Positions 1-64,000 of a stretch of DNA of 64,000 nucleotides are shown piece by piece; position 1 is the stretch's first letter, and each line of letters starts with the position of its first letter. The stretch is from the NCBI RefSeq assembly GCF_024138165.1, contig NZ_CP100000.1, forward strand, positions 868,001 through 932,000. Direction: 5' to 3'. A program made the translations under genes and the position numbers. A model generated the notes under the pieces. The model was given only the letters and a program-made list of their open reading frames with translations, was not told the DNA's origin and ran no database searches. This DNA comes from Halorussus vallis. Its GTDB lineage: Archaea > Halobacteriota > Halobacteria > Halobacteriales > Haladaptataceae.

Positions 1-419
1 GATAGCTCGTGTGCGACGAAGGCACTCAACCCCAGTTCGTATCTGTACGGAATCGTTGGCCAGTTAAGATACAGACCGAACAGCGGTACTGCGAGAAGGA
101 AAGACAGGAACAGGAGTGCGAACTGTCGTGGAATACGCTCGTACGGGGTGTTCCAAGCGGTTACCCCCATCACGAGTGCCGAACTCGTGCTTATCACCAC
201 GAAGCTTCCGACGCCGACGACGAGACCTCCGACAGTAACGACGGTCGAGGGGAGACTAGACTGCAATGCGGCCCACACAGATATAATCGAGATAAAGACT
301 GGCCAGAGAACGACTCCAATTACGTAGCCGTAGGGTGGTTTGAGAAGACGGTGACGTAGCAGAGATTCCAGTCCGGAACCGGAGGTGTCCACCCACTTGT
401 CGAACGTTTCTGTTCTCAT
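1..419 (-). CDS. Partial multi-spanning membrane protein, C-terminus outside the window
   Basis: A frame opens with ATG at 419-417 on the minus strand and stays open to the window edge, about 139 codons. The first 30 residues are hydrophilic (starting MRTETFDKW). Hydrophobic stretches follow at roughly residues 31-53, 57-87 and 99-117, so at least three or four membrane helices are present. I recognise no family motif. The frame has no stop inside the window, so the gene is truncated by the window and not demonstrably broken. AT-rich sequence just upstream (420-450) is a plausible promoter. A shorter antisense frame over the same bases looks like an artefact. Confidence 0.6.
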   Translation of the reverse strand, partial: MRTETFDKWVDTSGSGLESLLRHRLLKPPYGYVIGVVLWPVFISIISVWAALQSSLPSTVVTVGGLVVGVGSFVVISTSSALVMGVTAWNTPYERIPRQFALLFLSFLLAVPLFGLYLNWPTIPYRYELGLSAFVAHEL

Positions 420-563
420 ACTGTTCGTGATATTTTTGCAACCTATTAAAAGGGTGTGGACGTGGAGAGCGCGATTACCTCGAAAAATCCCAATCTCGTG
501 ATTTCGATAGCCCGCGCTACGGTGCTGGGGGTAGTAACTGCAGGAGAGAAACGATTCGTAGAA

Positions 564-637
564 AGCCAGGGGTGGGATTTGAACCCACGAACCCTCGATT
601 ACAAGTCGAGTGCTTGAACCGCCCAAGCTCCCCTGGC
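564..637 (-). tRNA. tRNA-Thr (anticodon UGU)
   Basis: On the minus strand the sequence folds as a full cloverleaf. A 7-bp acceptor stem (GCCAGGG at 637-631 with CCCTGGC at 571-565) has discriminator base U at 564. The anticodon stem CTCGA/TCGAG encloses the 7-base loop CTTGTAA, giving anticodon UGU, which reads Thr ACA codons. The T arm contains the expected GGTTCAAATCC core. No CCA is encoded and no intron is seen. U at the discriminator position fits archaeal threonine tRNAs. Confidence 0.95.
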
Positions 638-654
638 GCACCCGGTGGTTCGGG

Positions 655-1170
655 CTACCCCTTTGTGAGCGTATCGCTTTCGACCGGTTTTTCCAACTCG
701 ATTCGGTGCGGACGATAGCCCCGTCGCCGGTAGAATCGCCGGGCGGCTTCGTTGTCGGCCATCACTTCGAGCGCGACGATGTCGACGCCGCGGTCGGCGA
801 GCGCCCGCTCGGCGGCCGCGAGCAGCGCCGTTCCGACCCCTCCCCCGCGGCGGTCGGGGTCGACGTGGATGTTCTGGACGACGCCGCGCGTTACGTCCTG
901 GTCGTAGTAGCTCGACTCGACGGTGAACATGACGAAGCCGACGATGGCGTCCCCCGACGGCTCGGACGCCCCGGAGTCGGCCGATTCCTCGTCCCTGGCC
1001 ACGAGGAGGTCGTCGCCGACGACGCTCCGGGCGAGGGCCGCCCGGACCTGCGAGCGGTTCGCCGCCGCCAGGAGGTGCGAGCCGAACGAGCGCTGGCCCT
1101 CGGCGAGTTCGACCCAGCGGTCGGCGAGGGCGTCCACGTCGCGGCTCGTCGCCGGTTCGACCGAAACCAT
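655..1170 (-). CDS. GNAT-family N-acetyltransferase
   Basis: A 171-residue protein with the GNAT fold signature. The acetyl-CoA loop reads RRGGGVGTALL in the second half (RxxGxG/A motif A), preceded by a strand ending in IHVDPD and followed by the motif B region DNEAARRFYRRRGY. The substrate is unknown. A Glu/Ser-rich loop (about residues 60-75) interrupts the middle of the domain. Its ATG directly follows the TGA of the phosphoglycerate kinase gene with no spacer, so the two are almost certainly co-transcribed and probably translationally coupled. That placement does not by itself indicate a glycolytic role. Confidence 0.85.
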   Translation of the reverse strand: MVSVEPATSRDVDALADRWVELAEGQRSFGSHLLAAANRSQVRAALARSVVGDDLLVARDEESADSGASEPSGDAIVGFVMFTVESSYYDQDVTRGVVQNIHVDPDRRGGGVGTALLAAAERALADRGVDIVALEVMADNEAARRFYRRRGYRPHRIELEKPVESDTLTKG

Positions 1171-2394
1171 TCAGTTCGTGATTGGTTCGACGGTGGCGGT
1201 TCGGAGCACCTCGACCGCCGGCAGGTCGTCGCCCGTGAGCATCCGGAGCGCCGCGCCGCCGCCCGTGCTCACGTGGTCGAAGCCCTCCAGTTCGAACCGC
1301 CGGATGGCCGCCGCGGTGTCGCCGCCGCCGACAATGCTGTAGTCGGCGGCCGCGGCGGCGCCGAATATCTCCCGCGTCCCGCGGGCGAACGTCTCGTCTT
1401 CGAAGACGCCCGCCGGCCCGTTGAGGACGACCGTTCCGGCTTCCCGGAAGCGTTCGGCGTACCGCTCGATGGTTTCGGACCCGACGTCCATCACGGCCTC
1501 CCCTTCGTTCGGCGGGAGTTCGTCGAGGCTCAGTTCGTGGCGCTCGCCGTCACGCTCGACGGCGACGTCGGCGGGCAGGAGGATGCGGTCGCCGTACTCG
1601 TCCAACAGGTCGCCGGCGCGGTCGATCTCGCTCTCGTACCCCCGGTCGTAGATGAACTCGGTGCTGGCCTCACCGAGGTCGACGTCGCGGGCCAGCAGGA
1701 AGACGTTGGCGACGACGCCGGTCGTCGCAACCCGGTCGGCGAGTCCGCGGTCGAGGACGCTCTCGGCGACCGCCATCGAGTCCGGGACCTTCGCCCCGCC
1801 GACGGCGTAGACCCGGGGTTCGGGCGTGCTCTCGATGTCGCCGAGCACGTCGAGTTCGCGCTCCATCACCCGGCCGGCGTAGCCCGGGAGCCGCTCGGGG
1901 AAGCCGACGATGGAGGGCTGAGAGCGGTGGGCGGCCGCGAACGCGTCGTTGACGTAGGCGTCGAGGACGGGCGCGAGGCCCTCGACGAGGTGAGTTTCGG
2001 CGGCGCGGTCGGGCGGGAACTCCATGTACTCCTCGCTGTAGAATCGGGTGTTCTCCAGTACGACCGCTTCGCCGTCGTCCAGCGCTTCGACCGCGCTGCG
2101 GGCGTCGGCCGAGAAGGTGGCGTCGGAGTAGCCGACGGGGGCGTCGAGCAGTTCGTCGAGGCGGTCGGCGTGGGGTCGGAGGGGACCGAACTGGTCGCCG
2201 CCGGGGCGACCCTGGTGGGCGAGGACGGCGACCCGGCCGCCCCGTTCTAAGAGTTCCGAGAGGGTGTCGACGTGTGCGCGGAGGCGGGCGTCGTCGGCGA
2301 GGTCACCGTCGTCGGCGAGCGGACTGTTGATGTCGATACGCACTCCGAGCGTGGTCCCTTGGACGGCGAGGTCGTCCAGGGTTTCTATCGCCAT
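1171..2394 (-). CDS. pgk: Phosphoglycerate kinase
   Basis: Catalyses 1,3-bisphosphoglycerate + ADP to 3-phosphoglycerate + ATP in the cytoplasm (glycolysis/gluconeogenesis). The 407-residue product has the family landmarks: an N-terminal RIDINSPL strand, HQGRPG near residue 65, GGAKVPDSM in the hinge region, NGPAGVFEDETFARGT and the nucleotide-binding GGGDTAAAIRRF near the C-terminus. The frame extends nine codons further upstream to 2421, but the ATG at 2394 (MAIETLDDL) fits family N-termini. Length is normal for the archaeal enzyme. A GNAT gene abuts it downstream in the same operon. Confidence 0.95.
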   Translation of the reverse strand: MAIETLDDLAVQGTTLGVRIDINSPLADDGDLADDARLRAHVDTLSELLERGGRVAVLAHQGRPGGDQFGPLRPHADRLDELLDAPVGYSDATFSADARSAVEALDDGEAVVLENTRFYSEEYMEFPPDRAAETHLVEGLAPVLDAYVNDAFAAAHRSQPSIVGFPERLPGYAGRVMERELDVLGDIESTPEPRVYAVGGAKVPDSMAVAESVLDRGLADRVATTGVVANVFLLARDVDLGEASTEFIYDRGYESEIDRAGDLLDEYGDRILLPADVAVERDGERHELSLDELPPNEGEAVMDVGSETIERYAERFREAGTVVLNGPAGVFEDETFARGTREIFGAAAAADYSIVGGGDTAAAIRRFELEGFDHVSTGGGAALRMLTGDDLPAVEVLRTATVEPITN

Positions 2395-2504
2395 ACACGT
2401 GAATCCGACAGCGGGCGGCATATATGTGTCGGGCGAGGTGACAAATCTGAATTCGAAATAGAGTTAGTTTTTCCGAGCGTGCGGGACGCTGACGTTTTGC
2501 AAAT

Positions 2505-2515
2505 CTTTTTATACC
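2505..2515 (+). promoter_or_regulatory. TATA-like box before the first substrate-binding protein gene
   Basis: The sequence TCTTTTTATAC lies about 27-33 bases before the ATG at 2540. This spacing suits an archaeal TATA box driving a transcript with little or no leader. No Shine-Dalgarno motif is evident between the box and the start, which also favours leaderless initiation. Confidence 0.55.
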
Positions 2516-2539
2516 ACCTGTGAGACAATCTGGTAGACT

Positions 2540-3802
2540 ATGACAGGCATGGACAAGTCGCGTCGCAAGTATCTGAAGATCACGGGCGCAGTCGGGGCGG
2601 CCGGACTCACCGGCCTCTCCGGTTGCATCAGTAGCATCTCCGGGAGCGGAGGCGGCGGACCCATCCACATGGGGTCCATCCTCCCCATCACCGGTGCGCT
2701 GAGCGCCTACGGCGGCGGCATGCAGGAGGCGGTCAACCTGGCGGCCAAGCACATCAACGACGCCGGCGGTCCGCTCGGACGTGAAATCAACCTCCACAAC
2801 GAGGACAGCGAAACCAAGCCGAGCAAGGCGGCCCAGAAGTACAAGACCCTGGTCGAGGAGCAGAGCATCATCGGCTTCGTCGGCGCGGCCTCCAGCGGCG
2901 TGTCGACGACCATCGCGGAGAACATCGCCGCCGACCAGGTGATGCAGGTGAGCAACGCCTCGACCTCACCGGTGCTGGCGAACATGGGCTACAACGACGA
3001 CAAGTCGGTGAAGTACTTCGGCCGCACCGCGCCCAACGACGGCCAGCAGGGCATCGTGATGGGCCGCATCCTCAACGACAAGAAGTACATCGGCGCGAAG
3101 AAGGCCGCCTTCCTCTACGTCAACAACGAGTACGGCCAGGGACTGGCGGAGAAGGCCAAGGCGGCGTTCCCCGGCGAGACGACCGCGATGGTCGGCTACG
3201 ACAAGAAGTCCAGCGACTACACCTCCACGCTCGACGAAGTGTTCGCGGGCAATCCCGACGCGGTCGGCTTCGTCGGCTACCCCGGTAACGGGAAGACCAT
3301 CCTCAAGCAGTGGTCGAACGGCGGCTACGGCGGCCAGTGGGTGCTCAGCGAGGGCCTGAACGACCCCGGCTTCTTCAGCGACCTCAAGGACATCACCGAC
3401 GGGATGTACCTGGCGTCGCCGAACCCGGAGGCGACCGACGGCGCGTCGAAGTTCGAGAAGGAAATGGGTTCGAAGAACACCCTGTTCGCGGCCCACGCCT
3501 ACGACGGCCTCGTGCTCCAGGCGCTCGCCATGCACAAGGCGGGCGAGGCGTCCGGGACCGCCATCGCCAAGAACTTCCGCTCGGTTTCCCGGGGCGGTCA
3601 GAAGGTCACGGTCGGCGAGTTCCAGAAGGCCAAGGACCTTCTCGACGACGGCACCGACATCAACTACCAGGGCGCGTCGAGTCCGGTCGACATGAACGAG
3701 TCGCTCGAACCGCTCAACCAGTTCGCCGTGATGCAGGTCAAGAGCGGGAAGGCCGAAGTGCTGGAGACGATTCCGCGCTCGTACTTCGAAGGAAAGCTGT
3801 AA
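2540..3802 (+). CDS. Branched-chain amino acid/amide-type ABC transporter substrate-binding lipoprotein
   Basis: Periplasmic-binding-protein fold of the LivK/Leu-Ile-Val type (family 4 solute-binding protein), 420 residues. The N-terminus has a twin-arginine motif (SRRKYLK, residues 7-13) and an archaeal lipobox ending in Cys29 (LSGC), so it is predicted to be exported folded and lipid-anchored outside the membrane. Typical family stretches are GSILPITGALSAYGGG, NDAGGPLGR and VGAASSGVS. A close paralogue lies directly downstream (3934-5292), and the cognate permease/ATPase operon converges from the other side (5787-10910). The ligand is not determinable; branched-chain amino acids, amides or urea are possible. 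An alternative ATG lies at 2549. Confidence 0.9.
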   Translation: MTGMDKSRRKYLKITGAVGAAGLTGLSGCISSISGSGGGGPIHMGSILPITGALSAYGGGMQEAVNLAAKHINDAGGPLGREINLHNEDSETKPSKAAQKYKTLVEEQSIIGFVGAASSGVSTTIAENIAADQVMQVSNASTSPVLANMGYNDDKSVKYFGRTAPNDGQQGIVMGRILNDKKYIGAKKAAFLYVNNEYGQGLAEKAKAAFPGETTAMVGYDKKSSDYTSTLDEVFAGNPDAVGFVGYPGNGKTILKQWSNGGYGGQWVLSEGLNDPGFFSDLKDITDGMYLASPNPEATDGASKFEKEMGSKNTLFAAHAYDGLVLQALAMHKAGEASGTAIAKNFRSVSRGGQKVTVGEFQKAKDLLDDGTDINYQGASSPVDMNESLEPLNQFAVMQVKSGKAEVLETIPRSYFEGKL

Positions 3803-3896
3803 TCCCGGTCGAGGGCCGTCGACGAGCGGTTCTTTCTGTCTCTCGTTCACGTCCGGACGTTGAACTTTCCGCCGACCCACCGGTCCGATTACACAA

Positions 3897-3908
3897 TCAT
3901 TTATTATA
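3897..3908 (+). promoter_or_regulatory. TATA-like box before the second substrate-binding protein gene
   Basis: An AT-only stretch, ATTTATTATAAT, ends about 26 bases before the ATG at 3934. It suggests that the second binding-protein gene has its own promoter and need not depend on read-through from the first. Confidence 0.5.
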
Positions 3909-3933
3909 ATCCTCGTGGTGTGATACGGCGGAG

Positions 3934-5292
3934 ATGTCAGAGAACTATCGAACGACGCGACGCGCGTACCTGAAAGCCACGACGGCCGCGGGGGTGGCCG
4001 GGTTGGTCGGACTGTCAACGTCGGCGAGTGGGCAGGGCGGACCCATCCCGATGGGGTCGATTCTCCCCATCACCGGCGATCTGAGCGCGTACGGAAGCGG
4101 GATGCAGAAGGCGGTCAACGTCGCCGTACAGGACGTCAACGACGCCGGCGGCCCGCTCGGACGCCAGATTCAGATGAACAACACCGACAGCCAGACCCAG
4201 CCCTCGCGGGCCATCCAGCAGTACCAGTCGCTGGTGAACGAACAGAACATCGTCGGGTTCGTCGGCGCGGCCTCCAGCGGCGTGTCGGTCCCGCTGGCCC
4301 AGAACGTCGCGGCCGACCAGGTGATGCAGATGAGCAACGCCTCGACCTCGCCCGCGCTGGCCGAGATCGGCTACAACGAGGACCAGTCGGTGAAGTACTT
4401 CGGCCGCACCGCGCCCAACGACGCCCAGCAGGGAATCGTGATGGGCCGCATCCTCAGCGACCAGCAGTACATCGGAGCACAGCGAGCCGCGTTCCTCTAC
4501 GTCAACAACCCCTACGGCCAGGGGCTCGCCGAGAAAGCGCGCGCACAGTTCCAGGGCGAGACGACCGCGATGGTCGGCTACGACCAGCGGTCGACCGACT
4601 ACACCTCGACGCTCGACCAGGTGTTCCAAGGCAACCCCGACGCGGTAGGGTTCATCGGCTATCCCGGCAACGGCCGGACCATCCTCCAGCAGTGGCAGAA
4701 CGGCGGCTACGGCGGCGAGTGGGTGCTCAGCGAGGGGTTGAACTCGCCGGACTTCCTCAAGAGTCTGAGCAACATCACCAGCGGGATGTACGTCGCCTCG
4801 CCGAACCCCGAGCAGACCCGGGGTGCCACCCGATTCGAGCAGAAGATGGGCCAGCAGGCCAACACCCTGTTCGCGCCCCACGCCTACGACTGCCTGTTCC
4901 TGATGGCGCTGGGGATGCAGGCCGGCGGCGAGGTCTCCGGCACCGCCATCGCGAAGAACATCCAGTCGGTTTCGCGGCCCGAGGAGGGCGCCAGCCAGCA
5001 GACCGCCACGACCGCTGCGGGCAACCAGACGGCCGCCAACCAGACCGCGACCGGCACCGCGACGGGCGGCGGCCAGCCCGCCGGCGAGGTGGTGACCGTC
5101 GGGGAGTTCCAGAAGGCAAAGGACCTCCTGAGCAACGGCGCCGACATCAACTACCAGGGCGCATCGAGTCCCGTCAACCTCAACAACTCGCTCGAACCGC
5201 TCAACCAGTTCGCCATCCTGCAGGTCCAGCAGGACGGCTCGCTGAAGACCCTGGAGACGATTCCCCGGGAGTTCTTCAAGGGCAAACTGTAG
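3934..5292 (+). CDS. Second LivK-type substrate-binding protein, paralogue of the preceding gene
   Basis: A 452-residue paralogue, collinear with the product of 2540-3802 over its whole length (shared NDAGGPLGR, VGAASSGVS, SVKYFGRTAPND and YTSTLD). It has a twin-arginine motif (TTRRAYLK, residues 7-14), but no cysteine where the paralogue has its lipobox, so it should be released or anchored differently. Lysines common in the paralogue are mostly replaced by Gln or Arg. A Thr/Gln/Asn/Ala-rich insert of about 40 residues (roughly 348-388) containing N-glycosylation sequons separates the last two segments. It probably shares the LivHMGF machinery encoded convergently. The ligand is unknown. Confidence 0.9.
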   Translation: MSENYRTTRRAYLKATTAAGVAGLVGLSTSASGQGGPIPMGSILPITGDLSAYGSGMQKAVNVAVQDVNDAGGPLGRQIQMNNTDSQTQPSRAIQQYQSLVNEQNIVGFVGAASSGVSVPLAQNVAADQVMQMSNASTSPALAEIGYNEDQSVKYFGRTAPNDAQQGIVMGRILSDQQYIGAQRAAFLYVNNPYGQGLAEKARAQFQGETTAMVGYDQRSTDYTSTLDQVFQGNPDAVGFIGYPGNGRTILQQWQNGGYGGEWVLSEGLNSPDFLKSLSNITSGMYVASPNPEQTRGATRFEQKMGQQANTLFAPHAYDCLFLMALGMQAGGEVSGTAIAKNIQSVSRPEEGASQQTATTAAGNQTAANQTATGTATGGGQPAGEVVTVGEFQKAKDLLSNGADINYQGASSPVNLNNSLEPLNQFAILQVQQDGSLKTLETIPREFFKGKL

Positions 5293-5390
5293 TCCGCACC
5301 GCGCGGTCCTATTTTTCGGCGAACGGCGCCTGTGAGCGACCGGACCAGTCCGGGACAACCGTTAACAATTCGCATCGCGTAACGAGTGCG

Positions 5391-5669
5391 ATGTCGAACC
5401 TGAACGACGAACTGGCCGACGCCCAGCGGGAGATTCAGGGGGTCAAGAACCTCCTCCGCGAGGAGGTGCCGAACCTCTTCGACTTCGACGTCGTGGTGGG
5501 GAACGTCAACTACAACGACACCAAGAACACCGCCTCCGTCACCGTCGAACCGAGTTCGGAGGCCCGGGGGCAGGTTTCAGAGCAACTCGGCGGCGTGAAG
5601 GTCCAGATAGACGGAACGATGGAGTTCGAGTTCGGCTTCGCCTCGGAGGAGGAGGAAAGTCGCCGGTAG
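5391..5669 (+). CDS. Small hypothetical acidic protein (92 aa)
   Basis: Starts at ATG 5391 (MSNLNDELADAQ). The first third is predicted amphipathic helix, and the rest alternates beta-like segments (VVVGNVNYNDT, TASVTVEPSSE, VKVQIDGTMEFEFGF) before an EEEESRR tail. No recognised domain. It follows the second binding-protein gene by about 100 bases and converges with livF. Codon use and acidity match its neighbours, supporting a real gene. Function unknown; the helix-plus-beta layout does not justify a family call. Confidence 0.6.
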   Translation: MSNLNDELADAQREIQGVKNLLREEVPNLFDFDVVVGNVNYNDTKNTASVTVEPSSEARGQVSEQLGGVKVQIDGTMEFEFGFASEEEESRR

Positions 5670-5786
5670 CGGGAGCGTCGAGAGGAGCAGACGGGAACCG
5701 CACAATCGAGGAGAGAAAACCACCGAGCGGAAACGTCGGGCCACGACGCACCCCGACGTTTCCGCCTCCGGTGAGCGCCGGCGCGC

Positions 5787-6527
5787 TCAGTCGCCGCTCG
5801 CGGCCTCGCCGGCGTCGCCGCCACCGCCACCGAGGTAGAGGTCGATGACCTCCTCGTTCTCCAGCAGCGCCATGCCGGTGTCCTCGAAGCGGTTCTCGCC
5901 CATCTCCAGCACGTAGCCTCGGTCGGAGTTGCGCAGGGCCTTCCGGGCGTTCTGCTCGACCATCAGGATGGCCGTGCCCGACTCGTTGATCTCGATGATC
6001 TTCTCGAACACGTCGTCGACCAGGTCGGGCGCAAGCCCCGCCGAGGGCTCGTCGACCAGCATCAGGTCGGGGTCGACCATCAGGCCGCGACCCATCGCGA
6101 GCATCTGTTGCTGGCCGCCGCTCATCGTCCCGGCCTTCTGGTTCTGGCGCTCCTCCAGGATGGGGAAGCGCTCGAACACCTCGTCGAGCGCGCTATCGGG
6201 CACCTCGTCCAGAATGTACGCGCCCATCTCCAGATTCTCCCGAACCGTCAGCGTCGGGAAGACGTTCTCGACCTGCGGGACGTAACACATCCCCTCGCGG
6301 GTGATCTCGTCGGGTCGGAGGTCGGTGATGTCCTCGTCCGCGAACGTCACCGACCCCTCCCAGCAGTCGATGAGGCCGAAGACGGCCTTCATGAACGTCG
6401 ACTTGCCCGCGCCGTTGGGCCCGATGATGCAGACGATTTCGTCGTCGGCGACGTCCATCGACACCCCGTGGAGGATCTGTGCGTCGCCGTAGCCCGATAC
6501 TACGTCGCGGGCTTCGAGTAGCGCCAT
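5787..6527 (-). CDS. livF: LivF-type ABC transporter ATP-binding protein
   Basis: A 246-residue ATPase of the branched-chain amino acid/amide importer class. Walker A GPNGAGKST, signature SGGQQQ, and Walker B plus D-loop LMLVDEPSAGLAP are all intact. The C-terminal segment typical of LivF (GYVLEMGENRFEDTGMALLENEEV) is present, followed by a Gly/Ala-rich tail. It is the last gene of livH-livM-livG-livF, separated from livG by 3 bases, and should form the ATPase heterodimer with LivG on the cytoplasmic face. Confidence 0.95.
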   Translation of the reverse strand: MALLEARDVVSGYGDAQILHGVSMDVADDEIVCIIGPNGAGKSTFMKAVFGLIDCWEGSVTFADEDITDLRPDEITREGMCYVPQVENVFPTLTVRENLEMGAYILDEVPDSALDEVFERFPILEERQNQKAGTMSGGQQQMLAMGRGLMVDPDLMLVDEPSAGLAPDLVDDVFEKIIEINESGTAILMVEQNARKALRNSDRGYVLEMGENRFEDTGMALLENEEVIDLYLGGGGGDAGEAASGD

Positions 6528-6530
6528 CCG

Positions 6531-7571
6531 TTATCCCCCCAGGTAGGCGTCGATGACTCGCTGGTCGCTCTGTACCTCCGCCGGCGTGCCTTCCATTAGC
6601 TTCTTGCCTTGGTCCATGACGATGATGGTGTCCGAGAGGTTCATGATGACCTCCATGTCGTGTTCGACGATGCAGAACGTGTAGCCTTCGTCCCGCAACT
6701 TCTCGATTCGCCGCAGTAACTTCTGCGTCAGCGCGGGGTTGACCCCCGCCACGGGTTCGTCCAGCAGGATGAGGTCGGGGTCGGTCATCAGCACCCGGCC
6801 CAGTTCGAGCAGTTTCCGCTGACCGCCCGAGAGGTTGCCCGCGTACTCGTTGGTGAGGTGGTCGAGTTCCAGCAGGTCGAGCATGTCGAGCGCGCGCTCG
6901 CGAATCTCGTCCTCCTCGGCCGCGACCGACCGCCGGCGGAACCAGGTGTTGGCGAGGTTCTCGCCGCGCTGGTCCTGGGGCGCGAGCATCAGGTTCTCCA
7001 GCACGGTCATCCCCTGGAGTTCGCGGGTGATCTGGAACGTCCGCGAGAGGCCGGCCTGCGACACCCGGAACGGTCGGCTGTGCTTGTAGTCGAGGTAGTC
7101 GTCCTTGACCCGTTCCTGGGCCTGGTAGAGGCCGGCGCCGACGCCCGCGCCGACGACCGCCGCGCCGCCGACCCCGACCGCGGTCATCCCGGCGGCGACC
7201 GCCGAGGCCAGGCCGATGCCGCCGAAGCTCAGCCCCGACGCGCCCATCCAGATGCCCTGTTCGGTTTCGCTCGGGCGCATGAGGTCCTGGAGGTCGGTAC
7301 CGCGGTACTTCACCGACCCGCCGTCTGGCTTGTAGAAGCCGCTGATGAGGTTGAACGTCGTGGTCTTGCCGGCCCCGTTCGGGCCGATGAGTCCCGTGAC
7401 GGTCCCCTCCTCAACTTCGAACGTCGCGCCGTCGACGGCGGTGATGCCGCCGAACGTCTTGCGCAGACCCTCGACTTCGAGTATCGCCTCGCCGGTTCCG
7501 TGGTCGGTTTCCGGTCGGTCGGTCGTGGATTGCCGGCTCTCGGTTCGTTCGGTTTCGGATCGTTGGCTCAC
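6531..7571 (-). CDS. livG: LivG-type ABC ATP-binding protein with an internal hydrophobic insertion
   Basis: A 346-residue ATPase starting at GTG 7571, which overlaps the livM stop (GTGA). Walker A GPNGAGKT (about residues 63-70), signature LSGGQRK and LILLDEPVAGVNP are intact. Compared with usual LivG (about 250 residues), it has a Ser/Thr/Arg-rich N-terminal extension of about 27 residues. It also has an insertion at about residues 97-165 between Walker A and the Q-loop region (LSRTFQ). The insertion contains a Gly/Ala/Val run (about 110-149) hydrophobic enough to enter or touch the membrane. A longer frame continues upstream but is antisense-like read-through of livM. Partner of LivF. Confidence 0.92.
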   Translation of the reverse strand: MSQRSETERTESRQSTTDRPETDHGTGEAILEVEGLRKTFGGITAVDGATFEVEEGTVTGLIGPNGAGKTTTFNLISGFYKPDGGSVKYRGTDLQDLMRPSETEQGIWMGASGLSFGGIGLASAVAAGMTAVGVGGAAVVGAGVGAGLYQAQERVKDDYLDYKHSRPFRVSQAGLSRTFQITRELQGMTVLENLMLAPQDQRGENLANTWFRRRSVAAEEDEIRERALDMLDLLELDHLTNEYAGNLSGGQRKLLELGRVLMTDPDLILLDEPVAGVNPALTQKLLRRIEKLRDEGYTFCIVEHDMEVIMNLSDTIIVMDQGKKLMEGTPAEVQSDQRVIDAYLGG

Positions 7572-9469
7572 GTGTCGGTCACCTCCTCGTTCTTCTGTTT
7601 CTCTCCCCACAGGCCCTCGGGACGGTAGTAGAGAATGATGATGAGCAGCGCGCCGATGAACGCGAGTCGGAGCGCCTGCACCGACGACCGCGCCGCCGTC
7701 GGGAAGAACCCGGCGATGTCGGCGGTCGCCTTCTGGAACGCCCAGTAGATGACCGACCCGAGAATCATCCCCTTGTTGTTCGCGGTCCCGCCGATGATGA
7801 GTACGAGGAACGCGATGAACGTCACGCGCGGCGCGAACATGGTGTGGACCAGGCTCTGGAAGTAGATGGCGGTCAGGCCGCCGGCGAATCCGGCGAGCGC
7901 CGACCCGAGCATCATGCCCTGGACCTTGTACGCGAAGGTGTTCTTGCCGAGCGACGTCGCCACGTCCTCGTCCTCGCGGATGGCCTTGAGCACCCGGCCG
8001 AACGGCGACTCGACCGTTATCTCCGAGAGGTAGTACACCAACGCCAGCGACGCCAGCGTCAGCACCAGCAGGAACCGCGAGTAGTCGAACTCGGCGCCGC
8101 TCGCGGTGAACTTCAACAGCCACGCGAGGTTCTGGAGCGTGTTGTTCACGACGCCGCCGACGCCGGCGCGCTTGAGCGGTTCGATGTTCGCCATCACGAA
8201 GTACCGGATGGCGAACAGCCAGATGGCCCCGACGCCGACGATGCGGACGAACTCGGTGCCGGAGCCGTACCGCTCCCAGCGCGACCCGACGTAGTAGACG
8301 CCGTAGAGGAACGCCGACAGCAGCGCCATCGTGAGGAACAGCCCGATGCTGCTGCTCTCGTCGCCGCCCCCGCCCATGACGATGAGCGGGACGAACGTCG
8401 CGACGAACACCACGGCCAGACCCAGCGCGAGCAGGAAGTCCCGTCGGTCGAGGTCGCTGTAGCGGCGGGCGACCGCGACGGCCCCGAACACCCACGTGAA
8501 CAGCGAGAGGAGTCCGAGGAAGACGAACGTCACCATCGGCGACTCGCCGACGACGAAGGCGGCCGCGAACGCCACGGTCGCCGCGACCGCGCCAGCCAGG
8601 GGGACCCAGCGCTGGTCCGCGCCGTAGAATCCCGCGGCGAGCGCGGCGAAGACGACCGCGCCCAGCCACCACTCGAACGCGAGGCCGGTGACCGCGAACG
8701 CCGCCGCGCCGAACAGTACGCCCGCGCCGAGCAGGTAGCGCTGTTCGGTTTCGCTCGTCTCGGAACGCGCGCGCCGGGCGGCGACGTATCCGATACCGAG
8801 GGTCGTCACCGCGAGCAGTCCGTCGACGATCTTCCCGCCGATGCCGGGGCCCGAAATCGTCCGGCCCGCGGTGACGCCGCCGTCGGCCGCCGGGCCGGGT
8901 TCGGCGGGCTTCCCTCCATCGGCGGTGAGTTCAGAGTCGGGTCGGGTGCCGACCTGCGCGAGCAAGTAGGTCGCCACCGTCCAGAGGACGAGGACGACGA
9001 AGCCGAACAGCGCGGCCGCCGCCAGTCCCTCGCCGGGGAGCGGGAAGCCGTCCCGGAGCGGCTGTTCGAAGCCGCGGAGCGACCCGGGGCCGTTCGCCAG
9101 CCACCCCTCGACCTGGACGACCCGCTTCAGGATGACCGAGATGCCGAGCACCGCGATTGCCAGGTAGTCCTCCCGGAGCCGAATCGCCGGGAGCGCGACC
9201 AGCAGGCCCATGATTCCGGCCACGACGGTACCGACCGCGATGGCCGGGAGCCACGGCCAGTTCCACCCGAGGACGTAGGTCGCGAACTGCTGCTCGCTGG
9301 CGGGTGGTAAGACCAGCAAGGCGGTGACGTACGCGCCGACCAGATAGAACGCGACGTGCCCGATGTCGAGCAGGCCGGTGTAGCCGAACTTGATGTTCAG
9401 TCCGAGCGCGAGTATCGCGTAGATACCCACGATGATGCCGAGCGAGACGAGACTACTGGAAAGTGCCAT
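7568..9469 (-). CDS. livM: LivM-type ABC permease, enlarged
   Basis: Membrane permease of the LivM family. The N-terminal core (GYTGLLDIGHVAFYLVGAY) and the C-terminal ATPase-coupling loop (SPFGRVLKAIREDEDVATSLG) are conserved. At 633 residues it is about twice the usual bacterial length. A segment from roughly 175 to 435 holds a Gly/Pro-rich hydrophilic linker followed by about six or seven additional hydrophobic helices, inserted before the coupling domain. It ends in a 4-base overlap with livG and starts 2 bases after the livH stop. It should pair with LivH to form the channel. The role of the added helices is unknown. Confidence 0.92.
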   Translation of the reverse strand: MALSSSLVSLGIIVGIYAILALGLNIKFGYTGLLDIGHVAFYLVGAYVTALLVLPPASEQQFATYVLGWNWPWLPAIAVGTVVAGIMGLLVALPAIRLREDYLAIAVLGISVILKRVVQVEGWLANGPGSLRGFEQPLRDGFPLPGEGLAAAALFGFVVLVLWTVATYLLAQVGTRPDSELTADGGKPAEPGPAADGGVTAGRTISGPGIGGKIVDGLLAVTTLGIGYVAARRARSETSETEQRYLLGAGVLFGAAAFAVTGLAFEWWLGAVVFAALAAGFYGADQRWVPLAGAVAATVAFAAAFVVGESPMVTFVFLGLLSLFTWVFGAVAVARRYSDLDRRDFLLALGLAVVFVATFVPLIVMGGGGDESSSIGLFLTMALLSAFLYGVYYVGSRWERYGSGTEFVRIVGVGAIWLFAIRYFVMANIEPLKRAGVGGVVNNTLQNLAWLLKFTASGAEFDYSRFLLVLTLASLALVYYLSEITVESPFGRVLKAIREDEDVATSLGKNTFAYKVQGMMLGSALAGFAGGLTAIYFQSLVHTMFAPRVTFIAFLVLIIGGTANNKGMILGSVIYWAFQKATADIAGFFPTAARSSVQALRLAFIGALLIIILYYRPEGLWGEKQKNEEVTDT

Positions 9470-9470
9470 C

Positions 9471-10910
9471 TCAGCTCCCTCCCGTGATGCCTTCCGGTTT
9501 GACGAGCAACACGATCAGCAGGATGACGAACGCGATGGGGATGCGGTAGACCGACGACTCGATGCCGGGGATGGCGAACAGTCCGACGTCCATCGAAAGG
9601 CCGACGATGTAGCTCCCCAGAATCGCGCCGTACACCGACTGTAAGCCGCCGAGGATGACGCCCGCGAACATCGGCAGCAACAGGAAGAATCCCATGTTGA
9701 CCGTGAGCTGACTGAACAGGACTCCGAGCATCACGCCGCCGACGGCGGCGAACGCCCCTGCGATGATCCAGGTCGCCATCATCACCCGGTCGGTGTTGAT
9801 GCCGGTGATCTTCGCGAGGTCGATGTTGTCGCTGGAGGCCCGCATCGCCTTGCCGAGCTTCGTCTCCTGAAGCAGGAAGTGCAGACCGCCCATCATCGCC
9901 AGCGCGATGAAGATGACCGACGCGCGCATCACCGACAGGCGCACGCGCGACGACCAGTCGGGACTGGCGGGGACCGACCCGCTCCCGCCGAGCACGAACA
10001 GGAGCGCGACGAACGAGACGGCGCCGACGACGGCCGCGCTGAGTTTCGGCCCGACGGTCTGACCGCCGTAGCCCTCGTCGCCCCGGCGGAAGCGGTAGGT
10101 CGCGGCCGCGAGGCCGAGCGTCACGACGACGAGCGCGACGAGCGCGAGCCACGAGTACGACAGCGTCGCCATGGTCTGGGGCGGGTTCGGCCCGCTGTCG
10201 ATGACCTGCAGGACGAGGCCCGACCCGCTCGCGTAGAAGTCGAAGAACTTCGCGGCCGACAGGCCGACGTCGTAGCCGAACACGGTGCCGACCTGGGGCA
10301 CCTGGTAGCTCCGGACCTGCCCGCCGTAGAACGCCTGGGTGCTGAACCGGAGCACGAACGAGAGGCCGAGGGTGACGATGAGCATCGTCGCCAGCGACGC
10401 CTCCTTCGCGCGGAACTTCCGGAAGATGACCTTCTCCAACAGCGGCGCGACCGCCGCCAGCACGATGGCCGACAGCAGCAGGCCGGCCCAGATGGACGGG
10501 AAGCCGACGACGACGACCCCGCCGAGCGCCGCGGCGGCCGCGAGGTGGACCGCCAGCGCCAGCGCCGGATTCGGATCGCCGGGCCACCACGACCCCTTCA
10601 ACGCCGCCGCCCCGCCGAGCAGGTACACCGCGCCGAGCGCGGCGACCACCGTCAGCAGGAACAGCACGGCGAACCCGGCCGTGCTGAGGTCGCGGGCCGT
10701 CTCCGACAGCAGTTCGAACACCGGGACGGTCGCCGGCCGGTTGACGAACAGCGCCGCGTACGCCCCGAGCATCAGCAACTCGCCGTGGGCGAAGTTCGGC
10801 ACCTCTGCGATGTTGTACACCAGCGCCAGTCCGATGGCGCCGAGCGCGACGATGCTCCCCGTGACGAGTCCGTTCATGACCGCGTTAATAAGACCCGTGC
10901 TAGGTGGCAT
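9471..10910 (-). CDS. livH: LivH-type ABC permease, enlarged
   Basis: Permease of the LivH family, 479 residues against about 300 usually. The family core is clear: start region VALGAIGLALVYNI, FAHGELLMLGAY, and the coupling segment SSDNIDLAKITGINTDRVM. Extra hydrophobic segments occur after residue 60 (about 60-130) and in the middle (about 230-310), the latter around a charged loop RFRRGDEGYGG. First gene of the livHMGF operon. Upstream (10920-10970) is AT-richer DNA with a CATACTACATATG segment that could carry the promoter. It forms the transmembrane pathway with LivM. Confidence 0.92.
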   Translation of the reverse strand: MPPSTGLINAVMNGLVTGSIVALGAIGLALVYNIAEVPNFAHGELLMLGAYAALFVNRPATVPVFELLSETARDLSTAGFAVLFLLTVVAALGAVYLLGGAAALKGSWWPGDPNPALALAVHLAAAAALGGVVVVGFPSIWAGLLLSAIVLAAVAPLLEKVIFRKFRAKEASLATMLIVTLGLSFVLRFSTQAFYGGQVRSYQVPQVGTVFGYDVGLSAAKFFDFYASGSGLVLQVIDSGPNPPQTMATLSYSWLALVALVVVTLGLAAATYRFRRGDEGYGGQTVGPKLSAAVVGAVSFVALLFVLGGSGSVPASPDWSSRVRLSVMRASVIFIALAMMGGLHFLLQETKLGKAMRASSDNIDLAKITGINTDRVMMATWIIAGAFAAVGGVMLGVLFSQLTVNMGFFLLLPMFAGVILGGLQSVYGAILGSYIVGLSMDVGLFAIPGIESSVYRIPIAFVILLIVLLVKPEGITGGS

Positions 10911-11051
10911 CGTTTACCACCTCATGTGCCGACCTGTGACAACGTACCATACTACATATGTTCGCATGGGGGACCTATTTGTGTCTTGTGCTTTTTCGCA
11001 CAACGGCGTCGGAAAACATGAGTCCGACCTCTGACGGCACAGTTACCGAAT

Positions 11052-11687
11052 CTACACTTCTCTGCAGTTGGCGCAGATGAGTTGGCCGTTGACGTTCGAG
11101 AGTTCCCGACTCAGCGTGCCGCAGGTTTCGCAGATGCTCCGGTCGGAGTACTCCGCGCGCTCGTCGTTGCTAATCTCGCCGTTACCGACTGGATTGCTTC
11201 GAGCGTCCGGGCCGGAGCCGCCGCCCGCGTCGGTCCCCGGCCCCGAACCGGCGGCGAACTGCTCGGCGATCTCCCGGGAGTCGTCGTTCGGGGAGGGGAC
11301 GCCCGAGAGCGACGCCGACGCCGAGATGACGTCGCGCTCGTCCACGACGCCGACGAGTTCGCCGTCGACGGTGACCAGGATGCGTCGGATGTCGTTTCTC
11401 GACATCGTTCCGGCGGCGTCCGACAGCCCTCTGTCGGCCTCCATCGAGATGACCGGTTCGGACATCACCTCGCCGACCGCCGTCGCGGCGGGATCGCCCC
11501 GGGCGGCGACGAGTTCGAGCACGTCGGATTCGGTCACGATGCCGACCGGGTCGCTTCCCCGGAGGACGACCACGCTCCCGACGCCCTCCTCGCACATGAG
11601 TTCGACCGTTCCGAGGACGCTGTCCCCCTCGTTGACCCCGACGTATTCGCGGGTCATGACGTCCCGGACTGTGACTTCGCGTTCCAT
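11052..11687 (-). CDS. CBS-pair protein with C-terminal zinc ribbon
   Basis: 211 residues. Two CBS motifs occupy roughly residues 8-60 (VRDVMTREYVGVNEGDSV) and 70-130 (VGEVMSEPVISMEAD). A polar linker follows, then a C-terminal CxxC...CxxC ribbon (CETCG, then ICANC near the end). CBS pairs usually bind adenosyl ligands and regulate partners; the ribbon suggests zinc-dependent binding to protein or nucleic acid. Stand-alone CBS-ribbon proteins are common in haloarchaea, but their targets are not known. Monocistronic here, with an AT-rich TTTTA-containing box just upstream. Confidence 0.88.
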   Translation of the reverse strand: MEREVTVRDVMTREYVGVNEGDSVLGTVELMCEEGVGSVVVLRGSDPVGIVTESDVLELVAARGDPAATAVGEVMSEPVISMEADRGLSDAAGTMSRNDIRRILVTVDGELVGVVDERDVISASASLSGVPSPNDDSREIAEQFAAGSGPGTDAGGGSGPDARSNPVGNGEISNDERAEYSDRSICETCGTLSRELSNVNGQLICANCREV

Positions 11688-12045
11688 GTGCGAACGTATC
11701 GCACGTTGGCGCTAAAAGGTATCCCCGGCAGTTTTAAGCCCGGAGCGGGCCTATGTAATAAGTTATCGGGAGACGAGGGCTCTCTGCCGGTTTCTCGACG
11801 CCCGGCGAACCTGCCGATGGGAGGTGCGCCGGGCGAATCGGGAGAGTCCCCGACCCACGCGGAATCCCTCGAACGAGCGTCGGATTCCGAGCGCGTCGGC
11901 CGATTCGGCCGAATCGGCCGACGCGCTCGGGGTCGTTCTCGCGACGCGATTCTGCTCGGACGGACGCCGTTTGAGGACGGTCGTCGCTCGGACGCTGTCG
12001 GCAACCGTCTTCGGAATCAGACGGCGAGAATGATGCGAACGCCGT
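11688..12045. other. Intergenic region (358 b) containing a long palindrome
   Basis: No convincing gene. It holds a short GCCCG-GAG-CGGGC hairpin near 11738-11750, an inverted pair GGAATCC/GGATTCC flanking about 11870, and a perfect 44-bp palindrome at 11887-11930. The left part carries the likely promoter of the CBS gene; the right part is the 3-prime flank of the GTP cyclohydrolase gene. Open frames across this stretch on both strands look like GC-driven artefacts. Confidence 0.6.
11887..11930. repeat. Perfect 44-bp palindrome, intergenic
   Basis: The left 22 bases (beginning CCGAGCGCGTCGG) are the exact reverse complement of the right 22, with no spacer (centre TTCGGCCGAA). It lies between two genes transcribed away to the left, where it could act as a terminator for the GTP cyclohydrolase gene or extrude as a cruciform. 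There is no oligo-T tract after it on either strand. Confidence 0.85.
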
Positions 12046-12807
12046 TCAGACGTCGAGCACGATGCGGTCGTCGTCGTCTCGGCAGTCCTCCAGCGCGTGC
12101 TTGGCGGCCATGCCGGCCGACTGGGCGTTGTCGGCCTGGCCAACGCCGACCTTGAGTTCGACTTCGGCGGTCTCCTCGACGTGTTCGACGGCGTCGCGGT
12201 AGGCCGCCTCGTCGAGGTCGGGACACACCGCGATGACGTTGTCGCCGCCGACGAAGAACGAGAGGGCGTCGTGGGCCCGGCGCATGTACTGCATCAGTTC
12301 GGCGTAGCCCTGCTCGATGTGGATGAACGAGTCGAAGGCGTTCAGTTGGTCGGTGTACTTGCCGGTCGCGTCGTTGACGTCGAAGTGTGCGATCTGGACA
12401 TCGTCGGCGGCGCGCTCGTCGGGGGCGAGCGGGCGACCCCGCAGAATCTCGGTCCGTTCGTGGTCCTGGGCGCTCCCGGCGTCCTGGAGGAGATCGGTCG
12501 CCTCCGCCAGCGCCGCGACCGGTCGGGGGTCGGCCGCCACGCCGAGGCTGACCGTCACGGGGTAGCGGTTGCCCACCGACTCCTGAACCAGCGCGTGGGC
12601 GTCTTCGTCCATCCCGTTGGTCACGGCGACCATGTTGTCGAATCGGGTGAAGAAGACGTAGCCCTCGCGGTTGCCGACCAGCTGTGAGAGGTCGGCGTAG
12701 AGGCGAGACTGGAGCGTCTGGAGGTCGACCTCCCGACGGGGTTCCGGCGTCACTGTCCACGGCCCGTAGTTGTCGATCTGAACGAGGGTGACCTGCGCGT
12801 TCGTCAC
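12046..12807 (-). CDS. arfA: GTP cyclohydrolase III (IIa type)
   Basis: An archaeal enzyme that converts GTP to a formylamino-pyrimidine nucleotide (FAPy), the first step toward riboflavin and F420 deazaflavin. The 253-residue protein starts at GTG 12807 and shows the family N-terminus (VTLVQIDNYGPWTVTPEPRRE). Two related GGDEF/cyclase-like halves follow: the first around FFTRFDNMVAVTNG, the second around SFFVGGDNVIAVCP, with GGDN as the catalytic metal-binding loop. Length matches the family. Monocistronic. A chemically distinct second enzyme is needed to remove the formyl group; it is not in this window. Confidence 0.93.
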   Translation of the reverse strand: MTNAQVTLVQIDNYGPWTVTPEPRREVDLQTLQSRLYADLSQLVGNREGYVFFTRFDNMVAVTNGMDEDAHALVQESVGNRYPVTVSLGVAADPRPVAALAEATDLLQDAGSAQDHERTEILRGRPLAPDERAADDVQIAHFDVNDATGKYTDQLNAFDSFIHIEQGYAELMQYMRRAHDALSFFVGGDNVIAVCPDLDEAAYRDAVEHVEETAEVELKVGVGQADNAQSAGMAAKHALEDCRDDDDRIVLDV

Positions 12808-13060
12808 AGTTACGCGAGAGTTTGCGTTTCGGGGTTATAAGTCGTCCTAATTCTGGTAGCGGTTCCAGAACTGTGGCGGCGACGACCGACTCGCCGAACC
12901 GGTTGACCGTTCGAACGACCGATGCGGACGGAACCTCGAGGGGAACTGCCGAATCGAACGGAATTTCGGGACGAAGTGCCGAGTCGGTCGAGTTCGTCAA
13001 CTGAGAGGGCTATATAGAGAAATAATTTCAAATCAAGACCACTATCTCTGGACGAACTTC

Positions 13061-13075
13061 CAAATACTTATCCCT
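13061..13075 (+). promoter_or_regulatory. Candidate cspA promoter
   Basis: The AT-rich sequence CCAAATACTTATCCC lies 25-39 bases before the cspA ATG at 13100 and resembles the haloarchaeal TATA box. A second AT-rich run (GCTATATAGAGAAATAATTT, near 13008-13027) lies further upstream and may be an additional element. Confidence 0.45.
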
Positions 13076-13099
13076 GGGAAGGACATTCGTCTACTCGCA

Positions 13100-13294
13100 A
13101 TGGCAGAAGGCAACGTTGATTTCTTCAACGACACAGGCGGCTACGGTTTCATCTCGACGGACGACGCGGACGACGACGTGTTCTTCCACATGGAGGACGT
13201 TGGCGGCCCCGACCTCGAAGAGGGAACGGATATCGAGTTCAGTATCGAAAACGCCCCCAAGGGCCCGCGCGCGACGAACGTCACGCGTCTTTAA
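13100..13294 (+). CDS. cspA: Cold-shock domain protein
   Basis: A 64-residue single cold-shock domain that binds single-stranded RNA/DNA. RNP1-like motif GGYGFIS (residues 13-19) and RNP2-like VFFHMED (about 29-35) are intact, and the end reads GPRATNVTRL. Length equals the CspA norm. As in other haloarchaeal copies it is unusually acidic (DDADDD). Monocistronic, with its own promoter and a short hairpin after the stop. Confidence 0.96.
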   Translation: MAEGNVDFFNDTGGYGFISTDDADDDVFFHMEDVGGPDLEEGTDIEFSIENAPKGPRATNVTRL

Positions 13295-13308
13295 ACAACG
13301 CTTTCAGG

Positions 13309-13322
13309 CCGCCTGACGGCGG
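13309..13322 (+). terminator. Short hairpin after cspA
   Basis: CCGCC-TGAC-GGCGG forms a 5-bp GC stem about 15 bases after the cspA stop, followed ten bases later by a TTTT run. It is consistent with an archaeal terminator, though archaeal termination depends mainly on the T-rich stretch. Confidence 0.4.
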
Positions 13323-13429
13323 ATGAACGCGCTTTTCCGTACAACTACTTCACGCGAGCGACGGCGTCGTTCGACGCCGCGAGTTCCATTCCGGGAGATT
13401 CAAACCGGAGTCTCTCCTCCACCCTGCTA

Positions 13430-14200
13430 ATGACCATCCCGTCGTTCGTGGTGGGAATCGCCGGTGGGACGGGGGCCGGAAAGACGACGGTGGCCCGCGA
13501 GATCACCGAGGAGGTCGAGGATTCGGTGACGCGAATCCCGATGGATAACTACTACAAGGACCTCTCGCACCTCGACTTCGAGGAGCGCACGGAGGTCAAC
13601 TACGACCATCCGTCGGCGTTCGAGTGGGACCTCCTGCGCGAGCACCTCGACGCCCTGCTGGCGGGCCAGACCATCGAGATGCCCCAGTACGACTTCTCGG
13701 CTCACAACCGCAAGGACGAGACCGAAACCGTCGAACCGACCGACGTCATCGTCGTCGAGGGCATCTTCGCGCTGTACGACGAGGACGTCAACGAGATGAT
13801 GGACCTCCACGTCTACGTCGAAACCGACGCCGACGTGCGCATCCTCCGGCGCATCGAGCGCGACGTGGTCGACCGGGGCCGCGACCTCGAGGGCGTCATC
13901 GACCAGTACCTCTCGACGGTCAAGCCGATGCACGAGCAGTTCGTCGAACCGTCGAAGAAGCGCGCCGACCTCATCATCCCCGAGGGCGCGAACGCCGTCG
14001 CCGTCGACCTCCTGGAGGAGAAGGTTCGGGCAGAAACCTACACCAACTCGGGGTCGGGGTGGACGCTCGGCGAGGACGGCGTCGAGCGCGAAGACCCCGA
14101 ACGCTACGCGGTCGCCGGCACCGACGCGGGCGCTACGAACGCGGGTCCCGGCGGAAACGTCGGCGACGAAGAGAACGAAGGAGAGGAACTGCGTCGGTAG
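13430..14200 (+). CDS. udk: Uridine kinase
   Basis: Phosphorylates uridine/cytidine in pyrimidine salvage. The 256-residue P-loop kinase has Walker A GGTGAGKTT (residues 12-20), the substrate motif DNYYKDLSHL (about 38-47), NYDHPSAFEWDLL, and the lid/Arg segment RILRRIERDVVDRGRDLEGVIDQY. The final 35 residues are a haloarchaeal low-complexity acidic tail rich in Gly, Asn and Glu. Single gene on the plus strand, starting 135 bases after the cspA stop. Confidence 0.93.
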   Translation: MTIPSFVVGIAGGTGAGKTTVAREITEEVEDSVTRIPMDNYYKDLSHLDFEERTEVNYDHPSAFEWDLLREHLDALLAGQTIEMPQYDFSAHNRKDETETVEPTDVIVVEGIFALYDEDVNEMMDLHVYVETDADVRILRRIERDVVDRGRDLEGVIDQYLSTVKPMHEQFVEPSKKRADLIIPEGANAVAVDLLEEKVRAETYTNSGSGWTLGEDGVEREDPERYAVAGTDAGATNAGPGGNVGDEENEGEELRR

Positions 14201-14245
14201 TTCGGGAGACGGACGCCGCCCCCGAACACCGATTTCGGACGGATT

Positions 14246-14566
14246 TCAGGCGCTCTTCTTCTCGGGGTCGGCGCCCTTCGGGTGGTAGTCCCAGAACCCG
14301 CCGCGGCGCATCGCGCGCCCGACCGCCTTGTGGAAGTCGACGATGTCCTCGTACTCGTCCTGGTCAATGTGCTCGAAGATGTCCTCGACGCTGACGACGC
14401 GCTTGTAGTTGATGCGAATCGGCTCGTCGGCGTGTTCCGCGACGAACTCCTCGCGGGTGAGCGGGAAGTCCTCGTCCTCGTCGAGTTTCTTGGCGAGAAT
14501 CGCCATGCCGTACTTGCGCCCGCCTTCGCTGCCTTCCTCGCCGTCGGGGTCGTGCGGCCAGTCCAT
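14246..14566 (-). CDS. Conserved haloarchaeal protein, probably the DUF5785 family
   Basis: 106 residues from ATG 14566 (MDWPHDPDGEEG); the frame can be extended three codons to 14575. A highly charged helical protein with the segments GRKYGMAILAKKLDEDEDFPL and a C-terminal GFWDYHPKGAD. I associate this N-terminus with the haloarchaeal DUF5785 family from memory, without a search. No enzymatic motif or membrane segment. It converges with udk, with a 45-base gap. Confidence 0.75.
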   Translation of the reverse strand: MDWPHDPDGEEGSEGGRKYGMAILAKKLDEDEDFPLTREEFVAEHADEPIRINYKRVVSVEDIFEHIDQDEYEDIVDFHKAVGRAMRRGGFWDYHPKGADPEKKSA

Positions 14567-14650
14567 GTGTGGCACGTCGAACGGGGTACAAAAAGAGTTT
14601 ACCGTTCGCCGCGGGCGCGAGTCGACTTACGGGCGCCGGCGTTTTCGCAG

Positions 14651-14908
14651 ATGGACCCGAAAGCGTATCTAACGACGATGTGTTCGTCGTCCATGGACAC
14701 GTCGAGGGTTCTGGTCGGAAGCGTCTGCGTTCTACTCGGACTCTCGTATCTCGTGTATCTCGATGCGAGGCGGAGAGGGAGCGAACACGCGCACCTCTAC
14801 GGTATCGCGATGATACCGACGAACGTGGTCGGTCCCCTCGGATTTGTGCTCTACTTCTACTTCCGAAAGCGAATCGGAAACGAAGTGAATGAGCGGAGAC
14901 ATCCGTGA
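14651..14908 (+). CDS. Small membrane protein (85 aa), hypothetical
   Basis: Starts at ATG 14651 (MDPKAYLTTM) or the internal ATG 14693 (MDTSRVLVG). Two predicted transmembrane segments: about residues 18-36 (VLVGSVCVLLGLSYLVYLDA) and 53-70 (MIPTNVVGPLGFVLYFYF), joined by an Arg-rich loop, with a charged C-terminus. The pattern resembles short haloarchaeal two-helix proteins with a conserved Pro-Thr-Asn-Gly region, but I cannot name a function. Divergent from the preceding gene, with an 85-base promoter region between them. Confidence 0.6.
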   Translation: MDPKAYLTTMCSSSMDTSRVLVGSVCVLLGLSYLVYLDARRRGSEHAHLYGIAMIPTNVVGPLGFVLYFYFRKRIGNEVNERRHP

Positions 14909-14990
14909 CCGTCAGTCTCGATAGCACCGCTGTGCACTCGATACGAACCGCAGTAACCGAGACTCTGACCGCCTCGAAAGCCCCCGGGCG

Positions 14991-15181
14991 GTCACGCGAG
15001 CGAAGCGGGCGTGACGTTGTCGGAGCTTGTCTCCGACAGAACTCGCGGTCGCTGACGCAGGATATTCGCGGCGCGGCATCACCGCGCCGCGAATAGTGGC
15101 CTGCGCAGACGACCACGGGCCTGCGGCCCGCGAGCGCCCGACCCCTTTCAGTCCCGCCCGTCGGTTGGTCGGCCGGGCGCT
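14991..15181. ncRNA. Possible structured RNA or repetitive element (multi-hairpin cluster)
   Basis: Consecutive stems: GTCACGC/GCGTGAC (14991-15015); TGTCGGAG-CTTGT-CTCCGACA (15018-15038); a 14-bp stem TATTCGCGGCGCGG paired to its complement around CATCA (15063-15095); CGGGCC-TGC-GGCCCG (15116-15130); and AGCGCCCG/CGGGCGCT (15133-15181) enclosing a pyrimidine-rich single-stranded stretch. It matches no tRNA, rRNA or SRP RNA that I recognise. Strand is unknown because the stems are symmetrical. The alternative is a degraded interspersed repeat. Confidence 0.35.
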
Positions 15182-15306
15182 TTCGCCGGTCGATTCACCG
15201 AGCGTTCCACGGTAATCGGTGACACCCCCGTCGCGTTTGTAAAACCGACCGCCTTCGCGGGATGTGGGTCGGTGCGCTTTAAGACCGGAAGGTCGGTCGA
15301 GCGTCC

Positions 15307-15341
15307 GGGCGCGTCCCCGCGCGATGCGCGGGGACGCGCCC
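15307..15341. repeat. Perfect hairpin, 16-bp stem and 3-base loop
   Basis: GGGCGCGTCCCCGCGC, loop GAT, then the exact reverse complement. It lies 40 bases after the mct stop codon on the minus strand, so it may be the mct terminator. No T-run follows. Confidence 0.7.
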
Positions 15342-15380
15342 TCGCGGAGAGAAGGGTCGATGTCGTCTCCGTCGGTCGCC

Positions 15381-16559
15381 TCAGTCGTCGTCGCTCGCTT
15401 CCGCGGCGTTCGTCTCGCGGTCGCCGAGCAGTTCCTCGCGGTGTTCGTCCAGCAGGGGTGCGCGCTCGCCGGGCTTGGTCGGCGTCTCGCTCAACTTGAT
15501 GGGCGACCCGGCGATGGTGACCTCCTGGTCGGCGCCGGGTTGTTCGACGTCCACGAGCATGTTGCGCGCGTGGACGTGAGGGTCCGCGAAGATGTCTTCG
15601 ACGTCCTGGACCGGCGCGCAGGGCACCGAACCTTCCAGCAGGTCGCAGATTTTGGCTTCTGGCAGGTCAGCGGTCCAGTCGGCGATTTCGGCTCGGAGGT
15701 GCTCGCGGTTCTCCAGTCGGTCGCCCGCGGTCGGGTAGTCGGCGGCGAGGTCCGGGCGGTCCATCGCCTCGCACAGCGCCCGCCAGTGGTTGTCGCCGAA
15801 GGCGGCGACGACGACGTAGCCGTCTTCGGCCTCGAAGGCGTTGTAGGGGAACAGCGTCGGGTGGGAGTTGCCGCGGCGCTTGGGCACTTCGCCGGTGTAG
15901 GAGTGCTGGTAGACCGCGCGCTCGCACATCGAAATCATCGAGTCGTACATCGCGGTGTCGACGAACTGGCCCTCGCCGGTCCGGTCGCGGTGGCGGAGCG
16001 CCGCGAGGATGCCCACGGCGTTCAGCGTCGCGGTGAACAGGTCGCCGATGCCCGGCCCGACCTTCGTCGGCGGGCCGTCCTCCTGACCGGTGATCTGCAT
16101 CACGCCGCCCAGCGCCTGGGCGATGAGGTCGAACGAGGGCTGGCCTTGGCGGTCCGTCTCGCCCGTGCGCGGGTCGCCGAACCCCCGGATGGAGGCGTAG
16201 ACCAGGCCGGGGTTCTCCTCGCGCAGGCGCTCGTACGCGAGGTCGAACTTCTCCATCGTCCCGGCTCGGAAGTTCTCGACGACCACGTCGGCGTCTTCCA
16301 CGAGCGCGAGGAAGTCCTCGCGGTCACTCTCGTCGGTGAGGTCCATCTCCAGGCTCCGCTTGCCGCGGTTGACGCTCTGGAAGTAGCCGCCGTAGGCGTC
16401 GTCCTCGGTGACGAACGGCGGGTTCGGTCGGATGAGGTCGCCGCCGGGGCGCTCTATCTTCACCACGTCGGCCCCGAGGTCGGCGAGCAACATCGTACAG
16501 TAGGGTCCGGCGAGCACCTGCGTCAGGTCGAGTACGCGCACGTCGTCCAGCGCTGCCAT
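15381..16559 (-). CDS. mct: Class III CoA-transferase, probable succinyl-CoA:mesaconate CoA-transferase
   Basis: A 392-residue CaiB/BaiF-type CoA-transferase. N-terminal VRVLDLTQVLAGPYCTMLLADLGADVVKIE-type fold and catalytic Asp at about residue 173 (GIGDLFTA). The ATG at 16559 is chosen because residues further upstream run through the shared promoter and show no family similarity. Divergent from the glutamate mutase operon, so in the methylaspartate cycle its likely role is moving CoA between mesaconate and succinate/mesaconyl-CoA. The reaction is assigned from context; the family alone would allow other acyl-CoA substrates. Confidence 0.85.
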   Translation of the reverse strand: MAALDDVRVLDLTQVLAGPYCTMLLADLGADVVKIERPGGDLIRPNPPFVTEDDAYGGYFQSVNRGKRSLEMDLTDESDREDFLALVEDADVVVENFRAGTMEKFDLAYERLREENPGLVYASIRGFGDPRTGETDRQGQPSFDLIAQALGGVMQITGQEDGPPTKVGPGIGDLFTATLNAVGILAALRHRDRTGEGQFVDTAMYDSMISMCERAVYQHSYTGEVPKRRGNSHPTLFPYNAFEAEDGYVVVAAFGDNHWRALCEAMDRPDLAADYPTAGDRLENREHLRAEIADWTADLPEAKICDLLEGSVPCAPVQDVEDIFADPHVHARNMLVDVEQPGADQEVTIAGSPIKLSETPTKPGERAPLLDEHREELLGDRETNAAEASDDD

Positions 16560-16657
16560 GGTCTTGGCGTCGGGTGGCCGGCCCAAAAACCTTCGCAATA
16601 AATCATGCACTTTGTGTCGTAGGCACACACGGAGGCTGAAATGACCCTTAAGGACAT

Positions 16658-16694
16658 TAATCATGAACAATGATTATCTTTAAGTATTGTTCAT
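16658..16694. promoter_or_regulatory. Candidate operator/promoter between mct and the glutamate mutase operon
   Basis: This AT-rich stretch holds two overlapping inverted repeats: TAATCAT-GAACA-ATGATTA (16658-16676) and ATGAACAAT separated by 14 bases from ATTGTTCAT (16663-16694). The segment between the arms includes a TATA-like TTTAAGTA (16679-16686) about 25-32 bases before the mamA ATG at 16711. A regulator bound here would mask the promoter of the operon and could also act on divergent mct. Confidence 0.55.
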
Positions 16695-16710
16695 TGTAGT
16701 TCTACACGCG

Positions 16711-17151
16711 ATGTCAGCGACAGTCATCCTCGGCGTCATCGGGTCCGACGCGCACGCCGTCGGGATCACGATACTCGAACAGGCGCTGGACGCGGCGGGT
16801 TTCGAGGTCGTCAACCTCGGGGTCCAGTCCAGCCAGCAGGAGTTCATCGACGCGGCGCAGGCACACGAGGGTGACGCGGTACTCGTCTCCTCGTTGTACG
16901 GCCACGCCGAGCAGGACTGCCGGGGATTCCACGAAGCCATCGAGGCCGCCGGAATCGACCCCGTCACCTACATCGGCGGCAACCTCGCGGTCGGCCAGGA
17001 CGACTTCGCGGAAACCCGCGAGAAGTTCCGCGAGATGGGCTTCGACCGCGTCTTCGACTCGGAGACCAAGCCGATGGAGGCCATCGCCGCCCTGCGAAAC
17101 GACATGAACCTCACGGAGTCCGACTCCGAACGGGTGAGACTCACCTCCTGA
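16711..17151 (+). CDS. mamA: Glutamate mutase, small cobalamin-binding subunit
   Basis: Subunit S of adenosylcobalamin-dependent glutamate mutase, which interconverts L-glutamate and (2S,3S)-3-methylaspartate. 146 residues with the cobalamin motif DxHxxG (Asp13, His15, Gly18 in GSDAHAVG), then SLYGH and GGNLAVG as the other two conserved corrin loops. Start at ATG 16711, just downstream of a TATA-like box; eight more upstream codons are open but overlap the promoter. First gene of mamA-mamB-mal-mch-citE, 17 bases before mamB. Confidence 0.93.
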   Translation: MSATVILGVIGSDAHAVGITILEQALDAAGFEVVNLGVQSSQQEFIDAAQAHEGDAVLVSSLYGHAEQDCRGFHEAIEAAGIDPVTYIGGNLAVGQDDFAETREKFREMGFDRVFDSETKPMEAIAALRNDMNLTESDSERVRLTS

Positions 17152-17168
17152 GCGGTTCGTTTTCCACG

Positions 17169-18602
17169 ATGTTACGCGACCAACGACTATCGGCAGAGAC
17201 GCTCACACGTATCGACGACGAGATTCGACGGGACTGGACGGTCGAGGACCTCGACTTCGAGGAGGCCGTCGACTACCACGACTCGCTACCCGCGGGCAAG
17301 CAGTTCGCCCGCGTCCTGGAGTCGGCCGACCGGCCGCTGCTCCAGCCGCGGGCCGGCGTCCCCCGACTTGACGACCAAATCACCGTGCTCGGCCACCTCC
17401 AGGACGCCGGCCGGGCCGACCTGCTCCCGACCACCATCGACTCATACACTCGGGACAACGAGTACGAGAAGGCCCAACAGGGCCTGGAGGAAGCCCGCGA
17501 GAGCGGCGAGGACACCCTCAACGGCTTTCCGGCGGTCAACCACGGGGTCGAGGGCTGTCGACAGCTCATCGAGGCGCTCGACGCTCCCATCGAGGTGCGC
17601 CACGGCACGCCCGACGCCCGCTTGCTGGCGGCGGTCACCTTCGCCGGCGGCTTCCAGAGCTTCGAGGGCGGCCCCATCTCGTACAACATCCCGTACACGA
17701 AGGAGCACGACCTCGCGGAGACCATCGAACATTGGCAGTACGTCGACCGACTCGCGGGCGCCTACACCGAACGGGGCGTCCGCATCAACCGTGAGCCGTT
17801 CGGCCCGCTGACCGGGACGCTGGTCCCCCCGAGCATCGCCATCGCCATCGGCCTGGTCGAGGGGATGCTCGCGGCCACCCAGGGGGTCAGGAGCGTCACG
17901 CTCGGCTACGGCCAGGTCGGCAACCTCGTCCAGGACATCGCCGCGCTCCGGGCGCTCCGGGCGCTCGGCGAGGAGTACCTCCCCGACGAGGTCACCGTCA
18001 CCACCGTCTTCCACGAGTGGATGGGCGGCTTCCCGCCTGACGAGGCCCGGGCGAACGGCGTCATCGCGCTCGGGGCGGCCACCGCCGCCATCGCGGAACC
18101 GGACAAGGTCATCACCAAGTCACCCCAGGAGTTCGGCGGGGTCCCCACCAAGGAGGCCAACGCCGCGGGACTGCGAACCACCAGACAGCTCATCGATATG
18201 ATGCGCGAACAGGACATCGACATCGACGGCGTCGACCGCGAACAGCAGTTCGTCGAGGAGTCGACTCGCTCGCTGATGGATACGATACTCGAACTCGGCG
18301 ACGAGGACGTGGTCCAGGGAACCGTCCAGGCGTTCGAGACAGGCAAACTCGACGTGCCGTTCGCCCCCAGCCAGAGCGCCAAGAGCGCGGTGCTGCCGGC
18401 CCGCGACGACGACGGTCGAGTGCGCATCCTCCAGTTCGGCAATCTGGCGCTCGACCAGGATTTGAAGGACGTCCACGTTCAGCGACTCGACCAACGTGCC
18501 AGGAAGGAGAACCGCGACCGCTCGTTCCAGATGGTCGCCGACGACGTCGACGCCATCAGCGAGGGGCGGCTCATCGGCCGACCGGGAGGTGAGGGGGCGT
18601 GA
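17169..18602 (+). CDS. mamB: Glutamate mutase, large catalytic subunit
   Basis: Subunit E (477 residues) forms the TIM barrel that binds glutamate and caps the cobalamin domain. Family stretches visible: RHGTPDARLLAAVTFAGGFQSFEGG, NIPYTKEHDLAETIEHWQYVDRL, NREPFGPLTGTLVPPSIA and FHEWMGGFP. Length is normal. Located directly after the small subunit and overlapping the mal start by 4 bases (GTGA), indicating one transcript and coupled translation. The product enters the next step as 3-methylaspartate. Confidence 0.95.
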   Translation: MLRDQRLSAETLTRIDDEIRRDWTVEDLDFEEAVDYHDSLPAGKQFARVLESADRPLLQPRAGVPRLDDQITVLGHLQDAGRADLLPTTIDSYTRDNEYEKAQQGLEEARESGEDTLNGFPAVNHGVEGCRQLIEALDAPIEVRHGTPDARLLAAVTFAGGFQSFEGGPISYNIPYTKEHDLAETIEHWQYVDRLAGAYTERGVRINREPFGPLTGTLVPPSIAIAIGLVEGMLAATQGVRSVTLGYGQVGNLVQDIAALRALRALGEEYLPDEVTVTTVFHEWMGGFPPDEARANGVIALGAATAAIAEPDKVITKSPQEFGGVPTKEANAAGLRTTRQLIDMMREQDIDIDGVDREQQFVEESTRSLMDTILELGDEDVVQGTVQAFETGKLDVPFAPSQSAKSAVLPARDDDGRVRILQFGNLALDQDLKDVHVQRLDQRARKENRDRSFQMVADDVDAISEGRLIGRPGGEGA

Positions 18603-19975
18603 GCCGCGACTCTGGGACCGGCGCGTCGTCGGACGACGCGCCGGTCGTCGAGTCCGTGAAAGCGGTCCCGTGCGCGTCGGGGTTCTTCTTCGACGACCAG
18701 CGCGCCATCAAGGCCGGAGCCGAGCAGGACGGCTTCGCCTACCGCGGCGACCCGGTGACCGAGGGCTTCGACCGCATCCGGCAGGCCGGCGAGGCGGTTA
18801 GCGTCGTTCTCGAACTCGGCGACGGCACGGTGGCGACCGGCGACTGCGCCGCCGTCCAGTACTCGGGCGCGGGCGGCCGGGACCCGCTGTTCCGGGCCGA
18901 GGAGTTCGCGCCGGTCGTCGAAGGGCCGGTCGCCGAAGCGCTGGCCGGGCGGGACGCCGCCGACTTCGGGACGAACGCGTCAATCGTCGAGGAACTGCGG
19001 CCCGGCGGCGACCGCCTCCACACCGCGATTCGCTATGGAGTCTCCCAGGCACTGCTCGACGCGGCCGCGAGCGCCCGGCGAGAGACGAAGACCGAGGTGC
19101 TCGCAGACGAGTTCGGCGTCGACCCCGCGACCCAACCGATACCCGTCTTCGGCCAGTCGGGCGACGACCGCCGGCTGAACGCCGAGAAGATGGCGCTGAA
19201 GGGCGTCCCCGTCCTGCCCCACGGCCTGTTCAACAGCGTCGAGAAGGTCGGCGAGGACGGCGGGCGACTCCGCGAGTACGTCGAGTGGCTCGCCTCGCGC
19301 GCGACCGAACTCGGTCCCGAGGGCTACGAACCACGCTTCCACGTGGACGTCTACGGCGTCCTCGGAGAGGTGTTCGGCCCGCCGTACGACCGCCCGAAGG
19401 TGACCGACTACTTCGCCGAGTTGGGCGAGGCCGCGGGACCCTATCCCCTCCAGGTCGAGGGACCGATGGACGAGGGCGGCCGAACCGAGCAGATCCGCGC
19501 GATGGCCGAACTCCGCGACGGCCTCGCCGACGCGGGCGTGAACGTCGACATCGTGGCCGACGAGTGGTGCAACACCTTCGACGACGTGCGGACGTTCGTC
19601 GACGCGGACGCGGCCGACCTCGTGCAGGTCAAGACCCCCGACCTCGGCGGAGTCCAGCGGAGCGCCGAGGCGGTGCTCTACTGCCGGGGCACCGACACCC
19701 GCGCGTATCTGGGCGGCACCTGCAACGAGACGGTCGAATCCGCGAGGGCCTGCGCCCACGTCGCGCTCGCCACGGACGCCGCCCAGGTGCTCGCCAAACC
19801 GGGCATGGGCTTCGACGAGGGCTACATGGTGATGGAGAACGAGATGCGCCGAGCGCTCGCGCTCGCGGAGTACGCCGACTATCCCGCACCCGGCGGCGAC
19901 GGTCGTCCTTCGAGCGACGGCGACCGCTCGTCGGCCGCGCCCGCGGCCGACGGGCCGGAGGTGGCCGATGACTGA
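18599..19975 (+). CDS. mal: Methylaspartate ammonia-lyase
   Basis: Enolase-superfamily enzyme that deaminates 3-methylaspartate to mesaconate and ammonia. 458 residues from GTG 18599. The C-terminal barrel shows metal and catalytic regions HVDVYGVLGEVF, VDIVADEWCNTFDDVR and VQVKTPDLGG (catalytic Lys). The last 45 residues are a low-complexity Asp/Ala/Ser tail beyond the usual length. Overlaps mamB by 4 bases and mch by 8 bases. The released ammonia is presumably refixed by glutamate dehydrogenase or a similar enzyme elsewhere. Confidence 0.94.
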   Translation: MSRDSGTGASSDDAPVVESVKAVPCASGFFFDDQRAIKAGAEQDGFAYRGDPVTEGFDRIRQAGEAVSVVLELGDGTVATGDCAAVQYSGAGGRDPLFRAEEFAPVVEGPVAEALAGRDAADFGTNASIVEELRPGGDRLHTAIRYGVSQALLDAAASARRETKTEVLADEFGVDPATQPIPVFGQSGDDRRLNAEKMALKGVPVLPHGLFNSVEKVGEDGGRLREYVEWLASRATELGPEGYEPRFHVDVYGVLGEVFGPPYDRPKVTDYFAELGEAAGPYPLQVEGPMDEGGRTEQIRAMAELRDGLADAGVNVDIVADEWCNTFDDVRTFVDADAADLVQVKTPDLGGVQRSAEAVLYCRGTDTRAYLGGTCNETVESARACAHVALATDAAQVLAKPGMGFDEGYMVMENEMRRALALAEYADYPAPGGDGRPSSDGDRSSAAPAADGPEVADD

Positions 19976-21134
19976 CTGGACCGACCCCGACGCGTTCGAG
20001 GCGCTCCTCGGCCGCGCCGAAACCAAGGAGAAGGGCAGCTGCTTCGAGGACTTCGAGGAGGGCGAGGTCGTCGAGCACGACCCCGGACTGGTGCTCTCGC
20101 GGCGCGGGAGCGAGTTCTGGATGGGCCAGACGCTCAACTACGACCCGGCCTACTGGCGACCCTCGGTCGCGGCCGCGACCGAAGGTCGCCGGGGAACGTC
20201 GGGAAGCGCCGACCCGCCGGTCCACCCCGACTACCTGCTGGCCTGCGTGATGGGCGCGAGCGTCGAGGACCTGAGCGAGAAGGGCGGCTACTTCCTCGGC
20301 CGCGACGACCTGCGGTACCACGCCCCCGCGGTCGAACCGGGCGCGGAGCTCCGGGTCGAGTCCACCGTCGAGGCCAAGCGCGAGTCGAGTTCTCGGCCCG
20401 CGTTCGGCATCGTGACCTGGGAGACGACCGGCTACGACGCCGCGACCGGCGACCGCCTGCTGTCGTACACCCGGACGAACATGATTCCGCGCCGGGAGCC
20501 GATGGCGACCGACGGCGAGGGTGTGACCGACGGCGAGGGAGCGACGACCGGCGAGGAACCGCCCGAGTCGGACCTCCCCGACGAACTCCTCGCGCCCGAG
20601 GGCGAGTACTTCGAGGACTTCCGCGAGGCGCTCGACCGGGCGGAGGGTCGAGACGCCGCGGTCGCCTACCGCCACGAACGCGGCCGGACCATGGACGACA
20701 CCACGGTCGCCGCGCTCCCGCTGGCCACGCTCAACACCGCGAAACAGCACCACAACGCCGACGCGATGGCCGACTCGCCGTCGGGCGAAATCGTCGCCTA
20801 CGGCGACGTCACCCGATCGATCGCGCTCGCCCACGCCCGCTCGGACGAAGCGACCGTCTGCGAGGTCGGCTGCGACGATGAGCGGTTCCACGACTTCGTG
20901 ACCGCGGGCGACACCGTCTACGGCTTCACGCGCGTCCTCGACGCGCGCGAAGCCGACGGCGACTACTTCGACGCCGGGACGGAGCACGGCGCCGGCGAGG
21001 GACGCGCCGCCGGGTCCGGCGCGCCGGACCCGGCGGAAGCCGGCGAGGTCACCTTCCGGCACTTCGCCTTCGACCAGGACGGTCGGCCGGTGTACTCCGG
21101 CACCCGAACCGCACTGATTCGCAAGCGAACCTGA
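19968..21134 (+). CDS. mch: Mesaconyl-CoA hydratase (MaoC-like)
   Basis: Hydrates mesaconyl-CoA to beta-methylmalyl-CoA. 388 residues with the MaoC/hot-dog start FEDFEEGEVVEHDPG and the second-half hot-dog segment ALPLATLNTAKQHHNADAM, as in known haloarchaeal hydratases of the cycle. It contains a Gly/Glu-rich spacer between the two halves (about residues 180-200) and a perfect 30-bp DNA palindrome in a second linker (21007-21036). ATG 19968 lies inside the end of mal. Next gene is the lyase, after a 29-base gap. Confidence 0.9.
   Translation: MTDWTDPDAFEALLGRAETKEKGSCFEDFEEGEVVEHDPGLVLSRRGSEFWMGQTLNYDPAYWRPSVAAATEGRRGTSGSADPPVHPDYLLACVMGASVEDLSEKGGYFLGRDDLRYHAPAVEPGAELRVESTVEAKRESSSRPAFGIVTWETTGYDAATGDRLLSYTRTNMIPRREPMATDGEGVTDGEGATTGEEPPESDLPDELLAPEGEYFEDFREALDRAEGRDAAVAYRHERGRTMDDTTVAALPLATLNTAKQHHNADAMADSPSGEIVAYGDVTRSIALAHARSDEATVCEVGCDDERFHDFVTAGDTVYGFTRVLDAREADGDYFDAGTEHGAGEGRAAGSGAPDPAEAGEVTFRHFAFDQDGRPVYSGTRTALIRKRT
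21007..21036. repeat. Perfect 30-bp palindrome inside mch
   Basis: CCGCCGGGTCCGGCG followed directly by its reverse complement, encoding a Gly/Ser/Ala/Pro linker near residues 347-356 of the hydratase. It fits the wider set of long palindromes in this window that occupy variable linkers of coding genes. Confidence 0.8.
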
Positions 21135-21163
21135 ACGACGATTCACCGACGACGATTCAATCC

Positions 21164-22201
21164 ATGATGAACACTCGACTCTGCCGAACGTTCCAGACCG
21201 CGCCCGCTGGCGTCCCCCGCGACGACAGCGCGAAGTACCTCCGCTCGGGCCTCACGACCGAGGGGTTCCAGGCCCCCGACTGGCTGGTGCCCGACCTCGA
21301 AGACGGCACCGCCCCGGACATGAAAGACGAGGCGCTGGAGAACGTCCAAGGCCTTCTGCCGGAGTACGCCCCCGAGTTCGCGGGCGAAATCTGGCCCCGG
21401 GTCGAGTGGGCCTACGACGACGGGACCACCCGCGAGCGCGGCGAAGAGCAGATTCGAACGCTCGCCGAAGCGGTCGGCGAGCACTTGGACGGCGTGGTCG
21501 TCCCGAAGGTCGGCCGCCTCGACGACGTGCAGGCCGCCGAGTCGGCGGTCGCCGCGGCGGCCCGCGAAACCGGCGCCGACCTCGAACTGGCAGTCATCGT
21601 CGAGACCGCCCGCGCCCGGTCGGACCTCCGAGAAATCGCCCGGTTCGGCGGCGACTCGCGACTCGCCGCGCTCGTCTTCGGCCCGGTCGACTACACCGCC
21701 GAACTCGGGGGGCGCGAACTCGGCGGTGCGACCGGCGACGAGCGCCCGGCCTGGCCCAGCCTCTACGAGGCGATGTCGAACGAAGCCAGCGCCAACGATA
21801 TCGCGGCCATCGGCGGCCCGTTCGACCGCCTCTTCCGCGAGCGAGCGGGTGTCACCTTCTACAACGGCGACGGCTACGCCGACCACGTCGAGCGAGAGGC
21901 CAGGGTCGGCCTCGACGGAAGCTGGTCGCTCCACCCCAACCAGACCGCACAGGCCAACCGCATCCACCTGCCGACAGACGAGGAACTCCGGACCGCCGTC
22001 CGGAAGATAGAGGCGTTCACCGAGGCGAAGGACACCGGCACGGGTGCGGTCGCCATCGACGGCCAGATGGTCGACGAGGCCACGCTCAAGAACTTCGAGA
22101 ACACGGTGGCGACGGTCCGGGCGGTCCACGACGCCCGCGAGTCCCAGACGACCGAGTTCTACGACGAGGACCTGCTCGACCGCGCGCTCGCCGTGGCGTG
22201 A
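21164..22201 (+). CDS. citE: CitE-like beta-methylmalyl-CoA/malyl-CoA lyase
   Basis: HpcH/HpaI aldolase-family CoA lyase, 345 residues. Mg-binding/active-site pattern DLEDGTAPDMKDEA near residue 50, VVPKVGRLDDV, and the FGPVDYTAELGG segment that carries conserved acidic residues. In the methylaspartate cycle it splits beta-methylmalyl-CoA to glyoxylate and propionyl-CoA. A paralogue elsewhere may condense acetyl-CoA with glyoxylate. Start could be ATG 21164 or 21167. Last gene of the operon. Confidence 0.88.
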   Translation: MMNTRLCRTFQTAPAGVPRDDSAKYLRSGLTTEGFQAPDWLVPDLEDGTAPDMKDEALENVQGLLPEYAPEFAGEIWPRVEWAYDDGTTRERGEEQIRTLAEAVGEHLDGVVVPKVGRLDDVQAAESAVAAAARETGADLELAVIVETARARSDLREIARFGGDSRLAALVFGPVDYTAELGGRELGGATGDERPAWPSLYEAMSNEASANDIAAIGGPFDRLFRERAGVTFYNGDGYADHVEREARVGLDGSWSLHPNQTAQANRIHLPTDEELRTAVRKIEAFTEAKDTGTGAVAIDGQMVDEATLKNFENTVATVRAVHDARESQTTEFYDEDLLDRALAVA

Positions 22202-22268
22202 GTTCGAGGCGGAACCGCGCACCCTCGACCGGCTACTTTTTGTCGTCCGGCTAATAACTACGCGACCG

Positions 22269-22733
22269 ATGGGCGAACTCCTCCGACGCCTCGTCTTCGG
22301 TCGCGAGACGAACCGCCGACGCCGCTGGAAACTGTTCGTCGGCGGGTACGCCGCCGTCGTCGCCGCCTTCTTCGCGCTGGTGCTCGTCGCCCGCGCCGTC
22401 GGCGCGGGCGACCTGGCGAACGTCCTTTACTACCGGGCGTTTCCGCTGGCGCTCTTCTACGCGCCCACGCTCGTCGCGGCCGTCGCGGCCTTCCGCGGCG
22501 GCGGCCTGCTCCTCTGTCTCGGAATCGGACTCGCCCCGGTCGCGGTCGTCGGGGTCACCTTCGTCGCCGTCGACCTCGCGGCGTGGCTTCGCGGCGCGGT
22601 TCCGCCGGGCGACGCGCCCGCGTGGGCGCTCGTGCTCGCGTACGCAGTCGCCTGTCTCACCTCGGCCGTCGCCGGATTCGTCGCCGGAACGGTCGCGCGG
22701 TTGACGATGCGGACCGTCGCCGACCGAAGGTGA
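22269..22733 (+). CDS. Four-helix membrane protein, hypothetical
   Basis: 154 residues from ATG 22269. Arg-rich cytoplasmic N-terminus (RETNRRRRWK), then hydrophobic segments at roughly 25-47, 56-73, 76-100 and 117-142, ending RTVADRR. No conserved motif known to me. Its 67-base spacing after the citE stop leaves room for its own promoter, so membership of the methylaspartate operon is doubtful. Function unknown. Confidence 0.65.
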   Translation: MGELLRRLVFGRETNRRRRWKLFVGGYAAVVAAFFALVLVARAVGAGDLANVLYYRAFPLALFYAPTLVAAVAAFRGGGLLLCLGIGLAPVAVVGVTFVAVDLAAWLRGAVPPGDAPAWALVLAYAVACLTSAVAGFVAGTVARLTMRTVADRR

Positions 22734-22778
22734 CCGATTCGAAGAGCCGGCCGACTCGTTCGACCGCCGAGTTGGTGA

Positions 22779-22790
22779 CAAAAAATAAAT
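22779..22790 (+). promoter_or_regulatory. TATA-like box before the 22815 membrane protein gene
   Basis: ACAAAAAATAAA and the following TAG lie 25-36 bases before ATG 22815, the standard position for an archaeal promoter with a short or absent leader. Confidence 0.45.
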
Positions 22791-22814
22791 AGCTAGCATC
22801 TGCACGGAGATACT

Positions 22815-23747
22815 ATGTCACTCGAAAGCGGACGCGACGTCCGGTCGAACTTCCCGACTTCGGCCGAGTTGGCGGTCGTCACCGCGGCGCTGGTCGGAGT
22901 CTCGCTCTGGCGGCACGTCGTGGGCCTCGTCACGGACCCGCTGTCGGCGGTGGTCGAGTCGGTCTGGACGTCCGGCGGACTGGCGGTCGTCGGGCTGGTG
23001 ACCGGCGGTCTGTTCGTCGCTGGACTCGCGCTGTTCGTCGGGGCGTACGCCCGCTTCCGGGGACTCTCGGTCGGACTGGCGGCTCCGTCCCGGCGCGACG
23101 TGAGACTGCTCGTACTGGCCGGCGTCGCCCCCGCGGCGTTCGTCGGAGTCACTGCGTTCGTCGGGTCGTTCACCGGCGTCCCTTACGGTTCGCTCACCAA
23201 GACGTACTACGCCGCTTCGGAACCGCTGGCCCCGATTCTGACGGTCGTCGGACTGAGCCTGCTGGTCGGGGTCCCGAGCCTCGTCCTCATCTGTCAGGTA
23301 CTCGTCCAGGAGAGCTTCGCGGAGGTCGTCGGCGGGCGGCGGGCCGCCGTCCTGACGACGCTCGCCACGGGGTTCGTGATGACGAGCACGACCGGCGGGT
23401 TGGCGACGGTCCCCGACCGGGGGAAACTCGTCGGCGCGGCGCTGTTCGTCCTCGCGCTCGGGGTCGCGCTGTACGCGACTCGACGCACCGACAACGAACT
23501 GCTCCAGTACCTGGCCCACGCGCCCGCGTTGCTGTTCGTCGCGCTCGTGGTTTCGTCGGGCGTCCTCGGGACCGAGTCGCTCGCCGAAGGGCTGTTCGCC
23601 CTCTCGCACGTCGCGGTGCTGGGCGTCGCCGCCGACACCTACGACCGGAGCGATTCGCTCGTCGTGCCGGCGCTGGCGTACGCGAGTCTGATACTGACCA
23701 ACAGCGCGGTCGTTCTCTTCTTCGAAACCGGCATCCAAAGCTGGTGA
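22815..23747 (+). CDS. Multi-spanning membrane protein, possibly a CPBP-like relative
   Basis: 310 residues with about eight predicted helices. The middle segment LVLICQVLVQESFAEVVGGRR sits where CPBP/Abi-type membrane proteases have their Glu-Glu..Arg motif, but only part of that pattern is present, so catalytic activity is unlikely or the similarity is coincidental. Its own TATA-like box supports an independent transcript. No neighbour suggests a role. Function unknown. Confidence 0.65.
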   Translation: MSLESGRDVRSNFPTSAELAVVTAALVGVSLWRHVVGLVTDPLSAVVESVWTSGGLAVVGLVTGGLFVAGLALFVGAYARFRGLSVGLAAPSRRDVRLLVLAGVAPAAFVGVTAFVGSFTGVPYGSLTKTYYAASEPLAPILTVVGLSLLVGVPSLVLICQVLVQESFAEVVGGRRAAVLTTLATGFVMTSTTGGLATVPDRGKLVGAALFVLALGVALYATRRTDNELLQYLAHAPALLFVALVVSSGVLGTESLAEGLFALSHVAVLGVAADTYDRSDSLVVPALAYASLILTNSAVVLFFETGIQSW

Positions 23748-23828
23748 CGCCCGCGGCGCGCGCCGATTCCCTCGAACGCAGGCCCCGGTTCGAAACGTAT
23801 AGGCGGCAGACGCCCCGAGGGACAGAAG

Positions 23829-24149
23829 ATGTCGTGGACGTATCTGCTGCTCGCGGCGGCGTTCGAAATCGGGTGGGCGGTCGGCCTCGAGTACACCGAC
23901 GGGTTCACGAAGCTCTGGCCGAGCGTCGCCACCGTCGCCGCGATGGTCGTGAGCATGGCGCTGCTCTCCCAGGCCGTGAAGACTCTGCCCATCGGCACGG
24001 CCTACGCGGTCTGGACCGGCATCGGCGCGGTCGGCACCGCAATCGCCGGCGTCGTCCTGTTCGGCGAACCCCGGAGTGCGGCCCGGCTACTGTTCATCTG
24101 TTGCATCGTCGGCGGAGTGGCGGGGCTGAAGCTCACGGCCGGGCACTGA
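23829..24149 (+). CDS. gdx: Small multidrug-resistance family exporter, Gdx/SugE type
   Basis: A 106-residue, four-helix SMR protein that works as an antiparallel dimer and exchanges protons for cations. Conserved Glu at residue 13 ([18 protein letters not shown]) is the central coupling carboxylate. The segments [19 protein letters not shown] and GVAGLKLT match the Gdx (guanidinium exporter, formerly SugE) subtype better than EmrE. Monocistronic, followed by tRNA-Ser on the opposite strand. No guanidine riboswitch is visible upstream. Confidence 0.9.
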
Positions 24150-24182
24150 TTACGTCCTTCGCCGTCAGTTCGTCGGAGAATG

Positions 24183-24265
24183 CGGTGGGAATGGGATTTG
24201 AACCCATGAGGCTTGACGCCACCTGCTTTCAAGGCAGGCGCAATAGGCCGCTCTGCCATCCCACC
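24183..24265 (-). tRNA. tRNA-Ser (anticodon UGA)
   Basis: A class II tRNA on the minus strand, 83 nt. Acceptor stem GGTGGGA (24265-24259) pairs with TCCCACC, with discriminator G at 24183. The anticodon stem CCTGC/GCAGG encloses CTTGAAA, giving UGA (reads UCA). A long variable arm (about 13-14 nt, GGCGTCAAGCCTC region) and the T arm ATGGG/CCCAT with loop TTCAAAT are present. No intron; CCA not encoded. Confidence 0.95.
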
Positions 24266-24400
24266 TCAATTTTTCTCAGTATCCCCATGCCTTAAGAGGT
24301 ATCGATATATACGTGTTGGACGTCCCAGTTGGCGAGCTAAGTAGTACAGATAGTGGCAGTTACCACTATGTTTATTGCACCGAGATTCGTTTTGGACTCT

Positions 24401-24904
24401 ATGCCCTCAAATCGAGAAACACGAAGGGGAGTACTGGTTGCAGCATGTGGCTTTTTCTTTGGAAGTGCCGGTTGCCTATCGACGTTCCGCTCAAGTAGGG
24501 AGTCGAACTCTGAAAGCGAATCAACTACAGCGAACTCTTCGAACCTAATTCTAGAATACGTTACGTTAAGTAATCACCACGAAAGTCCCCACGCCATAAG
24601 GCTGCAAATTAAGCGAGAATCGAATGTCGTTTTAAGGAAGAAATATCAAGTTGCTGCATTCGATGATGAGACAAACGTCGCGGGAACCGAACTCGTCAAG
24701 CCACCTGCTTTTCCTCGAGAGGAAGGAAATTGGACAGTCAGTGCAACCCTTGATTTTAAATCAGATCGAACGGAGCTCCAATTAAAAGAGTTGCCGTACG
24801 AAAAGGGATGCATTAACGTGACTATCCGAATCACTCCAGAAGGAACTCTCACAGCGCTTAATGACACGCCAGATTGCTCAACGACCGAAAAAGAAAAAGT
24901 GTAG
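24401..24904 (+). CDS. Predicted Tat lipoprotein, hypothetical
   Basis: 167 residues from ATG 24401; upstream codons in frame overlap the promoter. The N-terminus has a twin-arginine pair (RETRRGVLVAACG) and a lipobox ending in Cys near residue 25 (GSAGC), then a Ser/Asn/Glu-rich stalk and a beta-rich domain with two late cysteines. AT-richer and lysine-richer than neighbouring genes, with codon use unlike the core genome, suggesting recent transfer. Its stop (24902-24904) directly abuts the stop of the convergent secreted-protein gene. No recognised family. Confidence 0.65.
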   Translation: MPSNRETRRGVLVAACGFFFGSAGCLSTFRSSRESNSESESTTANSSNLILEYVTLSNHHESPHAIRLQIKRESNVVLRKKYQVAAFDDETNVAGTELVKPPAFPREEGNWTVSATLDFKSDRTELQLKELPYEKGCINVTIRITPEGTLTALNDTPDCSTTEKEKV

Positions 24905-25906
24905 TCAGTTTTCGAGTCCGATAGGAGCTTTGTGTGCGAAGTAAATCGGTTTGTCTGCTCGAATCCGGTCTTGTAATCGTGCCATCTGTTCTCGCCCGAA
25001 ACCAAGGGCTCTACCTCTCGGTTCAATCTTGGCCGCAGGGATTTTTTCGACAAGCCACCCTTCTTTCGGCCGAAACAGCGTCGTACCGAAGTTAGTTTTC
25101 TTCGTCGTTGAGGTTGTGGAGAGCGTACCGATTGTTCCTTCCTCGGGAGCGTAGTAGTCAGTCAGTTTGAAGTTGAACGTCACGCTACAATCGCGATCAA
25201 GTTTACCCCATGATTCTGTACCGATATCAAATCGACCTTCATCCCGAGTGCAGGCTTCTATCCACCGAATGTGTGACGCATCGGCGTGGACCGTACTATA
25301 GTCCCACGTATCGTCGATTGCGTAACTACCGTTACTGTCGCCCCAGTTCGAGAGTTTGTTAATGGTCTGTGCTGCAGTCCAGGCAAAGTTCGTAATTGGA
25401 TGAGCACTGACCATCGTGGTAATCGCGTTTTTCATCACTGCTTGGAGAAAGTCTTCATGGCTATGGTTATCTCCGTCGGGTGAGGGAGTCGCACCGTAGT
25501 ACTCGGGCAGATACGACCCTTTGAGGTCGTCGAGAGTGCCTGCGGTAACCCACAGTCTGTGCTTCTGGATGGTAGGAACGTATTTCGAAGGGTCGTTGGT
25601 GTCCCGTCCCGATAACGTCGTTGCAACGCGGAAGTCATGGCACCAACCTTCTCGGTCGCCTTCGTAAGTTGCACCGTACCAGCCAACGGACGTAGTGTGG
25701 TACTGACCGAAGTCCCAAGTGTTAGCAATCTCTGACTTGTCGTGTTTCTCCCAGTGATCTTGCGGGTCGGAAACCGCAGAAGCAATCATTGCCTCCTTGG
25801 CCGTCACACCGAGTGAGAGCGCAGCACCACTTATACCGGTGGCGGCTGCCTTCTTGAGGAATGCTCTTCTATCTTTCTTAACCGACTTATTATTTTTACT
25901 CGACAT
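24905..25906 (-). CDS. Tat-exported protein of unknown function
   Basis: 333 residues. Tat signal (KDRRAFLKKAAATG, residues 11-24) followed by an Ala-rich hydrophobic core and no clear lipobox, so a secreted protein is predicted. The mature part is rich in aromatic residues, Thr, Asp and His (WEKHDKSEIANTWDFGQYH), with few motifs, and has paired Cys near the first and last thirds. AT-richer than its surroundings. Converges base-to-base with the lipoprotein gene. A secreted toxin/enzyme with a surface-anchored partner is conceivable but unproven. I cannot place it in a family. Confidence 0.65.
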   Translation of the reverse strand: MSSKNNKSVKKDRRAFLKKAAATGISGAALSLGVTAKEAMIASAVSDPQDHWEKHDKSEIANTWDFGQYHTTSVGWYGATYEGDREGWCHDFRVATTLSGRDTNDPSKYVPTIQKHRLWVTAGTLDDLKGSYLPEYYGATPSPDGDNHSHEDFLQAVMKNAITTMVSAHPITNFAWTAAQTINKLSNWGDSNGSYAIDDTWDYSTVHADASHIRWIEACTRDEGRFDIGTESWGKLDRDCSVTFNFKLTDYYAPEEGTIGTLSTTSTTKKTNFGTTLFRPKEGWLVEKIPAAKIEPRGRALGFGREQMARLQDRIRADKPIYFAHKAPIGLEN

Positions 25907-26092
25907 GCGTCCGTAACTCCAACGGGCACGCTATAAATATTTCTGCTAGCAACAGGCATTTAATAAATCATTATTATGTGTATTATTGTCGCCCACATAT
26001 ACATAACCGATTTAATATGTAGCATCTTATCTGGTTTTGGGTGAGAATTACACGGTGTATTCGGCTTCACCCAAGTATTAGTGGATTAAGGT

Positions 26093-26848
26093 CTACGTCC
26101 GGACGAGAACGCGCTCGCCGTCCTCCTCGACCGCGCGCAGGCCCCACTCGTGGAGCAGCGTCGCGGTGAACTCCGGGACGATTCGCTCGGCCGCGATTCG
26201 GGCGTTCAGCATCGGGACGAGCGACGCCAGCGACTCGCCGTCCTCGACGCCGGGCATCGCTGGCAGGTAGTCGACCTCGTGGCCCGCGTCGACCGCCCGG
26301 TTCGTCAGCGTCTCCAGTTCCGGCGCGGCGTAGGCGTCCTCGAAGTCGATGGTTTCGGTGAACCCCGCGAAGAACACCCGACCGCGCTCGCCCGGCCCGA
26401 GCACCACGTCGTTGCGCCGGAGTTTCATCGCGGCGCTGTCGATCTCCTTGCGGGTGAGCGTCGGCGCGGTCCCCGGTACGACCGCGGCCGACTGCGCCTC
26501 TTCCCGTTCGAGGAGGTGGGTCACCGTGTTGCCCGCCCGCGCCGCGAACGAGGAGCCGACCTGCTTCTCGAAGCGCACGTCGTCGGTCGAGTCGAGGGCG
26601 TCGGTCGCCAGCGCGCGCAACTCCGCCTCGGCGCTCTGCTCGCCGGCGTGCTCGTCGGGCAGGTCGTCGTCGGTTCGGTAGTTGACGAGCAACTCCCCGC
26701 CGCTGTTGGCGGCGGCCCGGAAGGTGTCCTTGAGCGACGCGGCGTAGAGTTCGGTCGCTTCCGCGGCCGAGAGCGGACTGGACTCCGGGAGTCGGGGCAG
26801 AACGAGGCCCTCCCGCGGCGGGTCGGCAAAAACGGCGATGACTGTCAT
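26093..26848 (-). CDS. DUF2064-like nucleotidyl/glycosyltransferase-fold protein
   Basis: 251 residues, starting MTVIAVFADPPREGLVLPRL. The central stretch VVPGTAPTLTRKEIDSAAM followed by RRNDVVLGPGERGRVFFAGF follows the DUF2064 (GT-A fold, CofC-like) layout of metal-binding Asp region, lid and GPxxxGGxxxxG-type loop. However, the usual Asp in the first motif is replaced here by GTAP, and the DGG of the second by ERG. It may therefore be a diverged or inactive member. Single gene; biological role unknown. Confidence 0.6.
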   Translation of the reverse strand: MTVIAVFADPPREGLVLPRLPESSPLSAAEATELYAASLKDTFRAAANSGGELLVNYRTDDDLPDEHAGEQSAEAELRALATDALDSTDDVRFEKQVGSSFAARAGNTVTHLLEREEAQSAAVVPGTAPTLTRKEIDSAAMKLRRNDVVLGPGERGRVFFAGFTETIDFEDAYAAPELETLTNRAVDAGHEVDYLPAMPGVEDGESLASLVPMLNARIAAERIVPEFTATLLHEWGLRAVEEDGERVLVRT

Positions 26849-27481
26849 GGGTTCGTCTCGGTGGCCCGCGGCCTTGAAAGGCGTGTTTCGGACCTGGAAC
26901 TCTGTGCGTGGTTGCTATCGTTCGACCGGCGTATTCTGCTCGCACTTTGAAGACGCACGTTGATTGACGGGCGATGCGTCCTGCTTAGCATTTCGGAGAG
27001 GGAGGACGATTGTCGAACGGAGTGTTCTGCTTACACGATACAACTGAGTAGCCGCACCGCCACTGCAACCACAGTCCTCCCCAACCGACTCCGTCGCGTC
27101 CCGTAGGGACGCTCAGTCGTCCCTCGCACGAATCGGTCGCGGCACGAGGCCGCGACCGCGCGCGCCACGCCGGCTAGGGAGATGCGCGAAATCGGCCTTT
27201 GGTCACGGCGCGCGCTGGCGCGAGCTCGTCTCGCGCCATCACGTGCGAGGGATGAGCGAGTGAGCGCACGCGAACGAGCGAATCGGCTGGGGAGGACTGT
27301 GGGCTGCGGTCGCGGTGCGGTACTCATGTGAATCGTGCGAGTGGCGGTGTGCGTTGCTGGAGTAGCGCCTATCGTCGATGCGTTACGAGTCGCGGTGTGC
27401 GTTGCTGTCGTCGTCCTGCAAGTACGGTGGCGTTCAGGGATACCACCGATTTATGTATCGTACCGACCAACACACGCGCAC
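26849..27481. other. Gene-free region (633 b) containing a 319-bp repeat element
   Basis: No gene is supported. The core (27030-27348) is copy 1 of a near-palindromic element whose second copy lies at 37669-37990. Right of it, a 16-base motif GCGGTGTGCGTTGCTG occurs twice (27344-27359 and 27394-27409). The last part (27440-27481) holds the promoter region for the small membrane protein gene at 27482. Confidence 0.6.
27030..27348. repeat. Near-palindromic interspersed element, copy 1
   Basis: Begins CTTACACGATACAACTGAG and ends GTACTCATGTGAATCGTGCGAGTGGCGGTG. The two ends are inverted relative to each other: the left TGAGTAGCCGCACCGC...CCTCCCCAACCGA matches the complement of the right CGGCTGGGGAGG...GCGGTGCGGTACTCA. 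Inner blocks CCCTCGCAC and GTGCGAGGGA are inverted as well. The same order is found at 37669-37990. Short open frames inside it exist on both strands, but they look like consequences of the repeated GC-rich sequence. No transposase is encoded. Confidence 0.75.
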
Positions 27482-27682
27482 ATGAACTGGTGGAAACCCC
27501 TCGCCGCGCTGGCGGTGGCGGCGCTGGCGTTCGTCGCCGTCGGCGGCCTCGTCGGCCTCGTCGTGGAAGTGCTCGGCAACGTCGCCGCGCTCGCGGTCAC
27601 CGCGCTGGTCGCGCTCGCGGTCCTCGCGGCCGCCAAGTGGGGCGCCCACTCCCGGCGCTGGCGGACGAACCCCTACTGGTAG
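27482..27682 (+). CDS. Small two-helix membrane protein (66 aa)
   Basis: MNWWKPLAALAV at ATG 27482. Two hydrophobic segments (about 5-27 and 31-50) of Ala, Val, Leu and Gly, then a basic/aromatic tail ending RTNPYW. Short proteins of this shape are common in haloarchaea and lack assigned functions. It converges with the UDG-family gene, 23 bases apart. Confidence 0.6.
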   Translation: MNWWKPLAALAVAALAFVAVGGLVGLVVEVLGNVAALAVTALVALAVLAAAKWGAHSRRWRTNPYW

Positions 27683-27705
27683 AATCGCCCGTTTCGGTTT
27701 CTTTC

Positions 27706-28338
27706 TCAGCGCCCGCGCCGTCCCTTCGTCTGGCGGTAGTCCGACCCCATCAGCGCCAGGAAGTGGTCGAGGAACGCTTCGCGTTGCTCGTCGGTCTGTT
27801 CGAGCGGGTCGACCATCGGCACGAGTTCGAAGCCCCGGCCGCGTATCGTGGTCGCGTGGGCCGCCTCCAAGTCGAACTCCTCGGCCGGCGTCGTAGTGTA
27901 CTCCGCCGCGATGGCCTCGAGCGCGCGCTCGCCGACGGGGACGATGATCTCGGGGTTTATCATCCGAATCTCGGCGTTGAGGTAGGGTTCGCAGGTCCGA
28001 ATCTCCTCGTCTGTCGGCGGGCGCTCGGGGTCCCGACACCGGGTGAGGTAGGTGAGGTAGACGTTCTCCAGTTCGGGGTCCTCGGCGGTCGGCAGGGAGT
28101 TGTTCAGCCCGAGGTGGCCCAGGACGTTCTGAAGGGCCTCGCCGCGCTCGTCGCCGGTGAACGGGACGCCGGTGCGGTCGGCCCCCTCGTCGGGCATCTC
28201 GCCGACGAACAGGAAGTCGGCGCCCACGTCGCCGTGACCGTGGACGACGGTCCGGCGCGTCTCGCACAGTTCGGGACAGTTGGTGCAGGTTTCGTCCATC
28301 CCGAACGGGTTCGACCGGCTCTGCTGGTTCGCGTCCAT
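27706..28338 (-). CDS. Uracil-DNA glycosylase superfamily protein
   Basis: 210 residues. N-terminal cysteines (CTNCPELC near residue 18) and a later Cys pair (TRCRDPE, RTCEPYL) fit the 4Fe-4S cluster of family 4/5-type UDGs. The active-site-like motif reads GEMPDEGADRTGVPFTGDERGEAL, where GEAPG is usual, and the C-terminal HPS-type loop is not obvious (VPMVDP instead). The enzyme would excise uracil from DNA, or it could be a diverged superfamily member of unknown activity. It lies downstream of the regulator genes at 28430-29724 in the same direction, with a 91-base gap. Confidence 0.82.
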   Translation of the reverse strand: MDANQQSRSNPFGMDETCTNCPELCETRRTVVHGHGDVGADFLFVGEMPDEGADRTGVPFTGDERGEALQNVLGHLGLNNSLPTAEDPELENVYLTYLTRCRDPERPPTDEEIRTCEPYLNAEIRMINPEIIVPVGERALEAIAAEYTTTPAEEFDLEAAHATTIRGRGFELVPMVDPLEQTDEQREAFLDHFLALMGSDYRQTKGRRGR

Positions 28339-28429
28339 CGTCGTACACCTCGGAGTTCGGGCCGTAAAAACGGTCGGGAGCCGCGGTCGGTCGTCGACCG
28401 TCGTCGACGGTCGAGGGGAACTCGGCGGG

Positions 28430-29359
28430 CTACTCGCTCGCGACGTTCAGGTAGAGTTCGACGCGCTCGAAGTGCGGGCCGACGGTGAATCGCCCGCTCT
28501 CGTCCTCCGCGACGAGGCCGCGCTCGACGAGTTTCGGCAGGTGGACCTGGACCAGCGACGTCTCGACCCGCCGGCGGTCGGCCCCCTCGCGCTCGGCGAT
28601 TGACTCGGCGAGGTCGCGGGACGAGAGGCCGCCGTCGGCCGACGCCAGCAGTGCCAGCGCGCGCCGTCGTCTGGCGTCGGCCACCGCGTCGAAGCAGTCG
28701 TCCTCGGACGGAGCGTCCGGAACCGCCGATTGAGTCTCCCGGGTCGCCGACGGGGCGTCCGAGGCGGTGGCCGCCTCGGACGCCCCGTCGGCGACGTACT
28801 CGACGACCGTGTCGAACAGTGAACAGACGTTCCGGACCGTCGCCTCGTCGTGATTCGACGGCGCGAAGCTGAAGTAGCCCTCGACGTCTCGCTCGGCGAG
28901 CGAGCGGGCGACGTCGCCGAGGAACGTCGTCGCGGCGTCGGCGTCGACCCGGTCGAACAGCGTCGACACCGAGTCGAAACAGACCACGGTCCGACCGTCC
29001 GCGGGCCACGAATCGAGGTAGCTCTCGACCGACCGGCGGATCGCCGGCGCGTCGGTCGGGTCCGAAACTCCGCGGACCAGGTTCCGGGCGTCGCCGCTCG
29101 CCGTCGCGGTGGCGCGCATGGTCGCGCCCACGCTGACGATACCCACGTTCCGCGGTCTGCGCCCGACGCGGTCGCGCCACGCGTCGAGGAAGCTTCGTGC
29201 GCCGCGGTAGGTCACCGCCAGCACGTCGTCGCACGGGGACCGCTCGCTCGTCACCAGCGACAGCGGGACGCCGGCGTCCGGCGTCCCGCGGAGGACGAGC
29301 GTGTTCGCGCCGCCGCCGACCCGCGCCCGCACCAGTTTCGTCTCTCTCGCACCCGCCAT
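28430..29359 (-). CDS. RecA/KaiC-like DUF7504-type protein with C-terminal winged helix
   Basis: 309 residues from ATG 29359. The first 200 residues follow the haloarchaeal RecA-like DUF7504 layout, with the Walker-B-like stretch GRTVVCFDSVSTLFDRVDAD, but lack an evident Walker A, so ATP binding is doubtful. A Ser/Ala-rich linker (about 205-240, encoded partly by a 53-bp palindrome) leads to a winged-helix DUF7344-like domain (FDAVADARRRRALALLAS ... LVQVHLPKLVERGLV). Probably a DNA-binding regulator. It follows the HalOD1 gene by 2 bases and is therefore in its operon. Family names are from memory. Confidence 0.75.
   Translation of the reverse strand: MAGARETKLVRARVGGGANTLVLRGTPDAGVPLSLVTSERSPCDDVLAVTYRGARSFLDAWRDRVGRRPRNVGIVSVGATMRATATASGDARNLVRGVSDPTDAPAIRRSVESYLDSWPADGRTVVCFDSVSTLFDRVDADAATTFLGDVARSLAERDVEGYFSFAPSNHDEATVRNVCSLFDTVVEYVADGASEAATASDAPSATRETQSAVPDAPSEDDCFDAVADARRRRALALLASADGGLSSRDLAESIAEREGADRRRVETSLVQVHLPKLVERGLVAEDESGRFTVGPHFERVELYLNVASE
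28743..28795. repeat. Perfect 25-bp-arm palindrome inside the DUF7504/winged-helix gene
   Basis: Arms GTCGCCGACGGGGCGTCC... of 25 bases each around the spacer TGG. It encodes part of the acidic Ala/Ser linker between the RecA-like and winged-helix domains, where sequence constraint is low. Confidence 0.85.
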
Positions 29360-29361
29360 CC

Positions 29362-29724
29362 CTACCGGTCGTCCTCCGGTACCGGCGCGTTCCGAATCCG
29401 GACGTGGCCGTCGGCGTGCGCGACGACCTCCAGTCCGCACAGCGAGAGCCGTACCTGCGAGTAGCCCCCGGACGCGCCCCGCCCGTCGAACAGCGCGTCG
29501 AGCGCATCGGGGTCGACGTGTTCGGCCAGCGGGATGATCGTCGTCGTCGGGTCCACGTTCGCGACATCGGCGATGGCCTCGATGACCGTCTCGCTGAGCC
29601 CCGTCTCGCCCGACGGGTCATGGTACGCGTGGTACGTTCCGGTCTGGCCGCGAACGTCCGTCAGTCTGGAAGCGGTTCCGGCGTCGTCATTCGTATCGCT
29701 TTTGGACACTGTTCCCGACCTCAC
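29362..29724 (-). CDS. HalOD1 output-domain protein
   Basis: 120 residues. The C-terminal 75 residues match the haloarchaeal output domain HalOD1: VIEAIADVANVDPTTTIIPLAEHVDPDALDALF followed by a beta segment ending in GLEVVAHADGHVRI. HalOD1 usually forms the effector part of haloarchaeal signalling proteins. Here it stands alone with a short polar N-terminus. Its downstream neighbour is the DUF7504/winged-helix regulator in the same transcript. Divergently located next to the CHAT/peptide region, so a shared signalling pathway is plausible but inferred. Confidence 0.78.
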   Translation of the reverse strand: MRSGTVSKSDTNDDAGTASRLTDVRGQTGTYHAYHDPSGETGLSETVIEAIADVANVDPTTTIIPLAEHVDPDALDALFDGRGASGGYSQVRLSLCGLEVVAHADGHVRIRNAPVPEDDR

Positions 29725-29942
29725 GTATTATTGCGATTGCATAGGTAAGAAATTTACGGCGATGAACGGATAAACGCGAGTCGTCCGGAACCAAATTCCA
29801 CGGCAGTTCAAGGGTAGCATACCGCCGCGGAACCCCGTCGTACGGTCGTCGTAGGTCCGGATTTCCCTCGGTTAGGCACCACATGGCAAAATGGGGGACG
29901 GTCGTGGGTCAGACCGTCGGTCACGAACCGGCCACACGAACG

Positions 29943-30077
29943 ATGACAGACACGACCCTTCGCGACCGGATCGCAGCGAATCCCCGGTTGGCCGGCGTCC
30001 TGCTCGCCGCGCTGGCGCTGCTCGCGCAAGCGGGGAGCGCCGCCGCGAGCGGCGTCGCGGTCATCTTCGGCCCCTAG
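29943..30077 (+). CDS. 44-aa single-helix peptide paired with CHAT protease 1 (DUF7503-like)
   Basis: MTDTTLRDRIAANPRLAG is followed by one hydrophobic segment (about residues 16-36) and ends IFGP. The polar N-terminus would face the cytoplasm. It resembles the small haloarchaeal DUF7503 proteins as I remember them. The frame is open 20 codons further upstream, but ATG 29943 is supported by the second family member at 36035-36169, which is also exactly 44 residues. Its TAG overlaps the TAG of the CHAT gene on the other strand in a single CTAG (30074-30077). Possible substrate or effector of that protease (inference). Confidence 0.75.
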   Translation: MTDTTLRDRIAANPRLAGVLLAALALLAQAGSAAASGVAVIFGP

Positions 30078-32272
30078 CGGTCGAGGACGTCCGAACACCA
30101 CCGGAGCGCACCGTCCTCTTTTATCGGATACCGATTGCGAGCGAGGTACTCCCGGAGTTCGTCCACGCGGGCCCGGAGCGGGCCGATGGTCCCCGGCGTG
30201 AGGTAGTAACGGTCCATCTCGGCGACTGTCGGTCGGGCGAGCGTTCCCAGGCCGCCCTCGCGCGGCGGATACGTGTAGAACGTCACGTCGCGGACGTCAG
30301 CGGCCGCGTCCGAGGAAGCCGACGAGTCGGCTTCCTCGGACACGAGTTCGCACAGCATCGACAGTCCGCCCTCCGCCTGGACGACCGAAACCCGGCCGTC
30401 GCCCACTACGGTGTAGTGACCGCCGACGAAGCTCTCCTCGCGGGCGATTTCGAGCGCCGGCCGGAGCGGGAATCCGCGGTCGAGGAGTCGCGCCATCGTC
30501 GCGCCGACGCGGACCGCGCCGCTGTCGACCACCTCGCTGAAGGTGACCACGCCGCCGACGCTCCCGGCCTCGACCAGCGCCATCCCCTGTTCGTAGGACC
30601 GACACGCGTTCAGCAGGAAGGCGTCGACGTCCACGACGTCGAGCGTCGTCGCGTCCAGCGACCCGTCGGCGCACGCGAAGCCGTCGGCGTCGATGTGGCC
30701 GACGTAGTGGAGGAAGTCGGCGCCCGCGGTGAGCGTCTCGCGGAGTTCGGCGGTGGTGAGGTCGCGGCGGACCGACACGTCGAACGGGAGGTCCTCGCGG
30801 GAGCCGTAGACGTCGCTCACCACGTCGTCCTCGACGCGCATCGATTCGTCGTTGCAGACGACGACGATGTCGATGTCGCCGTCGACCGAGTCGCGGTCGA
30901 ACCAGTTCTCGAACGCCGTCGTCGTCGCCTTGCTCGCGTCCATCGGCACGCCGTCGCCGAACCACGCCACCTCCACGGCGTCGGTTTCGGGCGGGCGGAC
31001 CATCCGGGGGAGCGGTGGGTTCTCCGCGTCGGGGTTCTCGCGGTCCTCCTCGTCGTCCGCGCCGCCGCCCGCTCTGGTCCGATGTCGGTCGCCGCCGCCC
31101 CGCGTTCCCGGCCGGTCCAGAAAGTCGTCGAGGACGGCCGCGCGAACCGCCTCCGGCGAAACCGGCTCTCCCTCGGCGGGTCGAACGACCGCCAGGTCGC
31201 CGACGACGTAGGGGAGCGCCTCCAGTCCCGCGGCCGTTGGTTCGACGAACGCGGCGACGTTCCACCGCGGCAGGTGGTCGGCGACCGCCTCGAACGGGAC
31301 CGACAGGTACGTCTCCAACCGCGCGGCGAGCGGGCGGTCGTAGAGGGCGGCAAAGTCGAGTGCGAGTTCGGATTCGACCGCCTCGCGCTCGTGGAGCGCC
31401 ACGCGGTAGTAGCCCTCGGTGCGGACCAGGCAGTCGAGGAAGAACGACTGTCTGAGGGCGCGCTCGACCGCCAGCGAGAACCCGTCGCCGTCGGCGGTCA
31501 CCGCGGTCGACCGCGCGAACGACTCGGGGACCGAACGCTCGTCGAGGGGGAACTCGAACCCGTCGGCGAGGAGGCGCGGGTCCTCGCCCGGCCGCACGTC
31601 GGCGCCGAGGTAGAACGCCAGCGGCGCGGCGACGACCGCCGCCCGGTGGGTCGGCGGGACGACCAGTTCGACGCCCGTCTCGGGTTTCGACAGCGAGTCG
31701 GGCACCGCGAACTCCTCGCCCACCTCGAGGCGAGGCGGGTGGCCTCGTAAGGTGGGGTACGACCGCTCGGGCGAGGTGGTCTTGAGCGCCGACCCCAGGT
31801 ACGACAGCGCCCGGAGCGCGTCCTCGGGGTCGGTCGACGTGGTGACGGTCGCGGCCGGGCGCTCGTGGTACGAGCGCGCGCCGACCAGCACCGTCTCGCC
31901 GCCGAAGGAGAACCGCGTTCGGTCGCCGTCCACGGTCGCGGCGAACTCGCCCTCGCCGCGGAGGTAGAGTTTCACCGGAACGTTGACCTCGACCTCGTAT
32001 CGGTCGGCGGGTAGTTCCGTCGAGGCGTCCGACCCGACCGCCGCGACCATCTCGCCGTCCTCGCGTCGGACGTACCCCTCGGCGACGCCTTCGACCACGA
32101 TAGCGCCCGCCGCGACTTCGACCGCGGCGTCGACGGGGAAGGAGAACCGGTCGGGCGAGACGGGCGTCGGTTCGACCGACCCGGCGGACTCGGGCACCGC
32201 GAGTCGGAGTCGCCGTCGCTCGATGGAGTCGACGATTTCGATGCCGTTCTTGTGCGCGTTGAACGATACCAC
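30074..32272 (-). CDS. CHAT-domain (caspase-like) protease 1
   Basis: 732 residues if translation starts at GTG 32272; an open frame continues to 32407 but crosses an AT-rich promoter-like TTTTTTAA. The C-terminal third carries a CHAT-type dyad: His526 in FLHYVGH and Cys557 in NACRSYEQGMALVEAGSVGG, 31 residues apart, as in its paralogue. The first 450 residues are a beta-rich region with the stretch ALSYLGSALKTTSPERS shared with CHAT 2. An acidic Gly/Arg-rich linker (about 373-400) is extra. Clan CD cysteine peptidases of this kind cleave specific partner proteins. Tail-to-tail with the 44-aa peptide gene. A 34-bp palindrome lies in its C-terminal linker. Confidence 0.8.
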   Translation of the reverse strand: MVSFNAHKNGIEIVDSIERRRLRLAVPESAGSVEPTPVSPDRFSFPVDAAVEVAAGAIVVEGVAEGYVRREDGEMVAAVGSDASTELPADRYEVEVNVPVKLYLRGEGEFAATVDGDRTRFSFGGETVLVGARSYHERPAATVTTSTDPEDALRALSYLGSALKTTSPERSYPTLRGHPPRLEVGEEFAVPDSLSKPETGVELVVPPTHRAAVVAAPLAFYLGADVRPGEDPRLLADGFEFPLDERSVPESFARSTAVTADGDGFSLAVERALRQSFFLDCLVRTEGYYRVALHEREAVESELALDFAALYDRPLAARLETYLSVPFEAVADHLPRWNVAAFVEPTAAGLEALPYVVGDLAVVRPAEGEPVSPEAVRAAVLDDFLDRPGTRGGGDRHRTRAGGGADDEEDRENPDAENPPLPRMVRPPETDAVEVAWFGDGVPMDASKATTTAFENWFDRDSVDGDIDIVVVCNDESMRVEDDVVSDVYGSREDLPFDVSVRRDLTTAELRETLTAGADFLHYVGHIDADGFACADGSLDATTLDVVDVDAFLLNACRSYEQGMALVEAGSVGGVVTFSEVVDSGAVRVGATMARLLDRGFPLRPALEIAREESFVGGHYTVVGDGRVSVVQAEGGLSMLCELVSEEADSSASSDAAADVRDVTFYTYPPREGGLGTLARPTVAEMDRYYLTPGTIGPLRARVDELREYLARNRYPIKEDGALRWCSDVLDR
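30308..30341. repeat. Perfect 16-bp-arm palindrome inside CHAT protease 1
   Basis: GTCCGAGGAAGCCGAC, spacer GA, then the reverse complement. It encodes a Glu/Ser/Asp-rich loop near residue 650 that is missing from CHAT 2, so it is most likely a later insertion that kept the frame. Confidence 0.8.
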
Positions 32273-32568
32273 CCGACCACCTCGAGTCGCTGCCGCGGGT
32301 TTACGTGGCCATAGTCTCGAATCATTAAAAAACCACCGAGTGGACAGGAACGAAGTCGGCGACCCCTCCGTCGTCGGGTTCGGTACGAGTTCAAGGAGTC
32401 GTTCCACTCGGTAACGGCTCGCTTCTCTCAGCGGAGGCGAGTTACTCGGCGATTCTTGCGGTTACGGTTCGTAAGGAACGGATTGATTCGTTCAGGCACC
32501 GTTCCGTCCGTCGAACGATGTTCGACCTTTAATCGCGTCTGGAGCCACGTTCTCGACGGAGAATCACA
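32273..32568. promoter_or_regulatory. Divergent promoter region of CHAT 1 and the cupredoxin gene
   Basis: Reading leftward, a TTTTTTAA box (about 32323-32332) lies roughly 50 bases before GTG 32272. Reading rightward, the perfect 17-bp palindrome GTCGAAC-GAT-GTTCGAC (32510-32526) is followed at once by a TATA-like CTTTAATC, about 36 bases before ATG 32569. The palindrome is a good operator candidate for the cupredoxin gene. Confidence 0.5.
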
Positions 32569-33183
32569 ATGACACAGAACACGTCTCGTCGCCGATTCCT
32601 GAAGGCGGCGGCAGCGACGGGTGCAGTGGCCGGACTGAACGCGACGGTCCTCGCGCAGGGTCAGAACGAAGAGTACATCCTGCTCGGCGGCAAGACGGTC
32701 GGGTGGCAGGGCTTCCGCCTGCCCGGACAGGCGACGGCGAGCGCGTCGAAGAACCCGACGCTCAACCTCCAGCCGGGGACGACCTACACGCTCCTCTGGA
32801 GGAACATGGACGGCCAGCCGCACAACTTCGCGATCCAGGACTCCCAGGGGAACAACCTTCCGGCGCTCGAAACCTTGAGCGTCGACCAGTCGAGTCAAGC
32901 GTGGGAGACGCTGAACCAGACGAGCGGTAACCAGACCACCACGAACGTTAGCCTCGGGAACGCGACCGGCGGCAACCAGACTCAGACCCAGACGGGCGGC
33001 GACCAGCAGCTCGCCAACAAGACCGATATCGTCTCCGAGCAGGGTGCGGTACAGGGCGTCCGCTTCACCGCCTCCCAGAAGATGGACTCGTACATCTGTC
33101 TGGTCCACCCGAACACGATGGTCGGGGAGATTCAGGTCGGCGGCACCGGCGGTGGCAGCGGCAGTAACAACAGTTCGATGTAG
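32569..33183 (+). CDS. Tat-exported cupredoxin (type 1 copper protein)
   Basis: 204 residues with a Tat signal (SRRRFLKAAAATG, residues 6-18) and Ala-Gln cleavage region. Type 1 copper ligands can be seen: His85 (QPHNF), Cys177, His180 and Met184 (YICLVHPNTMVG). It therefore belongs to the plastocyanin/halocyanin-like electron carriers. A Thr/Asn/Gln-rich insert with several NxT/S sequons (about residues 115-150) suggests surface glycosylation, and the C-terminus is a Gly/Ser tail. It lies between the two CHAT loci but has its own promoter, so a link to them is not established. Confidence 0.85.
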   Translation: MTQNTSRRRFLKAAAATGAVAGLNATVLAQGQNEEYILLGGKTVGWQGFRLPGQATASASKNPTLNLQPGTTYTLLWRNMDGQPHNFAIQDSQGNNLPALETLSVDQSSQAWETLNQTSGNQTTTNVSLGNATGGNQTQTQTGGDQQLANKTDIVSEQGAVQGVRFTASQKMDSYICLVHPNTMVGEIQVGGTGGGSGSNNSSM

Positions 33184-33301
33184 CGAGGGTCCGAGCGACG
33201 CCGTTCGCGCCGCGACGAACCGAATCGCTCGTTTTCGCGGGTTTTCTGCGTTCCGGATGCGAGGGCGTGGAATTAAGTTGGTCGGGGTCGAACGTGCGGG
33301 T

Positions 33302-33979
33302 ATGGCTGGTGGAACCCGGACACCGTCGTCCCGGAGCGAAGGCGCGGTGGTGGAGGGAGAGCAGTTCGCCCGACGGTTGCGCGAACTGAAACGGTCTGGA
33401 AGCGCCATCTTCGTCACGGGGAAGGTCCAGCACGACGCGTCGGCACACCACATGCGCCGTGCGCTCGGCGGGCCGGGCAACAAGCAGATTCTCGCCTCGA
33501 CACACCCTCGGCCGGCGACCCTGCTGCCCGAGGCGGTGTCGCCCCACGACCCGACCGTCACGGTGGTGAGCCGAACCGAACACCAGCGGTCGGCCGCGGC
33601 CCGAGCGAGCGCGCCCGCCGAGTTCGACGACGACCTCGCCGACCTCCGCGAAGAAATCACCGACGCGGTCGCCGCGTTCGACCGCCGGAACGACCTCCAA
33701 CCGAGCGAACTCCGAACGTCGGTCGACTCGGTCGGACGACTCCTCGACGAGGCCGGCGAACGGGCGGTCGAGCGGTTCGTACGAGACGTCTCCCGCACCG
33801 TCACCGGGACGAACGGCACCTGTTACTACCACCTCCGGCGCGCCGACGACTCGGCCGTCGTCCGGGAACTTTCCTCGCTGGTGGACGCCCGGATCGAACT
33901 CCGCCAGACCGTTGGCGGGGCCCAGCAGCGCTGGCACCTCCCCGACGAAGCCCTTACGACGGACTGGGTTCCACTGTAG
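33302..33979 (+). CDS. DUF7504-like RecA-fold protein, upstream partner of CHAT protease 2
   Basis: 225 residues from ATG 33302. Segment RLRELKRSGSAIFVTGKVQHDASAHHMRRALGG and the following HPRPATLLPEAV and VTVVSR match the haloarchaeal DUF7504 layout of a degenerate RecA/KaiC domain, without Walker A. The second half is helical (EFDDDLADLREEITDAV). The stop is 2 bases before ATG 33982, so it is co-transcribed with CHAT 2, which argues for joint function. A second DUF7504-type protein (28430-29359) lies beside the CHAT 1 locus. Confidence 0.7.
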   Translation: MAGGTRTPSSRSEGAVVEGEQFARRLRELKRSGSAIFVTGKVQHDASAHHMRRALGGPGNKQILASTHPRPATLLPEAVSPHDPTVTVVSRTEHQRSAAARASAPAEFDDDLADLREEITDAVAAFDRRNDLQPSELRTSVDSVGRLLDEAGERAVERFVRDVSRTVTGTNGTCYYHLRRADDSAVVRELSSLVDARIELRQTVGGAQQRWHLPDEALTTDWVPL

Positions 33980-33981
33980 GT

Positions 33982-36033
33982 ATGCGCCCGACCGTCTCGA
34001 CGCTCGCCGACGGCGAGGGACTCGAGATTCTCGACCCCATCGAGAACGCTCGGTTCGTCGTGCGAACGCCGACGGCGGTCGACCCGACGCCGGTTTCGGC
34101 CACGGACATCCACTTTCCCGTCGACGTGGTCGCGAGCGTCGAGACGCCCGCGTTCCGGGTTCCGGCGACGAGCATCTACGTCCACTCGCCGACCGAGGAG
34201 CGCCTCGTCGATACGTTCGACCCGACGGGCGATCCGCTCGCGTACGGCGGCCCGTGCGTCCTGGAGGTCAACGTCGCGCCGACGAAGCTGTTCGTCGCAA
34301 CCGACGGCGGGGCGGCGATTCACCGCGAGGGCGAGGACGTCCGCATCGAGTTCTCCGGCGACGCGCCGGTGCAGGTCGGCGTCCGGTCGCTCCACGACAG
34401 ACCCGCGGCGACGATCACGACGACGCCCGACCCGGAGGGCGCGATGGAAGCGCTGTCGTATCTGGGGTCGGCGCTCAAGACCACCTCGCCCGAACGGAGC
34501 TTTCCGACGTTGCGGGGCCATCCGCCGCTGGTCGAACTCGGTGAAGCGTTCGACGCGCCCGCGGAGTTGGAACCTCCCGACACCGACGTCCGACTCGAAC
34601 TTCCCGCCGAGTACCAGTACGTCTACCCCGCGACCTCGCTGGCGTACTACCTCGGCGCCGAGGTGGTCCCGACAGCCGAACCGCGCCTCATCGCCGGGAA
34701 CTTCGACTACGACCTCGCGAGCGCGGACGGGTACGAGTCGACGGTCGAGCGGATTCTCAGGCAGTCGTTCTTCCTCGACTGTCTGGTCCGCACCGAGGGG
34801 TTCTACCCCATCGACCTCCACGAGCGCGAGGCGGTCGAGTCCCGCGTCGACCTCGACTTCGCGGAACTGTACGACGCGTCGCTCGCCGACCGCCTCGAAG
34901 CGTACTTGTCGGTCCCCTACGAGGCGGTCGCCGACCACGTCCCGGAGTGGCCGCTGACCGTCGACGCCGACCCGAACGCCCAGAGCCTGGGCGCGATGCC
35001 GTTCGCGGCCAACGCCCTCGCGCTCGTGCGGCCGATCGACCGGCGGCGAGTCTCGGCGCTCGAACCCTCGGACCTGATTACGACGGCGATAGAGGACTTC
35101 CATCGCGCCGGCGGGTCGGTCGCCGACGTGGACGTGCTCACGCCGGAACCGGTCGAAACGACCGAACACGCCTGGATCGGTGAGGGCGTGCCGATAGACG
35201 CCAACAAGCTCACGGTCGATTCGCTCGTGCGGAGCCTCGACGTCGACCCCGACACCACCATCGACGTCCACGTGGTCTGCAACGACGAGCGGATGAAAGC
35301 CGAGGGCGTCGTCAACGAACACTACGGCGCGCGCGACCTCCCGCAGTTCGACGTGTCGCTCCACTACGACCTGACGACCGACGAACTCCGGAACCTGCTG
35401 GCCGAACCCACCGACTTCCTCCACTTCGTCAGCCACGTCAACGAGGCAGGGATGGCCTGCGCCGACGGCTACCTCGACGCCACGGAACTCGAATCGGTCG
35501 GCGCGAAGGCGTTCGCGCTGAACGCCTGCCAGTCCTACGAGCAGGGGATGGCGCTGGTCGAGGCCGGGAGCCTCGGCGGAGTCATCACGCTCGACGAGGT
35601 GGCCAACGCCGCGGCGACCCGGGTCGGCAACGCGCTGGCGCGGGCATTGGCCGCTGGATTCTCGCTTCGGCAGTCGGTGGGGATAGCTCGGCGGGCGACG
35701 ATGTCGAGTTTCATGTGGACGACCGTGGGGAACGGCGGCATCACGCTGTGTCAGAGTAACGGCGGAAGCCCGATTTGCCTCGAAGTTCAGGAGCGTGGAG
35801 ACGCTCGCTACCGGACGGAAATCCGTTCGTACGCGACTCGGGGATACGGCCTCGGAGGAACTATCAACATGTTTCTCGACCGTATCGATTGCCGGTATCT
35901 CGCCGGCGGTAAACTGGCTACTTTCGCACTCTCGGAATCGGAACTCAGAGGGATTCTACAGAACGAATTAGTGCCTATCGAATACGAACGGCAGCTCCAC
36001 TGGAGCCCCGAGTTCGCCGATTCACACCTCTGA
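33982..36033 (+). CDS. CHAT-domain (caspase-like) protease 2
   Basis: 683 residues, collinear with CHAT protease 1 and beginning at a position equivalent to that protein's GTG. Predicted dyad His485 (FLHFVSH) and Cys516 (NACQSYEQGMALVEAGSLGG), spacing 31. Also shared are ALSYLGSALKTTSPERS, RQSFFLDCLVRTEG and LHEREAVES. The C-terminal 170 residues beyond the peptidase core are AT-richer than the rest. Co-transcribed with the DUF7504-type gene upstream and convergent with the 44-aa peptide gene, one base between the stop codons. Target unknown; the peptide is the obvious candidate. Confidence 0.82.
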   Translation: MRPTVSTLADGEGLEILDPIENARFVVRTPTAVDPTPVSATDIHFPVDVVASVETPAFRVPATSIYVHSPTEERLVDTFDPTGDPLAYGGPCVLEVNVAPTKLFVATDGGAAIHREGEDVRIEFSGDAPVQVGVRSLHDRPAATITTTPDPEGAMEALSYLGSALKTTSPERSFPTLRGHPPLVELGEAFDAPAELEPPDTDVRLELPAEYQYVYPATSLAYYLGAEVVPTAEPRLIAGNFDYDLASADGYESTVERILRQSFFLDCLVRTEGFYPIDLHEREAVESRVDLDFAELYDASLADRLEAYLSVPYEAVADHVPEWPLTVDADPNAQSLGAMPFAANALALVRPIDRRRVSALEPSDLITTAIEDFHRAGGSVADVDVLTPEPVETTEHAWIGEGVPIDANKLTVDSLVRSLDVDPDTTIDVHVVCNDERMKAEGVVNEHYGARDLPQFDVSLHYDLTTDELRNLLAEPTDFLHFVSHVNEAGMACADGYLDATELESVGAKAFALNACQSYEQGMALVEAGSLGGVITLDEVANAAATRVGNALARALAAGFSLRQSVGIARRATMSSFMWTTVGNGGITLCQSNGGSPICLEVQERGDARYRTEIRSYATRGYGLGGTINMFLDRIDCRYLAGGKLATFALSESELRGILQNELVPIEYERQLHWSPEFADSHL

Positions 36034-36034
36034 G

Positions 36035-36169
36035 CTACGGTCCCGGATGAGTGTCGTGGCTGAGCATAACGAGCAGTTCCATCGAGTTCGTCAAGACGAC
36101 ACTCGCGGTGAACAGTCCGCCGATAACTTTCGGGCGTTCGCGCAGTTCCCGGATGATTGTCTCTTTCAT
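36035..36169 (-). CDS. 44-aa single-helix peptide paired with CHAT protease 2
   Basis: A short gene on the minus strand from ATG 36169: MKETIIRELRERPKVIGG, a hydrophobic stretch (about residues 16-36) and an end HPGP. It is the same length as the peptide at 29943-30077 and shares the pattern M-x-D/E-T-x-L/I-R-D/E, then a Pro followed by a basic residue and Gly before the helix, and a final Gly-Pro. The stop TAG (36037-36035) is one base from the CHAT 2 stop. AT-rich DNA upstream (36190-36240) can hold a promoter. Independent confirmation would come from homologues beside other CHAT genes. Confidence 0.72.
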   Translation of the reverse strand: MKETIIRELRERPKVIGGLFTASVVLTNSMELLVMLSHDTHPGP

Positions 36170-36323
36170 CGCACGCTACGAATGTTGCTCCTCGAAAGTA
36201 TCTCTATCTAAAGTAATTCAACTTGAAAATAATTAGTGTAAGACAATTGCTACCCGAAGCAAGCGACGAGATCTCCTCAGCGCATCGCTTCGGCTCGCTC
36301 GAGCGAACAGAGCCGCCGGCCGC

Positions 36324-37475
36324 TCACTCGTTGGCCGGACTGCTCGGGTGGTAGTCGGTGTCGTACTCGCCGGGGCTGTCGTCCAGACGGTCGGGGTTGA
36401 TTCGCCCGCCGAGGAGCATGAAGTCCACGAGCGTCAGCGCCAGCATCGCCTCGACGACCGGGACGCCTCGCGGGGGGAGGACGGGGTCGTGGCGGCCGAT
36501 GACCTGCTCTTCCTTCTCCTCGCCCGTCTCCCAGTCGACCGTGGTCTGGGTCTTCGGAATCGAGGTGGGCGCGTGGAGCGTCACCTCGCCGTAGATGGGT
36601 TCGCCCGTGGTGATGCCGCCCTGGAGGCCGCCGTGGTCGTTCTCGACCGGTTTCGGGTCGCCGTCGGGGCCGAACTCCCAGTCGTCGTTGCGCTCCTTGC
36701 CGGCGTACTCGCGGGCCTCTCGACCCAGGCCGAACTCGAAGGCGGTGCTGGCGGGCACCGACAGCATCGCCTGGCCGAGGCGGGACTCGACGGAGTCGAA
36801 CCGCGGCGCGCCGAGGCCGCGGGGCACCCCGCGAGCCTCGAAGTAGATTGACCCGCCGATGGAGTCGCCTTCCTCCTGGTACTCGTCGATGCGCTCGCGC
36901 ATCTGCTCGGCGGTTTCGGGGTGGGCGCACCGCACCTCGTTCTCCTCGCTGTGCTCCAGTATCTCCTCGAAGGAAACCTCCGGGGCTTCGATGTCGCCGA
37001 TCTGGTTGACGTGGGCCTTGAGTTCGACGCCCTCGCTGGCGAGAATCTTCTTCGCGATGGCGCCCGCGGCGACCCAGTTGACCGTCTCCCGGGCCGACGA
37101 CCGGCCGCCGCCGCCCCAATTGCGCGTGCCGAACTTCGCCGAGTAGGTGAAGTCGCCGTGGCTCGGCCGCGGCGCGGTGATGAACGGTTCGTACTTCTCC
37201 GAGCGGGCGTCCTTGTTCTCGATGACCATCCCGATGGGCGTGCCGGTGGTGTAGCCGTCCTGAAGACCGGACTTGATGGACACCGCGTCGGGTTCGCCCC
37301 TGCTGGTCGTTATCATCGACTGGCCGGGTTTGCGCCGGTCCAAGTCGGCCTGCACGTCGTCCTCGTCGAGTTCGAGGCCCGCCGGGCACCCCGAGACGGT
37401 GACGCCCATCGCCTCGCCGTGGCTCTCGCCGAAGGTGGTGACCTGGAAGAGTCGTCCGAAGCTGTTGCCGTTCAT
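36324..37475 (-). CDS. aroC: Chorismate synthase
   Basis: Makes chorismate from 5-enolpyruvylshikimate-3-phosphate (FMN-dependent), last step of the common aromatic pathway. 383 residues from ATG 37475 (MNGNSFGRLFQVTTFGESHG); the frame continues far upstream without family similarity and through a repeat element. Signature motifs: GESHGEAMG, RRKPGQSMITTSRGEPD and the C-terminal VPVVEAMLALTLVDFMLLGG. aroA and tyrA lie within 10 kb but are separate units. Normal length. Confidence 0.96.
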   Translation of the reverse strand: MNGNSFGRLFQVTTFGESHGEAMGVTVSGCPAGLELDEDDVQADLDRRKPGQSMITTSRGEPDAVSIKSGLQDGYTTGTPIGMVIENKDARSEKYEPFITAPRPSHGDFTYSAKFGTRNWGGGGRSSARETVNWVAAGAIAKKILASEGVELKAHVNQIGDIEAPEVSFEEILEHSEENEVRCAHPETAEQMRERIDEYQEEGDSIGGSIYFEARGVPRGLGAPRFDSVESRLGQAMLSVPASTAFEFGLGREAREYAGKERNDDWEFGPDGDPKPVENDHGGLQGGITTGEPIYGEVTLHAPTSIPKTQTTVDWETGEEKEEQVIGRHDPVLPPRGVPVVEAMLALTLVDFMLLGGRINPDRLDDSPGEYDTDYHPSSPANE

Positions 37476-38081
37476 TGCCGGAAGGTTGTCGGAGCGGGCA
37501 TTTAGAGGTTGCAGAAAGGTGCAAGTTCCCCCTCCGGAGATTCCGCCTCGAAAGTCGGTCGGTCGCCGACCGAACGACGAGTACAGCATCGCGAACGTCT
37601 CCGCCACTCGCACGAAGATTACGAGTACCGGCATTTCTGGTAGGAATCGACAGCACCGCAGACCGCCACTTACACGATACAAGTGAGTACCGCACCGCGA
37701 CGGCCACACGCCTCCCCAGCCGATTCGCTCACTCACGCCTGCGGCGCTCGTTCGCTCATCCCTCGCACGAAGAAGGCGCGAGATGAACTCGCACCAGCGC
37801 GCGCCATATCCAAGTCCAGAGCGCGCATCTCCACCACCGAACCGGCGCGCGCGGACGCGGTTTCGTGCCGCGACCGATTCGCGCGAGGGATGACCGAGTG
37901 AGCGACTGCAAAGGAGCGAACGACGGAATCGGTTGGGGAGGTGTGTGGCCGTGGCGGTGCGGTACTCATTTGTGGAGTGCGAGTAGCGGTCACAGTCCAG
38001 TCGTTCATCGGCGTCGTGTGAATTCGCTTCGAGTTGCAAACCGATTCACCCCCGACTACGAGCGACAGCCCGAAGTCACAA
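37476..38081. other. Gene-free region (606 b) containing the second repeat element
   Basis: The first part (37476-37668) is the upstream region of aroC. The core is copy 2 of the interspersed element (37669-37990), and the rest is the 3-prime flank of the phosphodiesterase gene. Frames that cross it on either strand are artefacts of its repeated GC-rich blocks. Confidence 0.6.
37669..37990. repeat. Near-palindromic interspersed element, copy 2
   Basis: Begins CTTACACGATACAAGTGAG and ends near GAGTGCGAGTAGCGGT. The outer arms, starting GAGTACCGCACCGC and running to CTCCCCAGCCGATTC, match the reverse complement of the right end (GAATCGGTTGGGGAGG ... GCGGTGCGGTACTCA) with only a few differences over about 45 bases. 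Inner blocks CATCCCTCGCACGA and GCGAGGGATGACCGAGTGAGCGA are also inverted. It is 322 bp and collinear with copy 1, with a different central segment. Confidence 0.75.
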
Positions 38082-39383
38082 TCACTGCAACTCGTCCAGC
38101 CGAACCGCACCGAAGGGCACCAGCATCTCCGTCGGATGCAGACCCCCGTGCATCCCGACGTGCTCGAAGTGGCCGTCGTCGTACCAGAGCATGCCGCGCT
38201 CGGGGACCGCCACGAGGTCCGGACGACGGCGCTCGAACGTCGCGGAGGGCTCGCGGTCGCCGAACAGCCCTCGGTCGCGGAGCGTCTCCGCGTCGAACGT
38301 CCGGACCGGCGCGGCCTCGGCGAGGCGTTCGGCCAGCGCCGCCGTCTCGCCCGGGCGAGTGTGAAACTGGAGGTTTCGCGGGCCGCCGACCGCCCGAATC
38401 GGTTCGCCGTCCGCGTCCCGGGCCAGGAACTCCTCGACGCCGAGTTCGCCGAGGTCGACGTTCTCCTCGGGGCTGGTATCGACTTGCCCGTGGTCGGCGG
38501 TGACGATGAGAAGCGTCTCTCGGGCCGTCTCGGGGTCGAGTCGCTCGACGAGTTCCCGCCGGAGGCAGTCGGCCACCATCCCGATCTGGGCGCGGTACTC
38601 CGGCGAGTCGTTGCCGTGGGCGTGGCCGGCGGCGTCGAGGTGGGGCACGTAGCCGTAGACGTAGGTCGGGTCGTCGGCGGCTTCGAGCGTCTGGCGCACC
38701 CGCAGGGCCATCTCGGCGACGTTCTCGTAGGGCGTCGTCGTCGCCCCGCGGAGCGACCGATTCGAGTACGCCCCGCCCTCGATGGCCGCGGGGTGGACGA
38801 CGTGCGGGTCGACGCCCGACGCGGCGAGTCGCCGGTAGAGCGTGTCACCCTCGAAGATGCGCTCCGGGGAGGCGTCGCCGAACGCCTCGCCCACCGGTTC
38901 GTCGTCGAGAGTGGTGAACGGCAGGGTCTGGACCACCACGCCGTCGTCCGGGCCGCCGAGGTGCTGGAACCAGCCGAGGTTGCCGTGCTCGACCGGTTGG
39001 CGCCCGGTGTGCATCGTGGTTATCGCCGCCGCCGTCTCGGAGGGGTAGATGGACGTGAGCGGGGTGACGGTCCCGCGCTCGGTCAGGTCGGCGAGCAGGT
39101 CGTGGCGCTCGTGCCGGCGCTTCCAGTGGTCGTAGCCGAACCCGTCGAGCAGGACGACCGCGACGTTCCGGACGTCGGTGTCGACGCCGTCGAAGACCCG
39201 GGCCGGGAGTCGCGGTCGCGACTCCCGACTCACTTCGGCACTGACGGCGGTCGTATCGTCCCCGAGCACCGACGCCACGGCGTCCGGGACGTTGGCGAAA
39301 CAGTAGTCCTCGTATGCCGGAAACAGCGTGTCGCCTTCGAGGTGGCGCTCGCGGAGCGTCCCCGCGACGTCGTCCTGAAGCAT
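38082..39383 (-). CDS. Alkaline-phosphatase-superfamily nucleotide pyrophosphatase/phosphodiesterase
   Basis: 433 residues from ATG 39383 (an alternative start lies 10 codons upstream). Type I phosphodiesterase/nucleotide pyrophosphatase layout: first metal-binding Asp in VAVVLLDGFGYD, nucleophile Thr/Ser in SIYPSETAAAITTMHTG, YVPHLDAAGHAHG (Asp-His pair) and TADHGQVDT (Asp-His). Final metal His in HGGLHPTEM. Both metals can therefore be coordinated. No signal peptide, so cytoplasmic. Substrate unknown; family members hydrolyse nucleotide or phosphonate diesters or act as phosphomutases. Confidence 0.85.
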   Translation of the reverse strand: MLQDDVAGTLRERHLEGDTLFPAYEDYCFANVPDAVASVLGDDTTAVSAEVSRESRPRLPARVFDGVDTDVRNVAVVLLDGFGYDHWKRRHERHDLLADLTERGTVTPLTSIYPSETAAAITTMHTGRQPVEHGNLGWFQHLGGPDDGVVVQTLPFTTLDDEPVGEAFGDASPERIFEGDTLYRRLAASGVDPHVVHPAAIEGGAYSNRSLRGATTTPYENVAEMALRVRQTLEAADDPTYVYGYVPHLDAAGHAHGNDSPEYRAQIGMVADCLRRELVERLDPETARETLLIVTADHGQVDTSPEENVDLGELGVEEFLARDADGEPIRAVGGPRNLQFHTRPGETAALAERLAEAAPVRTFDAETLRDRGLFGDREPSATFERRRPDLVAVPERGMLWYDDGHFEHVGMHGGLHPTEMLVPFGAVRLDELQ

Positions 39384-39467
39384 GCCTGCCGTATTCGCGA
39401 CCGGCCGGGGCAAGTGAATTTCGGTATCGTGCGAACGGTTCTCATCCAGCGGGCGAATCCGGGTCGC

Positions 39468-40769
39468 CTACCGCTCGACCGTCGCGCCGAGGTCGTACAG
39501 CACGTCGAAGAAGGTCGGGAACGACACGTCGACGTGCTCGGCACCCGAAATCATCGTCGGCCCCGAACACGCCAGCGCCGCGACCGCCAGCGACATCACG
39601 ATTCGGTGGTCGCCCCGGCCGTCGACGACGCCGCCGTCGAGGTCGGACTCGCCGCCCCGAATCACGAGGGTGTCCCGACTCTCCTCGGTCACCGCGCCGA
39701 GGGTCCGGAGTTCCTCGGCCATCGCGCTCACCCGGTCGGTCTCCTTGTACCGGACGTGCTCGCAGTTGACGATGCGCGTCTCGCCGTCGGCTATCGCCCC
39801 GAGCGCCGCGATGGTCGGCAGGAGGTCGGGCGTGTCGCCCACGTCGACCTCGACGCCCGAGAGGGCAGAGCGCCGGACCGTCACCGCGCCGTCGTCGCGG
39901 TTCCAGTCGACGTCGGCGCCCATCCGCCCGAGAACACCGACGATCTTGCTGTCGCCTTGGGCGCTCGGATACGCGCCCTCGACGAGGACCGACTCGCCGT
40001 CCTCGGCGGCGACCGCGCCCGCGGCGAGCAGGTAGGAGATGGAGGAGAAGTCGCCGGGGACGTGGTACTCGCCGTCCTCGGGTTCGTAGAACTGCCCGCC
40101 CTCGACCCGGTAGGTGCCGCCGTCGTCGAGGTCCTCCTTGCCGGCCTCGACGCCGAACTCGTCGAGGAGTTCGAGCGTGATGTCGACGTAGGGGGCCGAC
40201 TTGAGTTCGGTCTCCAGTTCGACCGCGATGCCGTCGTCGGTGACGGCGCCGGCCATCAGCAGCGCCGAGACGAACTGCGAGGAGACGTCGCCCGGCATCG
40301 AGACGCTCCCGCCGGAGACGGGTCCCTTGATGGCCAGCGGCGCCTGGCCGTTGGCGCGGGTGCTCTCGGCGCGTCCGCCGAGGTCGTCGACCGCCGTCAG
40401 GAGCGGACCGTGGGGTCGCGACCGGAGCGAGTCGTCGCCCGTCAACACGGTGATGCCGTCGGCGAGGGCGGCCGCGGCCGTCACGAGGCGCATCGTCGTC
40501 CCGCTGTTGCCGCAGTCGACGATGTCACCGGGCACCTCGGGTCGGCCGTCGAAGCCGTCCACGTCGAGGTGGTCGTCGTGGCGCGTGACGTCGCCGCCGA
40601 AGGCGTCGACGGCGCGCATCGTCGCCTTCGTGTCGGCGCTGACCAGCGGGTCGTAGACGAGCGCCCCGCCGGCGTAGCCCGCCGCCAGAATCGCCCGGTG
40701 CGTGTAACTCTTCGAGGAGGGCGCGCGTGCGCTCCCCGAGAGCGTCGATGGCTCTATCTCCACGTCCAT
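39468..40769 (-). CDS. aroA: 3-phosphoshikimate 1-carboxyvinyltransferase (EPSP synthase)
   Basis: Transfers enolpyruvyl from PEP to shikimate-3-phosphate. 433 residues with the expected motifs: [21 protein letters not shown] near the N-terminus, GNSGTTMRL (PEP site) at about residue 88, [15 protein letters not shown] and a late [18 protein letters not shown]. Length is standard. Single gene; aroC is 2 kb away on the same strand. Confidence 0.96.
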
Positions 40770-40861
40770 GGCTCACCCGACGACCCGGCCCGGTATCAGG
40801 GTACCGGAGTGGGCAGAACTCCCGACTCGGGGACGGTGCGGCGAATCGGCGTCTCGCTCGG

Positions 40862-41311
40862 TCAGCGCACGATGGTGACCGGCACCGTCGCCCGGCCCGC
40901 CACCTCCTTGGAGGTGCTCCCGAACAGGCCCTCGTACTCCTCGGAGAGGCCGCGGTGGCCCACGAAGATGGCGTCGAAGTCGTTGGCCTCGGCGTACTCG
41001 GTTATCTCCTCGACCGGTTCGCCCGACAGCAGGCCCGTCTCGAATTCGACGTCGGCGTCCTCGCCGATGGTCGCCACCTCGTCGAGCGCCGCTTGAGCGC
41101 GCTCCTCGGCGTCCTCGACGTCCTCGCTGAGGAGTTCTTCGTCGGCCTCGGTGTAGCTCATCGGCGGGTCGTCGCCGCCGGTGAAGTACTGGTCGGGCAC
41201 GACCACGCTGACCGCGACGACCGAGGCGCCGGTCGCGGCGGCCTGCTCGACCGCGTACCGGACCGCCTCCACGCTGGGTTCGGAGCCGTCGACCGCGACG
41301 AGGTACTTCAT
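40862..41311 (-). CDS. Universal stress protein (UspA family)
   Basis: 149 residues. The N-terminal strand YLVAVDGSEPSVEAVRYAV and the C-terminal ATP-binding loop GHRGLSEEYEGLFGSTSKEVA (G-x2-G-x9-GS pattern) are intact, ending PVTIVR. Such proteins bind ATP and respond to stress. Haloarchaeal genomes contain many copies and the role of this one is unknown. The long acidic stretch (DEELLSEDVEDAEE) is typical for halophiles. Single gene. Confidence 0.93.
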   Translation of the reverse strand: MKYLVAVDGSEPSVEAVRYAVEQAAATGASVVAVSVVVPDQYFTGGDDPPMSYTEADEELLSEDVEDAEERAQAALDEVATIGEDADVEFETGLLSGEPVEEITEYAEANDFDAIFVGHRGLSEEYEGLFGSTSKEVAGRATVPVTIVR

Positions 41312-41377
41312 GACGACAGAGGTACGGGTCGGGGGGTGATTTGGGTTGCGGCCGCGCAGGATTCGCGTCGGCCGATG

Positions 41378-41725
41378 TCACACCGGCGGCAACGAAAGGG
41401 CGGCGCTCACGACCTCGTCCGCGTAGCGCAGCAGTTCGTCCGAACACCGGAGGAGGTCGTCGGTTCGGACCAGCGCGTCGTCGACGTAGCACAACGCATC
41501 GTCGACGTAGCGCACGACCGTGTCTCCGTATCTGCTCGCCTCGTCGGCGGCGGCGCTGGCGTCGTCGGCGTACGGGACGGCCACCGGGAAGTCCGAGGGG
41601 TCGACCGCGCGGAAGTCGGTGCGTCCGCATTGGCCGCACTCGGGGTTACCGACGGGGTGAACGTCGTCGTTTCGGGTCTGGACACCGGGACGCGGGCGAC
41701 CGCAGTGCTCGCAGACGAACAGCAT
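41378..41725 (-). CDS. Zinc-ribbon protein with repeated helical tail
   Basis: 115 residues from ATG 41725; the frame extends 13 codons upstream to 41764. N-terminal CxxC (CEHCG) and CxxC (CGQCG) about 25 residues apart make a zinc ribbon. The tail repeats a seven-residue-like pattern (VVRYVDD, LCYVDD, LVRTDD, LLRCSD, LLRYAD), which predicts an amphipathic helix. No enzyme motif. Function unknown. Confidence 0.65.
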   Translation of the reverse strand: MLFVCEHCGRPRPGVQTRNDDVHPVGNPECGQCGRTDFRAVDPSDFPVAVPYADDASAAADEASRYGDTVVRYVDDALCYVDDALVRTDDLLRCSDELLRYADEVVSAALSLPPV

Positions 41726-41760
41726 GAGTCGTTGCGAGGTGAGAACGGTCTCGACGTTCT

Positions 41761-42057
41761 TCAATTCGTCCTTTCGAAGTCGGACGGGTTTCGACCGAGT
41801 TCGCCCGACTCTCGGCCGCGTGCTGCCGACCCTCGACTCCGCGCGTCCGTTGCGTCGGCGATTCGCTCGACCGCCCGGACGAACCGCGCCGCGAGGTGGA
41901 GGAACCGCAACGTGAGGTAGACGCCGGCCAGCAGTAGAACGACGAGGAGGCCGAGGAGCGGACGCTGGGCGATGAGGACGCTGTACAGGAACGCGATCAC
42001 ACCGAGCGTGCCGAGTGCGACCCGGGTGAACTCCGATTCAGATTTTTCGTCTGACAC
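41761..42057 (-). CDS. Two-helix membrane protein (98 aa), hypothetical
   Basis: Starts best at GTG 42057 (VSDEKSESEFTRV); a longer open frame to 42180 runs through the palindrome at 42130-42178. Two helices at about 12-29 and 33-50 are followed by a basic then polar C-terminus containing RIADATDARSRG. It overlaps the upstream codons of the neighbouring zinc-ribbon frame by 4 bases if the latter starts at 41764, which favours the shorter start for that gene. Function unknown. Confidence 0.6.
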   Translation of the reverse strand: MSDEKSESEFTRVALGTLGVIAFLYSVLIAQRPLLGLLVVLLLAGVYLTLRFLHLAARFVRAVERIADATDARSRGSAARGRESGELGRNPSDFERTN

Positions 42058-42129
42058 GTTTTGCGCGTCACAATCGAAGTAGATAAATCGTTCTGACCGG
42101 GCCGCGGAGTCGAAGGACGCTCGACGTTG

Positions 42130-42178
42130 GCGGAAGGGCCGTCCGTCGGCCATATCGGCCGACGGACGGCCCTTCCGC
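42130..42178. repeat. 22-bp-arm palindrome between the membrane protein gene and the peptidase gene
   Basis: GCGGAAGGGCCGTCCGTCGG... with 22-base arms around ATATC. It lies in the divergent promoter region 40 bases before the peptidase ATG, so it is not an ordinary terminator; a binding site or cruciform is possible. Confidence 0.8.
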
Positions 42179-42218
42179 AATCCGTATCGTTTTGCCCCTC
42201 CGGCGACTTCCGACGGGT

Positions 42219-43397
42219 ATGGACCCGGACCTCTCCGCGCTCGCCGACGCGCTCGACTCGGAAGGATACGACGGCTACCTCCTCGACGCCGACTCCTCCG
42301 ACTCGAACCAACTGTACCTCTCGGGCTTCGACGCGCCCGACCCGTTCGTCACGCTCTACACCCCCGAAGGGCTCTCGCTACTCGTCTCCGGCCTGGAGTA
42401 CGGCCGCGCGAAGTCGGAGGGCCGCGCCGACGACGTAGCTCGGCTCGCCGACTACGACTTCCCCCAGAAGGTCGGCGAGTACGGCGGCCGCGCCGCGGCC
42501 GAGCACGCCGTCATCGCCGAATTCCTCGCCGACAGGGACGTGGCGTCGGTCGCGACGCCCGAACGCTTCCCGCTGGGGACCGCCGACGACCTGCGCGACC
42601 ACGGCGTCGAGGTCGAGGTTCTGGAAGGCGACGTGCTGGCCGAGATTCGGGCGACCAAGACGGACGAGGAGGTCGAACGCATCCGGACGGCCCAGAAGGC
42701 GAACGAGGCCGCGATGGCCGCGGCGGAGGACCTCATCTCGGCCGCGAGCGTCGAGGACGGGACGCTCCGCCACGACGGCGAGGTTCTGACAAGCGAGCGC
42801 GTCAAGGAGGAGATAGAGGTCACGCTCCTGCGCCACGGCTGTGCGCTCGACGAGACCATCGTCGCCTGCGGCGCCGACGGCGCCGACCCCCACAACCGTG
42901 GGAGCGGCCCGCTCGCCGCCGGCGAACCCGTCGTCATCGACATCTTCCCGCGGGACAAGGAGAGCAAGTACAACGGCGACATGACCCGGACGTTCTGCAA
43001 GGGCGACCCCTCCGAGGAGGTCCGGCGGCGCTACGACGACACCTACGAGGCCTTCGAGGCCGCACTCGACGTGCTCGAAGCCGGCGTCACGGGCAAGGAG
43101 GTCCACGACGCGGTCTGCGACGTGTACGAGGCGAAGGGCTACGACACCCTCCGTTCGGACCCCTCGGCCGAGACGGGGTTCATCCACAGCACCGGCCACG
43201 GCATCGGACTGGACGTCCACGAACTCCCCCGACTCGCACCCGACGGCGAGGAACTCGAACCCGGCCACGTCGTCACCGTCGAACCCGGACTCTACGACCC
43301 CGACTTCGGCGGCGTCCGCATCGAGGACCTCGTGGTCGTCACCGAGGACGGCTACGAGAACCTGACCGACTATCCCATCGGGCTTCGGGTGGAGTAG
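42219..43397 (+). CDS. pepQ: M24-family Xaa-Pro aminopeptidase/dipeptidase
   Basis: 392 residues from ATG 42219 (MDPDLSALADAL). Creatinase-like N-domain, then the pita-bread metallopeptidase: metal ligands in VVIDIFPRDKESKYNGDMTRTF (two Asp), IHSTGHGIGLDVHE (His), VTVEPGLYD (Glu) and GGVRIEDLVV (Glu). It cleaves Xaa-Pro bonds with two metal ions in the cytoplasm. Cofactor residues are complete, so it is expected to be active. Single gene. Confidence 0.92.
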   Translation: MDPDLSALADALDSEGYDGYLLDADSSDSNQLYLSGFDAPDPFVTLYTPEGLSLLVSGLEYGRAKSEGRADDVARLADYDFPQKVGEYGGRAAAEHAVIAEFLADRDVASVATPERFPLGTADDLRDHGVEVEVLEGDVLAEIRATKTDEEVERIRTAQKANEAAMAAAEDLISAASVEDGTLRHDGEVLTSERVKEEIEVTLLRHGCALDETIVACGADGADPHNRGSGPLAAGEPVVIDIFPRDKESKYNGDMTRTFCKGDPSEEVRRRYDDTYEAFEAALDVLEAGVTGKEVHDAVCDVYEAKGYDTLRSDPSAETGFIHSTGHGIGLDVHELPRLAPDGEELEPGHVVTVEPGLYDPDFGGVRIEDLVVVTEDGYENLTDYPIGLRVE

Positions 43398-43521
43398 GAC
43401 TTCTTTCTCGTTTTTCGTTCGGCGGCCAACCGGGGTTCCGCTCGAAAGCCACCCTCGACCCCGACGAAACGCGGTTCCGGTGCCACAACCACAAAGTGCG
43501 GAACGCTCGAACCGGAGGACA

Positions 43522-44733
43522 ATGCTTCGAGGAAAGTCCGAATCCGAACAGAGGCAGGTAGCAGTCGAATCGAAGCGACGGAAGGGGTGGCTCCGGCGGG
43601 CGGTCCCGTACGCCGCCGCGCTGGTCGCGGGGTACGTGCTGGGCAAGCGCTCGCAGAACGGGTCGCTCCCCGGTCCGCTGTGCGACGGCCAGGACGGCGA
43701 GTGGGTCACGGCCGGCGAGGAGGCCGAGGTCGAAACCCAGACTCAAGCCGAAGGCGAAACCGCCGACCCCGACCAGCCGAGTACGATGGGGAGCGTCTCC
43801 GGCGAGGAGGTCCGCGACGAAGAGCGCGAGAACACCGATTCGGCGGTCGGGACCGGCGACGAACCGTCCGAGGGCGAAGCCGGAGGCGCGTCCGAGGCGG
43901 AACTCGACGAGCGGGCGGCCTCGCTCTCGGCGCCGACGACCCAGGGGATGCCGATGCTCGGCCTCGGGACATACCAGAACGACGACTACGACCAGTGCAT
44001 GGAGAGCGTGACGACCGCCCTGGAGATGGGCTACCGCCACGTCGACACCGCCCAGATGTACGACAACGAGGAGGCGGTCGGCGACGCCATCGCCGAGTCC
44101 GACGTCGACCGCGAGGACCTGTACGTCGCCACCAAGGTCGAACCGGACAACTTAGCCTACGACCACGTCATCGAGAGCACCGAGGAGAGCCTGGAGAAAC
44201 TCGGCCTCGACTACGTCGACCTGCTGTACGTCCACTGGCCGACCGGCGAGTACGACGCCGGCGACACCCTCGAAGCGTTCGGCGAACTCCTCGAAGAGGA
44301 CAAGATCGGGGAGGTCGGCGTGAGCAACTTCGAACCCGAGCAGATCGCCGAGGCCATCGACGCCGTGGACGTCCCCCTGTTCGCCAACCAGGTCGAGATG
44401 CACCCGCTACTCCCGCAGACCGAGGTCCGGCAGGCCTGCGACGAGCACGAGATCGAGGTCGTCGCCTACTCGCCCATCGCCCGCGGCGACGTCGCGGACG
44501 TCGACGAGGTCGTCGAGGTCGCCGAGAAGCACGACGCCACGCCCGCCCAGGTCAGCCTCGCCTGGCTCCGCGAGAAAGAGGTCACCGCCATCCCGAAGGC
44601 GACCGGCCGCGAGCACATCCGCGAGAACTGGCTGAGCCTCGACGTCGAACTCGACGACGAGGACGTCGAGAAGATAGACGGCATCGACCGCGAGGAGCGA
44701 CTGGTCGACCCCGACCGCGCACCGTGGAACTGA
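43522..44733 (+). CDS. Aldo/keto reductase with N-terminal membrane anchor and acidic linker
   Basis: 403 residues from ATG 43522 (the frame opens at 43480). Residues about 22-40 form one hydrophobic helix (VPYAAALVAGYVLG) after a basic KRRKGWLRR. A Glu/Gly/Thr-rich linker continues to about residue 138. The C-terminal 265 residues are a normal aldo/keto reductase: catalytic Asp-Tyr (DTAQMYDNEEAVG), Lys (VATKV), His (YVHWP), and NADPH motif ending IPKATGREHIREN. Most relatives start at the MPMLGLGTYQND segment, so this is a fused anchor. A short hairpin follows the stop. Substrate unknown. Confidence 0.85.
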   Translation: MLRGKSESEQRQVAVESKRRKGWLRRAVPYAAALVAGYVLGKRSQNGSLPGPLCDGQDGEWVTAGEEAEVETQTQAEGETADPDQPSTMGSVSGEEVRDEERENTDSAVGTGDEPSEGEAGGASEAELDERAASLSAPTTQGMPMLGLGTYQNDDYDQCMESVTTALEMGYRHVDTAQMYDNEEAVGDAIAESDVDREDLYVATKVEPDNLAYDHVIESTEESLEKLGLDYVDLLYVHWPTGEYDAGDTLEAFGELLEEDKIGEVGVSNFEPEQIAEAIDAVDVPLFANQVEMHPLLPQTEVRQACDEHEIEVVAYSPIARGDVADVDEVVEVAEKHDATPAQVSLAWLREKEVTAIPKATGREHIRENWLSLDVELDDEDVEKIDGIDREERLVDPDRAPWN

Positions 44734-44740
44734 CGAGATT

Positions 44741-44767
44741 CAGCCGACTCGCTCTGTGAGTCGGCTG
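44741..44767 (+). terminator. Hairpin after the aldo/keto reductase gene
   Basis: CAGCCGACTC, loop GCTCTGT, GAGTCGGCTG: a perfect 10-bp stem starting 8 bases after the stop codon. A terminator is the simplest reading, though no T-run follows. Confidence 0.4.
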
Positions 44768-44884
44768 GATTTCGAAGACGCGAGCGCCGAATAGCGAGAT
44801 TCGGAGCGCGCCGGCGAACGAGAATCACGAAAACGTGAGCGTCGACAGCCACGAGTAGCGAGACGTGCCGAGGGAAACGGCGGC

Positions 44885-45943
44885 TCAGTACGTCACCCTC
44901 CGGTACATCGACCGCGCGGCCTTGAACGCCGGCCAGCCGACCGCCGACCGGCCGCGCTGCCACATCATCGACGGCCGTGGCTCGGCCCCGAACCGCCGCT
45001 TGAACTTGAACACGCCGTCGGTGAAGTCCGACCCCGTCGCCCCGAAGTCGTAGGTGTCGTAGCCGTGGTCCTGGCCCCACCGGATGGCCGAGGCGTGGAG
45101 CGCCTCCGAGGGATAGTAGTCGAGCGCGTCCTCGTCCGGAATCCCCGCGAAGTAGTAGTGGAGCGCCGACCGCTCGTCGTCGCGCAGGTGGAGGTACCGA
45201 CCCAGTTCCTCGCCGTCGCGCTCGGCGACGAAGACGACGATGCGGTCCCGGAGGTGCTCGACCAGCCCGTCGAAGAACGCAAGCGGAAGTGCGTCGCCGC
45301 CGATTCGGGCGATGTTCGCGCTGTAAGCGTCGTAGGTGTCCCGGACGACCTCCCGCGTCGGGTCGAGCGCTCGCACCTCGACGCCGGCGTCCTCCGACCG
45401 CCGGAGGCCCTGTCGACGGCTCTTGTGCATGTTCTCCCGGGTGGCCTCCCAGTCGTCGTCGAGGTCGAGTACCAGACGGCAGTTGACCAGGTTGGCCTCG
45501 TAGCCCTCCCGGGCGAAGTGCTTGCCGTACTTGACGTACCCCGGTTCGCTGGTGATGACGCTGTGGTAGAGCGCCCGGCGGTCGCCCGCGTCCTCCAGCG
45601 CCGCGAACGCCAGGTCGAGACACTCCTCCTCGTCGCCGGTGACCACCGGACCGCCGGTACCGGGTTCGACCGACACCACCCGCCTGACCGGGAGGCGCTC
45701 GACGACGTCCGGCCAGCCCATGATTTGGACCGGTTTGACGAAGTTGGGGAACACCGCGACCGGGTTGTTCCCCTTCGAGACGACGACGTGACGTCCCTCC
45801 ATGTCGAGGGCATCCTCGCACACCCGGAGCCACTCGTGGCGGTGGAACAGACAGCCGAGGTCCGACTGCTCGACCACGTTGTTCCACTGGTTCGCGTTCA
45901 CCTCGGTCACCGCGTCGTGGACGTCCGCCTGAAGCTCCGCCAT
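44885..45943 (-). CDS. FemAB/BioF2-like GNAT-fold acyl/aminoacyltransferase
   Basis: 352 residues from ATG 45943. Layout fits the PF13480-type (BioF2-like, FemAB-related) acetyltransferases. The N-terminal half reads QSDLGCLFHRHEWL and the C-terminal GNAT domain has LRDDERSALHYYFAGI, YYPSEALHASAIRWGQDHGYDTYDFG and GVFKFKRRFGAEPR, the last being typical of exopolysaccharide/archaeosortase loci. The acceptor is unknown and no polysaccharide genes lie next to it. Cytoplasmic, no signal peptide. Confidence 0.82.
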   Translation of the reverse strand: MAELQADVHDAVTEVNANQWNNVVEQSDLGCLFHRHEWLRVCEDALDMEGRHVVVSKGNNPVAVFPNFVKPVQIMGWPDVVERLPVRRVVSVEPGTGGPVVTGDEEECLDLAFAALEDAGDRRALYHSVITSEPGYVKYGKHFAREGYEANLVNCRLVLDLDDDWEATRENMHKSRRQGLRRSEDAGVEVRALDPTREVVRDTYDAYSANIARIGGDALPLAFFDGLVEHLRDRIVVFVAERDGEELGRYLHLRDDERSALHYYFAGIPDEDALDYYPSEALHASAIRWGQDHGYDTYDFGATGSDFTDGVFKFKRRFGAEPRPSMMWQRGRSAVGWPAFKAARSMYRRVTY

Positions 45944-46186
45944 CACTCACCCGTCCCGCCGGTACGCTCGGCGTTCCTGTCCCTCGCGTTCGCCTGCCGC
46001 TTCGTTCTCATCGCCGGTTCTTGGCCCCGTTCGGCCTTTGTTATTCGCCGATAAAGGCGGAGTAAGCCGGCGAAAACAGGTGATTTCCGCCGCGAAGTGG
46101 GCGATTCCGCCGCGACCGACCCACCCAAGAAACTTCGGGCGGTCGACTTTTCCGCGGCGCGAACCAACGTCGGGGCGGGATCGAAC

Positions 46187-46573
46187 ATGTCCGAAACCGG
46201 CAGGTACGTCTCCGGACTCGCGGCGCTGCTCGGTGCGTGGCTGGTCGTCGGGGCGGTCGCGGTGTTCGAAACCGTCCCGGCGCACTTCTGGAACGACGTC
46301 ATCGTCGGGGCCGCCATCTTCGCGGTTGCGGGGTACACCTTCGCGAGCGGCGGCGAGTACGAACCGGTGAACGCCGCGAGCGCGCTCCTGCTACCTCTGC
46401 TGGGCCTCTGGGAGATCATCGCGGCGTTGAACTTCCTGCGACTCGGCGGCGCGGTGTTCTGGAACGACGTGATCGTGGGCGCGCTCGTGGTCGTCCTCGG
46501 CATCTACGACGTGTACCTCGGTCGCGTGGTCACGCTCGAAGACGAGGCCGAGGAGGCCGACTACGCGGAGTGA
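46187..46573 (+). CDS. SPW-repeat membrane protein
   Basis: 128 residues from ATG 46187. Four helices in two repeats, each with WNDVIVGA: AHFWNDVIVGAAIFAVAGYTF and AVFWNDVIVGALVVVLGIYDVY. This is the SPW repeat family, in which the Trp-containing motif is duplicated. C-terminus acidic (EDEAEEADYAE). No function is established for the family. Divergent from the FemAB-like gene. Confidence 0.85.
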   Translation: MSETGRYVSGLAALLGAWLVVGAVAVFETVPAHFWNDVIVGAAIFAVAGYTFASGGEYEPVNAASALLLPLLGLWEIIAALNFLRLGGAVFWNDVIVGALVVVLGIYDVYLGRVVTLEDEAEEADYAE

Positions 46574-46629
46574 GTCGACCGGCCCGGAGAGCGAACTCCT
46601 TTTGAAACCGGGGCGGCTATCCGCTATCG

Positions 46630-47397
46630 ATGGAGGTACTGATAGTCGGCGCGGGCGCGATGGGCCGGTGGTTCGGGTCGATCCTCGACGCCGACGTCGC
46701 GTTCGCCGACGCCGACCCGGCGGTCGCCGAGGCCGCCGCCGACCGCGAGGACGACGCCCGAGCGGTCGCGCTCTCGACCGACGAGCGATTCGACGCGGTC
46801 TGCGTGGCCGTCCCGCTCTCGGCCGCCGCAGAGGCGGTCGACGAGCACGCGCCGAAGGCGACGCGGGCCGTCTTCGACGTGACCGGAACGATGGCCGGCC
46901 CGCTGGCCGCGATGGCCGAGGCCGCCCCGGACCGCGAGCGCGCGAGCTTCCACCCGCTGTTCGCGCCCGAGAACGCCCCGGGGAACGTCGCGGTGGCCGT
47001 CGAGGCCGGCGGGCCGGTCACCGACCGAATCCTCGACCGCCTGCGCGAGCGCGGCAACGACGTGGTCGAGACGACGCCCGAGGAGCACGACGAGGCGATG
47101 GAGACGGTGCAGGCGAGCGCCCACGCGGCCGTCCTGGCGTTCGCGCTCGCGGCCGAGGACGTCCCCGAGGGACTCTCGACGCCCGTCTCCGACGACCTCG
47201 CGGCGTTGGTCGAGCAGGTGGCCGGGGGAACACCCCGGGTGTACGCCGACATCCAGGACGCGTTCGACGGCGCCGACCGCGTCGCCGAGGCCGCGGCCCG
47301 CCTCGCCGACGCCGACCGCGAGGCGTTCGAGCGACTGTACCACGACGCGCGGGAAACGGCGGACGAAACGCAGGAGACGACGGAGGACGAGCGATGA
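46630..47397 (+). CDS. tyrA: Prephenate dehydrogenase
   Basis: Oxidatively decarboxylates prephenate for tyrosine synthesis. 255 residues, NAD-binding GAGAMGRWFG (residues 7-16), then substrate-side FHPLFAPENAPGN and a helical second domain. Shorter than bacterial enzymes but like other haloarchaeal TyrA. Final residues form an acidic Thr/Glu tail. It overlaps the next gene by 4 bases (ATGA), so translation of the Rsm22-like protein is coupled. aroC and aroA on the other strand lie within 11 kb. Confidence 0.9.
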   Translation: MEVLIVGAGAMGRWFGSILDADVAFADADPAVAEAAADREDDARAVALSTDERFDAVCVAVPLSAAAEAVDEHAPKATRAVFDVTGTMAGPLAAMAEAAPDRERASFHPLFAPENAPGNVAVAVEAGGPVTDRILDRLRERGNDVVETTPEEHDEAMETVQASAHAAVLAFALAAEDVPEGLSTPVSDDLAALVEQVAGGTPRVYADIQDAFDGADRVAEAAARLADADREAFERLYHDARETADETQETTEDER

Positions 47398-48896
47398 ACG
47401 CCGACCAGCGGGCGGGCGTCGTCGAGAACGCGAAGTACCTGCGGAACGTCCGGCCGATAGACCCCGAGGAGGTCAGCGAGTACGTCGAGGGGACGCCCCA
47501 CCCCGCAGTGGTCCGGCAGGTCCTCCGGGAGGAGGCGGTTTCGCTCGGCCTCGTCGAACGCGACGACGGCACCTTCGAACCGGCCGAGGACGAACTGATA
47601 CGCCCGACGTTCCGGGGCGTCGAGGCGTTCCCGGTCGAGTACGGCCGCCGACTCGAAGACCTGCTGGTCGGGCGCTTCGGCCCGAACTGGCACCGCGGCG
47701 AGTCGGGCGACGACCTCCGGGAGACGATTCGGCGACTCAAGGCCGACTACTTCGAGAACAACCCCGTGGAGTACGACGCGACCGCCGCGCTCGGCTACGC
47801 CATCTACCACCTGCCGGACAACTACGCCGCGGTCCAGTACGTCCTCGACGAACTCGGCGAGAAGGGACTGCTCGACCGCCGACTCCGGATTCTGGACGTG
47901 GGCGCCGGCGTCGGCGGCCCCGCGCTGGGCGTCCACGACTACCTGCCCGACGACTGTCTGGTGGAGTACGACGCGGTCGAACCGAGCGCCGCGGCCGACG
48001 CGTTCGAGCGACTGCTCGCCGACTCGAAGCCCAACTTCCACTGGTCGCTGACCCGCGAGACGGCCGAGGCGTTCGACCCGGCGGCCGCCGGGTCGAACGC
48101 CTCGGGGTTGGAGGACGACGAGTCGGAGGCCGACGAGTCGAACGCCCCGGAGGGTGATTCGACGGACGCCGCGGCGTCCGGCGAGTACGACTTGATTCTG
48201 TTCGCCAACGTGCTCAACGAACTCGACGACCCCGAAGCGGTCGTCCTCGACTACATCGACGCGCTGGCCGACGACGGCGCGTTGGTCGCGGTCGAACCCG
48301 CCGACCGCGAAACCAGCATCGGCCTCCGGGCGGTCGAACGGGCGGTCGCCGACGACCGGGGCGCGGCGACCGTCTACTCGCCGACGCTCCGACTCTGGCC
48401 CGGCGAGCGCCCGACCGACCGCGGGTGGTCGTTCGACGTGAAACCCGACATCGACGTGCCCGCCTTCCAGCGCAAACTGGACGAGGCGGCGGGCGCGGGC
48501 GGCGAGTTCGTCAACGTCGACGTCCAGTACTCCCACTCGATTCTGCGCCCCGACGGAAAGCGCCGAATCGAGTTCGTCCCCGACGAGGAACACCTGGCGA
48601 AGTTGGCCGACTCCGAGCGCCACGTCACCAAGCGCATCGACCTGGTCGCGGTCAAACTCAGCCACTCGCTGTCGGGCGAGGGTGCCAACCCGCTGTTCAA
48701 GGTCGGCGACGGGAGCGAGTCGGTCGACCACTTCGCGGTGCTGACCAAGGAGACGTCGCTCAACCGGGACCTCGCGAGCGCCGACTACGGCGACCTCCTC
48801 CACTTCGAGGGTGGCCTGCTACTCTGGAACGACGACGAGGAGGCCTACAACCTCGTCGTCGACGAAGAAACCGTCGTGGACCGGATTCCGGCCTGA
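47394..48896 (+). CDS. Rsm22-like small-ribosomal-subunit methyltransferase family protein
   Basis: 500 residues from ATG 47394. A helical N-terminal part (about 1-150) with NYAAVQYVLDEL leads to the SAM motif RILDVGAGVGGPALGV (about 162-177), then VEYDAVEPS and a post-motif region LILFANVLNELDDPEAV. Typical Rsm22 features are the C-terminal KRIDLVAVKLSHSL. A Ser/Glu/Asp/Ala-rich insert (about 222-262) interrupts the fold; part is encoded by a 42-bp palindrome (48064-48105). Predicted to act on the ribosome or its assembly. Coupled to tyrA. Confidence 0.78.
   Translation: MNADQRAGVVENAKYLRNVRPIDPEEVSEYVEGTPHPAVVRQVLREEAVSLGLVERDDGTFEPAEDELIRPTFRGVEAFPVEYGRRLEDLLVGRFGPNWHRGESGDDLRETIRRLKADYFENNPVEYDATAALGYAIYHLPDNYAAVQYVLDELGEKGLLDRRLRILDVGAGVGGPALGVHDYLPDDCLVEYDAVEPSAAADAFERLLADSKPNFHWSLTRETAEAFDPAAAGSNASGLEDDESEADESNAPEGDSTDAAASGEYDLILFANVLNELDDPEAVVLDYIDALADDGALVAVEPADRETSIGLRAVERAVADDRGAATVYSPTLRLWPGERPTDRGWSFDVKPDIDVPAFQRKLDEAAGAGGEFVNVDVQYSHSILRPDGKRRIEFVPDEEHLAKLADSERHVTKRIDLVAVKLSHSLSGEGANPLFKVGDGSESVDHFAVLTKETSLNRDLASADYGDLLHFEGGLLLWNDDEEAYNLVVDEETVVDRIPA
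48064..48105. repeat. Perfect 42-bp palindrome inside the Rsm22-like gene
   Basis: CCGAGGCGTTCGACCCGGCGG followed directly by its reverse complement. It encodes the FDPAAAGSNAS part of a poorly constrained linker, like other coding palindromes in the window. Confidence 0.85.
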
Positions 48897-49004
48897 ACGG
48901 TCGAAGCGACGACTGGGTCGGGTCCGGTGCGTCGCTCCGTCGGCGGCGGCGTAATTTCAACTCCGGCCGTGAGATTCATTACTTCCTGACGGGATTCCGT
49001 AGTA

Positions 49005-49193
49005 ATGGAGCGCACGCTCGACCTCTCCGGCGTGGAGGTACGCGACATCGAGATAGCCGAGGCGGAGTTCCCGAACGCCGTGACGTTCCGGCTCGAGGGC
49101 GTCTTGACCGACCTCGACGAGGACGAGATGGAGGCCGTCGTCGGCAAGGAGGTTCGCCCGAAGTCCATCGTCGTCGAGGAAGTCGACGGGTAA
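49005..49193 (+). CDS. Small conserved-looking acidic protein (62 aa)
   Basis: MERTLDLSGVEVRDIEIAEA from ATG 49005. Two beta strands, an acidic loop (TDLDEDEMEAVVGKE) and a last strand (SIVVEEVDG). No recognised domain or cysteine. Codon use resembles neighbours and the frame ends cleanly, so it is likely real, but short frames in GC-rich DNA warrant caution. Function unknown. Confidence 0.5.
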   Translation: MERTLDLSGVEVRDIEIAEAEFPNAVTFRLEGVLTDLDEDEMEAVVGKEVRPKSIVVEEVDG

Positions 49194-49326
49194 CGCCGAC
49201 GAGTCGGAACGGGCGAACTGGGGCGGGCGAATCGGGACGGCGAGCGAGGTTCGAACCGGCGTCACAGCGACCGGCGGGGTTTGCCGACTCGGACGACTTT
49301 TACTCCGCGAGCAGAGAAGGTCGGCC

Positions 49327-50613
49327 ATGGCAGAGAGTTTTCGCTCGTTCGCGGGCCTGCGCGACGCGCTCGCGGACGCCGACTTCGACCGGCCGCCGGC
49401 CATCGTCTGCAACGCCCACGTCACCGGCTTGAGCGTGGCACGCGCGCTGAAAGCCCGCGACGTGCCCGTCATCGCCGTCGACCGGAACGGTCGCGGGGTC
49501 GCGCCCTACTCCGACGCCGTCGACTTCGCCGGACGAGTCACCTACCCCCTCGACGACGAGGACGGGTTCCGCGAGGACGTCGAGGCGCTCGCGGCCGAGA
49601 CGGGCCACGAACCGGTCGCGTTCGGGTGCATGGACGAGTGGGTCCACGCCTTCTCGCGGACGGAACCCGAGGGCGTCCGACTGCCCTTCGCCGACCGCGC
49701 GGTCGTGAACCGGGTGCTCGACAAGGAGTCGCTGTACGACGTCGCCGAGCGACTGGGCGTCCCGTACCCCGAGACGTACCGCATCGCCGAAACCGACCCG
49801 GCCGAAACCGGCGGCGAGTCGGGACCGGTCGACGGGGGCCGGGATAGCGTCCCGGCCGCCGAGGCCGCCGACCGCCTCGGCTTCCCGTTCGTGGTCAAAC
49901 CCGCGCTCAAGCGCAAGTTCGAGGAAGCCGTGGGAACCAACGTCGTCGAGGTCGCCGACGAGGCAGAGTTCGAGGACGTGGTGGCCGACGCCGTCGACGC
50001 GGGTATCCGGGTGATGGCCCAGGAGAAGGTGCCGGTCGCGCGCGGCGAGGACTGCTCGCTGGCCTCCTACGTCCCCGAGTCGGGCGACCCCGTGAGCTTC
50101 GTCGGCAACGCCGAGGTCCGGTATCCGCTGGGCTACGGCACCTCCTGCGTGGTCCGGCGGGCCGACGCGCCCGAGGTCGAGGAGAACGCGCTGGCGGTGC
50201 TGGAGGAGACGGGCTACCACGGCATCAGCGAGTCGGAGTTCGTCTACGATGCCGACCGCGAGGAGTACGTCCTGCTGGACGTGAACACCCGGCCGTGGAA
50301 GTGGATCTCCTTGCCCGTGCGGGCGGGCACGAACCTCCCGCTGGCGGCGTACTCCGACGCCGTGGACGAGTCATACGAACCCGACGAGATTCGGGACGCG
50401 ACGTGGGTCTACCTCGCCGACTACCTGAAGGCGCTCCAGAACCCGGACTTCGCCGACGTGCTCGGACGGGACGACTGGCTCTCGCTCGCGTCCGGCGACT
50501 TCGAGGCGCGCGAGGACTTCACGACCGGCGTCTACCGGCCCTCGGACCCCGCGCCGGCGTACCGCCTGCTGGAGAACGAGGTCGGGACGCGGGACTACTA
50601 CTGCTCCTGCTAG
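49327..50613 (+). CDS. ATP-grasp carboxylate-amine ligase
   Basis: 428 residues. N-terminal Rossmann-like part (AIVCNAHVTGLSVARALKARDVPVIAVDRNG) and ATP-grasp core: lysine in FVVKPALKRKFEEAVGTN, acidic metal ligands in SEFVYDADREEYVLLDVNTRPW (D/E then N). It probably joins an acyl-phosphate to an amine. The closest architecture I know is that of D-aspartate ligase/carbamoyl-phosphate-like stand-alone ligases, so the substrate is unknown. Ends DYYCSC. A 17-bp-arm hairpin follows directly. Confidence 0.83.
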   Translation: MAESFRSFAGLRDALADADFDRPPAIVCNAHVTGLSVARALKARDVPVIAVDRNGRGVAPYSDAVDFAGRVTYPLDDEDGFREDVEALAAETGHEPVAFGCMDEWVHAFSRTEPEGVRLPFADRAVVNRVLDKESLYDVAERLGVPYPETYRIAETDPAETGGESGPVDGGRDSVPAAEAADRLGFPFVVKPALKRKFEEAVGTNVVEVADEAEFEDVVADAVDAGIRVMAQEKVPVARGEDCSLASYVPESGDPVSFVGNAEVRYPLGYGTSCVVRRADAPEVEENALAVLEETGYHGISESEFVYDADREEYVLLDVNTRPWKWISLPVRAGTNLPLAAYSDAVDESYEPDEIRDATWVYLADYLKALQNPDFADVLGRDDWLSLASGDFEAREDFTTGVYRPSDPAPAYRLLENEVGTRDYYCSC

Positions 50614-50614
50614 T

Positions 50615-50656
50615 CCGACTGGCCGGGGGAAACGGAGGGTTCCCCCGGCCAGTCGG
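50615..50656 (+). terminator. 17-bp-arm hairpin after the ATP-grasp gene
   Basis: CCGACTGGCCGGGGGAA, loop ACGGAGGG, then the exact complement. It starts 2 bases after the stop codon and lies between convergent genes, where a bidirectional terminator would be useful. No T-run. Confidence 0.55.
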
Positions 50657-50680
50657 TGCGTCGGTTCTCCGGCGAGGCGC

Positions 50681-51376
50681 TCACGCGTCCGACGGAGCGG
50701 CCTCGATGCCGGTGAAGATGCCGAGGAATCCGTCCCAGGACTCGCGGACGTCCAGTCCGGCCGCCGCGACCACGTCGAGCGGTTCCTGGTTCCAGCGACA
50801 CCCGGCCGCGGCGAAGTGGGCGTCGGCCCGCCAGTCCTGGAACCGCGCGACGGGACCGACGGTGCTCCGCCCGTGTTCGAACAGCAGGATTCGACCGCCG
50901 GGGGCGCAGACCCGGCTCATCTCCCGGAGCGCCGCCTCGGGGTCGGGGAACGTGCACGTCGACAGCGACGAGACGACGGTGTCGAAGCTCGCGTCGGGGA
51001 ACGACAGCGACGCGGCGTCCATCTCCCGGAGATCGGCGTCGATGCCGAGTTCGGCGGCCCGCTCGGCCGCGCTCGCCAACATCCCGGGGCTGATGTCGAC
51101 GCCGACGACGTCGACATCAGCCGGGAGGTACGGGAAGTTCTCGCCCGTCCCGCACGCGACGTCGAGCACGCGACCCTCGGCCCCGGCGAGGACCCGCCTG
51201 CGGTAGCGGTCGGTTAGCAGGCGGTTCACCCGGTCGAATCGCTCGAACCGCGGCGCGAGGTCGTCGTACACCGCACGCAAGCGGTCGGGCGACATCGAGG
51301 GGCGCGAAGCGGAGTCGCCCGCGGGCGACCCCCGCAGGGCGTCGTCTTTCGAAGCATCGTCCTCGGAGGCGTTCAT
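50681..51376 (-). CDS. Class I SAM-dependent methyltransferase
   Basis: 231 residues from ATG 51376; the frame extends upstream but includes low-complexity basic sequence. SAM motif I VLDVACGTGENFPYLP (about residues 70-85), acidic residue in VVGVDISPGML, motif II-III SFPDASFDTVVSSLSTCTF and LREMSRVCAPGGRILLFEHG, like the UbiE/Methyltransf_11 group. Substrate unknown. The last 60 residues (DWRADAHFAAAGCRWN) resemble membrane-related small-molecule methyltransferases. Converges with the ATP-grasp gene. Confidence 0.85.
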   Translation of the reverse strand: MNASEDDASKDDALRGSPAGDSASRPSMSPDRLRAVYDDLAPRFERFDRVNRLLTDRYRRRVLAGAEGRVLDVACGTGENFPYLPADVDVVGVDISPGMLASAAERAAELGIDADLREMDAASLSFPDASFDTVVSSLSTCTFPDPEAALREMSRVCAPGGRILLFEHGRSTVGPVARFQDWRADAHFAAAGCRWNQEPLDVVAAAGLDVRESWDGFLGIFTGIEAAPSDA

Positions 51377-51409
51377 AGGGTACGAACGCCTTCCGACGAT
51401 ATAGCGATG

Positions 51410-51445
51410 CCCCGGCCGGCGACCGATGTCGGTCGCCGGCCGGGG
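51410..51445. repeat. 17-bp-arm palindrome upstream of the methyltransferase gene
   Basis: CCCCGGCCGGCGACCGA, spacer TG, reverse complement. It lies 34 bases before the methyltransferase ATG (minus strand) in a divergent region toward the monooxygenase, so it may be a regulatory site or cruciform, not a terminator. Confidence 0.75.
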
Positions 51446-51573
51446 ACGAAACGGCGGTCGGAGGCGTAGCGCCGACCGGGGGCGAATCACCGGCGGTTCC
51501 CGCCGTCGGAGTTCGGCCTCACTTCTCGCCGGTATCCCCCGGCTTTTGCGGGCGGAAACGTAACGTACCGGCG

Positions 51574-52935
51574 ATGAGCAGCGATTACGTCCACCTCAAC
51601 CTCTTCACGATGAACTCCGTCGAGCACGTCACGGCGGGCAACTGGCGGACGCCGGGTGACCAGTCGGACCGGTACACCGACGCCGACTACTGGCGGGAGG
51701 TCGCCCGGACCGCCGAGCGCGGAGGCTTCGACGCGGTGTTCTTCGCCGACGTTCGCGGGGTCTACGACGTCTACGGGGGCGACCGAGAGGTCGCCATCGA
51801 GAACGCCATCCAGACGCCGTCGAACGACCCGGCCTACCTCGTGCCCGCGATGGCCGCGGAGACGGAGCATCTGGGCTTCGCGGTGACCAAATCGACCTCC
51901 TACAACCATCCGTACCAGCTCGCCCGGGAGTTCTCGACGCTCGACCACCTGACTGACGGCCGCGTGGCGTTCAACATCGTCACCTCCTACCTGGAGAGCG
52001 CCGCGCGGAACCTGGGCCTCGCCGAGCGGATGGAACACGACGAGCGCTACGACCGGGCCGACGAGTTCGTGGAGGTCTGCTACCGGCTCTGGGAGGATAG
52101 CTGGGACGACGACGCGGTGGTGGTCGACCGCGAGCGCGGCGTCTACACCGACCCCGAGAAAGTTCACTCGGTGGACTTCGAGGGCGAGTACTTCGACGTG
52201 CCCGGACCCCACGGCTCCGAACCCTCGCCCCAGCGGACCCCGGTGCTCTACCAGGCCGGGTCGTCGGACCGCAGCCGGGAGTTCGCCGCCGCGAACGCCG
52301 AGGCGGTGTTCGTCAGCCAGCCGACCGAGCGGGGCGTCCGGGACTACGTGGCCGACCTGCGCGAGCGCGCCGAGTCGAAGGGCCGGGACCCGAACGAACT
52401 CAAGTTCTTCCCGGGCATCGTCCCCGTCGTGGGCGAAACCGAGGCGATAGCCCGGGAGAAGTACGAGGCCTACGCCGAGAACGTCGACTACGAGGCGACG
52501 CTCGCGCTGCTCGCCGGGTTCACCGACATCGACTTCTCGGAGTTGGAGCCCGACCAGAAGGTCGAGCACATCGAGACGGAGGCCATCCAGGGCGTCATCA
52601 ACGCCTTCACAAAGAACGACCCCGACCGCGAGTGGACGGTCCGGGAGGTCGCTGAGTTCGCGGGCCTGGGCACCACGTCGCCGGTCGTCGTCGGCGACCC
52701 CGAACAGGTCGCAGACGAACTCCAGCGCTGGTTCGAGGACGTCGGCGTCGACGGCTTCAACGTCAAGGAGATCGTGCGACCGGGCACCCTCCGGGACTTC
52801 GTGGACATGGTCGTGCCCGTCCTCCGCGAGCGCGGACTGGTGCGCGAGGGCTACGAGGGCGACACTCTGCGCGAGAACCTCTTCGAAGAGGAGGGCCGGA
52901 CCCGACTCGCCGACGACCACCCGGCGCGGAACTGA
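51574..52935 (+). CDS. LLM-class flavin monooxygenase, NtaA/SnaA/DszA type
   Basis: 453 residues, a luciferase-like TIM barrel. Typical stretches: HLNLFTMNSVEHV, GGFDAVFFADV, TEHLGFAVTKSTSYNHPYQLARE, TDGRVAFNIVTSY, and RTPVLYQAGSSDRSREFAAANAEAVF of the NtaA/SnaA/DszA subfamily, which uses FMNH2 from a separate reductase to oxidise nitrogen- or sulphur-containing compounds. No reductase gene is adjacent. Cytoplasmic. Substrate unknown. Confidence 0.9.
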   Translation: MSSDYVHLNLFTMNSVEHVTAGNWRTPGDQSDRYTDADYWREVARTAERGGFDAVFFADVRGVYDVYGGDREVAIENAIQTPSNDPAYLVPAMAAETEHLGFAVTKSTSYNHPYQLAREFSTLDHLTDGRVAFNIVTSYLESAARNLGLAERMEHDERYDRADEFVEVCYRLWEDSWDDDAVVVDRERGVYTDPEKVHSVDFEGEYFDVPGPHGSEPSPQRTPVLYQAGSSDRSREFAAANAEAVFVSQPTERGVRDYVADLRERAESKGRDPNELKFFPGIVPVVGETEAIAREKYEAYAENVDYEATLALLAGFTDIDFSELEPDQKVEHIETEAIQGVINAFTKNDPDREWTVREVAEFAGLGTTSPVVVGDPEQVADELQRWFEDVGVDGFNVKEIVRPGTLRDFVDMVVPVLRERGLVREGYEGDTLRENLFEEEGRTRLADDHPARN

Positions 52936-52983
52936 GCGCCCGTCGCCGTCGCGGTAGGTGAAACGCCGGTTTGAGCTTCGAGA

Positions 52984-52994
52984 GAATACTTATC
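52984..52994 (+). promoter_or_regulatory. TATA-like box before the serpin gene
   Basis: GAATACTTATC is 23-33 bases before ATG 53017 and closely resembles the haloarchaeal TATA element also seen before cspA (AAATACTTATCC). Confidence 0.5.
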
Positions 52995-53016
52995 CCCCCA
53001 AGTCCTCCCGCCGCGT

Positions 53017-54348
53017 ATGGACCGCCGCCACCTGCTCTCCGCGCTCGCCGGCATCGGTGCCTCCACCGCCGGTTGCCTCGCGCCGGGGGCGACCGTCGGA
53101 CCCGTACCGGCACCCGCGAACGTTCCCGAGACGGACGTTCCCGAGAACGTGAACGCGCCGACCGACGGATACGTCGCCGGAAACGCCGACTTCGGCTTCG
53201 CGCTGCTCGAACGACTCGCCGACGACGCGCCGAGCGAGAACCGATTCGTCTCCCCGTACAGCCTGGGCGTCGCGCTCGCCATGACGTACGCCGGTGCCCG
53301 GGGACAGACCCGGACGAACGTGGCCGAGACGCTGCGTTTCCGTCCGACCGGCGAGGACCTCCACCGCTCGGTCGCCGCGCTTCGCTCGGCACTCCCGCTC
53401 GACGAGGCGGGCGAGTCCGACGCCAGGACGACCGCACGGAGCGGAAACCGCCGAGGCGGCGTCCCGCTCCGATTCGCCGGCGCGAACGCGCTCTGGGGAC
53501 AAGTTGACTACCCTTTTGGCGAGGACTTCCTGAAGACGCTGAAGCGGTACTACGGCGCGGGCCTGGGTCGCGTGAACTTCGAGAGGGAACCCGACGCCGC
53601 GCGGCGGGCCATCAACGGCTGGGTCGCCGAGCGGACCCGCGGGAAAGTCCCCGAACTGTTCGGGGAGGACACCATCGACCGGCGGACGCGCCTCGTCCTC
53701 GCCAACGCGGTGTACTTCCGGGCGAACTGGGCCGACGCCTTCGACGAGGCGAACACCGAACGGAAGCCGTTCACCACCCTCGACGGGGCGACCGATGCGG
53801 TGGCGACGATGCACCAGAAGGCCGAGTTCCCGTTCGCCGAGGTCGAGGGCGTGAAGGTTCTCGAACTCCCCTACGCCGGCGAGAACGCCGACATGGCGCT
53901 CCTGCTCCCGCCACGCGACCGGTTCCGTGAGTTCGAGCGGGGTTTCGACGCCGAGCGCCTCTCGAAACTGCTCGGTGCGACCGAGGCTACCGAGGTGAAA
54001 GTCCGCCTGCCCAGATTCGAGTTCCGGTCGAGCCTCGAGCTGAGCAGGCGACTGGAAGCGATGGGGATGACGACCGCGTTCACGCCGAGCGCCGACTTCG
54101 GCGGGATGGCCGAGGGGTCGGCCGGCGAGTCCCTGCAACTCGGGTCGGTCGCCCACGAGGCGTACGTCAAGGTGGACGAGCGGGGAACCGAGGCGGCCGC
54201 CGCGACGGGCGTGGAGGTCACCGCCGTGAGTTACACGCCGGCGCGAGCGACGTTCGCCGCCGACCGTCCGTTCCTGTTCGTGATTCGACACCGCCCGACC
54301 GGCGCACCGCTGTTCCTCGGTCGGGTCGCGGACCCGGCGGCCGACTGA
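53017..54348 (+). CDS. Serpin, predicted surface lipoprotein
   Basis: 443 residues. Signal with RR near the start (MDRRHLLSALAG) and lipobox ending in Cys20 (STAGC), so it is exposed on the cell exterior. The serpin fold runs from about residue 55 (NADFGFALLERL, SPYSLGVALAMTYAGARG) to the end (RPFLFVIRHRPTGAPLFLGRV). The reactive loop starts GTEAAAATG: Gly/Thr hinge and Ala run as in inhibitory members. Counting from the hinge, P1-P1-prime is Val-Ser, which suggests elastase-like targets. Own TATA-like box. Function in halophiles is unknown; inhibition of extracellular proteases is likely. Confidence 0.93.
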   Translation: MDRRHLLSALAGIGASTAGCLAPGATVGPVPAPANVPETDVPENVNAPTDGYVAGNADFGFALLERLADDAPSENRFVSPYSLGVALAMTYAGARGQTRTNVAETLRFRPTGEDLHRSVAALRSALPLDEAGESDARTTARSGNRRGGVPLRFAGANALWGQVDYPFGEDFLKTLKRYYGAGLGRVNFEREPDAARRAINGWVAERTRGKVPELFGEDTIDRRTRLVLANAVYFRANWADAFDEANTERKPFTTLDGATDAVATMHQKAEFPFAEVEGVKVLELPYAGENADMALLLPPRDRFREFERGFDAERLSKLLGATEATEVKVRLPRFEFRSSLELSRRLEAMGMTTAFTPSADFGGMAEGSAGESLQLGSVAHEAYVKVDERGTEAAAATGVEVTAVSYTPARATFAADRPFLFVIRHRPTGAPLFLGRVADPAAD

Positions 54349-54710
54349 GCGGCGGGCCGGCGAGCGTCCGCGTCCGAAAACCGCTGGGCGCGAGACTGAG
54401 CCAAAGAGAGCAGCACGAATCGCCTCCTGGAGCGCGTTCCTGCGAGCGAGCCACCGAAGGGAGCGATGGCCCGTTACTCGGGTCAGCGAACGCCCGGAAA
54501 ACAATTCATAGTGACCGGCAGTAGCTAGCGGTGTCGTCGTCCGTTGCGGCGCGGTGTGCGTCGTCGCAGTCGTCGCGGTTGCCGTACCGCCGCGGTCGTC
54601 GCCGGTATCGCAGTTCGAACAGGTGCGTCGCTCGGACGGACCTCCATCCTCGTCCCTCTCTCCCGTTAGCGAACAGCAACTTTTTGCTCCGTCGCTCCGA
54701 CGCTCACCCA
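54349..54710. other. Gene-free region (362 b) between serpin and surE
   Basis: I see no convincing gene or strong secondary structure. An AT-rich patch (ACAATTCATAGTG, about 54501-54513) might be a remnant promoter. Open frames on the minus strand here continue those antisense to the serpin and lack protein-like composition. Confidence 0.5.
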
Positions 54711-55529
54711 ATGAGCGACGCCCTCGAAATCCTGCTCACGAACGACGACGGGATAGACAGCCCGGGGATTCGCGCCCTCTACGACGCCCTCTCGCCGGTC
54801 GGCAACGTCACGACCGTCGCGCCCGCCGACGACCAGAGCGCGGTCGGCCGCGCGATGTCCTACGAGGTCGACGTCGAGGACCACGAACTCGGCTACGCGG
54901 TCCACGGCACGCCCTCCGACTGCGTGGTCGCGGGCCTCGCCGAACTCGGCCCGTACCCCGACGTGGTCGTCTCGGGGTGCAACGAGGGCGCGAACCTCGG
55001 CGCGCACATCCTCGGGCGCTCGGGGACCGTCAGCGCCGCCGTCGAGGCCGCGTTCTTCGGCGTGCCGGCCATCGCGGCGTCGCTACACGTCCCGCAGGAC
55101 CAGTGGGGTCGCGACACACACGTCGAGGAGTACGAGGAGGTCGCCGAAGCGGTGCGCTACCTGGTTGAGCGCGTGCCCGACTCGGGCGTCTTCGAGCAGG
55201 CGGAGTACCTCAACGTCAACGGACCGCTGCCGAGCGAGAGCGCGGTCGGTGGGGCGGCACGCGGCGGCGATGCGGCGCACGCCGCGGAGCGCCCGCCGAT
55301 GGTCGTCACCCGGCCGTCGCACGTCTACGACATGGACGCGACCCGCGGCGACGACGGCACGGTCACGCTCCACGACAACACCTGGGACCAGATGGAGGAG
55401 GGCCTCCCGGACCCCGAGGGGACCGACCGCCGGGCGGTCTACGAGGGCAACATCAGCGTCTCGCCGCTGACCGCGCCTCACACGACCGAACGCCACGAGG
55501 CGCTCGACGAACTGGCCGAGCGGTACTGA
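54711..55529 (+). CDS. surE: 5-prime/3-prime nucleotidase SurE
   Basis: Metal-dependent nucleoside monophosphate phosphatase, 272 residues from ATG 54711 (MSDALEILLTNDDGIDSPG; the frame is open upstream). Metal ligands: adjacent Asp-Asp of NDDG, Ser in the following loop DDQSAVGRAMS, and Asn in SGCNEGANLG. An insert with GGAARGGDAAHAAERPP (about residues 180-197) is additional. The C-terminus is standard (GNISVSPLTAPHTTERHE). Single gene, followed by a hairpin. Confidence 0.95.
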   Translation: MSDALEILLTNDDGIDSPGIRALYDALSPVGNVTTVAPADDQSAVGRAMSYEVDVEDHELGYAVHGTPSDCVVAGLAELGPYPDVVVSGCNEGANLGAHILGRSGTVSAAVEAAFFGVPAIAASLHVPQDQWGRDTHVEEYEEVAEAVRYLVERVPDSGVFEQAEYLNVNGPLPSESAVGGAARGGDAAHAAERPPMVVTRPSHVYDMDATRGDDGTVTLHDNTWDQMEEGLPDPEGTDRRAVYEGNISVSPLTAPHTTERHEALDELAERY

Positions 55530-55548
55530 CCGCCGGACCGTCGAAGCA

Positions 55549-55587
55549 CCCGCCGACGCCGAGTCCGGCGGACTCGGCGTCGGCGGG
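55549..55587 (+). terminator. 19-bp-arm hairpin after surE
   Basis: CCCGCCGACGCCGAGTCCG, one G, then the exact complement, beginning 19 bases after the surE stop. The short repeated GGGCGCG sequences after it (55585-55635) look slippage-derived. No T-run. Confidence 0.55.
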
Positions 55588-55696
55588 CGCGTTCGGCGTC
55601 GCGGGCGCGCTCGACATCGACGGGCGCGCCCGGCGTCGACCAACGGAGAGTCCAGTCGGGCATGAAGTTTACCCGCGGCGAAACCCAACTGGGACC

Positions 55697-55942
55697 ATGG
55701 AGACACCACCCGAACTGGCGGCCGTCGCGGGGGACCAAGAGGGAATCTACATCACCGAGCGCGAAGTCGACGGCGAGACGGAGATAGCGGTCGACTTCGG
55801 TCCGCTCCCGGGGCGACCGACGCTCGACGTTGTGGGGGAGACGGCCATCGTCGTCGTCGGCGACCGGCAGTTCGAGTTCGAGGTTCCGGCGGACGCGACC
55901 GACGTCAGCGTCAACGACGACATCCTCACCATCAGAGGGTAG
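55697..55942 (+). CDS. Hsp20-like small protein (81 aa)
   Basis: From ATG 55697 (METPPELAAVAG). The second half reads TAIVVVGDRQFEFEVPADATDVSVNDDILTIRG, resembling the final strands of the alpha-crystallin domain (ADVDE..DGVLTI pattern) but without the full domain or IXI tail. It may be a short haloarchaeal relative of Hsp20 or an unrelated beta-sandwich. Single gene, convergent with the next. Function uncertain. Confidence 0.6.
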   Translation: METPPELAAVAGDQEGIYITEREVDGETEIAVDFGPLPGRPTLDVVGETAIVVVGDRQFEFEVPADATDVSVNDDILTIRG

Positions 55943-56056
55943 TCGGCACTTCGCGTTTCGACCGGCCCAGACCGTTTCTCGACGCGCCGCGAATTCGCGA
56001 GTAGATAGCCGTGGCGTTCCACGAGTGAATGGTCGAGACGTTCGCGTCGGCCGGGC

Positions 56057-56629
56057 TTACTCGCCGTCCGCGGCGAAGTCTCTGAGAAGGTGGTCGCCGA
56101 AGACCACGACGACGAGCGCGCCAACCAGGTCGAAGACGAGGTCCAGCATCGTGTCGGTCCGGCCGTAGGGGACCAACACCGGGTCGAAACCGAGGCGCTC
56201 GGCGACGGCGTGGATGGCGTGTTCCATCAGTTCCCAGAGGACGCCGACGCCGACGACCGTCCCGAGCACGCGTGGGCGAGGGTCGTGGCCCCGGCGGCGA
56301 CTGACGGCGTGGACGAGGCCGGCGAGCAGGGTCGCCGAGTGGGTGTGGGTGAGGTGGTCCCACCACCAGGTGTCCTCGTAGGGGCCGAGCATCCCGACGG
56401 CGTGGGTGAGCATCGCGGCCTGGGTGTAGACCCGCTGCCACGGCCGAAACTCGACGTCGTAGCGCCGTTCGAACAGGTCGGGGAGGAAGGTGGCCGCGAG
56501 CGCGAGCGCGGCGTTGACGACCGCGCCCGGGTTCCGCTTGCGGACGCCCTCGACGAACACCGCGACCAGCGCGCACCGGATGCCGCGCTCGACGCCCCTG
56601 TCCACGGAGTTCCGCTTGTTTGCAATCAC
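56057..56629 (-). CDS. DUF2238/YjdF-like membrane protein
   Basis: 190 residues from GTG 56629; a shorter GTG start may exist 8 codons inside. Four to five helices with a conserved-looking central stretch YEDTWWWDHLTHTHSATLLAG and later GVLWELMEHAIH, then YGRTDTMLDLVFDLVGALV, which together recall DUF2238 (YjdF) proteins with their Asp/His/Glu pattern in the membrane. No function is established for the family. Single gene. Confidence 0.75.
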   Translation of the reverse strand: MIANKRNSVDRGVERGIRCALVAVFVEGVRKRNPGAVVNAALALAATFLPDLFERRYDVEFRPWQRVYTQAAMLTHAVGMLGPYEDTWWWDHLTHTHSATLLAGLVHAVSRRRGHDPRPRVLGTVVGVGVLWELMEHAIHAVAERLGFDPVLVPYGRTDTMLDLVFDLVGALVVVVFGDHLLRDFAADGE

Positions 56630-56716
56630 GAGTACCGTTCGGTACTAGAGACGTCGGGGTCGGGCAAATAGTTCACGCTCTGTCCGCCGACGTCACGTCC
56701 GTCCCGACGTCACGCC

Positions 56717-56760
56717 ACGCCCGCCGGCCGCGAGTCGACCGACTCGCGGCCGGCGGGCGT
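56717..56760. repeat. 21-bp-arm palindrome between two minus-strand genes
   Basis: ACGCCCGCCGGCCGCGAGTCG, spacer AC, exact complement. It lies 28 bases after the stop of the exchanger gene (minus strand), so it may be its terminator. Confidence 0.75.
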
Positions 56761-56788
56761 TCGAGCGAGACGGGGTTCCCCGGCGGCA

Positions 56789-57853
56789 TCAGACGTAGTT
56801 CGCGACCCAGTACAGTCCGTAGGCCCCCAGCAGGACGAGTCCGTTCGGGCGGGTGACCCGCCCGCGGTACAGCATGACCAGCACGGCGCCGAGGGCGACG
56901 AGGAGGAACGGGTACTGGAGCGTCCACGCGCTCGGAGCGAGTCGAAGCGGGCGAATCAGCGCGAGCGCGCCGGCGTTGGCCGTGACGAAGAACACCATAC
57001 TGCCGACGACGTTCCCGGCGGCGACGGCGGGCCGACCGTTCCGCACCGGTTCGACGGTGAGCAGTATCTCTTCGAGGCTGGCGACGAAACTCAACACCGT
57101 CGCGCCGAAGGCGAGGCCGGAGATGTCCGTGACGGCGAGTAGTCCCCGGGTTCCCTGCACCGCGAGTTCCGAACCCAGGGTCATCCCGGCGATGGTCGCG
57201 AGCAGGACGCCGAGTCTGACCAGCGGGCGGTCGTCTTCGTCGTCATCGACTGCATCCTCGTCTTCGTCCGCGCCCTCGTCTTCGACCACGTCCCCGTCCG
57301 CATCCCCGTCTCTGGCCACGATTTCGCCGTCGCTCCGCTCTCGGAGTTCCTCGCGTATCTCGTCGTCCGGTTCGAGGTAGCCCCCGCCCGCCCGCTCCCA
57401 GCGGTACATCAGCCAGACCGCGGGCAGGAACGCCAGGACGAGCACCGCACCGTCGGTCCGGGAGAGCACCCCGTCGGCGCTCAGCGCGAGGAGGACGGCG
57501 GGCGAGACGGCCGTCAGCGCGAGGTACCGGGTCGGCGTCTCTATCTCGAAGGGGACGAGGACGCCGCCGAGGCCCACGGCCGCACAGAGGATGAACACCG
57601 CCTCGCCGAACACCGTCCCGAGTCCGACCCCCGGCAGGTCGCCGAACACGGCCGCGCTGCCGAGAATCACGTTCTCGACGTCCGTCCCTGCGAGCACGAC
57701 GGTGAGGAAGAACGTCGAGACACCCAGCCCCACGGAGGTCGCCGCGACGCGCTCGACGAACTCCTCGACGCTCCAGACGACGAGGGCGACGCCGACGAGG
57801 AAGACGACCGCCGACAGTATCGGGGAACCGGCGACGAGGTTCGACGGTGCCAT
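56789..57853 (-). CDS. Sodium/calcium-exchanger-superfamily membrane protein
   Basis: 354 residues, about ten helices in two inverted halves. The alpha repeats are recognisable but divergent: VGLGVSTFFLTVVLAGTDVENVILGSAAVFG in the first half and SGLAFGATVLSFVASLEEILLTVEPV...NVVGSMVFF in the second, with Glu residues in the usual cation-binding sites. A long acidic cytoplasmic loop (EDEGADEDEDAVDDDEDD, about residues 188-212) separates the halves. Probably a cation/proton or Na/Ca-type exchanger; ion not determinable. Confidence 0.85.
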   Translation of the reverse strand: MAPSNLVAGSPILSAVVFLVGVALVVWSVEEFVERVAATSVGLGVSTFFLTVVLAGTDVENVILGSAAVFGDLPGVGLGTVFGEAVFILCAAVGLGGVLVPFEIETPTRYLALTAVSPAVLLALSADGVLSRTDGAVLVLAFLPAVWLMYRWERAGGGYLEPDDEIREELRERSDGEIVARDGDADGDVVEDEGADEDEDAVDDDEDDRPLVRLGVLLATIAGMTLGSELAVQGTRGLLAVTDISGLAFGATVLSFVASLEEILLTVEPVRNGRPAVAAGNVVGSMVFFVTANAGALALIRPLRLAPSAWTLQYPFLLVALGAVLVMLYRGRVTRPNGLVLLGAYGLYWVANYV

Positions 57854-58036
57854 ACGGCGGACTCACCGGACGGGTCGTGACTGGGCGGCGGTGACGGCGC
57901 GCTTCGACCGACCGCCCTCTCTGTCGGCGGATGGCTCGAACACGTTCGCACGAACCAGCGGAACGGTAATAAGCGTTGGTCGGCCGACGCGGCGCGTCCG
58001 GTCGCGCTTCGGCCCGTCTCGGTTACGGCGCCTCCG

Positions 58037-58873
58037 TCACCCCGCCGGTCCCCCGCCGCCGTGAACTCGTTCGAGGAACGACCGGACGGCGGCGGTGAAG
58101 TAGTCCGAGGCGTCGAGGTTCGAGGCGTGGCCGGCGTCCGGCACCTCGTCGACCTCGACGTCGGAAAGGCGGGCCGCCAGTTCCGCCGCGTGGCGCTTGA
58201 CGAAGGGGAGTTCTCGTTCGCCGTACAGCACCAGCGTCGGGACCGCGATGGCCGAGAGGTCGACCGACTCCTCGTGGAACCTCGTCATCGCGAGAATCAC
58301 CTTGGCGAACTCGTCGGTGGCCATCTTCGGGCCGGTTTCTCTGAGCCGTTCGACGTTCTCGTAGTCGCCGCCGGCCCCGGCGAAGAGTCGCTCGGTGAGC
58401 CACACGTTGGCTTTCTCGACCCGCTCGTACCCGACGAGTCGGACCGGCGGAATCAGCGCGTTCAGGACGATTCGGCGCAGGAACCACTCGCCCCGGGTGA
58501 GGATTCGGGGAGTGAACGTGTCCGCGAGTATCAGTCCGGCCACCCGGTCGGGGTACTTCGCCGCGTAGGTCTGGGCGACGAGGCCGCCCATCGAGAGGCC
58601 GCAGAGGACCGGTCGCCCGACTGCGAGCGTGTCGAGCAGCGCGTCGAGGTCCTCGGCGAACAGGTCAATCGAGTACGCGGGCACGGCCGAACCGGCGGTT
58701 CGGCCGTGCCCGCGGAGGTCGTAGACGAGCGTCTCGTAATTGTCGGCGAGCGCGGCCGCTTGCTCGTCCCACATCGAGTGGTCGAGGATGGAGGCGTGGA
58801 CGAAGACGATCGGCGGCCCCTCGCCGCGCCGCTCGTAGTACGTCTCGACGTCACCCGTTCGAACCGTCGGCAT
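58037..58873 (-). CDS. Alpha/beta hydrolase
   Basis: 278 residues. Oxyanion-loop HASILDHSMW, nucleophile elbow GLSMGGLV (Ser near residue 94), acidic residue in the strand before FVKRHAAELAA, and His in DAGHASNLD. All triad elements are visible, so active hydrolase or haloperoxidase-like. A 39-bp palindrome (58676-58714) encodes the GRTAGSAVPAY loop just after the DLRGHG motif, unlike most relatives. Substrate unknown. No signal peptide. Confidence 0.9.
   Translation of the reverse strand: MPTVRTGDVETYYERRGEGPPIVFVHASILDHSMWDEQAAALADNYETLVYDLRGHGRTAGSAVPAYSIDLFAEDLDALLDTLAVGRPVLCGLSMGGLVAQTYAAKYPDRVAGLILADTFTPRILTRGEWFLRRIVLNALIPPVRLVGYERVEKANVWLTERLFAGAGGDYENVERLRETGPKMATDEFAKVILAMTRFHEESVDLSAIAVPTLVLYGERELPFVKRHAAELAARLSDVEVDEVPDAGHASNLDASDYFTAAVRSFLERVHGGGGPAG
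58676..58714. repeat. Perfect 19-bp-arm palindrome inside the hydrolase gene
   Basis: Arms GCCGGGCACGG-like (19 bases each, beginning CGCGGGCACGGCC) around a single G. It falls in a surface loop after DLRGHG, where length varies in the family. Confidence 0.8.
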
Positions 58874-59011
58874 GCGGTCGAGAGACGCGCTCGACGGACA
58901 TTAACGTACGGCCGAGCGTTCGGTCCCCCGGTCCGCTACGTTCGCGAACGGCGATTTCCCGTCGCCCGAGTCGGAGCCGACCGCGACGAAACGGGAACGT
59001 TCCTCGCCCCG

Positions 59012-59692
59012 TCACGACGGGTCGAGACGCGAGAAGAGACCGGGGTACTCGACGACGAGTCCGTCCCCGTCGACCGCCAACTCGGCGGTGAAGTCGCCGT
59101 CGACGGCGTCGTATCGGAATCGTCCACCTTCCTCGTCGAGGGAGTCGAGGCAGGTGTATCGCTGGACGTCGGCCTCGATGCGCAGTTCCGGGACGCTGAC
59201 GTAGGCGACCGTCAGTTCCGCGGACTCGCCGGCGTCGAGGTTCAGCCGTCGAATCGGCAGCAAGTTGGTGAACGGCCTCGCCGAAACGTCGACGTCTGTC
59301 GCTCCCGCCAGCGCCGGACGTTCCTCGCCCCGCCCGTCGAACCACGTTCCGTCGCCGTCGGCGCGGAGCGTCGTCGACGCCGCGGTGCGACCGAGCGTCG
59401 CGACGTGGACTCGCCTCGTGTGCCAGCGTCGGTCGCAGTCTATCTCGTAGTAGACGCGGAACGGACGGTCGTCGTTCGTTCCGACGACGACGCCGGTCGC
59501 GGCTACTCCCGCCTCGTCTTCGTCGAGTCGAAGGTGTTCGATTCCGGTTTCTTCGACCGGCGTCCAGAACGCGTCCCGGTGCATGCGCAGGCGATACTCC
59601 GGGCGGCGATAACCTTCTACCGCCCAGCGGCCGCCTCCGACGACGGCGCCGTCCTGGATGGAGTCGAACCGGCGGTCCTGCGTCCGACTCAC
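59012..59692 (-). CDS. Glycolipid-binding-domain protein (PF06475/DUF1089 type)
   Basis: 226 residues from GTG 59692. The spacing of conserved segments fits the putative glycolipid-binding family: YYEIDCDRRWHTRRVHV, LRADGDGTWFDGRG, TDVDVSARPFTNLLPIRRLNL, VQRYTCLD, and FTAELAVDGDGLVVEYPGLFSRL at the end. The beta-barrel-like family binds lipids in structural studies that I recall; the physiological ligand is unknown. Follows the FkbM gene by 3 bases, so it is in the same transcript. Confidence 0.85.
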   Translation of the reverse strand: MSRTQDRRFDSIQDGAVVGGGRWAVEGYRRPEYRLRMHRDAFWTPVEETGIEHLRLDEDEAGVAATGVVVGTNDDRPFRVYYEIDCDRRWHTRRVHVATLGRTAASTTLRADGDGTWFDGRGEERPALAGATDVDVSARPFTNLLPIRRLNLDAGESAELTVAYVSVPELRIEADVQRYTCLDSLDEEGGRFRYDAVDGDFTAELAVDGDGLVVEYPGLFSRLDPS

Positions 59693-59695
59693 CCC

Positions 59696-60334
59696 CTACG
59701 GACGTTCGTCGCCGCGAACCGCGACGTAGTTGACGATGTCGTCGCCGGGTCGTATCGGTTCCTTCTCCAGGACGTCGTAGCCGAGGTCGGTGAGTTCGGA
59801 CTCGACCTCGTCGTGCGAACAGCCGAGGTGCGGGTGGACCTCGACGGTCACCAGTCGGGGTCGGAACCTGATTCCGCGGAGGATTTCGAGTTCGGCCCCC
59901 TCGCAGTCGAGGTCGAGGACGTCGCACTCGGGTAACTCCTCGGGCGGGAGCGCCTCGCCGTCGGCCGACCCGAAGATTCGCTCGCTGGTGTCGGAAACCG
60001 ACCCGACCGCGGCGTGCTCGACCGTCACCACGTCGCCGACCCGGTTGGCGCGAATCGTCCGTCGAATCGTCTCCAGCATCTTCGAACTCGGCTCGAACGT
60101 CGTCACGTCGCCTTCGAAGTGGGTCATCCGCGCGGCGACGACCGTGGTCGTGCCCCAGCCGCCGCCCACCACGACGACGCGGTCGCCCCGGCGGACCCGA
60201 CGGCGCAGCGCCGCGACGACGGTGTTCTCGTGGTCGGGGTGGTAGTCGTTCGCTTCGTCGAACTCGGTGCCGGGGACGGCGACGCCGTTCAGCACGCGGG
60301 TGCGGGGCGCGGGTTCCTCGGTTGCGTCTAACAT
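59696..60334 (-). CDS. FkbM-family methyltransferase
   Basis: 212 residues. SAM-binding region GDRVVVVGGGWGTTTVVAAR (about residues 50-68), VTTFEPSSKMLETIRRTI, then DVLDLDCEGAELEILRGIR and VTVEVHPHLG, the pattern of FkbM O-methyltransferases. The product is not predictable; FkbM members methylate sugars or small molecules, and the adjacent glycolipid-binding-domain gene hints at a lipid or glycolipid. First gene of this two-gene operon. Confidence 0.8.
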   Translation of the reverse strand: MLDATEEPAPRTRVLNGVAVPGTEFDEANDYHPDHENTVVAALRRRVRRGDRVVVVGGGWGTTTVVAARMTHFEGDVTTFEPSSKMLETIRRTIRANRVGDVVTVEHAAVGSVSDTSERIFGSADGEALPPEELPECDVLDLDCEGAELEILRGIRFRPRLVTVEVHPHLGCSHDEVESELTDLGYDVLEKEPIRPGDDIVNYVAVRGDERP

Positions 60335-60486
60335 GAACCGACCAACTCGGTGTCTGCTGGTAAAGTTTCCCGACGTGTAGTAACGCTTCGAATCGCTCGC
60401 CGAGTTCGGAACGCGACGCGGCGGGCCTCGCGCGGGAACGAGACTCGGCGAGAACGTTGATTAGCCGACCTGACGAAGGGACGGCG

Positions 60487-60915
60487 ATGAGTTCCGCCGA
60501 ACGGACCAAGGAAGTCGCCCGCAGGTACGTCGAGCGAGTGTGGAACGAGGGCGACATCGACGGGATGGGCGAGGTGCTCACGACGGACCAACTGTATCAC
60601 GACCCGACGTTCGACGGTGCCGAGGACTTAGCGGAGTTCAAGGAGTTCGTCTGGAACTACCGCGAGGCGTTCCCCGACCTGCACTACGAGGTCGAGGAGT
60701 ACATCGCCGAGGGGGACAAGGCCGCCTTCTGGGGGCGCGTGACGGGCACGCACGAAGGGGCGTTCATGGGACTCGAACCGACCGGAAACGAGATCGACAT
60801 CATGGGTATCGGGGTCGTCAGAGTGGAAGACGGGAAGGTCGCGGAACGCTGGGCGAATTTCGATCTGTTCGGGATGTTCCGACAGCTCGGTATCGACCCC
60901 TCAGGGGAGGGGTAG
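60487..60915 (+). CDS. SnoaL-like ester cyclase-family protein
   Basis: 142 residues from ATG 60487 (MSSAERTKEVARRYVERVWNEG). The NTF2-like fold is indicated by YVERVWNEGDID, FVWNYREAFPDLHYEVEEYIAEGDKAAFWGRVTGTHEG and VRVEDGKVAERWANFDL, the common SnoaL/polyketide cyclase-like pattern. No catalytic residue can be assigned. Many such proteins are annotated ester cyclase without evidence. Divergent from FkbM. Confidence 0.85.
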   Translation: MSSAERTKEVARRYVERVWNEGDIDGMGEVLTTDQLYHDPTFDGAEDLAEFKEFVWNYREAFPDLHYEVEEYIAEGDKAAFWGRVTGTHEGAFMGLEPTGNEIDIMGIGVVRVEDGKVAERWANFDLFGMFRQLGIDPSGEG

Positions 60916-60937
60916 GAGGCCGGTCGGCGCTCGGTCC

Positions 60938-60972
60938 GACGTTACGGATTTCGTCCGCTCTGCCGCTTTCTT
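60938..60972. repeat. Partial third copy of the dispersed 76-bp motif
   Basis: GACGTTACGGATTTCGTCCGCTCTGCCGCTTTCTT corresponds to the second half of the repeats at 62651-62727 and 63569-63644. It falls between two genes. Confidence 0.55.
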
Positions 60973-61037
60973 GTCCTGTGGTTCCGAGGGCCACACGACC
61001 GAAACCGACTAGGGTGTTCTACGCATCGTTCGAAGAG

Positions 61038-61472
61038 ATGACCGAGACGGATATCCACGAGCTAACGACGGAAGAGGAGTGGTTAGACGCGTTTCCGGTG
61101 ATGGTCCAACTGCGAACCCATTTGAACGAGGACTCCTACCTCGACTACCTGCGCGAGATGACCGACGACGGGTATCGACTCTTCGCCGTCTCGGTGGACG
61201 GCGAAATCGTCTCGCTCGCCGGCGTTGGAATTCGGGTGAACATGTACTACGGTCGCCACGCGTGGGTCTACGAGTTAGTAACGGACGCCGACCACCGGTC
61301 GGAGGGGTACGGTTTCGAACTCCTCTCGTTCGTCGAAGACTGGGCCGAGGAGGAGAACTGCGAACTCGTCGCGCTCTCTTCGGGCCTCCAGCGCGAGGAC
61401 GCCCACCGGTTCTACGAGGAACGGGCCGAGATGGAGCGGGCCAGCTACGTGTACAAACGGCCGCTGGAGTAG
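61038..61472 (+). CDS. GNAT-family N-acetyltransferase
   Basis: 144 residues from ATG 61038. Acetyl-CoA motif region VYELVTDADHRSEGYGFELLSFVEDWA (R-x-x-G-x-G with substitutions: RSEGYG) and ALSSGLQREDAHRFYEERAEME. C-terminus SYVYKRPLE is typical. Substrate unknown. It lies after a short intergenic region with a piece of a dispersed repeat. Confidence 0.85.
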   Translation: MTETDIHELTTEEEWLDAFPVMVQLRTHLNEDSYLDYLREMTDDGYRLFAVSVDGEIVSLAGVGIRVNMYYGRHAWVYELVTDADHRSEGYGFELLSFVEDWAEEENCELVALSSGLQREDAHRFYEERAEMERASYVYKRPLE

Positions 61473-61533
61473 GACAGATACTCCGAACGCATCGGTACAG
61501 TTAAAGAACATTACGCGCAGGATTCAACGAGAA

Positions 61534-61708
61534 TGGACACGCAGCAGGCGATCCTCGTGGAACTTTTCGCGATTCTCCTCGTCCTGTTCGCGGAGTCTAC
61601 CTGCAAGACAGCCCCGGCGGTAGTTTCCTGCTCTTCGTCAATCTAGGGCTCCTCGTCGGTACCGTCGGTGTGTTAGGCGGATTTCTCGACGGAAGGATTC
61701 GCGGGTAG
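61534..61708 (+). pseudogene. Small two-helix membrane protein gene split by a frameshift
   Basis: ATG 61534 opens MDTQQAILVELFAILLVLFA, but the frame hits a stop within about 37 codons. Shifting by one base near 61594, the sequence continues as VYLQDSPGGSFLLFVNLGLLVGTVGVLGGFLDGRIRG to a stop at 61706-61708. The combined product would be a normal two-helix protein of about 57 residues. Either the gene is broken, a sequencing indel is present, or the overlap is coincidental. No other frame in this stretch is protein-like. Confidence 0.5.
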
Positions 61709-61820
61709 GTCGTTCGAGTCCCCTTCGTCCGCTTTGTCGCCGTTGGAACTGATTGAGAGGGATTTAGTAGTCGAAGCGAGGTGACGTCCGTCGTCGAAAG
61801 ATTACATGGTTACTGTCGGA

Positions 61821-62150
61821 TTACGAAACGTGTTTTGGCGGGCGGAGAATTCCTCTCGCGAGGGAAAGAGAGAGTAGGACGATAGCGAGTATTTCTGCCA
61901 CAATAGCGGGCAGAACGCGCCAAAACGGCCCGTAACCGAAGCCAGACGACGGAGACAGTACCGCGTCTACGTAGCCGAACCGGAGAAGAGTGAACGAGAG
62001 GAGTACGGTTGCTCCAAGCAGTGCGACGCTGGCGGTGAGAGTTTCCAATCGTCTCGGTGGACTATCTCGCGTTCGGAGATACCACAGCGTCGCGACGGTG
62101 AGAGCCGTTCCCGAGAGAACGGAATCCAGCGTCGTGGAGGGTGGGAGCAT
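61821..62150 (-). CDS. Three-helix membrane protein (109 aa)
   Basis: From ATG 62150 (MLPPSTTLDSVLSG). Hydrophobic segments at roughly 10-25, 38-58 and 77-98 with a basic loop TRDSPPRRLET. Ends RPPKHVS. No recognised motif. AT-richer than the 15-60 kb genes, possibly a horizontally acquired or fast-evolving gene. Function unknown. Confidence 0.55.
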   Translation of the reverse strand: MLPPSTTLDSVLSGTALTVATLWYLRTRDSPPRRLETLTASVALLGATVLLSFTLLRFGYVDAVLSPSSGFGYGPFWRVLPAIVAEILAIVLLSLSLARGILRPPKHVS

Positions 62151-62274
62151 ACGTAAACGGAGCGCAAACGTCGTTGTCTACTTTCTGGGTTTTACAGCTA
62201 CCAGATACACTCGCTGTGGGTACACTGTAATTACTCGGCTGTCGACAGGACGATTCAGAAGTTTTCCGGGAACG

Positions 62275-62598
62275 TCAGTTCGGTTCTACGAGCGCAATCC
62301 GCACCCAGTCACTTCCGACACTGATGATGACGACGTCCAACCCGTAGCCGTCGGCAATTCGCTGGATAGCATCAGGTGCGTACTCGGGGTCGGTCGGAAC
62401 TGAGGAACCGAAGGGAAGCGCGTCGAGGAGTCTCCACGGGTAAGGAAGATTTTCTCGCTCTAGTCGACCTTCCCGCTCTATTTTGCCTGCGAGCCACGAC
62501 CCGGACAGACCCGGTACGGTGGTTTCGCCGGAATCGAATTCGAAGTTCGAATAGCCCGCCTCATCGAGGTCGCGCTCGACCTGCTCCCAATCGACCAT
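62275..62598 (-). CDS. Hypothetical acidic protein (107 aa)
   Basis: From ATG 62598 (MVDWEQVERDLDEAG); an upstream in-frame start at 62661 would add 21 residues but overlaps a dispersed repeat. Soluble, no cysteine. Segments WLAGKIEREGRLERENLPYPW and YGLDVVIISVGSDWVRIALV suggest a small alpha-beta fold. No family known to me. Confidence 0.55.
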   Translation of the reverse strand: MVDWEQVERDLDEAGYSNFEFDSGETTVPGLSGSWLAGKIEREGRLERENLPYPWRLLDALPFGSSVPTDPEYAPDAIQRIADGYGLDVVIISVGSDWVRIALVEPN

Positions 62599-62650
62599 CG
62601 AAAGCCGATAGCATCGTATCAGTAAAAGTACTGTGTGGCCCGCGTCGATG

Positions 62651-62727
62651 GCTACCGACACTCACGTTGTTCCACTTTGTTCAGGTCTGGGAATGATGCT
62701 ATAGATTTTACATACTTTGCCGCTTTC
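62651..62727. repeat. Dispersed 76-bp motif, copy A
   Basis: GCTACCGACACTCACGTTGTTCC ... CTTTGCCGCTTTCT aligns with 63569-63644 along its whole length, at roughly 75-80 percent identity by eye, direct orientation, 918 bases apart. It lies downstream of lysE. The arrangement of substitutions does not favour third codon positions, so neither copy looks protein-coding. Confidence 0.6.
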
Positions 62728-62777
62728 TCCCCAGCGTCCGAAGTGGCAGTGGGTAACGTAAGTATTTTCTCTGGAAC

Positions 62778-63410
62778 CTAAGCAGAAATTCTTCGTTCGA
62801 GCGCCAGTTTAACCCCGAATCCGACGAGGACGCTTCCGCTGGCCACACGAAGGGCCTCTCTCACGAGTTCGCGTTCAGTAATCACTCGTCTTGCTCTCGC
62901 GGAGAACACCGCGAGCATCGCTTGATAAATGAATCCGAGACTCGCAAACAACACGCCGAGGGCGAAAATTTGGAGGGCGACAGAACTTCCCGGCTGAACG
63001 AACTGGGGGAGGAAAGCGAGGAAGAATACCGCCACTTTCGGATTCAAGACGTTAATCAGCAGGGCGCTTCGAAATGATTCGCGCGGGGTGTAGCTGGTAC
63101 TATCCGGCGTAATTTCGAATTCTTCCGGCTTCCTGAACGTCTGAACGCCGAGATAAACGAGATACGCCGCACCGACGAATTTAACGACAGTGAACGCCAG
63201 CGCGGACGTTTGCATGATCGCCGAGAGTCCGAGTACGGCGGCGGTCGTGTGTACGATACTCCCCGTTGAAGACCCGAGCGCGGCCGTGACACCCGCAGTT
63301 CGCCCGTCGCTGATACTCCGCGTCAACGTGTAGATACTATCTGGGCCGGGTGAGACGATGAGAGCGATTGCGACCGGGATGAACGCAAGGACGACGCTTG
63401 GTTCTAACAC
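62778..63410 (-). CDS. LysE-family amino acid exporter
   Basis: 210 residues from GTG 63410. Family landmarks: AIALIVSPGPDSIYTLTRSISDGRTAGVTAALGSSTGS at the N-terminus, VKFVGAAYLVYLGVQTFRK, and SFRSALLINVLNPKVAVFFLAFLPQFV. About six helices, cytoplasmic membrane. It exports amino acids or related small molecules; members are poorly specific. Flanked on both sides by the dispersed 76-bp motif. Confidence 0.93.
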   Translation of the reverse strand: MLEPSVVLAFIPVAIALIVSPGPDSIYTLTRSISDGRTAGVTAALGSSTGSIVHTTAAVLGLSAIMQTSALAFTVVKFVGAAYLVYLGVQTFRKPEEFEITPDSTSYTPRESFRSALLINVLNPKVAVFFLAFLPQFVQPGSSVALQIFALGVLFASLGFIYQAMLAVFSARARRVITERELVREALRVASGSVLVGFGVKLALERRISA

Positions 63411-63568
63411 GTACTAGCGGTCGAGAGTAGACGCCTTAAAATCGAATCACCGTCTCGCCCGCCTTGAACAAAGTTCGAGACGATTACTGCGTTAGTTAGA
63501 CGTACTCTGACCGCCGTCGCGGTACTGTTCTGTCTATATTCAGGAATAGGTCGAACGAATTATTATAT

Positions 63569-63644
63569 GCTACCGCCACTCGCGCTGCTCTACCTTGCTC
63601 AGGTCTGGGACTGACGTTACAGATTTTGTCCACTTTGCCGCTTC
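63569..63644. repeat. Dispersed 76-bp motif, copy B
   Basis: GCTACCGCCACTCGCGCTGCTCT ... CACTTTGCCGCTTCT; see copy A at 62651. It lies between the lysE start and the P-loop kinase start, so the two copies enclose lysE. Confidence 0.6.
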
Positions 63645-63690
63645 TCAAAAATACTAGCCGCTTTCACTCCTCGCTTCAAACGGTACCCTA

Positions 63691-64000
63691 GTGACGATTA
63701 TCTCACTCGAAGGTGCGAGCGCGGTCGGAAAGACGACGACCGCCGAAGTCCTCTGCGACGAGTTCGACGCCTATCGTGTACCCGAAGTAAACGCGCTTTT
63801 CGATACCTCCAAAGAAGACTCGACGACGTGGTACTTCGAGCGCCAGTGTGACCGCTGGGAGATTGCCATTGACCGCGAGAAGGAACACGAGTTCGTGGTC
63901 TTGGACGGAGACGTACTTCAACCGCTCTGGTACAACTGGATTGCTCACCACTTGTCGGACGAGCTCGCCACTGTCGAGGAATTTGCTCCTCTCGACTCGA
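63691..64000 (+). CDS. Partial P-loop NTPase, thymidylate-kinase-like; C-terminus outside the window
   Basis: Frame from GTG 63691 with no stop before the window end, about 103 codons. Walker A EGASAVGKTTT at residues 6-16, then RVPEVNALF and FVVLDGDVLQP (probable Walker B / substrate Asp). The layout resembles dTMP-kinase-like or AAA-type small-molecule kinases. Missing its C-terminal lid, so the family cannot be settled. Confidence 0.6.
   Translation, partial: MTIISLEGASAVGKTTTAEVLCDEFDAYRVPEVNALFDTSKEDSTTWYFERQCDRWEIAIDREKEHEFVVLDGDVLQPLWYNWIAHHLSDELATVEEFAPLDS

Follow-up and report, generated by a model that had tools for sequence, protein, structure and literature searches.

A divergent DUF7503 micropeptide gene lies tail-to-tail with a CHAT protease gene in Halorussus vallis and belongs to a recurrent haloarchaeal pair

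The short open reading frame on the minus strand at positions 36035-36169 of the window (the whole 64,000-nucleotide stretch of Halorussus vallis DNA that we analysed) is real and not a chance open reading frame. Judged by profile comparison, it encodes a micropeptide that belongs to a divergent sub-clade of DUF7503. That it is genuine and paired with the gene for a CHAT protease is, in our estimation, very nearly certain. Its product is most likely a membrane peptide serving as the dedicated partner of that protease and is probably the protease's substrate or effector. The features concerned are as follows, in window coordinates.

29943-30077, plus strand: second DUF7503 micropeptide, 44 residues, over Pfam's cut-off (5.5e-13).
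30074-32407, minus strand: second CHAT protease, whose true start lies inside a 777-residue open reading frame.
33350-33979, plus strand: DUF7504 (PF24336) gene (6.1e-39), with GTG 33350 as an uncertain start.
33982-36033, plus strand: predicted CHAT (separase/gingipain-like, clan CD) protease, 683 residues, catalytic residues H485 and C516.
36035-36169, minus strand: divergent DUF7503 micropeptide, 44 residues (PF24335 1.2e-4, 22 bits, cut-off 27).
36205-36212, minus strand: TATA-box-like TTTAGATA, read from the sequence, in an AT-rich stretch.

An initial annotation had proposed a hidden 44-codon gene on the minus strand, and the reading frame is indeed present at 36035-36169 and is protein-coding; it translates as MKETIIRELRERPKVIGGLFTASVVLTNSMELLVMLSHDTHPGP followed by a stop (44 residues plus the stop codon). 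The description of this gene as lying opposite the CHAT protease was misleading, since the CHAT gene ends at 36033 and the stop codon of the peptide gene starts at 36035 on the other strand; the two genes are therefore convergent and do not overlap. The peptide contains RPK, which corresponds to the family's [HN]P[RK], a C-terminal HPGP and a hydrophobic segment, the last of which had been anticipated. The element TTTAGATA is situated approximately 36-43 nucleotides ahead of the start codon; across 125 peptide genes of the family, upstream AT content is maximal at -30 to -40, the expected place of an archaeal TATA box. It had also been suspected that simple annotation would overlook the gene, and in five plasmid records of relatives, whose gene table was incomplete, the CHAT gene was annotated and the peptide gene was unlisted.

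Membership of the family was assessed with a profile built from 124 other peptides encoded 3' of CHAT genes in relatives, from which the peptide at 36035-36169 had been left out. When this profile was run over 1172 reading frames of the window, the peptide at 29943-30077 scored 49.2 bits and the peptide at 36035-36169 scored 31.3 bits (E 7e-9), while the next, unrelated frame reached only 5.1. Among 20,000 shuffles of the latter peptide's residues the top score was 10.8 bits, or 9.5 when the initial M and the terminal GP were held fixed. These results bear out the earlier impression of a resemblance beyond chance. They also bear on the simplest competing explanation, namely that a chance open reading frame happens to resemble its neighbour. 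Consistent with that explanation, the peptide falls below the curated DUF7503 cut-off (22 bits versus 27, E 1.2e-4, and E 0.003 at the whole-genome scale) and cannot be aligned to the other peptide of the window. However, the profile score, which no shuffle approached, and a convergent position identical to that of the whole family refute it, and we give it a negligible probability. Because the score lies under the PF24335 threshold, we refer to the peptide as a divergent relative of DUF7503 rather than as a curated member.

The second window peptide, which translates as MTDTTLRDRIAANPRLAGVLLAALALLAQAGSAAASGVAVIFGP followed by a stop, is a full member of DUF7503 (48.7 bits for PF24335, above the 27-bit gathering cut-off). 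The kinship of the two had first been argued from a shared pattern, M-x-[DE]-T-x-[LI]-R-[DE], together with a common terminal GP. The terminal GP is indeed common to both peptides. The N-terminal pattern is confined to these two peptides among 459 nested open reading frames of 35-60 residues, but it is not a signature of the family, which instead reads [HN]P[RK]..G.[LV]FT ... GP-stop. A BLASTP comparison of the two peptides with each other yielded no alignment at E <= 100, and their likeness alone is thus no proof of selection; the attempt to prove kinship by pairwise comparison was dropped in favour of the profile evidence. As far as these comparisons go, the two window peptides are linked only via the family. 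The closest relatives of the peptide at 36035-36169 make up a divergent sub-clade, found beside CHAT genes and mostly in other Halorussus species, with such examples as MQSKLATLGRNHPKV...ADTHPGP and MKEKLTTLGRNHPKAL...ADSHPGP. The entire sub-clade fails to reach Pfam's threshold, with scores of 13.7-22.4 bits or none at all, and an hhalign comparison joined it to the main clade over residues 2-22 with a probability of 97.1 and an E-value of 5e-11. Searches against NCBIfam returned no matches.

Selection was measured on the sub-clade and on pairs from the family as a whole, since no close orthologue of the gene was present in 17 other Halorussus genomes, where the nearest relatives have 36-47% identity. 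The 134 pairs examined, which are 70-97% identical in nucleotides, have 901, 748 and 2109 substitutions at codon positions 1, 2 and 3; NG86 dN/dS values for closer family pairs were mostly 0.1-0.4, and measurable pairs of the sub-clade gave dN of 0.05-0.26 with dS of 0.14-1.8. The family's peptides are under purifying selection. This part of the initial annotation's claim of protein-level selection is upheld, whereas the likeness of the two unalignable window peptides, from which the claim had been drawn, was insufficient. Regional counts from 41 close pairs (the pairs behind both these counts and the dN/dS values are not independent) describe a peptide whose end is invariant, whose core is conserved and whose tail evolves fast: the GP codons (the set was chosen for its GP ending) had 36 synonymous changes and no non-synonymous ones, the core had 143 and 56, and the approximately eight residues before GP had 70 and 77. 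Within the last ten codons of DUF7503 genes, the stretch ahead of GP thus has nearly as many silent as replacement changes, unlike the rest of the peptide, and it also differs between paralogues.

The same codon evidence speaks to the possibility that the short frame is untranslated and works as an RNA, regulating CHAT from a convergent antisense or 3'-end position. Stop codons of the two genes abut or overlap, so that their 3' transcripts probably overlap, which is in line with such a regulator. However, the concentration of substitutions at third positions, the low dN/dS and the absence of non-synonymous changes in the GP codons are features of translated sequence, and conserved amino acids are found at the gene's 5' end, far from CHAT. 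We rejected an untranslated antisense RNA on the codon evidence and regard it as highly improbable.

The arrangement seen in the window proved to be general, and we consider the pairing of peptide and CHAT genes strongly supported. At 36035-36169 the two genes are tail-to-tail with 1 bp between their stop codons, and in the second pair the CHAT stop overlaps that of the 29943-30077 peptide by 4 bp. A convergent short open reading frame ending in GP adjoins 125 of 145 distinct CHAT 3' ends in Halobacteria, the commonest gaps being 0 bp (29 cases), -4 bp (22) and +1 bp (14). These 125 peptides were selected for the GP ending, hence its presence in 125/125, and a few such endings may be due to chance (for example that at locus L173). 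Some of the 20 remaining CHAT ends have DUF7503-like peptides with another ending, and several homologues that lack GP adjoin other CHAT genes. When a profile criterion was applied to 80 named loci, a peptide was found at 71 of 86 CHAT genes and a CHAT gene adjoined 71 of 72 peptides. The H. vallis genome itself has a convergent peptide at six of its seven CHAT paralogues; the seventh, at C1:226437-228608 (L023/L027), has none. Among 195 genomes of the order, 163 have both genes, 0 have a confident DUF7503 only, 10 have CHAT only and 22 have neither (Fisher 1e-21, which is indicative only, as genomes and sequences are phylogenetically non-independent and p-values therefore overstate certainty). 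Haloferax volcanii, the control in this survey, has a DUF7503 that passes the cut-off. CHAT distances and peptide distances were correlated (rho 0.44; 0/200 permutations), as expected if the pairs are inherited together. Given that the genes are placed end to end in these salt-loving archaea, the peptide is the protease's likely dedicated partner.

Several loci depart from this rule. The 10 CHAT-only genomes include some fragmentary assemblies and several with a more distant CHAT clade, and a check of CHAT-bearing, DUF7503-lacking genomes for a hidden divergent peptide recognised none. Members of this more distant clade, carried by other families of haloarchaea (L193, L194, L195, L197 and L200), have no recognisable convergent peptide, and three Haladaptatus loci (L128, L133 and L188) have a tandem CHAT pair behind one DUF7504 gene without a DUF7503 peptide. 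One DUF7503 peptide without an adjoining CHAT gene (L119, 10712-10853, minus strand), on a plasmid of Haladaptatus halobius, lies approximately 2.7 kb from the nearest CHAT gene, with open reading frames between them. On a Halorussus caseinilyticus plasmid (L083, G003:C4:137116-139155), the peptide seems to be frameshifted near its end, reading ...DISPLPTPTPVPKSQ versus ...DISPLADSHPGP in the sister copy; from these endings it is a probable decaying copy.

Such tight pairing would also be expected if the peptide were an inhibitor, similar to securin or an antitoxin, that binds as a pseudo-substrate and keeps the protease in check until it is removed by a signal. Separase is restrained in this manner by securin. 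In line with this idea are the obligate pairing, the single peptide per protease, the co-varying distances and the retention of conserved anchor residues in a small, fast-evolving peptide. Nonetheless, toxin-antitoxin pairs do not usually consist of convergent genes with separate promoters: peptide and CHAT were convergent in all pairs scored, and the co-directional gene order of type II toxin-antitoxin systems was not encountered. CHAT genes without a peptide occur, a hydrophobic peptide would be an odd inhibitor of a soluble enzyme, and DUF7503 is present in most Halobacteria (164/195 genomes), unlike the patchy toxin-antitoxin modules. We consider an inhibitory role unlikely.

Identification of the protease relied on fold comparison. 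The 683-residue CHAT protein scored 13.9 bits against PF12770 (cut-off 24), and 19 of 36 relatives matched at E<=0.1, with a best value of 1.1e-4. Searching PDB sequences with the CHAT alignment gave a chance match only, so that a fold search was needed. An AF2 model (pLDDT 88.6) matched separase (7e-7), SAVED-CHAT (3e-6) and RgpB (5e-6) in Foldseek, and Csx29 was also matched; whole-chain TM-scores of these matches were low (0.2-0.45), which makes the assignment to CHAT a fold-class statement. H485 and C516 are invariant in 179/179 rows of the alignment, and an acidic residue occupies position 539 in 165/179. The model therefore predicts a separase/gingipain-like protein with a caspase-like fold. 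PADLOC had no match for either CHAT protein, either peptide or DUF7504, and a literature search found "CHAT domain" and Haloferax paired in no open paper.

A third gene may supply the control. The DUF7504 gene at 33350-33979 ends 2 bp before the CHAT start, and among the 80 named loci DUF7504 is directly upstream of 45 of 86 CHAT genes. Its model matched KaiC (2.5e-7) and FlaH (2.7e-7) in Foldseek, and the alignment has no intact Walker A, with G[CS]xLLVTGxV in place of the P-loop; DUF7504 is accordingly modelled as a KaiC/RecA-like fold with no recognisable P-loop. Three loci (L178, L186 and L187) encode a fusion of DUF7504 with HalOD1, a signalling domain whose fusion with an inactivated KaiC domain (iKaiC) is part of haloarchaeal signalling (PMC5847659). 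The position of DUF7504 upstream of CHAT, its KaiC-like model and its occasional fusion to HalOD1 suggest a sensor-protease-peptide cassette. A DUF7504-DUF7344 protein (28430-29440, minus strand) and a stand-alone HalOD1 protein (29362-29724, minus strand) are encoded beside the pair at 29943-32407, so that DUF7504 signalling-type genes adjoin both cassettes of the window. Between the two CHAT cassettes lies a gene for a Tat-signal blue-copper (halocyanin-like) protein (32569-33183, plus strand). The link between DUF7504, CHAT and DUF7503 was absent from the open papers searched; a review of KaiC-like hubs (PMC5717392) was outside the search and may note a CHAT-KaiC link.

From these elements we propose the following mechanism. 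The peptide would reside in the membrane, the N-terminus facing inward and the C-terminus outward. In many cassettes, a signal would act through the KaiC-like DUF7504 protein, sometimes fused to HalOD1 and presumably co-transcribed with CHAT, to control the soluble protease. CHAT would then cut the cytoplasmic part of the peptide after the conserved [HN]P[RK], or be held there by it, and the signal would thereby turn the membrane peptide into an active form or lead to its removal. R or K follows P in 123/125 peptides, and K and R are located nearly always before the hydrophobic segment. Separases cut on the C-terminal side of Arg, gingipains on that of Arg or Lys (PMC4357240). The retained P-R/K, its place on the basic side of the hydrophobic segment and this specificity are the grounds on which we propose that CHAT cleaves or binds the peptide at [HN]P[RK]. 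Counting against the mechanism, a basic residue ahead of a hydrophobic stretch is also expected from the positive-inside rule, 10 CHAT genomes have no recognisable peptide, and the tandem Haladaptatus CHAT genes have none. Cleavage, binding and membrane insertion are all inferred from sequence, and we hold the whole mechanism, in which a signal-controlled CHAT cleaves or is held by the membrane peptide at [HN]P[RK], with slightly less than even conviction.

The fast-evolving tail is open to a further interpretation, in which the peptide is a secretory precursor whose variable C-terminal tail (approximately 8-11 residues ending in GP) is freed as an extracellular signal, with CHAT as the processing enzyme or a receptor-side partner. 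In the main clade, the -3 and -1 positions of an AxA-like site (columns 41 and 43) are small in approximately 90% of peptides, and the tail evolves fastest while GP is conserved, both of which agree with this interpretation. However, the AxA-like site is absent from the peptide at 36035-36169 and its sub-clade, CHAT has no visible export signal, and there is no known receptor. We consider a secreted signal improbable and favour the membrane partner of CHAT.

DUF7503, DUF7504 and CHAT proteases are each already known as sequence families, and DUF7503 is named in no open paper that our literature search covered. Most haloarchaeal genomes examined carry the pair, which has apparently gone unrecognised: the plasmid records consulted usually label the protease a "hypothetical protein" and often omit the peptide gene. 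The Pfam identity of the peptide as a DUF7503 relative, the general tail-to-tail rule and the upstream DUF7504 gene all go beyond the initial annotation, and the pairing unites an orphan caspase-like protease with DUF7503 and DUF7504 in a single module that can be tested, for which a substrate, a cleavage site and a sensor are predicted. A caspase-like activity has been reported in haloarchaea (Haloferax volcanii) without clear gene homologues (PMC3615174), and this question can now be tested on a widespread clan CD protease and its linked peptide. A speculative and rather doubtful extension is that a (HalOD1-)DUF7504 sensor, CHAT and DUF7503 constitute a widespread, often multi-copy three-part switch, in which cleavage of the peptide leads to a membrane event such as death, dormancy or signalling. 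If so, the switch would correspond, in archaea, to membrane effectors that are activated by proteases, and it would be a candidate for the origin of the unassigned H. volcanii activity (PMC3615174).

Compared with known systems, the peptide at 36035-36169 shares with DUF7503 (PF24335) an equal length, the P[RK] and G.[LV]FT core, the C-terminal GP and a place beside a CHAT gene; unlike DUF7503, it and its sub-clade lack QAG..AA and have HPGP or TGP/NGP at the C-terminus. The DUF7504 model resembles KaiC-like ATPases and the iKaiC proteins linked to HalOD1, and some CHAT-linked copies are likewise fused to HalOD1, but here the gene stands beside a CHAT protease and DUF7503. With separase (C50) and gingipain (C25) the protease has in common the best fold matches, a caspase-like architecture, the His/Cys dyad and an acidic residue approximately 23 positions past the catalytic Cys, although this likeness is that of a predicted model and no cohesin or SMC context was seen at CHAT. 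Csx29-Csx30, SAVED-CHAT and the gasdermin-linked CHAT proteases also place CHAT beside a likely partner, and the model matches SAVED-CHAT and Csx29; here, however, the partner is a 44-residue membrane-type peptide encoded convergently instead of co-directionally, and no CRISPR, nucleotide-sensing or gasdermin domain was seen. On present comparisons, the pair would be classed among the CHAT proteases that have an effector-type partner linked to them, and it differs from the other linked-effector CHAT systems in being carried by most genomes of a single archaeal class.
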